Positions 1 to 36,195 of a stretch of 36,195 bases of DNA are shown in pieces (positions within the stretch are counted from its first letter, which is position 1; each line of letters starts with the position of its first letter). Below the pieces are notes generated by a model. It worked only from the letters and a program-made list of their open reading frames with translations, was not told the DNA's origin and did not search any database. The position numbers and the translations under genes were made by a program. This DNA comes from Bacteroidota bacterium (GTDB taxonomy: Bacteria; Bacteroidota; Bacteroidia; UKL13-3), in contig CANGGG010000029.1 of assembly GCA_947453415.1 (NCBI GenBank), forward strand, positions 1 through 36,195. Direction: 5' to 3'.

Positions 1-582
1 AACTATACAGACAGCGTAGGGTATAATTGTACCATTGAAGGATTTAAAAATAATAAAATTTACAATAGAATTTTTGCTACCAGAATAGTATGGAATAAAG
101 TTAATAAAAATTGGACTTTAGAAAACGTACAACAACGCTTATTTATTGGCGATGATGAACCATTAAGTAAATTTGCAAAATTAGATACAATTTTAAATAT
201 TAAACCTGATGAGTTTGTATTAAAAGCAAATTATGTAACAAGTATGACCAATCCAGAGCTGAATGAATACATAAGAAAAGAAAAAAGCAAAGGCGCTCCC
301 GTTCATAAATTTTATGTAGAATTATACAAACGAGTTTCCGTACCCACTTCTTTTTTTATATTAACAATATTAGCAGTTGCGGTTTCAAGTAAAAAAAGTA
401 GGGGAGGAACAGGTGCGCATATTGCATTAGGGTTCGGATTAACAATTTCTTATTTATTTTTGATACAAATATTTAGTGTGATGGGTTTTACAGGTGTATT
501 ATCACCAGCATTAGCAGTTTGGATTCCGCCAGCATTTTTCCTAATTATTGCATTGTTTTTGTTAAAAACTGCTCCTAAATAA
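1..582 (+). CDS. LptF/LptG-family permease, C-terminal part (5' end outside window)
   Basis: The reading frame is open from base 1 and ends with TAA at 580-582, giving 193 visible residues. The first half is hydrophilic and beta-rich, as expected of the periplasmic beta-jellyroll of YjgP/YjgQ permeases. From about residue 100 the protein has a short Lys-rich loop (N-E-Y-I-R-K-E-K), then VELYKRVSVPTSFFILTILA, a segment typical of the membrane-re-entry region of LptF/LptG, and then further transmembrane helices ending in LLLKTAPK. Family knowledge: LptF and LptG form the membrane part of the ABC exporter that lifts lipopolysaccharide from the inner membrane to the LptA/C bridge. Which of the two paralogues this is cannot be told from the C-terminus. 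The next gene starts 7 bases later, so they may be co-transcribed. Confidence 0.85.
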   Translation, partial: NYTDSVGYNCTIEGFKNNKIYNRIFATRIVWNKVNKNWTLENVQQRLFIGDDEPLSKFAKLDTILNIKPDEFVLKANYVTSMTNPELNEYIRKEKSKGAPVHKFYVELYKRVSVPTSFFILTILAVAVSSKKSRGGTGAHIALGFGLTISYLFLIQIFSVMGFTGVLSPALAVWIPPAFFLIIALFLLKTAPK

Positions 583-589
583 AACCATC

Positions 590-1468
590 TTGTTAAATAA
601 AAACAAATACCTTCAATTACATTTTATTGTTTTACTCTGGGGTTTTACTCCTGTTTTAGGTAAATTAATTTCTTTACCAGCGCTCGATTTAGTTTTTTGG
701 CGATTAATTTTTGCGGGTTTAAGTTTAGCTGTTTTTATTATTTATAAAAAGTTCAAATTTGATTTATCAATTAAAGAAACAAGCATTATTTTTATCATGG
801 GAATATTGGTTGGCGCTCATTGGTATTTTTTTTACCATGCTATAAAAGTTTCTAATGTTTCAATAGCAATGGCAGGATTTAGCACCATGACTTTATTTGG
901 TTCTGTATTACAACCCATTTTACTCAAAAAAAAGTTCTTTTGGGGTGATGCATTTTATGGTGTTATTATATTAATTGGATTAGCTATTATTTTGCAATTT
1001 GAATCAGGTTCAATTGAAGGCGTATTTTATGGAATTTTAGCTGCATTTACTGGCGCTTTTTTTGGAATATACAATGGAAAACTGATTTTAAAACACAATA
1101 GTTCTTATATAACGATAGTTGAATTTATTGGTGCTTTAGTATTTATTATTTTTATTAAATTAATAATTAATGACAATTATTTTTACTTAGAACCATTTAA
1201 AAATTATGATATGCTTTGGCTTTTAGTATTAAGTATTTTATGTACTACATTGGCATTTACATTAAGTGTTGAAATCATGAAATATTTTTCACCTTTTACT
1301 GTTATTATAACTAATAATTTAGAACCTGTATATGGCGTTTTATTTTCGGTATTTTTATTTGGTCAATCAGAAATCATGTCTTCTCAATTTTATATTGGAG
1401 CTATAATTATACTTATCTGTGTATTTAGTTATCCTTTTTTTAAGAAAAAATTTGATAAGGAATATTAA
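590..1468 (+). CDS. DMT superfamily transporter (EamA domain)
   Basis: 292 residues and almost entirely hydrophobic, with about ten predicted transmembrane helices arranged as two five-helix EamA repeats. Typical EamA features are visible: an N-terminal helix followed by F-W-R near residue 36, and the second-repeat stretch TLAFTLSVEIMKYFSPF followed by N-N-L-E-P-V-Y, a hallmark of this family near the end of the repeat. The start is a TTG seven bases after the upstream permease; no in-frame ATG occurs until about 70 codons later, which would delete helices, so TTG is preferred. The substrate is unknown; relatives move amino acids, nucleotides or other metabolites across the inner membrane. 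The short spacing suggests an operon with the LptF/G gene. Confidence 0.85.
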   Translation: MLNKNKYLQLHFIVLLWGFTPVLGKLISLPALDLVFWRLIFAGLSLAVFIIYKKFKFDLSIKETSIIFIMGILVGAHWYFFYHAIKVSNVSIAMAGFSTMTLFGSVLQPILLKKKFFWGDAFYGVIILIGLAIILQFESGSIEGVFYGILAAFTGAFFGIYNGKLILKHNSSYITIVEFIGALVFIIFIKLIINDNYFYLEPFKNYDMLWLLVLSILCTTLAFTLSVEIMKYFSPFTVIITNNLEPVYGVLFSVFLFGQSEIMSSQFYIGAIIILICVFSYPFFKKKFDKEY

Positions 1469-1562
1469 GTCTATATTTTTTAATAAGTCATTTCAAATCA
1501 ACTCATTTATCAATAATTTTAATGACTTTACGTTTATTTTTATATTTTATTTTAATGAATCA

Positions 1563-1591
1563 TTGTAAAGTTGTAAAAAATAATATATTTG
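1563..1591 (+). promoter_or_regulatory. Bacteroidota-type promoter for the CapD-like gene
   Basis: A TTG at 1563-1565 is followed after 18 bases by TATATTTG at 1584-1591, which matches the TAnnTTTG -7 element used by the primary sigma factor of Bacteroidota. It lies 19 bases before the ATG at 1611, giving a short leader. Call rests on motif and spacing only. Confidence 0.6.
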
Positions 1592-1610
1592 CAATGTAAT
1601 TGAATTCTCT

Positions 1611-3578
1611 ATGAAATATTTGCGTATATTATTTGCTACTAGTTCAAATATACCTCGTTGGGTTATATTTATGATTGATTTAGGGATTTGTGCCTTTTCT
1701 TTTATTTTAGCAGTAATTTTACGATATAGCTTTCATTATAACGATACTACGTTTACGGCCATAGTTGTGGTATTACCTGTTGTATTATTAATAAAGTCTG
1801 TCTTTATGATGTACTTGAGATTGTATTCAGGAATTATTCGCCATACAAGTGTTCAAGATGGAATAAATGTACTTTATAGTTCTATTTTTAGCAGTGTTGG
1901 ATTGTATATCATTTCATTGTTTTACAAATCTTTCATTGTTAAGGATTATTTAATCATTCCAGTTTCAGTTATTATTTTAGATTTTATTATATCTGCATTT
2001 TTTTTAAGTGCATTTCGTGTTTTTGTTAAATTATTATATTTAAAAGTTACTCATGTAAACAATGGTTTAGTTTTAAATTATGTAATTTTTGGTGCGGGCG
2101 AGGCTGGCATCATTACAAAAAGAAAATTAGAACAACACAAAGGTTCAAATATTAAAGTAGTGGCTTTTTTTGACGATGACATGAATATGAATGGCAAATC
2201 AATTGAAGGAGTTAGAATTTATAATTTTGATAAGGATTTAAATTCATTGAATTCAAAATATGAAATTGAAAATTTAATAATTAGTGGAATTGTACTGAAC
2301 AAAAACAGAAAACAAGAAATAGTTGACCTTTGTTTGTCAAATAATATTAATGTTAAAAGTGTTCCGCCTGTAGAAAAATGGATTAATGGAGAGCTTAGTT
2401 ATAATCAAATAAAAACTGCAAAAATTGAAGATTTAATTCATAGAGATATTATTGAATTAGATACTAACGCCATTGGCAAACAATTGAATGGTAAAATAGT
2501 AATGGTTACAGGCGCTGCCGGTTCTATAGGCAGTGAAATTGTTAATCAACTTTGTAAATTTAAAGTTAGGAAAATTATTATTGTAGATGCTAGTGAAGAA
2601 GGTTTGTATCAGTTAGAAATGAAAATTACTGAAAGCATGCATAATTTCAATAATAAAAATATTGAAATTATATTAGCAGATATAACAAATTTGGTAAGAA
2701 TGAAAGGAATTTTTGAACGCTTTCAACCAGATATAATTTATCATGCTGCTGCATACAAACATGTTCCTTTAATGGAAAACAATCCTACCGAAGCGATCAA
2801 AACAAATGTTAAAGGTACCATGATTTTAGCCGATTTATCGGTTGAATATAAAGTAGACAAATTTGTTATGATAAGTACAGATAAAGCTGTAAACCCAACA
2901 AATGTAATGGGAGCAAGCAAACGCATAGCGGAAATATATGTACAGTCGCTAAATAATTATATTAAAGAAACTAAAACTAGCGAAACCAAATTTATAACAA
3001 CCAGGTTTGGAAATGTTTTGGGATCGAGTGGTTCTGTAATTCCTCGTTTCAAAAAACAAATAGAAGCTGGAGGACCAATTACTGTTACACACCCTGAAAT
3101 TACTCGTTATTTCATGACCATACCAGAAGCTTGTCAATTAGTATTGGAAGCTGGTAATATGGGAAAAGGTGGTGAAATATTTATATTTGATATGGGTAAA
3201 TCAATTAAAATAATTGATTTAGCTAAAAAAATGATTCGACTTTCAGGCTTAACTTTAGGTAAGGATATACAAATTATATATACTGGTTTAAGACCAGGAG
3301 AGAAGATACATGAAGAATTATTAAACGATCAAGAAAATACTGTTCCAACCCATCATTCGAAAATTATGATTGGAAAAGTTCGTGATTATGTATTTGAAAA
3401 TGTTAAATTAGACATTCATAATTTATTGAATTTATATAATTCACAAAATCAAACCGCAATGGTTGCTAAAATGAAGGACATTGTACCTGAATTTATAAGC
3501 CAAAACTCCCCCTTCGAACACCTCGATAATAAGCACGAATTAAGTGACATTACTGTTGAAAAACTTTTAGGAAAATAA
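1611..3578 (+). CDS. FlaA1/WbpM/CapD-type nucleoside-diphosphate-sugar 4,6-dehydratase/epimerase
   Basis: 655 residues, the full length of the large WbpM-type family. Order of parts: four N-terminal transmembrane helices (about residues 15-130), a first Rossmann-like CoA-binding-type fold starting at YVIFGAGEAG, then the catalytic short-chain dehydrogenase/reductase domain with the nucleotide-binding loop G301-A-A-G-S-I-G307. The usual Y-x3-K is replaced by M433-G-A-S-K437 in TDKAVNPTNVMGASKR, which is the normal state for this family. The C-terminus carries GLRPGEKIHEELL, also typical. Family role: NAD(P)-dependent conversion of UDP-GlcNAc-like sugars at the inner membrane for capsule, O-antigen or exopolysaccharide. 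No other polysaccharide genes flank it here, so the polymer served is unknown. Own promoter just upstream. Confidence 0.92.
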   Translation: MKYLRILFATSSNIPRWVIFMIDLGICAFSFILAVILRYSFHYNDTTFTAIVVVLPVVLLIKSVFMMYLRLYSGIIRHTSVQDGINVLYSSIFSSVGLYIISLFYKSFIVKDYLIIPVSVIILDFIISAFFLSAFRVFVKLLYLKVTHVNNGLVLNYVIFGAGEAGIITKRKLEQHKGSNIKVVAFFDDDMNMNGKSIEGVRIYNFDKDLNSLNSKYEIENLIISGIVLNKNRKQEIVDLCLSNNINVKSVPPVEKWINGELSYNQIKTAKIEDLIHRDIIELDTNAIGKQLNGKIVMVTGAAGSIGSEIVNQLCKFKVRKIIIVDASEEGLYQLEMKITESMHNFNNKNIEIILADITNLVRMKGIFERFQPDIIYHAAAYKHVPLMENNPTEAIKTNVKGTMILADLSVEYKVDKFVMISTDKAVNPTNVMGASKRIAEIYVQSLNNYIKETKTSETKFITTRFGNVLGSSGSVIPRFKKQIEAGGPITVTHPEITRYFMTIPEACQLVLEAGNMGKGGEIFIFDMGKSIKIIDLAKKMIRLSGLTLGKDIQIIYTGLRPGEKIHEELLNDQENTVPTHHSKIMIGKVRDYVFENVKLDIHNLLNLYNSQNQTAMVAKMKDIVPEFISQNSPFEHLDNKHELSDITVEKLLGK

Positions 3579-3580
3579 AA

Positions 3581-3603
3581 AGGAATACATTTTCAATATT
3601 CCT
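3581..3603 (+). terminator. Possible weak hairpin after the CapD-like gene
   Basis: AGGAATA (3581-3587) and TATTCCT (3597-3603) are inverted repeats separated by nine bases, starting just after the stop codon. There is no strong T tract behind the stem, so intrinsic termination is uncertain. Confidence 0.3.
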
Positions 3604-3736
3604 AAGTTAGAATCTGTCTAAATAGTATTTAGTTATTAACAGTATTTCCCACGAAATTAATCTTATTATATTCGCACCATTATTGAAATAAACGCGCCTT
3701 GATTTAAATCAGTATGGCAAAATAATCAATAAACAA

Positions 3737-3744
3737 TAGATTTG
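3737..3744 (+). promoter_or_regulatory. -7 element (TAGATTTG) upstream of actA
   Basis: TAGATTTG matches TAnnTTTG and ends 24 bases before the actA ATG. No convincing TTG -33 element sits at the usual distance, so strength is unclear. It is the best promoter candidate for the whole act operon. Confidence 0.45.
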
Positions 3745-3768
3745 TAAAGAATTTGTAAATAATATTAA

Positions 3769-5022
3769 ATGAAACTGAATAAACTACTATTTCTACTAGC
3801 AGCTTTCTTTTTAGGAGCTAAGTTAACAATGGCTGATGTAGCCGAAGGAGAAAAATTATTTAATGCTAATTGTACCTCTTGTCATGCAATTAATGATAAA
3901 GTTGTAGGTCCAGCCTTAAAAGACGTTGACAAACGCCAAAGTGAAGCGTGGTTAATAAAGTGGATACAAAATTCACCTGCTGTTGTAAAATCAGGTGATG
4001 CATATGCAACCAAACTTTTTAATGAGTATAATCAATCTGCAATGACTGCATTTCCTCAATTAAAAGATGAACAAGTAAAATCAATTTTAGCTTATATTAA
4101 AACTGGTGGTGCTGCTGCAATTGTAGAAAATGGAACTCCTACTGGTTCGGCTAAAACTGAAGATGGTTTCTATTCTCAAGGAATGCTAATTGGTTTGTTA
4201 ATATTTGCTGTTATTTTATTGATAATCATTTTTATATTAATGAAAATCAGAAAGGTAATTGACAAAATTTACGATGAAAAATATCCTGAAGAAGCTGATG
4301 TAAAAATTCATTGGAAGCAAAACAAGAAATCTACTCGTTTTAAACTATTTGTTAAACATCCTGTAGTTGGAACTTTAGCAGTTGGTGCATTATTAACAGT
4401 AGTTTTAGGATTATATGGTTATGATTACGGGCAAACAAAAGTGGGTGTTCAAAAAGGATACGCGCCTGTTCAACCTATTAATTATTCTCATGAATTACAT
4501 GCTGGTAAATACAAAATCAATTGTCAATATTGCCATTCTAGTGCTGATAAAGGTAAACAAGCCTCTATTCCTTCAGCAAGTACTTGTATGAATTGCCATA
4601 CTTATGTAAAAGCAAAAGCAAAATATAACGGTAAAGTTTCACCGGAAATACAAAAAATTTATAATGCAGTTGGTTATGATGCTAAAAATGGAACATACAT
4701 AGCAGGATTTAAACAACAGCCTATTAAATGGGTAAGAATTCACAACTTACCTGATCACGCTTATTTTAACCATGCTCAACATGTTAAAATTGGTAAAGTG
4801 GAATGTCAAGCTTGCCATGGTCCAATTGAAACAATGAAAGTAGTTAGTCAACAACGCAGTTTACAAATGGGATGGTGTATTAACTGTCATCGTGAGGCTA
4901 AAGTAGACGTTGCAAACAATGATTACTATGAAAAACTACACAAAGATTTAAAAGCTAGCAACAAAGATTTTATTACAGTTGCTCAAAATGGTGGGTTGGA
5001 ATGTGCTAAATGCCATTATTAA
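3769..5022 (+). CDS. actA: Alternative complex III subunit ActA: multiheme cytochrome c with extra N-terminal monoheme domain
   Basis: 417 residues. A signal peptide (residues 1-22) is followed by a class I-like cytochrome c domain with C35-T-S-C-H39, then a transmembrane segment near residues 137-160 and another near 200-220, and a class III-type domain with five more CxxCH sites: C252, C273, C346, C370 and C412, the last ending only one residue before the stop. That makes six heme c sites. Family role: ActA is the pentaheme electron-transfer subunit of alternative complex III, which oxidises menaquinol and passes electrons to a cytochrome or oxidase. It is the first gene of a six-gene operon with actB following after 57 bases. 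The added N-terminal monoheme domain may act as a built-in electron carrier; that is inference. Confidence 0.95.
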   Translation: MKLNKLLFLLAAFFLGAKLTMADVAEGEKLFNANCTSCHAINDKVVGPALKDVDKRQSEAWLIKWIQNSPAVVKSGDAYATKLFNEYNQSAMTAFPQLKDEQVKSILAYIKTGGAAAIVENGTPTGSAKTEDGFYSQGMLIGLLIFAVILLIIIFILMKIRKVIDKIYDEKYPEEADVKIHWKQNKKSTRFKLFVKHPVVGTLAVGALLTVVLGLYGYDYGQTKVGVQKGYAPVQPINYSHELHAGKYKINCQYCHSSADKGKQASIPSASTCMNCHTYVKAKAKYNGKVSPEIQKIYNAVGYDAKNGTYIAGFKQQPIKWVRIHNLPDHAYFNHAQHVKIGKVECQACHGPIETMKVVSQQRSLQMGWCINCHREAKVDVANNDYYEKLHKDLKASNKDFITVAQNGGLECAKCHY

Positions 5023-5079
5023 TCAAAACTATTTATCAGAAATAATTTTTAAATTACTAAAAGAAGAAAAAAAACTTAA

Positions 5080-8000
5080 ATGGGAAATATAAATAAATAC
5101 TGGAAAGGTTTAGAAGAACTAAACAATGATCCAAAGTTTGTTGCTAATAAGAAGAATGAATTTGCGCAAGGAATTCCTTTGGAAGAAGTATTAACAGATT
5201 CTGATGGCGAAATGCAATCAAACAGACGTGATTTTTTGAAATATTTTGGCTTTAGTATATCAGCGGTTGCATTAGCAGCTTGTAATAATACTCCAGTTAA
5301 AAATGCAATTCCATACATTATTAAGCCTGAAAATATTACTCCAGGTATTCCAAATTGGTATGCTACTACTTGTGGTGCATGTTCAACTGGCTGTAGTATT
5401 TTAGTAAAAACCAGAGAAGGTCGTCCTGTAAAAATAGAAGGAAATGCTGAATCTCCAGTTTTTAAAGGTGGTGTTTGTGCTACTGGTCATGCAAGTCTTT
5501 TGGGTTTGTATGATAACGAGCGTTTAAGATTACCTCGTAAGGATAATAATGAATCAACTTGGGCTACTGTAGATACAGAAATAACTCAAGCCTTAGCTTC
5601 ATCTAAAAATATTAGAATTGTTAGTGGAACTAATACTAGCCCTTCTACCAAAAAAATTATTGCTGAATTTACAGCTAAATATCCATCTACTAAAGTGGTA
5701 GGATACGAAGCAATTTCTTATGCTGCATTAATAGAAGCTAACAAACGTGCTTTTGGGAAAGCAGTAGTGCCTTCATTTAACTTTGAAAAAGCAAAAGTAA
5801 TTGTAAGTTTTGGTGCTGATTTTTTAGGAACATGGATCTCACCAGTTGAATTTACTAAAGGATGGTCTAAAAACAGAAAAGCTGAAGATAAGAAAATGAG
5901 TCGTCACATGCATTTTGAAAGTAATTTATCAATTACTGGTTCAAATGCTGATTACCGTTTCCCAATTAAACCTTCCATGGAAGGAGCAGTATTATTGAGT
6001 ATATATAATAAAATTGCAACTGCAACTGGAGCGCCTACTTTTTCAATTCCAACTATTGAAATTGCTTTAAATTCAATTGATTTAACTGCTAAAGAATTGT
6101 TAGCGGCAAAAGGTGAATCGTTGGTAATTTCTGGTTCTAATAATATCGACAATCAATTATTAGTAGCTAGTATCAATAGTTTATTAGGAAATATTGGAAC
6201 TACTATTGATTTAGATAATTACTCTAATCAAGTAAGTGGTGACGATGCAGCTTTTGAAGCATTTGTTACTGAAATGGAAAGTGGAGCTATAGATACCGTT
6301 TTATTCTATAACACAAATCCTGCTTACAGTTATTATAATGCTGATAAATTCAAACAAGCATTAAAGAAAGTAAAAACTACTATAACCACCAATTCATCAA
6401 CTGATGAAACGGGTGAATTATGTAAATACCAAACACCAGATAATCATTATTTGGAAAGTTGGAATGATTCAGAACCTAAATTAGGATATTTTGGATTAAC
6501 ACAACCAACTATTACGAATGTATTTACTACTCGCCAAGTTCAAGAAAGTTTATTGAAATGGGCAGGTAACAATTCAGATGTTTACACCTACATTAAATCA
6601 AATTGGGAAGCTAATATTTTAATGGCTGGTGAAACAGCTTGGAATAAAGCACTTCATGATGGTTTCTTTATGTCCTCACCTAAAGTGGCTAGTACTGCTT
6701 CTGCAGCAGCTTTATTAAGTGATATTGCTAACAAAGCAACAGTAAACTACACTACTAATTTAAAAAATACTGAACTTAAACTGTACACTAAAGTTGGTTT
6801 AGGCGATGGAACTCATGCTAACAATCCTTGGTTACAAGAATTGCCTGATCCTATTAGTAAAGCATGTTGGGATAATTACTTAACAATTGGTAAAGTAACT
6901 GCCGATCAATTTAATTTGAAACAAGGTGATGTAGTAACTTTAAAAGCTGGTAAAACTACAATAGAAGGTTTACCAATTTTGATTCAACCAGGACAAGCCA
7001 ATTCAACTATTGGTTTGGCAATGGGTTATGGTAAATTAAAAGGCAAAGTAGCTTCAAACTTTGGAAAAGGTTTAGGTAAAAATGCTTTTGGTTTAGTAAG
7101 TTTTGAAAATAATACTTTTAGTTATAATGCTTCAAACGGTATTACATTAACTAAAACAGATGATGGTTATGAATTGCCATTAACTCAAACGCATCAAACT
7201 ATTGAAGGACGTAATTTATTACGTGAAGCTTCTTTAAACGAGTATATTAAAAATCCAAGTGCTGGTAATAACGAGCATGCTCATATTATTTCATTATGGG
7301 AAGAGCATGATAGCAAAGGACACAAATGGGGAATGGCAATTGATATGAATGCTTGTACTGGTTGTGGTTCATGCGTAGTTAGTTGTTCAGCTGAAAATAA
7401 TGTTCCTGTTGTTGGTAGAAAAGAAATTTTAAATAGCAGAGAAATGCATTGGATTAGAATTGACAGATACTATAGTTTTAAAAACTTAGCAACTGGAAAA
7501 CCTTCTACAAAAGAAAAAGAGTACGATAACAAAGACAATAATATAGATTTTGAACATGTTACTGTCATGCACCAACCTATGATGTGTCAACATTGTGGTC
7601 ATGCGCCTTGCGAAACTGTTTGTCCTGTATTAGCAACTGTTCATAGTTCTGAAGGATTGAATCAAATGGCTTATAACCGTTGTGTAGGTACAAGATATTG
7701 CGCTAACAACTGTCCTTATAAAGTTCGTAGATTCAATTGGTTTAAATACAGAGAGAATGATGATTTTGATTTCCATTTTAACAATGATTTGGGAAGAATG
7801 GTTATCAATCCTGACGTTACAGTACGTTCACGTGGTGTAATGGAAAAATGTTCATTCTGCGTTCAACGTATTCAAGCTAGCAAGTTAAAAGCTAAAATTG
7901 AAAACCGTAAAATGGTAGATGGTGATGTAAAAACTGCTTGTCAACAATCTTGTCCTGCCGATGCATTAATATTTGGTGACATGAACGATGCAACTAGTGA

Positions 8001-8199
8001 AATTTCTAAACTATTTAAAAATGAACGTAAATATGTTTTATTAGAAGAGTATAATGTTCAACCATCGGTAGGCTACATGACTAAAATAAGAAATGTAGAC
8101 GAGTCGATTGCAGGTGAACAAAAAGCACCAGTAAAACATGAAGAAAAGCATGAAGAAAAGCACGAAGTTCATTCAAACGAAGCACATGCTCATTCATAA
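5080..8199 (+). CDS. actB: Alternative complex III subunit ActB: molybdopterin-oxidoreductase-like plus four-cluster iron-sulfur protein
   Basis: 1039 residues, a fusion of two modules as is usual for ActB. Near the N-terminus S-N-R49-R50-D-F-L-K is a twin-arginine motif followed by a hydrophobic stretch and L-A-A-C68, so Tat export and possibly lipidation at C68 are predicted. Residues about 90-720 resemble molybdopterin oxidoreductases but this family carries no molybdenum cofactor. The C-terminal module has ferredoxin-type cysteine groups: C759/762/765/769, C836/839/844/848, C868/874/878 in the characteristic CVGTRYCANNCPYKVRRFNW segment, and C924/927 plus the later CQQSCP. It acts as the peripheral electron wire of the complex on the periplasmic side. 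The C-terminus is a His/Glu-rich tail (repeated H-E-E-K). actC follows after 53 bases. Confidence 0.95.
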   Translation: MGNINKYWKGLEELNNDPKFVANKKNEFAQGIPLEEVLTDSDGEMQSNRRDFLKYFGFSISAVALAACNNTPVKNAIPYIIKPENITPGIPNWYATTCGACSTGCSILVKTREGRPVKIEGNAESPVFKGGVCATGHASLLGLYDNERLRLPRKDNNESTWATVDTEITQALASSKNIRIVSGTNTSPSTKKIIAEFTAKYPSTKVVGYEAISYAALIEANKRAFGKAVVPSFNFEKAKVIVSFGADFLGTWISPVEFTKGWSKNRKAEDKKMSRHMHFESNLSITGSNADYRFPIKPSMEGAVLLSIYNKIATATGAPTFSIPTIEIALNSIDLTAKELLAAKGESLVISGSNNIDNQLLVASINSLLGNIGTTIDLDNYSNQVSGDDAAFEAFVTEMESGAIDTVLFYNTNPAYSYYNADKFKQALKKVKTTITTNSSTDETGELCKYQTPDNHYLESWNDSEPKLGYFGLTQPTITNVFTTRQVQESLLKWAGNNSDVYTYIKSNWEANILMAGETAWNKALHDGFFMSSPKVASTASAAALLSDIANKATVNYTTNLKNTELKLYTKVGLGDGTHANNPWLQELPDPISKACWDNYLTIGKVTADQFNLKQGDVVTLKAGKTTIEGLPILIQPGQANSTIGLAMGYGKLKGKVASNFGKGLGKNAFGLVSFENNTFSYNASNGITLTKTDDGYELPLTQTHQTIEGRNLLREASLNEYIKNPSAGNNEHAHIISLWEEHDSKGHKWGMAIDMNACTGCGSCVVSCSAENNVPVVGRKEILNSREMHWIRIDRYYSFKNLATGKPSTKEKEYDNKDNNIDFEHVTVMHQPMMCQHCGHAPCETVCPVLATVHSSEGLNQMAYNRCVGTRYCANNCPYKVRRFNWFKYRENDDFDFHFNNDLGRMVINPDVTVRSRGVMEKCSFCVQRIQASKLKAKIENRKMVDGDVKTACQQSCPADALIFGDMNDATSEISKLFKNERKYVLLEEYNVQPSVGYMTKIRNVDESIAGEQKAPVKHEEKHEEKHEVHSNEAHAHS

Positions 8200-8252
8200 G
8201 AAATAAACATTAAATATTCAATCAATTTTTAAATTTAAAATAATATAATTAC

Positions 8253-9701
8253 ATGTCATACGAATCACCAATAAGAGATATGCTCATAACGGGTGGTAAA
8301 ACCTACAGTGATATCACAAAGGAAATCACACGTCCTATAGAAAATAAGCCATCAAAAGCATGGTGGATTGGATTTGGTTTATCATCATTAGTATTAGCAC
8401 TTTGGCTATTTTCAACTACCTACACCATGTTAGTTGGTATAGGAGCGTGGGGTTTAAACAAAACTGTAGGTTGGGCCTTTGATATTACCAACTTTGTATT
8501 TTGGGTAGGTATTGGTCATGCCGGTACGTTAATTTCTGCAGTATTATTATTATTCCGTCAAAAATGGCGTATGTCAATTAACCGTTCTGCTGAAGCAATG
8601 ACCATTTTTGCTGTAATTTGTGCGGCATCGTTTATTGTTTCTCATATGGGAAGACCATGGGTAGCTTATTGGCCTATTCCATTGCCAAATGCTTTTGGTA
8701 GTTTATGGGTTAATTTTAACTCTCCATTGGTTTGGGATGTGTTTGCAATTTCTACTTATTTCTCGGTTTCATTGGTATTTTGGTATGTTGGTTTAATTCC
8801 GGATATTGCTACAGTTCGTGATAGAGCTGTTACCAAAGCACGTAAATTTTGGTATGGCTTTTTTGCAATGGGATGGAACGGTTCTACTAGAGTATGGCAT
8901 CGTTACGAAGTAATCAGTTTAATATTAGCTGCTATTTCTACTCCATTAGTATTATCAGTGCATTCAATTGTATCTATGGATTTTGCTACCTCGTTGGTAC
9001 CAGGTTGGCATACCACTATTTTTCCTCCATATTTTGTTGCTGGTGCAATTTTCTCTGGATTTGGAATGGTATTAACCTTATTAATTGTAGCCCGTGAAGT
9101 TTTAAATTATAAAGATTATATTACAACAGAACATTTAGATGCTATGTGTAGAGTAGTAATGTTAACAGGTACTTTAGTAGGTTTAGCTTATATAACAGAA
9201 TTCTTTGTGGCAGCTTATTCAGGAGTAGAGTACGAGCAATACGCATTTATAAACCGTGCAACTGGACCATATTGGTGGAGTTATTGGATTATGATGGGCT
9301 GTAACCTATTAGCTCCTCAAGTTTTTTGGTCAAGATGGGCAAGAACAACACCTTGGTTTATTTTTATTATGTCAATCATCGTAAACATTGGAATGTGGTT
9401 TGAGCGTTTTGTAATTATCGTAACTTCATTACATAGAGATTTTTTACCATCAAGTTGGACGATGTACACACCTACTATTATTGAATTTGGAATATTATTA
9501 GGTTCATTTGGATTATTCTTTTTCTTCTTTTTCCTATTCATGAAATTTTTACCAGCTATTAACATGGCTGAATTAAAAAGTATTGTAAAAACAAAACATG
9601 GTTTGGAATTAGAAAAACATTATACCGATTTATTAAATAACAATCACAAAATGGCAAACAACGCTCACGATACGAAAGGAGATTCAGTTCATGGACACTA
9701 A
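8253..9701 (+). CDS. actC: Alternative complex III subunit ActC (NrfD/PsrC-like quinone-binding membrane protein)
   Basis: 482 residues with about ten transmembrane helices. The N-terminal cytosolic stretch ends at P-S-K-A-W-W, where the first helix begins, and conserved family segments such as NFVFWVGIGHAGTLISAVL and SHMGRPWVAYWPIPLPN can be read. Family role: one of the two NrfD-like integral subunits of alternative complex III; it holds a menaquinol site and a possible proton path. The hydrophilic C-terminus is His-containing (H-D-T-K-G-D-S-V-H-G-H). The last 11 bases overlap the start of actD, which supports translational coupling. Confidence 0.95.
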   Translation: MSYESPIRDMLITGGKTYSDITKEITRPIENKPSKAWWIGFGLSSLVLALWLFSTTYTMLVGIGAWGLNKTVGWAFDITNFVFWVGIGHAGTLISAVLLLFRQKWRMSINRSAEAMTIFAVICAASFIVSHMGRPWVAYWPIPLPNAFGSLWVNFNSPLVWDVFAISTYFSVSLVFWYVGLIPDIATVRDRAVTKARKFWYGFFAMGWNGSTRVWHRYEVISLILAAISTPLVLSVHSIVSMDFATSLVPGWHTTIFPPYFVAGAIFSGFGMVLTLLIVAREVLNYKDYITTEHLDAMCRVVMLTGTLVGLAYITEFFVAAYSGVEYEQYAFINRATGPYWWSYWIMMGCNLLAPQVFWSRWARTTPWFIFIMSIIVNIGMWFERFVIIVTSLHRDFLPSSWTMYTPTIIEFGILLGSFGLFFFFFFLFMKFLPAINMAELKSIVKTKHGLELEKHYTDLLNNNHKMANNAHDTKGDSVHGH

Positions 9702-10218
9702 TAAAGTAATTTTAGGAATTTATGAAGATCCTGACCATATTTATGATGCAACTAAAAAGTTAATTCATGATGGTTATAGAGTAAGAGATGTATATTCACC
9801 ATTTGCAATACATGGTATTGACAGAGTAATGGGAATTAAAAGATCAAGATTAACTGTTGCAGCTTTCATTTTTGCTATGACAGGTATTACTTTGGCTTTA
9901 ACATTACAAACCTATGTTTCATTTTTTGACTGGCAAATAAATGTAGGTGGAAAACCATTTTTGCACATTCCAACTTATATTCCAATCACTTTTGAACTTT
10001 CCATTTTATGTACAGCTTTTGGAATGGTGGCTTGCTTTTTTTACGTTAACAGAATGGTTTGGGGTAAAAATGCAGATATTATAGACATTAGAGTAACTGA
10101 CGATTTATTTGTTGTTGCTGTTGATGTGATTCCAAATAAAACAAATATTGCAGCGTTAAGCGAGTTATTGAAAAGTAAAGGCGCAATAGAAATAAGAGAA
10201 AAGGAGTTTGAAGATTAA
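9691..10218 (+). CDS. actD: Alternative complex III subunit ActD (DUF3341 membrane protein)
   Basis: 175 residues. The N-terminal domain begins with V-I-L-G-I-Y-E-D-P-D and continues with R-D-V-Y-S-P-F-A-I-H-G-I-D, hallmark sequence of DUF3341/ActD, followed by two transmembrane helices (about residues 55-75 and 100-120) and a C-terminal cytosolic domain. It is a structural subunit of alternative complex III. The ATG lies inside the end of actC; an unusually clear Shine-Dalgarno sequence, AAAGGAG at 9675-9681, precedes it by nine bases. Bacteroidota genes rarely show so strong a site, so it supports this start. Confidence 0.94.
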   Translation: MDTNKVILGIYEDPDHIYDATKKLIHDGYRVRDVYSPFAIHGIDRVMGIKRSRLTVAAFIFAMTGITLALTLQTYVSFFDWQINVGGKPFLHIPTYIPITFELSILCTAFGMVACFFYVNRMVWGKNADIIDIRVTDDLFVVAVDVIPNKTNIAALSELLKSKGAIEIREKEFED

Positions 10219-10222
10219 TACT

Positions 10223-10840
10223 ATGAAATTAAATAAAATAAGCATAGCAATTTTAGTAAGTTCAAGCATAGCAATATTTGCATCTTGTTCAGCTGGAGGT
10301 GATAATCCTGGAATGGAATACGCACCAAATATGTATCATTCATTTGCATACGAACCCTTAACACAGGAAGCAGATAAACCAAATACGATTAATGCGAATG
10401 GTATGAACATGCGTTTACCTGCAGAACATACCATTGCACGTGGTCAATTGGATTTTGCTACTTATAATTTAGCAAAAACAGCTGAAGGATATGAAGCGGC
10501 TTCATCATTAAAAAATCCTGCACCTGCTTCGGTTTATAATTTAGCTGAAGGAAAGAGATTATTCAACATTAATTGTACTCCATGCCATGGTGAAGATGGA
10601 CAAGGTAATGGTACAATAGTAGCGGATGGTAAATTTCCAAAAGTTCCTAGTTACGCTGAAAGATTGCCAACTATTAATGATGGTAAAGCTTTTTACTCTA
10701 TTAAATATGGTAGAAATTTAATGGGTGCTTATGGTACTGTATTAACTCCAAGTCAAATTTGGCAAGTGATACATTATATCAATACGTATAAAACTTCAAC
10801 TGCTGTTGCAGCAGTTGCTGATACCACAGTTAAAAAATAA
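10223..10840 (+). CDS. actE: Alternative complex III subunit ActE (monoheme cytochrome c lipoprotein)
   Basis: 205 residues counted from the ATG at 10223, four bases after the actD stop. An alternative TTG at 10208 overlaps actD and adds only five residues, so it is not preferred. The signal peptide ends in A-I-F-A-S-C22, a lipobox-like site, so it is probably a lipoprotein on the periplasmic face. G-M-E-Y-A-P-N-M-Y-H-S is the expected ActE N-terminal signature. A single class I heme site, C118-T-P-C-H122, is followed by G-E-D-G-Q-G-N-G. Role: exit-side electron carrier of alternative complex III. Confidence 0.94.
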   Translation: MKLNKISIAILVSSSIAIFASCSAGGDNPGMEYAPNMYHSFAYEPLTQEADKPNTINANGMNMRLPAEHTIARGQLDFATYNLAKTAEGYEAASSLKNPAPASVYNLAEGKRLFNINCTPCHGEDGQGNGTIVADGKFPKVPSYAERLPTINDGKAFYSIKYGRNLMGAYGTVLTPSQIWQVIHYINTYKTSTAVAAVADTTVKK

Positions 10841-10867
10841 GTTGAATTAATTATTTGAAAAAAAATT

Positions 10868-12181
10868 ATGTCACACGATACACATATAGAAATTAAAGAA
10901 GAAAAATATACAGTAACTGAAGGCAATAAAAAGTGGTCGTACGGTTTAATGATTGTAGGTTTGCTTTTAACAATTTTGGGTTATTTTACTTATAAACCAT
11001 TGATTGAAGGAATGGATTTAAGTGCTGAGGATTTGCACCAACTTGTTACCAAACGTTTATGGGCTAATTTATTAATTGATAGTTACTTTACTTTTATCAT
11101 TGCTACTTGTGCAATTATATTTGTAGTAATTAGTCAGTTAACTAATGCAGCTTGGTATGTTGCTATTCGTAGAATACCAGAAGCAATGAGTACTTATATG
11201 ATCATAGGTGCTGGTATTTTAGTAACTATCATATTGGTAAACTTTTATGTATTGCATGGTGGAATTTATCATTGGGCACATCCTGGTGTAATGGAAGCGG
11301 ATCCTTTATTGGCTAAAAAAACATGGTATTTATCTCAACCATTTTATTTGGTGAGGTTAATATTGTTTACTGCATTTTGGATTTTTTGTGCTACTAAAAT
11401 CAGAAACAATTCTCGCAATGAAGATTTAGTAGGTGGTATTGAAAATTTTGACAAGAATTTTAAAATATCAACTGTATTTTTAGTAGTATTTGGTTTTACT
11501 TTTAGCATGTTAGCTTGGGATTTAATGATGAGTATTGATGCACATTGGTACTCTACTATTTTTACCATTTATAACTTTGCTACAGGTTGGGTAAGTGCAT
11601 TAACTGTAACTTATTTATTAGTTTGGTATTTAAGGGGTAAAGGTTACTTAGGTATTGTAACCGATGAACACCAACACGATTTAGGTAAATTTATGTTTGC
11701 CTTCTCTGTTTTCTGGACTTATATGTGGGTTGCCCAATTCTTATTAATTTGGTACGCTAATATTCCTGAAGAAGTAGTGTATTACCGTGAAAGAATGTTT
11801 GGTACTTACCAATTTAGTTTCTATATAAACATTGTTCTTAACTTTGTAGTACCATTCTTTATTTTTATGATGAGAGATGCTAAGAGAAATAGAAAAGTTG
11901 GTTATTTTGTAGGAGCAGCTTTGTTAATTGGACATTGGAATGACTGTTTTTTAATGGTAATGCCTGGGGCAATGGATTTACCAACTGCAATTACTGAACA
12001 TAATCCAACTGGATCAATAGAAATTCCTAACCAAGGATATGGTTTTATTGAAATAGGATTATTATTGTTCTTTGCTGGTTTATTCCTTACAGTAGTAATG
12101 AAAGCATTGACTAAAGCAAATTTATACCCAACTCGTCATCCATTTATTTATGAGAGTGCAATGCACGATGTAGGTGTTTAA
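10868..12181 (+). CDS. actF: Alternative complex III subunit ActF (second NrfD-like quinol-oxidoreductase membrane subunit)
   Basis: 437 residues with about ten transmembrane helices. Recognisable ActF segments include H-G-G-I-Y-H-W-A-H-P near residue 133, an A-W-D-L-M-M-S-I-D-A-H-W-Y-S-T stretch near residue 220, and YANIPEEVVYYRERM near residue 297. Family role: NrfD-like partner of ActC in the membrane part of alternative complex III. It is the last gene of the operon: a strong intrinsic terminator follows 22 bases after the stop. In many Bacteroidota the operon continues with SCO1 and cytochrome c oxidase genes; these are absent here. Confidence 0.95.
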   Translation: MSHDTHIEIKEEKYTVTEGNKKWSYGLMIVGLLLTILGYFTYKPLIEGMDLSAEDLHQLVTKRLWANLLIDSYFTFIIATCAIIFVVISQLTNAAWYVAIRRIPEAMSTYMIIGAGILVTIILVNFYVLHGGIYHWAHPGVMEADPLLAKKTWYLSQPFYLVRLILFTAFWIFCATKIRNNSRNEDLVGGIENFDKNFKISTVFLVVFGFTFSMLAWDLMMSIDAHWYSTIFTIYNFATGWVSALTVTYLLVWYLRGKGYLGIVTDEHQHDLGKFMFAFSVFWTYMWVAQFLLIWYANIPEEVVYYRERMFGTYQFSFYINIVLNFVVPFFIFMMRDAKRNRKVGYFVGAALLIGHWNDCFLMVMPGAMDLPTAITEHNPTGSIEIPNQGYGFIEIGLLLFFAGLFLTVVMKALTKANLYPTRHPFIYESAMHDVGV

Positions 12182-12203
12182 TTTTTAATTTTACAACATA
12201 TTT

Positions 12204-12236
12204 AAAACCTCAACTAGCAATAGTTGAGGTTTTTTT
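12204..12236 (+). terminator. Strong intrinsic terminator of the act operon
   Basis: AAAACCTCAACTA (12204-12216), loop GCAA, then TAGTTGAGGTTTT (12221-12233) forms a perfect 13-bp stem running into a T tract. It sits directly after actF and closes the operon. Confidence 0.92.
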
Positions 12237-12501
12237 GTTTCTGATGACTAAAGCCAAACGGCAATGATTATACCTACTAAAGCATTTACATTTTAGGAAA
12301 GTGTGGTATTATTAATTATTTATCCGTGGAAGGTATACTTTTCAATCCACTCACTAAAAAACGGTTGGAGGGGAAAACAAATACTGACAAAGGTATATAT
12401 TTGTTTCTTCAACAGTTTAAAACCCGCTGTTACAAAATGTTTCGTTTTTACGGAACTTTTTTGCCATTGCATGCGTCCTTGCCTGCAATAAGTTAATTTT
12501 T

Positions 12502-12526
12502 AAAAGGAATTTTTTATTTTCCTTTT
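12502..12526 (-). terminator. Hairpin behind the M23 remnant
   Basis: AAAAGGAA (12502-12509) and TTCCTTTT (12519-12526) pair across a ten-base AT loop, directly downstream of the minus-strand stop at 12531. Probably the old terminator of the peptidase gene; A/T tracts flank it on both sides. Confidence 0.4.
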
Positions 12527-12530
12527 CTAT

Positions 12531-12842
12531 TTATTCTAATAAATAATCTTTAGGGTTTACTGGTGTACCATTTATTCTTACTTCATAATGGAGGTGAGGC
12601 CCTGTACTTCTTCCTGTGCTTCCTATATATCCTATAACTTGACCTTTCCTAACAATATCACCATTTTTAATAACTGAATTTTGAAGATGAGCATATACAG
12701 AAGTTTGACTTTCTGTATGCTTAATTACAATATAATTACCAAAACTATTGCTGTATTCAGAGAGTATTACCATTCCATTATCAGCGGCAAAAACTGTTGT
12801 TCCCCTTCCAGAACCAAAATCAATTCCATCAGTGAATCATTG
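12531..12842 (-). pseudogene. M23 (LytM-like) peptidoglycan endopeptidase remnant, truncated and frameshifted
   Basis: Reading on the minus strand, G-I-D-F-G-S-G-R-G-T-T-V-F-A-A-D-N-G leads into VYAHL, G-D-I-V-R-K-G-Q-V-I-G-Y-I-G-S-T-G-R-S-T-G and P-H-L-H-Y-E-V-R, ending at P-K-D-Y-L-L-E. This is the catalytic core of M23 metallopeptidases, with the second zinc motif H-L-H intact. The first zinc motif H-x3-D is broken: the codon CAC for the histidine (12832-12834) is out of frame with the following D-G-I-D-F by a single extra base at 12831. Upstream of it all frames soon meet stops or lose similarity, so the N-terminal two thirds of a normal M23 protein is gone. Only an 80-residue in-frame piece (12531-12773) opens with ATG. 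A non-functional relic is the best reading. Confidence 0.75.
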
Positions 12843-13128
12843 TTATCTATTATGCTTGTTTTTTTTATTTCCATTTGTTGGCGAATATTTTAAAAATTAG
12901 TTTTCGTATTATTCTTGGGCAAAGCTAAAACTAAAAATCTTCAATTATAAAAAAGTAATATTACTGAAAAATATTTTATTTTTCAATGTTGATTATAAGT
13001 AAATTTGAAATGCAATTTATTTTTATAGTTTTGTTGATAGAATTAGAAAATGTAAATCTATTCAAAATTTTTTAACATGTCTATTTTTGGTTTACCATAG
13101 ATTTACAGACAATTATCAAATTTAAAAA

Positions 13129-13911
13129 GTGCTTGATAAAAATATGATAGATAACAACGAAATAGATGCGGTCATTGAAAACTACAAGATAAATTATGAA
13201 AAATTTTGTATCGAAATGGAAGACCCTCAATTGTTTGAGGAATTATTTGACCTATGGGTTAAAAATTGGATTTCTGAAGATTTATTGAGTAATGAATACT
13301 TTGCATTTAAAGCATTAGAATTAACAAATTTATTTTATGACAAGTTTGATATTAGCATAAAAAACGATATTGCTTTCAATGTAAAGGCATTAACACAATA
13401 TCCATACATTGTTCATCAAATATCAAATGAAATAATTCAAAACGATTTAATACAGCAATTAATAATTAAATATATTTCGCTGGATGGTAATTTAATTCGC
13501 TTGTTAAATAGCGAAAACAGAAAAAACCAAGACATTGTTCTCAATGCAATTGAAAGCAGTGAATATGGTTACAAATATGCAGATATTTCATTACAGCATA
13601 ATTTAGAATTTGCAGAGAAAGCATGTACTTTAAATGGAATGGTATTACATTTTTTTCCTAATGAATTTTTGGAGAATAGGATGTTAAATATGATTGCTGT
13701 AAAGCAAAATCCAATTGCGCTTAAATATATTCATCCTGATTTTAAATCAGATATTGAAATGGTATGCGCTGCAATTTCCAAAAATATAAATTCATTGGTT
13801 TATTCAGATATTAAAATTTGGCAACATGAAGATATCTTATTGCTTGCCAAGCAATCTAATTCTGATTATATTCAATCACTTTACACAAAATTTTTAAATG
13901 TTGAATTATAA
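13129..13911 (+). CDS. DUF4116-like repeat protein, first gene of an unknown three-gene operon
   Basis: 260 residues from GTG at 13129, or 255 from the ATG at 13144; both starts are plausible. From about residue 125 there are repeating units of the DUF4116 kind: N-Q-D-I-V-L-N-A-I-E, G-Y-K-Y-A-D-I-S-L-Q-H-N-L-E-F-A-E-K-A, then M-L-N-M-I-A-V-K-Q-N-P-I-A-L-K-Y-I and D-I-E-M-V-C-A-A-I-S-K. Such repeats alternate a short helix carrying D/E-x-V-x-x-A-v with a strand-like 'Y-A-s/d' stretch and are thought to mediate protein contacts; no enzymatic motif is seen. No signal peptide or membrane segment, so cytosolic. It is followed after 19 bases by the next gene in the same direction, with the third gene 10 bases after that. 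Function unknown. Confidence 0.75.
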   Translation: MLDKNMIDNNEIDAVIENYKINYEKFCIEMEDPQLFEELFDLWVKNWISEDLLSNEYFAFKALELTNLFYDKFDISIKNDIAFNVKALTQYPYIVHQISNEIIQNDLIQQLIIKYISLDGNLIRLLNSENRKNQDIVLNAIESSEYGYKYADISLQHNLEFAEKACTLNGMVLHFFPNEFLENRMLNMIAVKQNPIALKYIHPDFKSDIEMVCAAISKNINSLVYSDIKIWQHEDILLLAKQSNSDYIQSLYTKFLNVEL

Positions 13912-13930
13912 AAACTAAAATAAAAAATTT

Positions 13931-15139
13931 ATGGAAAAATGGATAGACATTGTTAGGGATTTTAAAATTACACATACGAACAGCCGTTTTAATGAATGGG
14001 ATTCTGAAAATACGCCTGAATATTGTTTTTATTATGAAATTGATTACTTAAATATTGAAGCCAGAGAAAGAGTTGTATTATGGTTTGAAAATAAAGCTGA
14101 ATTTTCAAATTTTTTAAAATATGAACTTCCAATTAACTATTTAAAAAAGTTTTATCGCTTTGTAAAAGATATTGATGAAGAATCAATTGCATTAGATTTT
14201 TCTTTTTTCTTTATAGAAGAAGAAAAAGCGATAAAAAAACTTAACAATTATCAAAATAAAATAGATGAAATCATCAATGAAAATTCATTTGATTCATTTG
14301 CTGAAATATTAACTACTGCTTTTAACGATAAAAGAGAATGGTTTAAATCAGCTCCAAAAATATTATGGATTGGAAAAACAAGCAGCTTTTTTAAAGGTGA
14401 AGCACCTATTTTAAAAGATTTTTTAAGTTTATTTGGCACTGAGGAAAATGATAGTTTTAAATTATCCCATAAAATTAAAGACATTGGAACCTATAATTAT
14501 TTAGAAGAAATATATTTTGATATTGAAATTCTTTTTAAATATATATTTGAGGAAATTGATAAATTATCTAATAATAACAATCAAAACAGTAAGGATAATG
14601 GCAATTTTTCAAGTAGCTTTTTAGGCTATTTTGATAAAATCAATGAGAGATTAAGTACTTTAGAAAACAAAGCAAAAGAAATTCAAACATTATATTTTAA
14701 AAAAATAAACTTGGCTAAAATCCAAGAATATAAAAATAAATTTAAAACAGCTAGAAACTCAGTGGAAACAACACCCTTTAATATTGAAGATCACAAGATA
14801 AAAGTAAATACCTTAGTTAATTTGTCTAAAACAGTTAAAGAAAACTGGAATTTTGAAAATGTAGATGAAAAAATAAAGTTTTTAAAAACAGAATTGAAAG
14901 CACTTATTTTTAATGATTATAATTACCATATTATTAATGAAAATGATACTTTGTTTTCGGATTCAAATATTTTGGAATTATACGAGTTGTTTGAAATTTC
15001 AAATACTTTATTAGTGGCCAATGATAGATTTCTTACTATTAATTTATTTATAAAACCACTTACTGATGAAAACAATGAAATTATTAACATAGAAGAAGTT
15101 TTTATTGAGGTAAATACTGGCAAAATTCTTTCAATTTAA
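13931..15139 (+). CDS. Unknown 402-residue cytosolic protein, second gene of the HEPN operon
   Basis: I do not recognise this family. The protein is acidic and Asn/Lys-rich with no signal peptide or membrane helix. The first 120 residues mix beta and alpha segments (W-I-D-I-V-R-D-F, Y-Y-E-I-D-Y-L-N-I-E). A middle stretch around residues 135-175 (KILWIGKTSSFFKGEAPILK) has a short G-K-T but lacks a proper P-loop, so ATP binding is not claimed. An Asn-rich linker (about 215-230) leads into helices that look coiled (about 235-300), and the last 100 residues are predicted mixed alpha/beta ending in V-F-I-E-V-N-T-G-K-I-L-S-I. The tight spacing to both neighbours suggests that all three products act together. 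Confidence 0.72.
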   Translation: MEKWIDIVRDFKITHTNSRFNEWDSENTPEYCFYYEIDYLNIEARERVVLWFENKAEFSNFLKYELPINYLKKFYRFVKDIDEESIALDFSFFFIEEEKAIKKLNNYQNKIDEIINENSFDSFAEILTTAFNDKREWFKSAPKILWIGKTSSFFKGEAPILKDFLSLFGTEENDSFKLSHKIKDIGTYNYLEEIYFDIEILFKYIFEEIDKLSNNNNQNSKDNGNFSSSFLGYFDKINERLSTLENKAKEIQTLYFKKINLAKIQEYKNKFKTARNSVETTPFNIEDHKIKVNTLVNLSKTVKENWNFENVDEKIKFLKTELKALIFNDYNYHIINENDTLFSDSNILELYELFEISNTLLVANDRFLTINLFIKPLTDENNEIINIEEVFIEVNTGKILSI

Positions 15140-15149
15140 ATATACTAAA

Positions 15150-17627
15150 ATGGAAGAACAATTAATGAATGAATTAAATGCTATTAAACTTAGTATTTTT
15201 AATAAATCTGGACTTATTGACCAATTAATTATCAAAATGTTTTCAAATCAAGATATAAGTCTTGGTGAAATTTTATTGAAAACTAATGAAAGTATTAAGA
15301 AAATGCAAAGTGTTGGTGAAAAAAAAGTAACACTTTTTAGGGCTTTTCAGTTGGACTTAATCAATAATCCTGAAAAATATTTAAATTTTTATAAATTCAG
15401 GTATGCAGATTTAATTGTACCAACGGAAAACATAGAAAATAAATCACTGTATGAAAAAGTAATGCTAAGTATTAAAGCATATGCTAACGTATTAAATGAA
15501 TGCGGTAATAAAAGAGATGCAGAACTATTAGAAAAATACTATGGCATTGATTCTGAAATGTATAGTAAAGAACAGTTAGGCAGTTTATTGGGGTCAATAA
15601 GTTCGGAAAGAATACGCCAAATTTTATTTATCGAATTAGAACTAAAGAATTTTTTCGTAGGTAAAAAAGTAATGAATATTTCTCTAAACAAAGAAATTGT
15701 TAAGCAACTTAATGATGTAATCGAAAAAGCTAAGTTCACCTCAAAATTTTCTGACTATTTAGATTTAAATTCAAAAATTAATTTTGCTAAACAAGATAAA
15801 ATTGCAGAACTTTTCTTGTGTAGCTTAACTAAAATAGATGACCATGAAATTTTATTAGATCAAGATGTAGTTGGGAATTATAAAAAAGAATATAATAAAA
15901 TTATACAAAAACTTAAAAAAAGTGTATTTCCCCTTAAACTACATAAAATAACCTCTGATGAAATTATATTCAATTCTGTTATCAATCTAAATCATGAAAT
16001 TATTAGTGTAATTGATCAAAACAATGAAAAATATTATTCATTGCATTGGAAAGAATTAGGTGGAATTGATTATCAGTTTAAAAGAATATTGTTTGAAAAT
16101 GCTGGCGTAATGTCACGCATTGAAATTATAAATGAATATAATAGGAGAGCAGTATTAGCAGGATGTGAACAAATATTAGAAAGTCAATTAAAAATTAAGT
16201 CAGACAAATATTTTAAAGGTCAGAAAAATGGGTATTGGCAATTTAGAACTGAAAATTTTGAAAATATTAGACAGTTTATTGATCAATTTATACAATCAAA
16301 AGGCGGTAAAATAACTTTTAAAGAAGTAAAAGATTTAGTCTTTGAAAAGGGTTTAAAATACCCAGATAATTCAATTAGAACATATATTACAAATATATGT
16401 TCAATATCTTCCAATGACTCCAATTTATTTGTTCATAAAAACTATATAGAAAGTTTCCCTGAAATATCATTGTTGAATAAAAGAAGAGTTGATGTTAGTC
16501 ATAAAATTATAAATATAGTAGTTAAATTTCTTCAAGAAAATAATTTATTACTTAATGAAGAAGCTTTATATGAAAAGGTTAAAGCTGATTTTGAAAAAGA
16601 AAATGGTAGTATTAGAAAAGCTGATTATGGAAATATAGTTAATAAATTTCTGGAAATTGGCATCTTAGATAGGTTTGAAACAGAAAATAGAAATAAAATT
16701 GGCTTAAATGAAACTGTTTTAGCTAATTATGACTTAGTTAATTTGGGCAAACAATTAGAACCAGGATATAAAACTAAAATAAGGTCTTTTGTTATTAATT
16801 ATTTAAAGAATAAGGAAAACAACCAATGTTTTAAAAAAGAATTATGGGATGAATTTCATTATTTAATTCCAACAAATATTAATCGCAATGTTTTTTATAA
16901 AATAATAAATGATAGTAAGTTTTTTGAAATTATTGGTAAAGGACAAAAAAGTGCTATTAAGCTGAAAATAAATTTATTGCCAGAGCCAAAAGATTTAACT
17001 TTTGAACTAGAAATTCCAGAAATTGAAGCAATAAATAACTTTTCTAGACATGAAACGCCAATAAATTATGACAGACAAAAATACGATTGGGTAGCTCTAA
17101 AAACTAAGCTTAGAAAAGAACTAAAAGGAAATAATTATTTCAATGATTTTGAACTTGATGTTGGATTAGATCAATTTTATAATGCTTTAAATAGAAATAG
17201 TTCAAGTAGGTTTGGAGATATTTTGTTACAACCTCTTTATGATTTGTTTTTTTATAAATCGGATTATTACGACCGTGACAGTTGCTTTTTTAGGGTAACT
17301 TTTTGTTATGAACCTTTTCTTAAAGTATTTTTAAATGATTCTTCTAAATTAAAAGGTTTAGTTGAAACCATCAATCAATTTGATGAAATTAAGGAATTAC
17401 ACACTTTCAAATTTAATCTCAAAAATGTGGTTCTTACCAATTCAGACGACAAAACTAAAAAGAATTTTTCTTATATATTAAACACACTAATTTATTATAG
17501 AAATGAAGTTGGTCATGAAATTGTTAAAGAAACCTTAGATATGGGCATTTCGAAACAATTTAAAACCATCGTAGATTTTATAGCTTTATATATATATACT
17601 TCATTGATTTTAGCTAAGGGTAAATAA
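15150..17627 (+). CDS. Large HTH protein with sigma-region-4-like motif, winged-helix-like repeats and C-terminal HEPN-like motif
   Basis: 825 residues, not recognised as a named family. Near residues 125-165, RDAELLEKYYGIDSEMYSKE followed by Q-L-G-S-L-L-G-S-I-S-S-E-R-I-R-Q-I-L resembles sigma-70 region 4 (L-G-x-S-x-E-R-V-R-Q-I), a DNA-binding helix-turn-helix. The middle (about 300-620) contains several units that look like winged helices, e.g. ESFPEISLLNKRR followed by V-S-H-K-I-I-N-I-V-V-K-F-L and later I-R-S-F-V-I-N-Y-L-K-N-K. At the C-terminus Y-Y-R784-N-E-V-G-H789-E fits R-x4-H with N after R, the catalytic signature of HEPN ribonucleases, in an all-helical context. Inferred: a nucleic-acid sensor fused to an RNase effector, possibly anti-phage or toxin-like, with the two upstream genes as partners. 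No close relative can be named; HEPN assignment rests on one motif. Confidence 0.72.
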   Translation: MEEQLMNELNAIKLSIFNKSGLIDQLIIKMFSNQDISLGEILLKTNESIKKMQSVGEKKVTLFRAFQLDLINNPEKYLNFYKFRYADLIVPTENIENKSLYEKVMLSIKAYANVLNECGNKRDAELLEKYYGIDSEMYSKEQLGSLLGSISSERIRQILFIELELKNFFVGKKVMNISLNKEIVKQLNDVIEKAKFTSKFSDYLDLNSKINFAKQDKIAELFLCSLTKIDDHEILLDQDVVGNYKKEYNKIIQKLKKSVFPLKLHKITSDEIIFNSVINLNHEIISVIDQNNEKYYSLHWKELGGIDYQFKRILFENAGVMSRIEIINEYNRRAVLAGCEQILESQLKIKSDKYFKGQKNGYWQFRTENFENIRQFIDQFIQSKGGKITFKEVKDLVFEKGLKYPDNSIRTYITNICSISSNDSNLFVHKNYIESFPEISLLNKRRVDVSHKIINIVVKFLQENNLLLNEEALYEKVKADFEKENGSIRKADYGNIVNKFLEIGILDRFETENRNKIGLNETVLANYDLVNLGKQLEPGYKTKIRSFVINYLKNKENNQCFKKELWDEFHYLIPTNINRNVFYKIINDSKFFEIIGKGQKSAIKLKINLLPEPKDLTFELEIPEIEAINNFSRHETPINYDRQKYDWVALKTKLRKELKGNNYFNDFELDVGLDQFYNALNRNSSSRFGDILLQPLYDLFFYKSDYYDRDSCFFRVTFCYEPFLKVFLNDSSKLKGLVETINQFDEIKELHTFKFNLKNVVLTNSDDKTKKNFSYILNTLIYYRNEVGHEIVKETLDMGISKQFKTIVDFIALYIYTSLILAKGK

Positions 17628-17735
17628 TTAAAATGTTTAAATATTTTGATTTTTTTTAGTATAAATCTAATCTCATATTTAGGTAGTTTTCTTAATTTAT
17701 AAAATTTTAAGATTTGCGTTTTATTTTTTTTGTTT

Positions 17736-18137
17736 ATGTTTGCTAAACAATTGAAAAACATTTCATACATATTATTTGCATTGTTTTACTTGGCGCTTTC
17801 TACTCATGTAAGTGCAAGCATTCATTTTTGCGGTGGCAGTATTACTAATATTAGCTTTTTTGAACATGAAGCTGATGATGCCTGTGAATGTGGTAAAATG
17901 ACGGATAATGCATGTTGCAATGATTTGGATTTTCAATGTAAAACCAATGAAAATACTACCAATTCACTCAAACAAATAAGTTTTAATTTTACTCAAAATT
18001 TTAACATTCTTGTATTGTCTTTTTATCAAAAAGTTTTTAGCATAAATGATGTTTATAAAACGCAAACATTTTATATTTTTGACAATAAACCTCCCTATAA
18101 TTTATTGCACTTGAGTGCAATTTCTCTTCGTATTTAG
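17736..18137 (+). CDS. HYC_CC_PP-type small secreted protein
   Basis: 133 residues from the ATG at 17736; a TTG at 17730 would add two residues and is less likely. The N-terminus is a signal peptide or membrane anchor ending about A-L-S-T-H-V-S-A-S. After it come H-F-C-G-G, then D-A-C-E-C-G-K, D-N-A-C-C-N-D, and near the end K-P-P-Y-N-L-L-H-L. This H-[FY]-C ... C-x-C ... C-C ... P-P pattern matches the Bacteroidota HYC_CC_PP family, whose function is not established but whose Cys/His pattern suggests metal binding. It precedes an MbnP/MbnH metal module by about 160 bases, in keeping with that idea. Confidence 0.7.
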   Translation: MFAKQLKNISYILFALFYLALSTHVSASIHFCGGSITNISFFEHEADDACECGKMTDNACCNDLDFQCKTNENTTNSLKQISFNFTQNFNILVLSFYQKVFSINDVYKTQTFYIFDNKPPYNLLHLSAISLRI

Positions 18138-18218
18138 CATATAAAAAGTATTTCCATTTTAAGTAATTATATTATTTTAAAATGAATCTTTGAACTGATA
18201 ACACCTTCCATGGTTTTT

Positions 18219-18263
18219 GAATCAGTTTAATTTAATTTTTTTTATTTTTTAAACTATTGATTC
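18219..18263. repeat. Imperfect inverted repeat between the HYC_CC_PP and MbnP genes
   Basis: GAATCAGTTTAA (18219-18230) is mirrored by TTAAAC and TGATTC (18249-18263) around a T-rich centre. It could be a weak terminator for the upstream gene or a regulator site ahead of the metal operon; sequence alone cannot decide. Confidence 0.3.
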
Positions 18264-18300
18264 TAACTATTGTTATCAATATAAAAAAACGAGTACAAAT

Positions 18301-19053
18301 ATGAAAATAACATTTTTAAGCTCTTTAATAATAGCAATTACTTTATTGGTGTCATGTGAAAAAGATACCCCACCACCAGTAGTAACAGTTGCCACCACGA
18401 ATGTATCAATTACCTTTAACAATACAGTGAATGGTAAAACAATTAGTTCATCGGACACTAATTATAGGAATGCCGCGGGTAATTTATATACCATCAATTT
18501 ACTTAAATACTATGTAACCAATATGGTATTAGTTGATGAAAATAACAAAGAGTGGTTGGCTAAAAACTATCAATTAATTAATATAGATGAACCATCTCAA
18601 AACACATTTTTACTAAGTGGAATTCCGAATGCAAAATACACTAAAATGAAGTTTATATTAGGTGTAGATTCATTGAGAAACTTATCTGGTGTGCAAGATG
18701 GATTTTTAGACCCAAGTTATGGTATGCTATGGGATTGGAATACTGGTTATATTTTTTTTAAACACGAAGGAAATTACAAGAATACATTAAATGAAATAAA
18801 ACCTTTGCGCTTACATTTGGGAAAAGATTTGGGAAGAGGAAATGTGGAGGTGAATTTACCCATAATTAATTTTAACGGAGCCTTATCAAAAATAACGATT
18901 GATTTTGATTTGAATAAAGCTTATGCTGTTCAAAATACCATTGATTTTAATATTGACAATGACCGTCAATCTACTGCCGCTGTTGATACTTTTTGGATGG
19001 TGAATATGAGGAGAAATTTGGAAAAATCTTTCACTTTTAATAAAGCAGAATAA
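18301..19053 (+). CDS. MbnP-like lipoprotein (copper-binding protein family)
   Basis: 250 residues. Signal peptide with lipobox L-L-V-S-C19, so a lipoprotein. The body carries family hallmarks: V-S-I-T-F-N-N-T-V-N-G, L-L-K-Y-Y-V-T-N-M-V-L, F-I-L-G-V-D-S, G-V-Q-D-G-F-L-D-P-S-Y-G-M-L-W-D-W-N-T-G-Y and then F-K-H-E-G. Family knowledge: MbnP proteins occur with MbnH-type di-heme enzymes, which in the studied case oxidise a tryptophan of MbnP to create a high-affinity copper site. Several Trp residues are present here, including W in the D-W-N-T-G-Y segment. The MbnH-like gene starts five bases after this one, strongly supporting a pair. Copper as ligand is inferred from the family. Confidence 0.87.
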   Translation: MKITFLSSLIIAITLLVSCEKDTPPPVVTVATTNVSITFNNTVNGKTISSSDTNYRNAAGNLYTINLLKYYVTNMVLVDENNKEWLAKNYQLINIDEPSQNTFLLSGIPNAKYTKMKFILGVDSLRNLSGVQDGFLDPSYGMLWDWNTGYIFFKHEGNYKNTLNEIKPLRLHLGKDLGRGNVEVNLPIINFNGALSKITIDFDLNKAYAVQNTIDFNIDNDRQSTAAVDTFWMVNMRRNLEKSFTFNKAE

Positions 19054-19058
19054 TTAAA

Positions 19059-20132
19059 ATGAAGAAAAAAATAGTAATTATTTTTATAGCATTTGCAATC
19101 ATTGTTATTGCTTGCCAAAAAGACAGAGACATAGTTGCTCCCGTTAAAATATTAGGGAATGACACTCCTGCGACACCTTATAATTTGGTAGCTCCAATTG
19201 GATTTCCACCTATAAAAATTCCTGCTTCCAATCCAATGACTGTAGAAGGAATAGCATTAGGAAGGAAACTGTTTTATGATCCTATTTTATCCTTAGATAA
19301 TACACAAGCATGCGCAAGTTGCCACAGGCAAAATTTTGCTTTTACCGATAGTAATACCAAATTTAGCAAAGGAGTTTCAGGTGCAATTGGTGTTAGAAAT
19401 GCGCCACCTGTTATGAATTTAGCTTGGGAGAAAAAGTTTTTTTGGGATGGTGGCGCTGCTACTATTGAAGACCAAGTAATTGGTCCTATTCAAAATCCAA
19501 TAGAAATGCATGAAACCTTGACCAATGTAATATCCAAATTGAGGAGTCATGCAGAATATCCAAAATTGTTTAAAAAAGCTTTTGGTACCGATAGCATTAC
19601 CACCATGCTTTTAATGAAAGCAGTGGCACAGTTCGAAAGAACCATTATTTCGGCCAATAGTAAATACGATAAATACGTAAGAGGTGAATTAGATTTGTCG
19701 GCTGATGAGTTAGCAGGAAAAGAATTATTTATAGATCAAACAAAAGGTGATTGTATTCATTGCCATATATTGGGTAGCACCTTTACCGATTTTGATTTTA
19801 AAAACAATGGATTGGATTCTGTTTTTAAAGACTTAGGCAGGTATAAAATTACTTTAAATGATGCTGATAAAGGAAAATTCAAAACACCTACATTAAGAAA
19901 TATAGAACTAACAGCTCCTTATATGCACGATGGGAGATTTACTACTTTGGAACAAGTGATAGAACATTATAACAGTGATTTTATTATTACGCCAACTACC
20001 GATGTAAATATTGCTTTGTTAGATAAATTAAGAGGTAGGATGTCGCCAATAGAAAAAACACAACTCATAGCATTTTTAAAAACCCTAACAGACTATGATT
20101 TTATTACAAACCCCAATTTTAAAAAACCATAA
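19059..20132 (+). CDS. Di-heme cytochrome c peroxidase/MauG family protein (MbnH-like)
   Basis: 357 residues, the normal size for bacterial di-heme peroxidases. Lipobox-like V-I-A-C19 at the N-terminus. Two heme sites: C85-A-S-C-H89, followed by R-Q-N-F-A-F-T-D, and C232-I-H-C-H236. Other family marks are R-N-A-P-P-V-M-N-L, F-W-D-G-G, T-P-T-L-R-N-I-E-L-T-A-P-Y-M-H-D-G and a late I-A-F-L-K-T-L-T. Family role: periplasmic reduction of peroxide or, in the MauG/MbnH branch, oxidation of a partner protein using a bis-Fe(IV) state. The adjacent MbnP gene makes the MbnH branch the likelier reading. A small HMA protein starts four bases after the stop. Confidence 0.92.
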   Translation: MKKKIVIIFIAFAIIVIACQKDRDIVAPVKILGNDTPATPYNLVAPIGFPPIKIPASNPMTVEGIALGRKLFYDPILSLDNTQACASCHRQNFAFTDSNTKFSKGVSGAIGVRNAPPVMNLAWEKKFFWDGGAATIEDQVIGPIQNPIEMHETLTNVISKLRSHAEYPKLFKKAFGTDSITTMLLMKAVAQFERTIISANSKYDKYVRGELDLSADELAGKELFIDQTKGDCIHCHILGSTFTDFDFKNNGLDSVFKDLGRYKITLNDADKGKFKTPTLRNIELTAPYMHDGRFTTLEQVIEHYNSDFIITPTTDVNIALLDKLRGRMSPIEKTQLIAFLKTLTDYDFITNPNFKKP

Positions 20133-20136
20133 TAAA

Positions 20137-20484
20137 ATGAAAAATTTAATATTAATGACATTGGCCATTTTTAGTTTAATGGCATTTACCTATAAAGAAA
20201 AACCAACTACTGCAAAGTTTAAAGTATTTGGAAATTGCCCGCAGTGCAAAGAAAGAATAGAAGGAATATTGGAAGTAAAAGGAGTGAAGTTGGCAGAGTG
20301 GAATGTAGATACAAAAGAGATGGAAGTAGTATACATGGCTGATAAAATTACCATTGAAAAAATACATGAATTGATAGCCAGTGTTGGCCATGATACTGAA
20401 AAAGTTAAAGCTCCAGATCAAGTGTATTTGAAACTGCCAGATTGCTGCATGTATAGGGATAATGACAATACTCATCATGATTAG
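20137..20484 (+). CDS. Secreted heavy-metal-associated (HMA) domain protein
   Basis: 115 residues from the ATG at 20137, four bases after the upstream stop; a longer reading from 20095 would overlap the peroxidase gene and spoil the signal peptide. After a signal peptide (about 1-18) comes a ferredoxin-like HMA fold with F-G-N-C34-P-Q-C37-K, the metal-binding CxxC loop, then V-K-L-A-E-W-N-V-D-T-K and a final helix. The tail L-P-D-C-C-M-Y-R-D-N-D-N-T-H-H-D adds further Cys and His. Likely a periplasmic copper (or similar) chaperone working with the MbnP/MbnH pair and the downstream TonB receptor. Confidence 0.87.
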   Translation: MKNLILMTLAIFSLMAFTYKEKPTTAKFKVFGNCPQCKERIEGILEVKGVKLAEWNVDTKEMEVVYMADKITIEKIHELIASVGHDTEKVKAPDQVYLKLPDCCMYRDNDNTHHD

Positions 20485-20607
20485 GGTTTTAAGTTTTAAG
20501 TGTTAAGTATGAAAAAAAATAAGGAATAACGAATTGTAACTTAGCATTACGTTTGTTTGTTTTAGCTGCTTGCTACTGGCAACTAGAATCTAGCATATGG
20601 TATCTGG

Positions 20608-20649
20608 CATTTTTTATCATTCATTTTTTATCATTCATTTTTTATCATT
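20608..20649 (+). repeat. Three tandem copies of a 14-base unit
   Basis: CATTTTTTATCATT occurs three times in exact register at 20608, 20622 and 20636. It lies in the 213-base gap before the TonB receptor. Directly after it, ATTCATACTTCAT (20651-20663) is found again three times in inverted orientation behind the receptor gene. Confidence 0.85.
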
Positions 20650-20697
20650 CATTCATACTTCATACTTTATAATTCATTATTCAAAATTTTATAAAAA

Positions 20698-22944
20698 ATG
20701 AAAAAATACTACTTAATGGTTGTGTTGGTTTTGCTATGCAATTATGTAATTGCGCAGCAAAATTTGAACCTAAAAGGAATAGTTGTAGACACTGACTTAA
20801 AAGGAAATATTACGCCTATTCAAGGAGCTTTTGTTAGGTGGATGAATGAAAAAAACTTTGTAGCATCTGACAGCAACGGTGTTTTTATTATACCTTTTTC
20901 AAGTCAAACAAAGTCTTTAATTGTTTCGTATGTTGGGTACAAAACCGATACTATTTTAGTGGCGGAAAAGAAGTTTGTAAAAGTACTTTTAATTACAAAA
21001 AATAGGCTCAAAGATTTAAATATAAATGTAGAAAGAAAAGGTTCAGAAGTTAGTTTTATTGATCCTTGGAAAACTACTATTATGAACGAAAAAGAATTAT
21101 TTAAAGCTGCATGTTGTAATTTAAGCGAAAGCTTTGAAACCAATCCATCTGTTGATGTAAATTTAACGGATGCCATTACTGGAACAAAGCAAATTCAAAT
21201 GCTTGGATTGGCCAGTCAATATACTCAATTAACGCAAGAAATGATTCCAGGAGCCAGAGGTTTGGCGGTAAATTATGGAAGTGCATACACGCCAGGAACA
21301 TGGATCAATAGCATACAAGTTACCAAAGGTATTGGTTCGGTAGTTAACGGATTTGAAAGTGTTGCGGGGCAAATAAATACCGAGCTACATAAGTCGGATG
21401 TAAAAGAAACAGTATACTTTAATGCTTATGCGGGTGAAGGTGGAAGGTATGAAGCCAATTTGAATTATGCGCATAGAACTTCTAAAGCATTTAGTCACAT
21501 GATTTTATTGCATACCAGTGCACTAACCAATAGAATGGATAATAACCATGATGGCTATTTGGATAATCCCTTGGGTTATCAATTAAACGCCATGTACAGG
21601 TTTAAGTATGATAAAGGTAAAGGATTAATTATTCAAGGTGGAATTAGGAATTTAATTGATACCAAAACAGGTGGACAATTTAACTTTGAAGAAAAGAATG
21701 ATACTATAAATCGTTTGTATGGTATTCAAATCAAAGCTTTTAGAAACGATGGCTTTTTAAAAGTGGGCTACGTATTTCATAAAAAAATATATAAAAGCAT
21801 GGGTCTACAGCTTTCAGGTGCTAATCAAAAATATGAAACTTTTTTTGGTAATAATACCTATAAAGGAACTCAAAATTCTTTTTATTCTAACTTCATTTAC
21901 CAATCGTTAATTAGTTCAAGCGACCATAAATTTAAAACTGGTTTGAGTTTAATGATTGATAATTATGATGAACAATTGTACAATTTTAAAAGCTATCAAT
22001 TTAAACGAAATGAAATAGTTTCAGGTGCATTTTTTGAGTACACATATAGTTTTTTAACAAAGTTTACTTTAGTGGCAGGCCAACGTTTAGATTATAATAA
22101 TTTGTACGGCTTATTTTATACGCCACGTTTGCACATGCGTTATGCTTTGAACAATGCAATGGTGTTAAGGGCAAGTGGCGGTAGGGGACAAAGAACAGCA
22201 AATATTATAGCAGAAAATACAGGACTTTTGGTAAGTGCTAGGCAATTTATTTTTGCCAATAATAATCAAACAAATGCATATGGATTACAGCCAGAAGTGG
22301 CTTGGAATTATGGATTGAGTTTAACCAAAAACTTTAAACTGAATTATAGAAAAGGTAGTTGGACGATTGATTATTATTATACACATTTTCAAAATCAAAT
22401 AGTGGTGGATAGGGATATAAACGCGCAACAAGTAAGGTTTTATAATTTAAAAGGAAATTCGTTTTCAAATAGTTTGCAAGTGCAACTAGATTATGAAATA
22501 TTAAGGCGTTTGGATATTAGATTGGCTTACCGGTTTTATGATGTTCAAACGCAATATGATTCTCTTGGTTTAAAAGAAGTGCCGTTAATTGCTGCGCATC
22601 GTGCGTTTTTTAATATCAGTTATACTACTAAAAACAAATGGAATTTTGATGTAACGTGGCAATGGATTGGCGAAAAGCGATTACCAAATACTCAATCTAA
22701 TCCTACTGAAAACAGGATTTCCAATTACTCTTCGGCCTTTACTTTATTGAATTCACAAATTAGTAAAAGTTTGTTTGATAAAAAATTCGATATGTATGTT
22801 GGCGTTGAAAATATATTAGATTTCAAACAAAGCAATCCAATCATAGATGCACAAAATCCTTTTGGAAGTTACTTTGATGCCAGCATGGTTTGGGGTCCAG
22901 TTTTTGGAAGAATGATTTATAGCGGATTGAGGTTGAAGTTTTAG
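20698..22944 (+). CDS. TonB-dependent receptor with carboxypeptidase-regulatory N-terminal domain, probable metal uptake
   Basis: 748 residues. Signal peptide to A-Q20. Residues about 22-100 form the CarboxypepD_reg-like beta domain (Q-G-A-F-V-R-W, D-S-N-G-V-F, V-S-Y-V-G-Y-K-T-D-T) common in Bacteroidota outer-membrane receptors. The plug domain follows, with E-L-F-K-A-A-C-C-N-L-S-E-S-F-E-T-N-P-S-V-D-V and Q-I-Q-M-L-G-L, then the beta-barrel with many aromatic-ended strands, ending in Y-S-G-L-R-L-K-F, whose final phenylalanine is the usual outer-membrane insertion signal. The A-A-C-C pair in the plug is seen in receptors found next to HMA proteins. Placement after the MbnP/MbnH/HMA genes suggests copper or a copper chelate as substrate; no direct evidence. 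Confidence 0.9.
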   Translation: MKKYYLMVVLVLLCNYVIAQQNLNLKGIVVDTDLKGNITPIQGAFVRWMNEKNFVASDSNGVFIIPFSSQTKSLIVSYVGYKTDTILVAEKKFVKVLLITKNRLKDLNINVERKGSEVSFIDPWKTTIMNEKELFKAACCNLSESFETNPSVDVNLTDAITGTKQIQMLGLASQYTQLTQEMIPGARGLAVNYGSAYTPGTWINSIQVTKGIGSVVNGFESVAGQINTELHKSDVKETVYFNAYAGEGGRYEANLNYAHRTSKAFSHMILLHTSALTNRMDNNHDGYLDNPLGYQLNAMYRFKYDKGKGLIIQGGIRNLIDTKTGGQFNFEEKNDTINRLYGIQIKAFRNDGFLKVGYVFHKKIYKSMGLQLSGANQKYETFFGNNTYKGTQNSFYSNFIYQSLISSSDHKFKTGLSLMIDNYDEQLYNFKSYQFKRNEIVSGAFFEYTYSFLTKFTLVAGQRLDYNNLYGLFYTPRLHMRYALNNAMVLRASGGRGQRTANIIAENTGLLVSARQFIFANNNQTNAYGLQPEVAWNYGLSLTKNFKLNYRKGSWTIDYYYTHFQNQIVVDRDINAQQVRFYNLKGNSFSNSLQVQLDYEILRRLDIRLAYRFYDVQTQYDSLGLKEVPLIAAHRAFFNISYTTKNKWNFDVTWQWIGEKRLPNTQSNPTENRISNYSSAFTLLNSQISKSLFDKKFDMYVGVENILDFKQSNPIIDAQNPFGSYFDASMVWGPVFGRMIYSGLRLKF

Positions 22945-22950
22945 GAAGTA

Positions 22951-23185
22951 TTAATTATGAATTGGGCACTGGGTGGTGAGAGATGAGAAATGGGAAATGA
23001 GATTGGGTAAGTTATTAATTATGAATGATGAAGTATGAATTGGGCACTGGGTGGTGAGAGATGGGAAATGAGAAATGAGATTGGGTATGTTATGAAGTAT
23101 GAATGATGAAGTATGAATTGGGCACTGGGTGGTGAGAGATGAGAGATGAGAAATGGGTATGTTATGAATGATGAAATGGACATCA
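22951..23185 (+). repeat. Three tandem copies of a 78-base repeat
   Basis: A 27-base core, beginning GAATTGGGCACTGGG, occurs at 22959-22985, 23037-23063 and 23115-23141, exactly 78 bases apart. The sequence between cores is also related (runs of GAGATGGGAAATGAG, GATTGGGTA(A/T)GTTAT and ATGAATGATGAAG). It fills the gap between two convergent genes, the TonB receptor and dnaB. The 13-mer ATGAAGTATGAAT inside it is found at 23028, 23092 and 23106 and once inverted at 20651-20663. Confidence 0.88.
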
Positions 23186-23199
23186 AAAACAACCAGAAA

Positions 23200-23340
23200 C
23201 CCGCCACCCGCAACTATTTTAACTCGTAACAAAAACAACCCGTAACCCGTTATCTCGTAACCCGCTTACCTAGTAACCCGCAACTCTTATAACCCATTAA
23301 CTCGTAACTTTTTTAAATCGTAACCCGCATCACCCGAAAC
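23200..23340 (+). repeat. Array of short GTAACCCG-type repeats
   Basis: GTAACCCG appears at 23242-23249, 23257-23264, 23273-23280 and 23320-23327, with degenerate neighbours such as CTCGTAAC and CACCCGAAACCC. The strand composition flips compared with the preceding 78-base repeats: those are G-rich with almost no C on the plus strand, these are C-rich. Confidence 0.75.
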
Positions 23341-23343
23341 CCT

Positions 23344-24918
23344 TTAAAAAGGAGCGTCTCCGTTATATGTATTATTCGAAGAGTTGTCATCTTCTACATC
23401 ACTGTCCCAGTTTATTGATGAGCTAACTGTAATTGTACCATTATTGCTTCCACTGTTATCGTTATAGTCAGGAACATTGTAATTGTCAAAATCTGTTTTA
23501 TCGGCAAATTTGGTAAATTTACCTATAAATCGTAAACGAACATTGTCCAATTCACCATTTCTATGCTTTGCAATCATAATTTCGGCTTCATCTTTACAAG
23601 GCGTTCCGTCATCCCACTCTGTTAATTTATAATAATCAGGTCGGTAAATAAACATTACCATATCGGCATCCTGCTCAATAGAACCTGATTCACGTAAATC
23701 GGAAAGAATTGGTCTACCAGTTTGCGTTCCAGGAGTTGAGCCCGAACCACGTTTTTCACTCTGACGACTTAATTGAGCTAATGCAATAATTGGCACGTCT
23801 AGTTCTTTTGCTAAAGCTTTTAAACTTCTAGAAATATAACTTACTTCTTGCTCTCTATTTCCATTTTTATTGTTGGCATCATCGCCACGCATTAACTGTA
23901 AGTAATCAACAATAATCATTTCAATATTGCTTTGTTGTTTTAGTCTGCGGCATTTTGCACGCAATTCAAACACTGAGATCGCAGGCGTATCATCTATGAA
24001 AATGGGTGCATCACTCAGCTTCGCAATTTTTGAATTTAATTGTTGCCATTCATGGTCAGCTAAAGTTCCTTTTTTAAGTTTATCTGATTCAATTTCAGCT
24101 TCCGCGCTAATCATACGTGTTACTAATTGGCGCGAACTCATTTCTAAAGAAAAAATAGCCACACCCCTTAATGTTTCGGTATTTGCCATACAAGCATTTC
24201 TGGCTACACTTAATGCAAAAGCAGTTTTACCCATCCCAGGACGTGCGGCAATAATAATTAATTCTGATTTTTGGAAACCAGAAGTTACCCTATCTAATTT
24301 AGAAAAACCAGAAGGAATTCCTGTTAAACCACCTTCTTTTCCACGTAAACTTTCTATTTCAATAATTGCTTCTTGAACTACACCGCTAATGGCGCGGTAA
24401 TCTTTTTTAATATTTCCCTGAGAAACTTCAAATAATTTACGTTCGGCACTGTCTAACAATTCAAAGGCATCGGTTCCATCTTCATAAGCTTCAGTACTTA
24501 TTTCACCACTTATTCTAATTAATTCACGTTGTAAATATTTTTGAGCAATGATACGAGCGTGGTATTCAATATTTGCTGCCGAGGCAACTCTATTAGTTAA
24601 TGAAGTTACATAATAAGCACCACCAGAAATATCAATGGTACCTTGTTTTTTTAATTCTTGCGATACAGTTAAAATATCTACAGCACTTCCATTTTGCCAA
24701 AGGTTCACTATGGCTTCATAAATGTTTTTGTGTTTAGGATCGTAAAAACTATCAGCTTTTAAAACTTCGGTAATTACATTAATAGCATCTTTTTCAAGCA
24801 ATAACGCACCTAAAACTGCTTGTTCTAACTCTGGTGCTTGCGGTGGAAGTTTACCAGATTCAAAAATTTGAGCATTTGTAAGTACACGTTTTTTTCTGTT
24901 AGTTGCCAATTCAGCCAT
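23344..24918 (-). CDS. dnaB: Replicative DNA helicase DnaB
   Basis: 524 residues from ATG at 24918. The N-terminal primase-interacting helical domain (residues about 25-130, L-P-P-Q-A-P-E-L-E-Q-A-V-L-G-A-L-L-L) is followed by the RecA-like motor: A-R-P-G-M-G-K231-T232 (Walker A), S-L-E-M-S-S-R-Q-L, I-I-V-D-Y-L-Q-L-M (Walker B and H3), and the D-L-R-E-S-G-S-I-E-Q-D-A-D segment of DnaB motif 4. The C-terminus is a low-complexity Ser/Asn/Asp-rich tail ending N-G-D-A-P-F. Function: hexameric helicase that unwinds DNA at the replication fork and loads primase. It stands alone, convergent with the TonB receptor across the repeat region. Confidence 0.97.
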   Translation of the reverse strand: MAELATNRKKRVLTNAQIFESGKLPPQAPELEQAVLGALLLEKDAINVITEVLKADSFYDPKHKNIYEAIVNLWQNGSAVDILTVSQELKKQGTIDISGGAYYVTSLTNRVASAANIEYHARIIAQKYLQRELIRISGEISTEAYEDGTDAFELLDSAERKLFEVSQGNIKKDYRAISGVVQEAIIEIESLRGKEGGLTGIPSGFSKLDRVTSGFQKSELIIIAARPGMGKTAFALSVARNACMANTETLRGVAIFSLEMSSRQLVTRMISAEAEIESDKLKKGTLADHEWQQLNSKIAKLSDAPIFIDDTPAISVFELRAKCRRLKQQSNIEMIIVDYLQLMRGDDANNKNGNREQEVSYISRSLKALAKELDVPIIALAQLSRQSEKRGSGSTPGTQTGRPILSDLRESGSIEQDADMVMFIYRPDYYKLTEWDDGTPCKDEAEIMIAKHRNGELDNVRLRFIGKFTKFADKTDFDNYNVPDYNDNSGSNNGTITVSSSINWDSDVEDDNSSNNTYNGDAPF

Positions 24919-25048
24919 TTTAAAATTTATTTTATTCTTGTATAGGTTTCCTCAATATTGCATCAATAAATTTGGGTAAACAACTAGAAAAATAGTATTC
25001 ACATATTTCAAAATTTTGTGAGTTAGATGTGTATAACTGCAATGAACA

Positions 25049-25081
25049 TTTGTTAATAAGCTGATATAGTTATTATTTTTG
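25049..25081 (+). promoter_or_regulatory. Bacteroidota-type promoter with long leader
   Basis: TTTG (25049-25052), 21-base spacer, TATTTTTG (25074-25081): a full match to the -33/-7 consensus. The next gene starts almost 200 bases downstream, so this would give a long 5' leader or a small RNA. Confidence 0.5.
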
Positions 25082-25252
25082 TGAACATTAATTTAACATA
25101 AAAATGCTAAAGCACTCAGGTTTATAACAGCAAACAATAAGCAGGTAATAATTTCTTAACAATTAAAGTGGGCAATAAAATTTGAAATATCTATGTTTTA
25201 AAATAAATCAAAACCTTAATAATTTGTTTATAGGCAATTTGAAATTTAAATA

Positions 25253-25260
25253 TACTTTTG
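25253..25260 (+). promoter_or_regulatory. -7 element (TACTTTTG) just upstream of the T9SS protein gene
   Basis: TACTTTTG fits TAnnTTTG and lies 18 bases before the ATG. A TTTG at 25223-25226 is 26 bases upstream, longer than the usual 17-23. Confidence 0.45.
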
Positions 25261-25278
25261 CAATCTAAAAAATAACAT

Positions 25279-26577
25279 ATGAAAAAAATAATTTTACTAA
25301 TTTTAATTACCATTGGAACTTTAACAAATTATGCTCAAACTACCATTGAGAATTTTAACTATGGTTCTACAATGGATACATTAACAAATCCAGCAAATGG
25401 TGGTGTAAACTGGAAAACCCATAGTGGTACGAAAGGAAGTTTTACTAGTAGTTTAATTTACAATACCACTTCATTAACCTATGCTGGTTATAGTTCATCT
25501 GGAGTTGGTGGTGCTGTTGAAGTATGGGGAGTGGCAAGATCAGAGGATGCAAATAGAATGGTATCAGCGTACACTAGTGGATCTGTTTATGCTTCATTTT
25601 TGCTAAGAATTGACTCAGTAAATTCTTTATCTACTGTTGGTGATTATTTTGTGCATTTTGGTGATACATTTGGCGCGGTTTCTCTTACAAATTTTAAATC
25701 AAGAATGTTTACTAAAATTGGGAGTGTTGCTAATACCTATAAAATTGGTTTAACAAAATCTGGTGCAGGTGCCGTTGCAGTTTTTTCGCCTGATTATGCA
25801 TTTGGCAGTACTGTTTTAGTGGTACTAAAATACAAATTTGATTTATCAGCTACAGCGAATGATTCAGTTTCAGCCTATATTTTTACTACTGGTGTACCTA
25901 CTACTGAGCCAACTACACCCACATTAGTTGCCACAGATGTTACCGCAGCTGATTATACAATATTAAGATCATTTTGTTTAAGACAAGGAAGTTTGGCTAA
26001 CTCACAATTTAAAGCATTAGTTGATGGTATTAGAGTTTCTAACTCATGGGGAACAAGTGTTTTACCCGTTAAATTTACTAGCTTCAATGCAACTATCAAT
26101 AACAAACAAACCAATTTAACTTGGACTACCGCAAGCGAAATCAATAACAAAGGTTTTAATATTGAAAGAAGTTTGGATGGTGTTAATTATGAAACCATTG
26201 GATTTGTTAAAGGAAATGTAAACTCAAACCGTGTCAATAAATACAGCTTCATTGATGCCAATCATGCCAGTGCATTTTACAGATTGAAGCAAATAGATTT
26301 TGATGGTAAATTTGATTATTCAAATATCATTTCTGTTCAAGGAAATGATTTATTGATTGACATTACTCCAAATCCTTTTAACAATGTGATTGAAATAAAC
26401 AGCAACGGTCATTTAGTAAATGTTGAAGTTTTAGACATTACAGGTAAAATAGTGATAACAGAAACTATCAATGGTAGTAAAACTACTTTAAACACTGCTA
26501 GTTTGAATAATGGTGTTTATTTTGTTAGAATAAATAATGGTGAGTCAGTTATAACAAAACGCCTCATTAAAAACTAA
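25279..26577 (+). CDS. Secreted protein with type IX secretion C-terminal sorting domain
   Basis: 432 residues. Signal peptide M-K-K-I-I-L-L-I ... N-Y-A-Q20. Residues 21-255 form a beta-rich domain I cannot assign; it looks like a LamG/jelly-roll fold by its alternation of Ser/Thr/Gly strands. Residues about 262-355 (K-F-T-S-F-N-A-T-I ... L-T-W-T-T-A-S-E-I-N-N-K-G-F-N-I-E-R-S) are a fibronectin-like segment typical of Bacteroidota surface proteins. The last 75 residues are a type A sorting domain: I-T-P-N-P-F-N-N, V-E-V-L-D-I-T-G-K-I-V, G-V-Y-F-V-R-I-N-N-G, ending K-R-L-I-K-N. The PorSS/T9SS machinery would carry it across the outer membrane and cleave the domain. An intrinsic terminator follows. 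Confidence 0.88.
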   Translation: MKKIILLILITIGTLTNYAQTTIENFNYGSTMDTLTNPANGGVNWKTHSGTKGSFTSSLIYNTTSLTYAGYSSSGVGGAVEVWGVARSEDANRMVSAYTSGSVYASFLLRIDSVNSLSTVGDYFVHFGDTFGAVSLTNFKSRMFTKIGSVANTYKIGLTKSGAGAVAVFSPDYAFGSTVLVVLKYKFDLSATANDSVSAYIFTTGVPTTEPTTPTLVATDVTAADYTILRSFCLRQGSLANSQFKALVDGIRVSNSWGTSVLPVKFTSFNATINNKQTNLTWTTASEINNKGFNIERSLDGVNYETIGFVKGNVNSNRVNKYSFIDANHASAFYRLKQIDFDGKFDYSNIISVQGNDLLIDITPNPFNNVIEINSNGHLVNVEVLDITGKIVITETINGSKTTLNTASLNNGVYFVRINNGESVITKRLIKN

Positions 26578-26593
26578 AATTTCATAATTCAAG

Positions 26594-26623
26594 AAGCTGC
26601 CTCGCAAGGGCAGCTTTTTTTTT
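26594..26623 (+). terminator. Intrinsic terminator after the T9SS protein gene
   Basis: AAGCTGCC (26594-26601), seven-base loop, GGCAGCTT (26609-26616), then a run of T to 26623. Clear Rho-independent shape, with the convergent phoH gene ending at 26686. Confidence 0.9.
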
Positions 26624-26685
26624 GAAATTTATTTACTAATTTTTTTGTTAGTTATAAAAAAAAATATAAAAATGTTTGAAAAATA

Positions 26686-27648
26686 TTATTCCGATTTATC
26701 GTAAGCCTTAATAATATCCTTTACTAATTTATGTCTTACCACGTCTTCATAGGTTAAATATTGGAAATGAATGCCTTCAATATTATCTAATATTTTTACT
26801 GCTTTTAACAATCCTGACATTTGTTTTTTTGGTAAATCAATTTGCGATAAATCGCCAGTAACAATTACCTTGGCATGAGGACCCATGCGAGTTAGGAACA
26901 TTTTTAATTGTAAATCTGTGGCGTTTTGGGCTTCATCTAAAATAACAAAAGCATTGTCTAAAGTTCGTCCACGCATAAATGCTAAAGGCGCAATTTCAAT
27001 TACACGAGTTTCAATATGTTGCTTGAGTTTTTCAGCAGGAATCATGTCGTCTAAGGCATCGTATAACGGACGCAAATAGGGATCAATTTTCTCTTTTAAA
27101 TCGCCAGGCAAAAAACCTAAATTTTCACCGGCTTCCACTGCGGGACGAGCTAAAATAATTCGTTTTACTTCTTTGTTTTTTAAAGCTTTTACAGCTAAAG
27201 CAACTGCAGTATATGTTTTACCCGTTCCTGCAGGGCCAATGGCAAAAAGAATGTCGTTTTTTTGAATAAACTCCACCATAGCTTTCTGATTTGGAGTTTT
27301 AGCTTTGATAGCTCTTCCACCATTTCCATACAAAATGATATCGGAATTTGCTAAATTACCTCCATTTTCATTGTTTCCAATTTCATCATTTTGAAAATCA
27401 CCAGCCAATAAAGCTTTAAATTGAGTGTCACTGATCGTACCATTTTTGTATATAATATCACCTAATTGAGTGAATTTACTTTCAAATAATTCCATTTCTA
27501 AATCATCGCCAGTAAGCATTAATTGGTTACCACGACTAACAATTTTTAATTTGGGAAAATGTGCTTGTAGGATCTTTAAATTACGGTTATTATTGCCCAA
27601 TATTTCTAATGGATCTAAATTTTCGATAAGAATTTCTTTATTGTTCAA
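26686..27648 (-). CDS. phoH: PhoH family protein (PhoH-like ATPase)
   Basis: 320 residues from a TTG start at 27648; a stop lies five codons upstream in frame and no ATG is near, so TTG is forced. N-terminal ~110 residues contain the KH-like PhoL-type region (L-G-N-N-N-R-N-L-K-I-L-Q). The ATPase domain has G-P-A-G-T-G-K144-T145-Y-T-A (Walker A), F-V-I-L-D-E-A-Q-N (Walker B) and V-I-V-T-G-D-L-S-Q-I-D-L-P. This is the PhoH/YbeZ-like class linked to RNA metabolism and ribosome-associated YbeY in many bacteria. Convergent with the T9SS gene and divergent from the next gene by 59 bases. Confidence 0.95.
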   Translation of the reverse strand: MNNKEILIENLDPLEILGNNNRNLKILQAHFPKLKIVSRGNQLMLTGDDLEMELFESKFTQLGDIIYKNGTISDTQFKALLAGDFQNDEIGNNENGGNLANSDIILYGNGGRAIKAKTPNQKAMVEFIQKNDILFAIGPAGTGKTYTAVALAVKALKNKEVKRIILARPAVEAGENLGFLPGDLKEKIDPYLRPLYDALDDMIPAEKLKQHIETRVIEIAPLAFMRGRTLDNAFVILDEAQNATDLQLKMFLTRMGPHAKVIVTGDLSQIDLPKKQMSGLLKAVKILDNIEGIHFQYLTYEDVVRHKLVKDIIKAYDKSE

Positions 27649-27667
27649 ATTATTTGCTGCTTAATTA

Positions 27668-27675
27668 TATTTTTG
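27668..27675 (+). promoter_or_regulatory. -7 element (TATTTTTG) for the SAM hydroxide adenosyltransferase gene
   Basis: Matches TAnnTTTG and lies 33 bases before the GTG start, inside the 59-base divergent gap with phoH. Confidence 0.5.
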
Positions 27676-27707
27676 CACGAATTTATTAAATAACTCAAGC
27701 CACACAA

Positions 27708-28487
27708 GTGAATATTATTACGCTCACATCCGATTATGGAAATAACAGTCATTATATCGCCTCAATAAAAGGTAATTTATTGAAGCATATTTCTAATATT
27801 CAATTAGTTGATGTCTCTCATGGTATTCAGAAATTTAACAAGATTGAAGCGGCTTTTGTTTTAAGTAACAGTTATAAAAATTTCACAGACGGGAGTATTC
27901 ATTTAATTTGTGTAGAAACTAACATTTTTGAATATAAAAATATTGTGATTGCAAAGCATCAAAATCAATATTTTATAGGTTTAGATAATGGAATTATTAA
28001 CTTAATTTTTGACCATCAACCAAATGAAATTTGGATATTAAAAAAAGTATTATTAGCAAACGTTGACTTATTTATTGAAAATGATGTTTTTGTAAAAATA
28101 GCAGAACACCTGGTGAATAAATTGCCTTTGGCGGATATTGCTGAATTAGGAAAATTGACAAGTGATTTAACCCTAAGTAAATTAGCCATTGACGAGGATG
28201 GAATAACAGCTTATGTTTCTTTTATTGATGGTTTTGGAAATATTCATTTTAATTTGAGTAAATCCACCTTTGATGAAGTAAGAAAAGGTAGGAAATTTAA
28301 GGTTTTTTATGCTAGAAAAAACTTTTTTGATGAAATTTCACAGCATTATTCCGAAGGAATTCCTGGAACGGAATTGTTGTTGTTTAATTCTAATAATTTT
28401 ATGGAGATAGCTACAAATCGAGGAAATGCATCGCAATTATTAGGGCTTAAACTTAACAGTAAAATAATGATTGAATTTTTTAATTAA
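27708..28487 (+). CDS. SAM hydroxide adenosyltransferase/hydrolase family protein (DUF62)
   Basis: 259 residues from GTG at 27708. The N-terminus I-I-T-L-T-S-D-Y-G and H-Y-I-A-S-I-K-G match the family (typically L-x-T-D-F-G and Y-V-G-x-M-K-G), as do F-I-D-G-F-G-N-I-H-F-N near residue 180 and E-I-A-T-N-R-G-N-A-S-Q-L-L-G near the end. Known members convert S-adenosylmethionine plus water to adenosine and methionine. The stretch that usually reads V-V-D-P-G-V-G-x-x-R-R, carrying the catalytic Asp and Arg, is here C-V-E-T-N-I-F-E-Y-K-N, so Asp is Glu and the Arg position is not kept. Activity is therefore uncertain; the same family may have drifted to another role. A small monooxygenase-like gene follows after four bases. 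Confidence 0.85.
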   Translation: MNIITLTSDYGNNSHYIASIKGNLLKHISNIQLVDVSHGIQKFNKIEAAFVLSNSYKNFTDGSIHLICVETNIFEYKNIVIAKHQNQYFIGLDNGIINLIFDHQPNEIWILKKVLLANVDLFIENDVFVKIAEHLVNKLPLADIAELGKLTSDLTLSKLAIDEDGITAYVSFIDGFGNIHFNLSKSTFDEVRKGRKFKVFYARKNFFDEISQHYSEGIPGTELLLFNSNNFMEIATNRGNASQLLGLKLNSKIMIEFFN

Positions 28488-28491
28488 ATAT

Positions 28492-28788
28492 ATGATAACA
28501 AGAGTAGTAAGACTGAGTTTTGACCCAAATAAATTAACAGATTTTTACAAAGTATTTGAAGCAAGTAAAATACATATTGCAGCATTTGAGGGCTGCAATG
28601 GTTTACAATTAATGCAAGATGCTACGGAAAAGAATGTACTATACACATTAAGCTATTGGGAAAATGAGGAAAGTTTGAATAAATATAGGTTTTCGGAGTT
28701 ATTTAAAGCTACTTGGAGTGAAACAAAAATTTTGTTTAACAATAAGCCACAAGCATTTAGTTTAGAATTACTACAAAAAGTAAAATAA
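28492..28788 (+). CDS. Antibiotic biosynthesis monooxygenase (ABM) fold protein
   Basis: 98 residues from the ATG at 28492, four bases after the previous stop; an in-frame TTG at 28471 would overlap that gene and is rejected. Pattern I-T-R-V-V-R-L-S-F, F-E-G-C-N-G-L-Q-L-M-Q-D, Y-T-L-S-Y-W-E-N-E-E-S-L-N-K-Y-R and F-K-A-T-W-S-E-T-K fits the dimeric alpha/beta ABM barrel found in heme-degrading and quinol monooxygenases as well as in many uncharacterised proteins. No specific substrate can be named. Cytosolic; probably co-transcribed with the upstream gene. Confidence 0.8.
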   Translation: MITRVVRLSFDPNKLTDFYKVFEASKIHIAAFEGCNGLQLMQDATEKNVLYTLSYWENEESLNKYRFSELFKATWSETKILFNNKPQAFSLELLQKVK

Positions 28789-28790
28789 TA

Positions 28791-28821
28791 TTTGCTTATA
28801 AACCAAATATTTTTACTTTTG
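28791..28821 (+). promoter_or_regulatory. Consensus Bacteroidota promoter for the tRNA unit
   Basis: TTTG (28791-28794), 19-base spacer, TACTTTTG (28814-28821). This is the best promoter match in the window. It overlaps only the end of the preceding gene's trailer and would transcribe the tRNA remnant and then the intact tRNA. Confidence 0.75.
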
Positions 28822-28847
28822 CAGCCCTTAAAAATAACAATTTTAAT

Positions 28848-28911
28848 GGCGGGGTGGCTCATAAGTTAGTAAAAGGATTCATATCCGTTAACTAACGGAC
28901 AGCAGTTCTGG
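28848..28911 (+). pseudogene. Decayed tRNA-Met copy (tRNA pseudogene)
   Basis: The stretch starts GGCGGGGTGGCTC, like the intact tRNA 78 bases downstream (GGCGGGGTAGCTC), keeps the GTTAG of the D loop and the anticodon region AGGATTCATA, then diverges. The D stem is broken, the anticodon loop has six instead of seven bases (GGA-TTCATA-TCC, 28875-28886), and no 3' acceptor strand CCCCGC exists. Where the variable loop should be there is a perfect new hairpin CCGTTA-AC-TAACGG (28885-28898). CAGTTC of the T arm is recognisable at 28903-28908. It lies between the promoter and the real tRNA, so it is transcribed as leader. Confidence 0.75.
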
Positions 28912-28925
28912 AAAACAAAAATAAT

Positions 28926-28999
28926 GGCGGGGTAGCTCAGATGGTTAGAGCACAGGATTCATAACCCTGAGGTCGGCAGTTCGATTCTGCTCCCCGCTA
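28926..28999 (+). tRNA. tRNA-Met, anticodon CAT
   Basis: 74-base cloverleaf: acceptor GGCGGGG/CCCCGCT (one G-U at the end), D stem GCTC/GAGC, anticodon stem CAGGA/CCCTG with one A-C mismatch next to the loop TTCATAA, variable AGGTC, T stem GGCAG/CTGCT with loop TTCGATT, discriminator A. CCA is not encoded. CAT could also be the tRNA-Ile2 read by TilS-modified C34, but the 5' GGC start and overall sequence fit elongator tRNA-Met of Bacteroidota better. Confidence 0.93.
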
Positions 29000-29004
29000 C
29001 ATTT

Positions 29005-29041
29005 AAAAAAGCTTTACAGTTTATACTGTAAAGCTTTTTTT
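29005..29041 (+). terminator. Intrinsic terminator of the tRNA unit
   Basis: AAAAAAGCTTTACAG (29005-29019), short loop, CTGTAAAGCTTTTTTT (29026-29041): a perfect stem ending in a T tract right after the tRNA. Confidence 0.92.
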
Positions 29042-29170
29042 GTTTTCAATAAAATTGAACGCATTTTAATTTAAATACTGTTTCAATTCCTGGAATTGAG
29101 TAAATTGACTTCAATAAAAAAAACACCTTAATTTAAAATAGTTAATTATAATTGCAGCATTAATTAAAAA

Positions 29171-30385
29171 ATGCCAGCATCAATACTTGTAGCTACCAAT
29201 GAAAAGAAGTGGTTAAAAAAAATAATAGAAGAAAAGTTTCAACTTGATATAACAGATAGTTATTCTTGCAAACGACTCAGTGAATTATTATCTAAAGACC
29301 TTAATTTAGAAATAAATTACAATACTATCAGGCGTATTTTTGAAGTGGTAAAAACTAAAAGCAATCCATCTGTTTATAGCTTAAACATACTTGCCAAATC
29401 AATAGATTTTAAGGATTTTGAAGCTTTTAAAAAATACATTTACAAATTTGACAATGATATTTTTAACGAATTAATTCATTTGAGTTATGAGCGAAAAAAA
29501 ATAGATCATCAACTGATGATGGAGTTAATAAAAGATTTGAATTCGCCAAACTGGGAACAAATTTATCTTTTAAAAAATGTAATAGATTTATGTATCCAAT
29601 TACAAGATTTTGACTTTTTAAAACAGGTAATCCACTTGGAATATAATGAAGGAAATGAAGAGTTTTTAGAGAAATTTACAGTCTGTTTTCAACGATTATA
29701 TTTTGAAGCTAAAAATAAAAATTCAGCTGTAAATAATTTCATTTTACAGCATATAGCTACCTCAGAAATATTACAAAGAATATTATTACAAGTATATGTT
29801 AGTGAAGATTATTTAAATGATTTTTGGGGAGATTGGTTAGCCGCTGCCTCAGTTAATTTAGTTCACGACATGGAAGTATTTAAAAGTGTATTATTATGTC
29901 AAAAAAAATACAATAAAAACCTTATAAATGAAGCAAAAGAATTATTTGTAATTGCTAAAAATGCTGTTTTTAATTCAGAACAAATGGTTCATCCAATTTT
30001 ATTAGGTAGGATAGCAGCTTGGGATAAAATATTAAATGCTAGTTCACATCAACCTCCTTTATATTTTAATCAAATTACGAGTAGTTTCGATCAAGCATGC
30101 TATTTTGTTTTTTACTACAGACTTATCAATGTATATCTTAAGCCAAAAAATCAAAATGGAATATTAGCATCCATTGATTTAAAAAAACTTCCAAGCACAT
30201 TAGGAGCTTTTGACAAAAAACTATTGAATAAATTTTATTTAACCTCCTCATTATACTATCATCATTTAGCTGAATTTGAAAAGGCTAAAACTGCTTTGTT
30301 AAAAGTAGATGAACACAGGTTAGATGTTTGGGAAATAGATTGGTTTTATAAGAATTTTAAATTACTTAGTGATTTATATAATTAA
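29171..30385 (+). CDS. Uncharacterised protein with N-terminal HTH-like region
   Basis: 404 residues, not recognised as a named family. Residues about 30-85 (C-K-R-L-S-E-L-L-S-K-D-L, N-Y-N-T-I-R-R-I-F-E, S-V-Y-S-L-N-I-L-A-K-S-I-D-F-K-D-F) look like a xenobiotic-response-element-type helix-turn-helix, with N-T-I-R-R as recognition helix. The remaining 300 residues are predicted helical and TPR-like (runs such as F-Y-Y-R-L-I-N-V-Y, L-Y-Y-H-H-L-A-E-F-E-K-A-K-T-A-L-L-K-V). No signal peptide. The layout, HTH plus helical repeat, resembles peptide- or stress-sensing regulators, but no ligand or target is known. The EamA transporter starts three bases after its stop. Confidence 0.7.
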   Translation: MPASILVATNEKKWLKKIIEEKFQLDITDSYSCKRLSELLSKDLNLEINYNTIRRIFEVVKTKSNPSVYSLNILAKSIDFKDFEAFKKYIYKFDNDIFNELIHLSYERKKIDHQLMMELIKDLNSPNWEQIYLLKNVIDLCIQLQDFDFLKQVIHLEYNEGNEEFLEKFTVCFQRLYFEAKNKNSAVNNFILQHIATSEILQRILLQVYVSEDYLNDFWGDWLAAASVNLVHDMEVFKSVLLCQKKYNKNLINEAKELFVIAKNAVFNSEQMVHPILLGRIAAWDKILNASSHQPPLYFNQITSSFDQACYFVFYYRLINVYLKPKNQNGILASIDLKKLPSTLGAFDKKLLNKFYLTSSLYYHHLAEFEKAKTALLKVDEHRLDVWEIDWFYKNFKLLSDLYN

Positions 30386-30388
30386 ATA

Positions 30389-31264
30389 ATGGGAGTATTA
30401 TTTGTAATTTTAAGTGCCATTTGTTTTGGTATAAGCAATGCATATTGGAAAAAAGCAATTGGACAAAAATCCTTTTATGTAGTTATTTTTTTTAGGGGTT
30501 TATTTACTTCCACATTATATGGATTGATATTGGTTTTGAATTATATATTTAATTTTTTACCAACTATACTTTTATCAACTGATATTGTTTCAATTTCAAC
30601 TTATATTTATGCTATTTTATTATCCATATTTAGTGGAATTGGATTGTATTTTTTTGTTAAATCAATTCAAACAGATAAGATTAGTGTTGTAGTTCCGCTC
30701 TCATCAATTAATGTGTTTTCTGTTTTAACAGCAGTTTTTATATTGAATGAAACATGGAAAAACGAATACATTGTTCAAATTGGATTAGTCGTTTTTGGGG
30801 CATTATTAATTTATTCTTCTTCAAAACGTGATAATAAAATTAGTTCCAATAAAAACATCATTTTAACAAGTATTTTAGCTGCTTTTTTTTGGGGGATTTC
30901 CTATGCTTTATTTAAGGTTTCTATTCAGAAAATTGGCGCATTGGCATTTGCTTTTATTTTAGAATTAACCATCACTTGTTTTGCGTTTTTCTTAATCATT
31001 TATAATCAGGTTTTTCATGAAATATTAACTGGTAATAAAATAAAACACTACATTGTTTTATCATTACTGTTGTTTTTTGGCACATTATTTATCAATTTAG
31101 GTTTACAGCATACACCAATTATAGTAGTGAATATTCTTTCAAATATTACACTGTTAATTTCCTTATTACTAGGTTTTATTTTATACAATGAAAAACTAAA
31201 TTGGAAAGAATGGCTAGGTATTTTATTGATATTGATTGCCATTTTTCTAGCTTCATTTTTATAA
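30389..31264 (+). CDS. DMT superfamily transporter (EamA domain)
   Basis: 291 residues with ten predicted transmembrane helices in two EamA repeats. Typical parts: F-G-I-S-N-A-Y-W-K-K-A in helix 1, V-V-V-P-L-S-S-I-N-V-F-S-V-L-T-A in the middle of repeat 1 followed by L-N-E-T-W, and the same logic in repeat 2 (P-I-I-V-V-N-I-L-S-N-I-T, L-Y-N-E-K-L-N-W-K-E-W). Not closely similar to the first EamA protein in the window. Substrate unknown. It follows the HTH-like gene by three bases, so that protein could regulate or be co-expressed with it. Confidence 0.87.
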   Translation: MGVLFVILSAICFGISNAYWKKAIGQKSFYVVIFFRGLFTSTLYGLILVLNYIFNFLPTILLSTDIVSISTYIYAILLSIFSGIGLYFFVKSIQTDKISVVVPLSSINVFSVLTAVFILNETWKNEYIVQIGLVVFGALLIYSSSKRDNKISSNKNIILTSILAAFFWGISYALFKVSIQKIGALAFAFILELTITCFAFFLIIYNQVFHEILTGNKIKHYIVLSLLLFFGTLFINLGLQHTPIIVVNILSNITLLISLLLGFILYNEKLNWKEWLGILLILIAIFLASFL

Positions 31265-31298
31265 AAACTGCAATTCAATTATTTGATTTTAATTGATA

Positions 31299-31318
31299 TC
31301 ATTTGTACTCATTTGTAC
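31299..31318 (+). repeat. Direct 10-base repeat upstream of the accessory cluster
   Basis: TCATTTGTAC occurs twice in tandem (31299-31308, 31309-31318), 54 bases before the next gene. Such a paired site could bind a dimeric regulator; this is a guess. Confidence 0.5.
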
Positions 31319-31371
31319 CCATAGGTTTATTGTTGGAATGTTTTATTTGTAAAAAATAAATAATAAACAAA

Positions 31372-31584
31372 ATGGAAAACTACAGATTATCTCTTCAAGG
31401 TAAGAGCAAACAAGGATCAAAATCATTTTCAATTGAAGTAAGTGTTGAACCAAAAAATTTCCAAGGTGGGTTTACTCAATGGATTGGAAATAGTAGAAAT
31501 AAAGATGCTGTTTCAGCATGGTTAAAAAATCAATGTCCGGGTTATGATGAATTAAGGTGTTATGGACACCAGCTAATTAGTTAA
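31372..31584 (+). CDS. Small unknown protein (70 residues)
   Basis: I do not recognise it. It is soluble, without signal peptide, opening M-E-N-Y-R-L-S-L-Q-G-K-S-K-Q-G and ending C-P-G-Y-D-E-L-R-C-Y-G-H-Q-L-I-S, with two cysteines near the C-terminus. The Trp-containing centre (F-T-Q-W-I-G-N-S-R-N-K-D-A-V-S-A-W-L) is helix-like. Reading frame and codon use match its neighbours. It is the first gene of the accessory cluster, separated from the next by about 100 bases. Confidence 0.55.
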   Translation: MENYRLSLQGKSKQGSKSFSIEVSVEPKNFQGGFTQWIGNSRNKDAVSAWLKNQCPGYDELRCYGHQLIS

Positions 31585-31685
31585 TATTTTATCAACTTCT
31601 ATTTTTAAAAGAATCAAATAGATATTCATAAAGTTTATACTCATTCAATGAAATTCAAATACATTACTAAATTACTTCAATTGAT

Positions 31686-31967
31686 ATGAATTTTGAATTT
31701 AGTTCAGCTATTACTAGAGGTGGTAATGTTCTTACGCCTGAAAAAATAATTATTTCTACAGATTTTATTACTTGGAAAAAAAGAAACAAGTATTTAATTG
31801 GAGTTGATTCTATTAGCATTCCTCTTGATAAAATATCGGGAGTTGAAATTCAAAACAAAATTTTGGGTGCAGATATAATTATAATAAGTAACGGGTTGAG
31901 TAAAATAACAGCTAAAAACTTTACTGCAGCGGATGCAGAAAAAATCAAAGAAATTTTAATTAAATAA
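31686..31967 (+). CDS. Small PH-domain-like protein
   Basis: 93 residues. Alternating beta segments (I-I-I-S-T-D-F-I-T-W-K-K-R, S-I-S-I-P-L-D-K-I-S-G-V-E-I, I-I-I-I-S-N-G-L-S-K-I-T-A-K-N-F) and a C-terminal helix (A-A-D-A-E-K-I-K-E-I-L-I-K) give the order of a bacterial pleckstrin-homology-like fold. No membrane helix. Family assignment is by pattern only. Its stop is four bases before the first of the three paralogous genes, so it belongs to the same transcription unit and likely the same system. Confidence 0.6.
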   Translation: MNFEFSSAITRGGNVLTPEKIIISTDFITWKKRNKYLIGVDSISIPLDKISGVEIQNKILGADIIIISNGLSKITAKNFTAADAEKIKEILIK

Positions 31968-31971
31968 TAAA

Positions 31972-32313
31972 ATGGCAAAGGATTACACAAAATACGCTAT
32001 CGAAGGTGTAGCAGAAAATTTAGGAAAATCAAAATTAGCATTGGCTATTATTGAAGATTACGTGAGCAAAAATTTAGTGGATTTTGCCATATTAAACGCT
32101 GCTTTTCCTGATGAATGCCAAGGTGGTATTCATGGTGTTTTTAGAAAAAAAGAAGATGTAAAGGATTTCAAAAGGTACTACATGAATATGCCTATTACAT
32201 TAATTGATGGCAATATAATTGTAGTTTCTAACCAATGGGGAATTGATAATATACCCGGATTGATTGACAGGGCAAATAAGTTAGGATATAAAATCATTCA
32301 ATCCAAAATAGAA
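31972..32313 (+). repeat. Shared 5' module, copy 1
   Basis: 114-codon module. From 32155 to 32222 it is identical, base for base, to the same part of copies 2 and 3; the tail (to GAA at 32311-32313) is nearly identical to copy 2 only. Confidence 0.9.
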
Positions 32314-33084
32314 GCCAAATCAACAATGGAAGATTCAATACAAATTGATTTTGAAAATATAGGAGCTGATGGTTTTAAACAACTTATTATCGATGAAATT
32401 GGTAATGGAGATGATGATGCAATTGTTGCGATATTTAATGCTTTAATTGATTACTTGAATGCCGATGAAAAAAACAGAAATATTGGTTGGTACGTTATAC
32501 TTTTCATATACACTTTAGATCAAATGGACTGGGAAGTTGATTATGATATTAATAGATTAAATTATAATATTACTAAAGAAACATTCTTTTCATTTAATCC
32601 TGAACGACAAGATGAGAATGGTTGGGAGTCTACTTCCGATTATATTTGGACTGACCTTAAAACTGGCACAAAAGGAACTTTCCTTGAACTTTTATTAAAA
32701 AGATTAAACCTAACAAATATTGATGACTCACTATTAGATGAAAAACTTACTGATGCAGCAGTTACTTATTTTTGGTTTTCTATGGTTAATTTTATTTTAT
32801 CTTCAAAAATACATGATAAAGAAGAACTTACTAAACTCATGTGGACAGTATTTGAAGATCCATTCCATTCTAATTACTCAGATATTGATTTTTGCGGAGA
32901 AACCCCAGGTGCAAACGCAATGAATATAATCATTAATGATTTATTAGGATACGAATACAATCATTTTAATTGTGAAGAGAATGATGAAATGGAACCATAT
33001 GGCGACTATATGACTGATTATTCTGCTGTAGCTAAGGATATATTAGATCGTGATATTTTTGATGATATTCTTTTAAATAACTAA
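31972..33084 (+). CDS. Modular protein A: shared N-terminal module plus acidic C-terminal region
   Basis: 370 residues. Residues 1-114 form a module shared with the next two genes (M-A-K-D-Y-T-K-Y, then E-N-L-G-K-S-K-L-A, F-P-D-E-C-Q-G-G-I-H-G-V-F-R-K-K, and V-V-S-N-Q-W-G-I-D-N-I-P-G-L-I). It looks like a compact alpha/beta, possibly DNA- or protein-binding domain; I cannot name it with certainty. Residues 115-370 have no similarity to the C-termini of the paralogues: acidic, rich in Asp, Asn, Trp and Tyr (G-W-Y-V-I-L-F-I-Y-T-L-D-Q-M-D-W, D-P-F-H-S-N-Y-S-D-I-D-F-C-G-E). No catalytic motif is evident, and no signal peptide. Confidence 0.7.
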   Translation: MAKDYTKYAIEGVAENLGKSKLALAIIEDYVSKNLVDFAILNAAFPDECQGGIHGVFRKKEDVKDFKRYYMNMPITLIDGNIIVVSNQWGIDNIPGLIDRANKLGYKIIQSKIEAKSTMEDSIQIDFENIGADGFKQLIIDEIGNGDDDAIVAIFNALIDYLNADEKNRNIGWYVILFIYTLDQMDWEVDYDINRLNYNITKETFFSFNPERQDENGWESTSDYIWTDLKTGTKGTFLELLLKRLNLTNIDDSLLDEKLTDAAVTYFWFSMVNFILSSKIHDKEELTKLMWTVFEDPFHSNYSDIDFCGETPGANAMNIIINDLLGYEYNHFNCEENDEMEPYGDYMTDYSAVAKDILDRDIFDDILLNN

Positions 33085-33103
33085 TATTTAAATCTTCTAC
33101 ATC

Positions 33104-33130
33104 AAATAAAATCATTCTATCATTTTATTT
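33104..33130 (+). other. AT-only hairpin between proteins A and B
   Basis: AAATAAAAT (33104-33112) and ATTTTATTT (33122-33130) can pair in the 57-base gap ahead of the second paralogue. Weak; could be a processing site or chance in AT-rich DNA. Confidence 0.25.
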
Positions 33131-33141
33131 AAGAAAAAAAT

Positions 33142-33483
33142 ATGGCAAAGGACTATTCAAAATACACGATTGAAGGCGTGACAGAAAATTTAGGGAAATC
33201 AAAATTAGCATATGCTATTATTGAAGATTATGTTAGCAAAAATCAAGTGGATTTTGCCATGTTAAACGCTGCTTTCCCTGATGAATGCCAAGGTGGTATT
33301 CATGGTGTTTTTAGAAAAAAAGATGATGTAAAGGATTTCAAAAGGTACTACATGAATATGCCTATTACATTAATTGATGGCAATATAATTGTCGTTTCTA
33401 ATCAATGGGGAATTGATAATATACCCGGATTGATTGACAGGGCAAATAAGTTAGGATATAAAATCATTCAATCCAAAATAGAA
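33142..33483 (+). repeat. Shared 5' module, copy 2
   Basis: Same 114 codons. Differs from copy 1 mainly in the first 50 codons; identical at 33325-33392 to copies 1 and 3, and continues almost unchanged to 33483 with copy 1. Confidence 0.9.
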
Positions 33484-34407
33484 ATTGAGGAAATTGAAGA
33501 AGTTATAACTGAATATATTGTTGAAAATAAATTACAAGATGTTACAATTAATATTTCGGGAAAAATAACCACTTATTTCTTTGCAACTATTGATAATGAA
33601 TTCTTGCCTGAATTTAAAAATGCGATAGGTGAAGCATCTCAGAAAAAGATAAGTATGGAAGCATTTTTACAAAGTCTTCTGTCTTTAACACTTAATGATG
33701 GAATAGACAATTTACCAGATTTCAAAGACAATTTGAATATGGAAAAATTTAATTTGTTATGCCCTAAATTATTTGAAATAATTTATACAATTGAAAATGG
33801 AGATTCTGGTGATCATTATTGGTTATATGAAAAAATATTTACCTCAGCAGAAGAAGTTAGTTTTTTTGATGAAAATGCTGAAATATCCGTATACATTGAT
33901 GATAATGAAATTGTGACGCAGCAAACTATACTTGATTTTTGCGGTGATTTTGAATCTGTTTGGATGGAAGACTTAGATCAAAATAGTGATGATTCTAAAA
34001 TGTTAAATCAATTTCATGATAAAAATATGGAAGAATATGGATTTGAAGACATTGAAGACCTTAGTATTGAAAAAAATACAAATGATATTAAAATTTTAGA
34101 TTATTACTTTACCCCACCAAGTTTAACCGAATTATCTGAGGCTGAAAATCAAATAAAAATTGAACATAACAACAGCGTAAACTTTACATATAATATTGAA
34201 ACTATAGATTTCTCTTTTTCGAAATTATTATTTCTAAGATTTAGCAATGCTGAAGATTTTACAGATTCATCTAATAATCAAATTGGAAGTTATTTGTTTT
34301 ATGATAATGAAATGATTAGACCTGAATTAAACATTGATTTCGTTGATGAAATAATATTAAGTTATAATCCAGTAAGAAAATCATTAAAATTTTTATTAGA
34401 AGGATAA
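33142..34407 (+). CDS. Modular protein B: shared N-terminal module plus acidic C-terminal region
   Basis: 421 residues. Residues 1-114 match protein A's module, ending with the same S-K-I-E, after which the two proteins part abruptly. Residues 115-421 are strongly acidic (e.g. Y-I-D-D-N-E-I-V, E-D-L-D-Q-N-S-D-D-S-K and N-M-E-E-Y-G-F-E-D-I-E-D), with a beta-rich final part ending V-D-E-I-I-L-S-Y-N-P-V-R-K-S-L-K. No enzyme motif is recognised. The acid-rich tails on three different frames suggest binding partners such as inhibitors, decoys or effectors with their own specificity; inference only. Confidence 0.7.
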   Translation: MAKDYSKYTIEGVTENLGKSKLAYAIIEDYVSKNQVDFAMLNAAFPDECQGGIHGVFRKKDDVKDFKRYYMNMPITLIDGNIIVVSNQWGIDNIPGLIDRANKLGYKIIQSKIEIEEIEEVITEYIVENKLQDVTINISGKITTYFFATIDNEFLPEFKNAIGEASQKKISMEAFLQSLLSLTLNDGIDNLPDFKDNLNMEKFNLLCPKLFEIIYTIENGDSGDHYWLYEKIFTSAEEVSFFDENAEISVYIDDNEIVTQQTILDFCGDFESVWMEDLDQNSDDSKMLNQFHDKNMEEYGFEDIEDLSIEKNTNDIKILDYYFTPPSLTELSEAENQIKIEHNNSVNFTYNIETIDFSFSKLLFLRFSNAEDFTDSSNNQIGSYLFYDNEMIRPELNIDFVDEIILSYNPVRKSLKFLLEG

Positions 34408-34425
34408 TTATTAAATATAAATAAT

Positions 34426-34743
34426 ATGGCAAAAGATTATACGAAATACGCAATTGAAGGCGTTAAAGAAAATTTAGGAAAATCAAAATTAGCATTGGCT
34501 ATCATTGAAAATTACGTTAGTAAAAATAAAGTTGACTTTTCCATATTAAACGCTGCTTTTCCTGATGAATGCCAAGGTGGAATACATGGCGTTTTCAGAA
34601 AAAAAGAAGATGTAAAGGATTTCAAAAGGTACTACATGAATATGCCTATTACATTAATTGATGGCAATATAATTGTCGTTTCTAATCAATGGGGAATTGA
34701 TAATATACCAGGATTGATTGACAGGGCAAACGCTTTAGGATAT
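34426..34743 (+). repeat. Shared 5' module, copy 3
   Basis: 106 codons. Identical over 34609-34676 to copies 1 and 2; ends earlier than the other two, at the codon for Tyr in A-L-G-Y. Confidence 0.88.
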
Positions 34744-35250
34744 ACAGTGAAATCAGTAAATGTAATTTCATCCAATTCAATTCCTGATTTTTCATTAGCG
34801 GACAAAACTGAAATCAATATTGAAGTTGAAATAGTTTCCGATTCAGAATATGGGTTTACAAATTATGCAAATGTTAGTCTAGCTTTACATGTTAATAATG
34901 AATTAGTTGAAGACTTTAATTCAAAGTGTGAATATGACACACTGTATGCGCTTGTTGATGAAATTACTTCAAATTATGCTGAAGAAATACTAATTGAGGC
35001 ACATAACCAATCAGGTTTAGATGAACTCTTAGAAAATGATTTTGATTGGTTCAATTTAGAACCATTAATAAGAATAACTGAAATAAATGATGTAAATCTT
35101 AGTGCTCTTTATGAAAATGATATCCAAAGTGATCAAGTAGCATCGTTACTAGGAGTAGATGAAGACGAAGCGGAAGACCGTGCTATGGCTTTAAGAGATG
35201 ATTTAAGACTTGCTGTAGACTGCGAATTGCTTATTAAATTATTAAAATAA
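34426..35250 (+). CDS. Modular protein C: shared N-terminal module plus different C-terminal region
   Basis: 274 residues. The shared module covers residues 1-106 (to A-L-G-Y), a little shorter than in A and B. The remaining 168 residues are acidic and start with V-K-S-V-N-V-I-S-S-N-S-I-P-D-F; I see a V-E-I-V-S-D-S-E-Y-G-F-T-N-Y-A-N-V-S strand region and a C-terminal D-Q-V-A-S-L-L-G-V-D-E-D-E-A-E-D-R-A that looks like a short HTH or helical hairpin. No known domain is claimed. Spacing to the upstream paralogue is 18 bases and to the next gene 27 bases. Confidence 0.7.
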   Translation: MAKDYTKYAIEGVKENLGKSKLALAIIENYVSKNKVDFSILNAAFPDECQGGIHGVFRKKEDVKDFKRYYMNMPITLIDGNIIVVSNQWGIDNIPGLIDRANALGYTVKSVNVISSNSIPDFSLADKTEINIEVEIVSDSEYGFTNYANVSLALHVNNELVEDFNSKCEYDTLYALVDEITSNYAEEILIEAHNQSGLDELLENDFDWFNLEPLIRITEINDVNLSALYENDIQSDQVASLLGVDEDEAEDRAMALRDDLRLAVDCELLIKLLK

Positions 35251-35277
35251 TTACCAAATATTCTTAAAAAATTACAA

Positions 35278-35754
35278 ATGGATAACAAAATTATTGAACT
35301 AGAACATATTTTATTAGAACTTAAAAATAGAAAACCAGCTCAACACATGAGGCATTTTATTGATCAGTATTATTGTTATGAGCACAACTTAATAACAAAG
35401 GGTGGTAAAGCAAATTGGGGTAAAATATTTTGGAGTGGTTATACCTCAATGAATGCTAATTTACTAGATAAAAAAAACAAATCATTAGTAGTAAAAGAAC
35501 ATGTAATTCCTTTAAATATTATAGTTTCATTTTTATCGAAAATTCCAATAAAAGAACTTTCCATTGAAAAAGTTAAGGAAATATTAGACAGTTTATTAAT
35601 TTATGCAACAATTACAAAAGAAGAAGATAAGTTAATTAGTAAATTAGGTCTTGGACGTAAAATGACAATTGAATATGAAACTATTGAAGAGTTAAAAGCA
35701 AACGCTTTTGATAGGTATAAACAAGCAAATATTGTTTTAGTTAGAAATGACTAA
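35278..35754 (+). CDS. Unknown 158-residue protein of the accessory cluster
   Basis: I do not recognise the family. Soluble, with Y-Y-C-Y-E-H-N near residue 32, G-G-K-A-N-W-G-K-I-F-W-S-G-Y-T-S-M-N near 45-60, and V-V-K-E-H-V-I-P-L-N-I-I-V-S-F-L near 75. The K-E-H-V-I-P stretch slightly recalls the HNH-like endonuclease signature E-H-V-x-P, but the other metal ligands are not seen, so no nuclease call is made. The last eight bases overlap the start of the NT5C-like gene, implying translational coupling. Confidence 0.6.
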   Translation: MDNKIIELEHILLELKNRKPAQHMRHFIDQYYCYEHNLITKGGKANWGKIFWSGYTSMNANLLDKKNKSLVVKEHVIPLNIIVSFLSKIPIKELSIEKVKEILDSLLIYATITKEEDKLISKLGLGRKMTIEYETIEELKANAFDRYKQANIVLVRND

Positions 35755-36195
35755 TTCTTTGAAGATTATATTTATTGACCTAGATGGCGTAATTGCTGAT
35801 TTTAAATCAGCAATTGAAATTCACCCATTAAGAAATCAAGCACCATACGATATTCATCCCGATACAATTCCAAATGTTTTTTTAAACTTAGGTACTATAC
35901 CTGGTGCATTTGATGCTGTTAATACATTATTGGATGATAACAGGTTTGAAATATACTTTCTGTCAACTGCTCCATGGAATAATCCATCGGCTTGGACAGA
36001 TAAAAGACTTTGGTTAGAAATGCTTTTTGGTGAAAAAATAAATAGGAGGCTCATACTGACACATCGTAAGGATTTATTAATAGGTGATATTTTAATAGAT
36101 GACAGGCCAAATAATGGTGCAGAAAATTTTCAGGGTAAATTATTGAAATTTGCAAGCATAGAATTCCCGGACTGGAATTCTATTTTAAAGGAATT
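35747..36195 (+). CDS. NT5C-like HAD-superfamily 5'(3')-nucleotidase, 3' end beyond the window
   Basis: 149 codons are visible, with no stop before the window ends. The HAD motifs are all present: I-D11-L-D13-G-V-I-A-D-F (nucleophile and acid), F-L-S-T-A-P-W-N-N-P-S-A-W (motif II), H-R-K-D-L-L-I-G (lysine) and I-L-I-D-D-R-P-N-N-G-A (acidic pair). D-R-P-N-N-G and the T-A-P-W-N-N-P-S-A-W stretch are characteristic of the cytosolic 5' nucleotidase, deoxy type C family, which dephosphorylates (deoxy)nucleoside monophosphates. Start at ATG 35747, overlapping the previous gene. Its place behind three modular unknowns is unusual and may point to nucleotide depletion in a defence role or simply to the end of the cluster. 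Confidence 0.85.
   Translation, partial: MTNSLKIIFIDLDGVIADFKSAIEIHPLRNQAPYDIHPDTIPNVFLNLGTIPGAFDAVNTLLDDNRFEIYFLSTAPWNNPSAWTDKRLWLEMLFGEKINRRLILTHRKDLLIGDILIDDRPNNGAENFQGKLLKFASIEFPDWNSILKE

Follow-up and report, generated by a model that had tools for sequence, protein, structure and literature searches.

A broken tRNA-Met copy in a Bacteroidota genome, probably a relic of partial tRNA duplication linked to small GIY-YIG nuclease genes

The window (the whole stretch of DNA analysed, 36,195 nt) contains a single tRNA detected by ARAGORN, an intact tRNA-Met(CAT) at 28926-29000, which Rfam places at 28926-28999. Abutting its 5' side lies a broken copy of 78 bases (28848-28925), called as a tRNA by neither ARAGORN nor Rfam, which is homologous to the tRNA from its base 1 as far as GTTC in the T-loop (ending at 28908) and lacks the 3' acceptor strand, an AT-rich linker standing there instead. 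The features of the locus are the following:

28791-28821, forward strand: promoter-like site of Bacteroidetes type, TTTG-N19-TACTTTTG, ahead of the tRNA; exact consensus match, one of eight in the window; also retained, by reading, in relatives that lack the copy
28848-28925, forward strand: broken tRNA-Met copy of the upstream type, reaching from tRNA base 1 to the T-loop, with a linker at its end; supported by alignment; tandem in relatives G001 and G004, absent in G008
28884-28899, no strand assigned: palindrome TCCGTTAACTAACGGA in place of the 3' anticodon strand and variable loop; from sequence search and folding
28900-28908, forward strand: left-over 5' part of the T-arm, with the break after GTTC; from alignment; related upstream copies break in the same region
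28909-28925, forward strand: AT-rich linker up to the intact tRNA; from sequence
28926-29000, forward strand: intact tRNA-Met(CAT); ARAGORN and Rfam
29004-29042, forward strand: terminator-like hairpin and T-run 3' of the tRNA; inverted repeat and T-run by reading

Among the eight neighbouring ORFs, five received Pfam names (Por-secretion-tail protein, PhoH, SAM hydroxide adenosyltransferase, ABM protein and EamA transporter) and three none. No GIY-YIG gene follows the tRNA-Met, and the GIY-YIG searches described below gave no match on the window contig.

Local alignment of the copy to tRNA-Met scores 25.5; the highest score among 2000 shuffles is 16.5, and the best non-overlapping place elsewhere in the window reaches 14.0. 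This confirms the claim of an earlier note on this DNA that a decayed copy without the 3' acceptor strand starts 78 bases before the intact tRNA; the copy is, however, 78 bases long, extending to 28925, and not 64. The palindrome described in that note is indeed present, but when folded in isolation (33 nt) TCCGTTAACTAACGGA forms a 6-bp stem with a 4-base loop rather than a perfect hairpin around two bases, and what was called a new hairpin is new relative to the tRNA only, belonging to a palindrome family common to the class. Similarly, a promoter-like site does precede the copy, but its description as the best in the window is unproven, because eight exact matches to the consensus, which we take to be that of Bacteroidetes-type promoters, occur there.

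In the best fold of the whole 78-nt copy (z -2.73) the palindrome hairpin is absent, GGAT pairing with ATCC and GTTAGT with ACTAAC. Among 37 distinct forms of the eight variable bases of the palindrome, the outer pairs are complementary in 84% and 92% of cases versus 54% and 57% expected from column make-up (with Y and R positions in the search pattern taken into account), and the inner two pairs show no clear excess (41% and 59% versus 48% and 53%), a pattern that fits a predicted 6-bp stem with a 4-base loop.

The same locus was compared in nine relatives of the genus (G001-G009; the window genome is G000), of which eight are assessable (all except G007). The upstream copy is present in three (G001, G002 and G004) and absent in five (G003, G005, G006, G008 and G009), and both its number and its type vary between these close relatives: in G001 one copy is full and another is cut where the contig stops; in G004, which has the longest tRNA-Met array seen in the genus, six copies spaced 77-78 bases can be told apart, split three and three between two contig ends; G002 has a single copy, patched at another site with a different palindrome; and G009 has no upstream copy and carries downstream copies with three tRNA 3' ends. 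Since the relatives differ in its presence, the upstream copy is, as judged from these comparisons, a species-level gain or loss and not a conserved leader. The failed duplication envisaged in the earlier note is supported, in the sense of a partial one, by G008, where an identical leader is joined straight to tRNA-Met, and by the tandem 77-78-base units of G001 and G004. True copy number in G000, G001 and G004 may be understated, because the contigs of G001 and G004 break inside arrays. An assembly artefact is unlikely, as related copies occur in G001, in G004 and, in another form, in G002, and a long array lies inside the single contig of the relative G029. In G009 (L012, 1613-2173), some patched downstream tRNA-Met copies are interrupted, within the palindrome, by a repeat that is GC-rich and carries short inverted repeats.

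These comparisons bear on whether the leader copy might be a functional RNA (a decoy, processing or regulatory element) kept by selection, a reading close to the regulatory leader of the earlier note. Its position predicts co-transcription with the tRNA, and both the excess of complementary outer pairs and the folding z score would agree with it; yet five of the eight assessable relatives have the same promoter-like site and tRNA without the copy, the copies differ in number and type, no clear excess is seen for the inner two pairs, and the palindrome hairpin lies outside the best fold of the full copy. We therefore regard a selected RNA as improbable, and the regulatory leader is disfavoured by the presence of the upstream copy in only three of the eight assessable relatives of the genus.

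Partial tRNA copies beside an intact tRNA are a classical sign of tRNA-gene integration, and the arrangement in the window would, on that ground, suit an attachment-site remnant of a prophage or integrative element. However, the copy is an abutting upstream 5' part and not a distant 3' part, none of the eight neighbouring ORFs tested is an integrase, and no second copy of the tRNA-Met was found in the genome, so that neither the integrase nor the distal 3' tRNA duplicate of a tRNA-targeting element, nor the att-like duplicate elsewhere that the earlier note had in mind, is seen. This reading, which we consider very improbable, was rejected, and the note's relic of an integrated element survives in altered form only: such copies recur beside GIY-YIG genes located behind tRNAs.

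Elsewhere in G000, the tRNA-fMet locus on contig C30 (L105, about 820-1540) has one patched copy on each side of the tRNA and two GIY-YIG genes, the first uninterrupted and the second truncated. On C57 (L106, about 870-1780), an array of broken copies precedes tRNA-Arg(TCT), with palindromes in the D-arm (TCACGCCTAGCGTGA) and in the variable region. On C18 (L110, reverse complement, about 660-1330), tRNA-Pro is followed by repeated 3' fragments that have TCACGCGAGGCGTGA in place of the T-loop; a GIY-YIG gene lies among these fragments. On C12, two copies of GCATTCATATCCGTTG lie about 400 bases apart (positions 2051 and 2447; L057 and L058), ARAGORN calling no tRNA in L058. The label fMet refers here to an anticodon-stem motif, ARAGORN giving tRNA-Met for both Met and fMet. 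Across the genus, the tRNA-fMet locus is plain in G003 and G005, shows a small 3' remnant with a patched T-loop in G002 and G006, and has nuclease units around the tRNA in G000; in G001 and G009 nuclease units with fMet-type copies are found on contig ends.

The palindrome TCCGYYAGYYRRCGGA (at most one mismatch) occurs at nine places in G000, namely the window copy, two copies of tRNA-fMet, five of tRNA-Arg and one odd place; eight of the nine are thus broken tRNA-Met, fMet or Arg copies, in which it replaces the 3' anticodon strand and variable loop. Within the family, 18 of 64 genomes match the palindrome form beside an anticodon-type loop (at most three mismatches; these are pattern matches, not confirmed singly as tRNA copies), and within the class exact matches are found in 26 of 395 genomes and 21 of 196 genera, with three matches for a reversed-pattern control. 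The pattern finds only copies patched beside the anticodon loop, so D-loop and T-loop patches are uncounted. Among the matches listed, the palindrome also occurs away from tRNAs, at 68 forward places in G185 and at many in G187 and G260, and it is therefore not specific to the tRNA-array system; the dispersed copies that were read often lie in the loop of another hairpin. At L276, L282, L285 and L287 the dispersed palindromes sit in the loops of other hairpins, as if replacing hairpin loops generally. Three Y1 transposase-type matches were found in G000. The idea that the palindrome is a relic of the stop codon of a nuclease ORF came from G032, where the nuclease ends ...GFISVS inside the palindrome, and was dropped, as most of the linked nucleases listed have a different end and the window copy belongs to the upstream type.

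A scan of the contigs of named genomes gave at least 117 loci in many genera, and the pairing, break-point, GIY-YIG and phylum counts reported here use the 117 listed. An intact CAT tRNA lies on the same strand no more than 2.5 kb away in 77 of these: 74 of the 99 in Bacteroidota, the single loci of Fidelibacterota and LCP-89, and one of two without phylum. No such tRNA lies near the six listed loci of Pseudomonadota, the four of Bacillota, the three in three other phyla or the one labelled only Bacteria. The 77 loci hold, among the matches listed, 118 palindrome copies, 43 upstream of the tRNA (35 loci) and 75 downstream (55 loci). In all 43 listed upstream copies 9-22 nt are missing from the tRNA 3' end, and in 35 of them the break lies 14-21 nt from that end, in or beside the T-loop; of the 75 listed downstream copies, 50 keep the full tRNA 3' end, all 50 without the 5' part, and the T-loop is kept in most (break points are approximate, being obtained by ungapped extension). 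Many of the listed loci are related, and the counts therefore do not represent independent events.

These copies are linked to small GIY-YIG nuclease genes, an association first read at 80 of the 117 listed loci. Among the matches listed, 89 GIY-YIG ORFs, mostly of about 80-90 aa, are found in 63 of the 117 loci, and for 74 of the 89, in 52 loci, a tRNA-Met or fMet on the same strand lies upstream within 1.5 kb. Residues Y5, Y16, G18, R26, H30 and E63, which we presume to be catalytic in GIY-YIG enzymes, are invariant in all 15 linked nucleases aligned. Pfam assigned GIY-YIG to the two ORFs tested, other family libraries adding no further name and PHROG giving no match for two ORFs; phage comparison of one ORF returned two weak phage matches, and the nearest solved structures by sequence, again for one ORF, are the UPF0213 proteins 1ywl (E 3.7e-5) and 1zg2 (6e-5), followed by SLX1 7wme (0.026).

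In the family of the window genome, 35 of 64 genomes match a profile of the linked nucleases. Counting one locus per genome in the best 30 of these 35, 22 loci have a same-strand tRNA less than 600 bp ahead of the best GIY-YIG ORF, these tRNAs being Met, Asp, Val, Arg, Pro, Ala, Leu, Asn and Ser; of the other eight loci, six are at contig edges and two have no tRNA. A palindrome match occurs in nine of the ten family genomes with a GIY-YIG match of at least 120 bits versus nine of the 54 others (Fisher p 1.5e-5, uncorrected for relatedness). The association is incomplete in both directions: half of the 18 palindrome-bearing genomes have no GIY-YIG match of at least 120 bits, and G030 has one with no palindrome match. 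No GIY-YIG match was found at E 1e-12 in G004 despite its long Met array. A tree of 61 nucleases groups weakly by tRNA type, with 12 changes versus 18.6 when shuffled, near-copies included, and a strict nuclease clade per tRNA type is unsupported. The tree set was obtained from the 89 ORFs by removing 26 (15 without a Met or fMet tRNA and 11 with fewer than 60 aa from the domain start), and then L250_5959 and L227_1612 from the remaining 63.

In three loci that were read closely (L211, L225 and L325), the tRNA part, terminator and nuclease gene repeat together, and units are identical or near-identical in L211, L225 and L241. The repeat unit in Longitalea luteola and Niastella caeni consists of the tRNA 3' part, the terminator and the nuclease gene, whose start codon falls directly on the T-run of the terminator (by reading). 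In L225 and L211 the position of the GIY-YIG start codon, directly on the T-run of the tRNA terminator, was noted, which suggests that these genes may be expressed by terminator read-through. The long array of G029, at L325 (C1:169500-175500), lies within the single contig of that genome, and arrays are therefore not merely contig-end artefacts; it comprises 11 patched 5' tRNA-Asn fragments 80 bases apart, an intact tRNA-Asn, and then eight GIY-YIG ORFs and seven patched 3' ends about 410 bases apart. Its upstream units break in the anticodon arm (by reading), so the T-loop break is not universal.

What the comparisons show directly is how the units are built, that they recur across genera, that they are associated with GIY-YIG genes and that close relatives differ in copy number. 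Taken together, these observations make it probable that the tRNA-Met locus underwent GIY-YIG-driven partial duplication and that the window copy is what is left of it, one upstream unit of a tRNA-anchored array. Alternatively, slippage or unequal crossing-over may have produced an ordinary tandem duplication that later decayed and received a genome-wide REP-like palindrome; the GIY-YIG link would then be incidental, for instance if both favour tRNA loci. Such an origin would agree with the dispersal of the palindrome in some genomes (where the copies read lie in the loops of other hairpins), with the G004 array lacking a detected nuclease and with the three Y1 transposase-type matches in G000; it does not readily account for the position of the best GIY-YIG ORF right behind a tRNA in 22 of 30 family loci (the best 30 of 35 genomes, a figure that carries no formal chance estimate), for the joint repetition of tRNA part, terminator and nuclease gene in L211, L225 and L325, or for the near confinement of the palindrome in G000 to tRNA copies. 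We consider it unlikely.

Several known systems offer partial parallels. The rtT repeats of E. coli tyrT resemble the arrays described here in that part of a tRNA gene recurs in tandem within the transcript of that gene; the rtT units are 3'-end fragments, and to our knowledge they have neither a GIY-YIG gene nor a palindrome patch. UPF0213 and SLX1-like GIY-YIG proteins provide the nearest structures for one ORF and share the Pfam GIY-YIG assignment of two, and we know of no tRNA linkage or array setting for that family. REP palindromes of RAYT (Y1) transposases are likewise short, genome-typical and dispersed in some genomes, but the palindromes here replace tRNA loops in tandem copies; on this comparison G000, which has Y1 genes, has the palindrome nearly confined to tRNA copies, and G185, G187 and G260 have it at many places among the matches listed.

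The closest known process is the segmental amplification driven by SegB in phage T6. This free-standing GIY-YIG homing endonuclease of T-even phages cuts within tRNA genes at the motif RAWTSGAAC (23 of 83 sites) and drives tandem amplification of tRNA-segB (PMC13096335). The motif is the reverse complement of GTTCSAWTY and fits the tRNA T-loop. As far as the available part of that report goes, the likeness extends to a small GIY-YIG nuclease beside a tRNA gene, tandem amplification of tRNA and nuclease together, a junction involving the 3' region of the nuclease gene, and a cutting motif matching the T-loop; unlike the chromosomal arrays here, the phage system amplifies intact tRNA genes under selection, and palindrome patches, present here, are unmentioned for SegB in that part (PMC13096335). 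A nuclease gene adjoins the tRNA at the fMet locus of G000 and at many related loci but not at the window locus, tandem tRNA-nuclease units are seen in relatives (G029, L211, L225 and L241) but not in the window, and all 15 aligned linked nucleases conserve the catalytic-type residues. By analogy, the window copy resembles SegB-type segmental amplification without counting as a member, because no GIY-YIG gene adjoins its tRNA. A free-standing GIY-YIG enzyme acting at tRNA genes is thus already known, and the chromosomal, palindrome-patched form looks new: no description of tRNA-linked GIY-YIG arrays in Bacteroidota was found in a literature search that covered mostly papers outside subscription.

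From cutting and amplification by SegB in phage T6, together with the anatomy of the arrays, we infer that the nuclease causes the partial duplications, and assign a cutting site and a role to the palindrome as follows. In this class of arrays, a small GIY-YIG endonuclease gene lies behind a tRNA gene, and its product would cut in or near that tRNA gene. Recombination would then duplicate one of two sides: upstream units would come from the left side, comprising the leader and the tRNA as far as the T-loop, and downstream units from the right side, comprising the middle and 3' end of the tRNA, the terminator and the nuclease gene. In surplus copies a tRNA loop would be replaced by a short palindrome typical of the genome, which may block a full tRNA and perhaps also further cutting; in most downstream copies, however, the T-loop is kept, so that no T-loop cutting site would be removed there by the palindrome. 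The window copy would be a surviving left-hand unit, and since the window locus has no nuclease, this would have been either lost or acting in trans from another tRNA locus, G000 having an uninterrupted one behind tRNA-fMet. Against this reading stand the missing nuclease in the window and, at the threshold used, in G004, the occurrence of the palindrome elsewhere, the different break in tRNA-Asn, and the absence of the palindrome hairpin from the best fold.

More broadly, and as a tentative proposal only, Bacteroidota chromosomes may carry widespread, undescribed tRNA-parasitic GIY-YIG elements that sit behind a tRNA gene, are expressed by terminator read-through and repeatedly cut and duplicate the host tRNA, the surplus copies being rendered immune and non-functional by loop palindromes; the window copy would then be a nuclease-free footprint of such an element. 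The palindromes replacing one tRNA loop form a separate puzzle, with an anatomy that is clear and repeatable. If the interpretation is true, tRNA genes across a phylum would house a chromosomal nuclease system like the tRNA-amplifying one of phages, natural arrays in isolates and in a single-contig genome would be available for the study of nuclease-driven amplification, and the tRNA pseudogenes and small copy-number arrays overlooked by tRNA finders would have a cause that can be tested.
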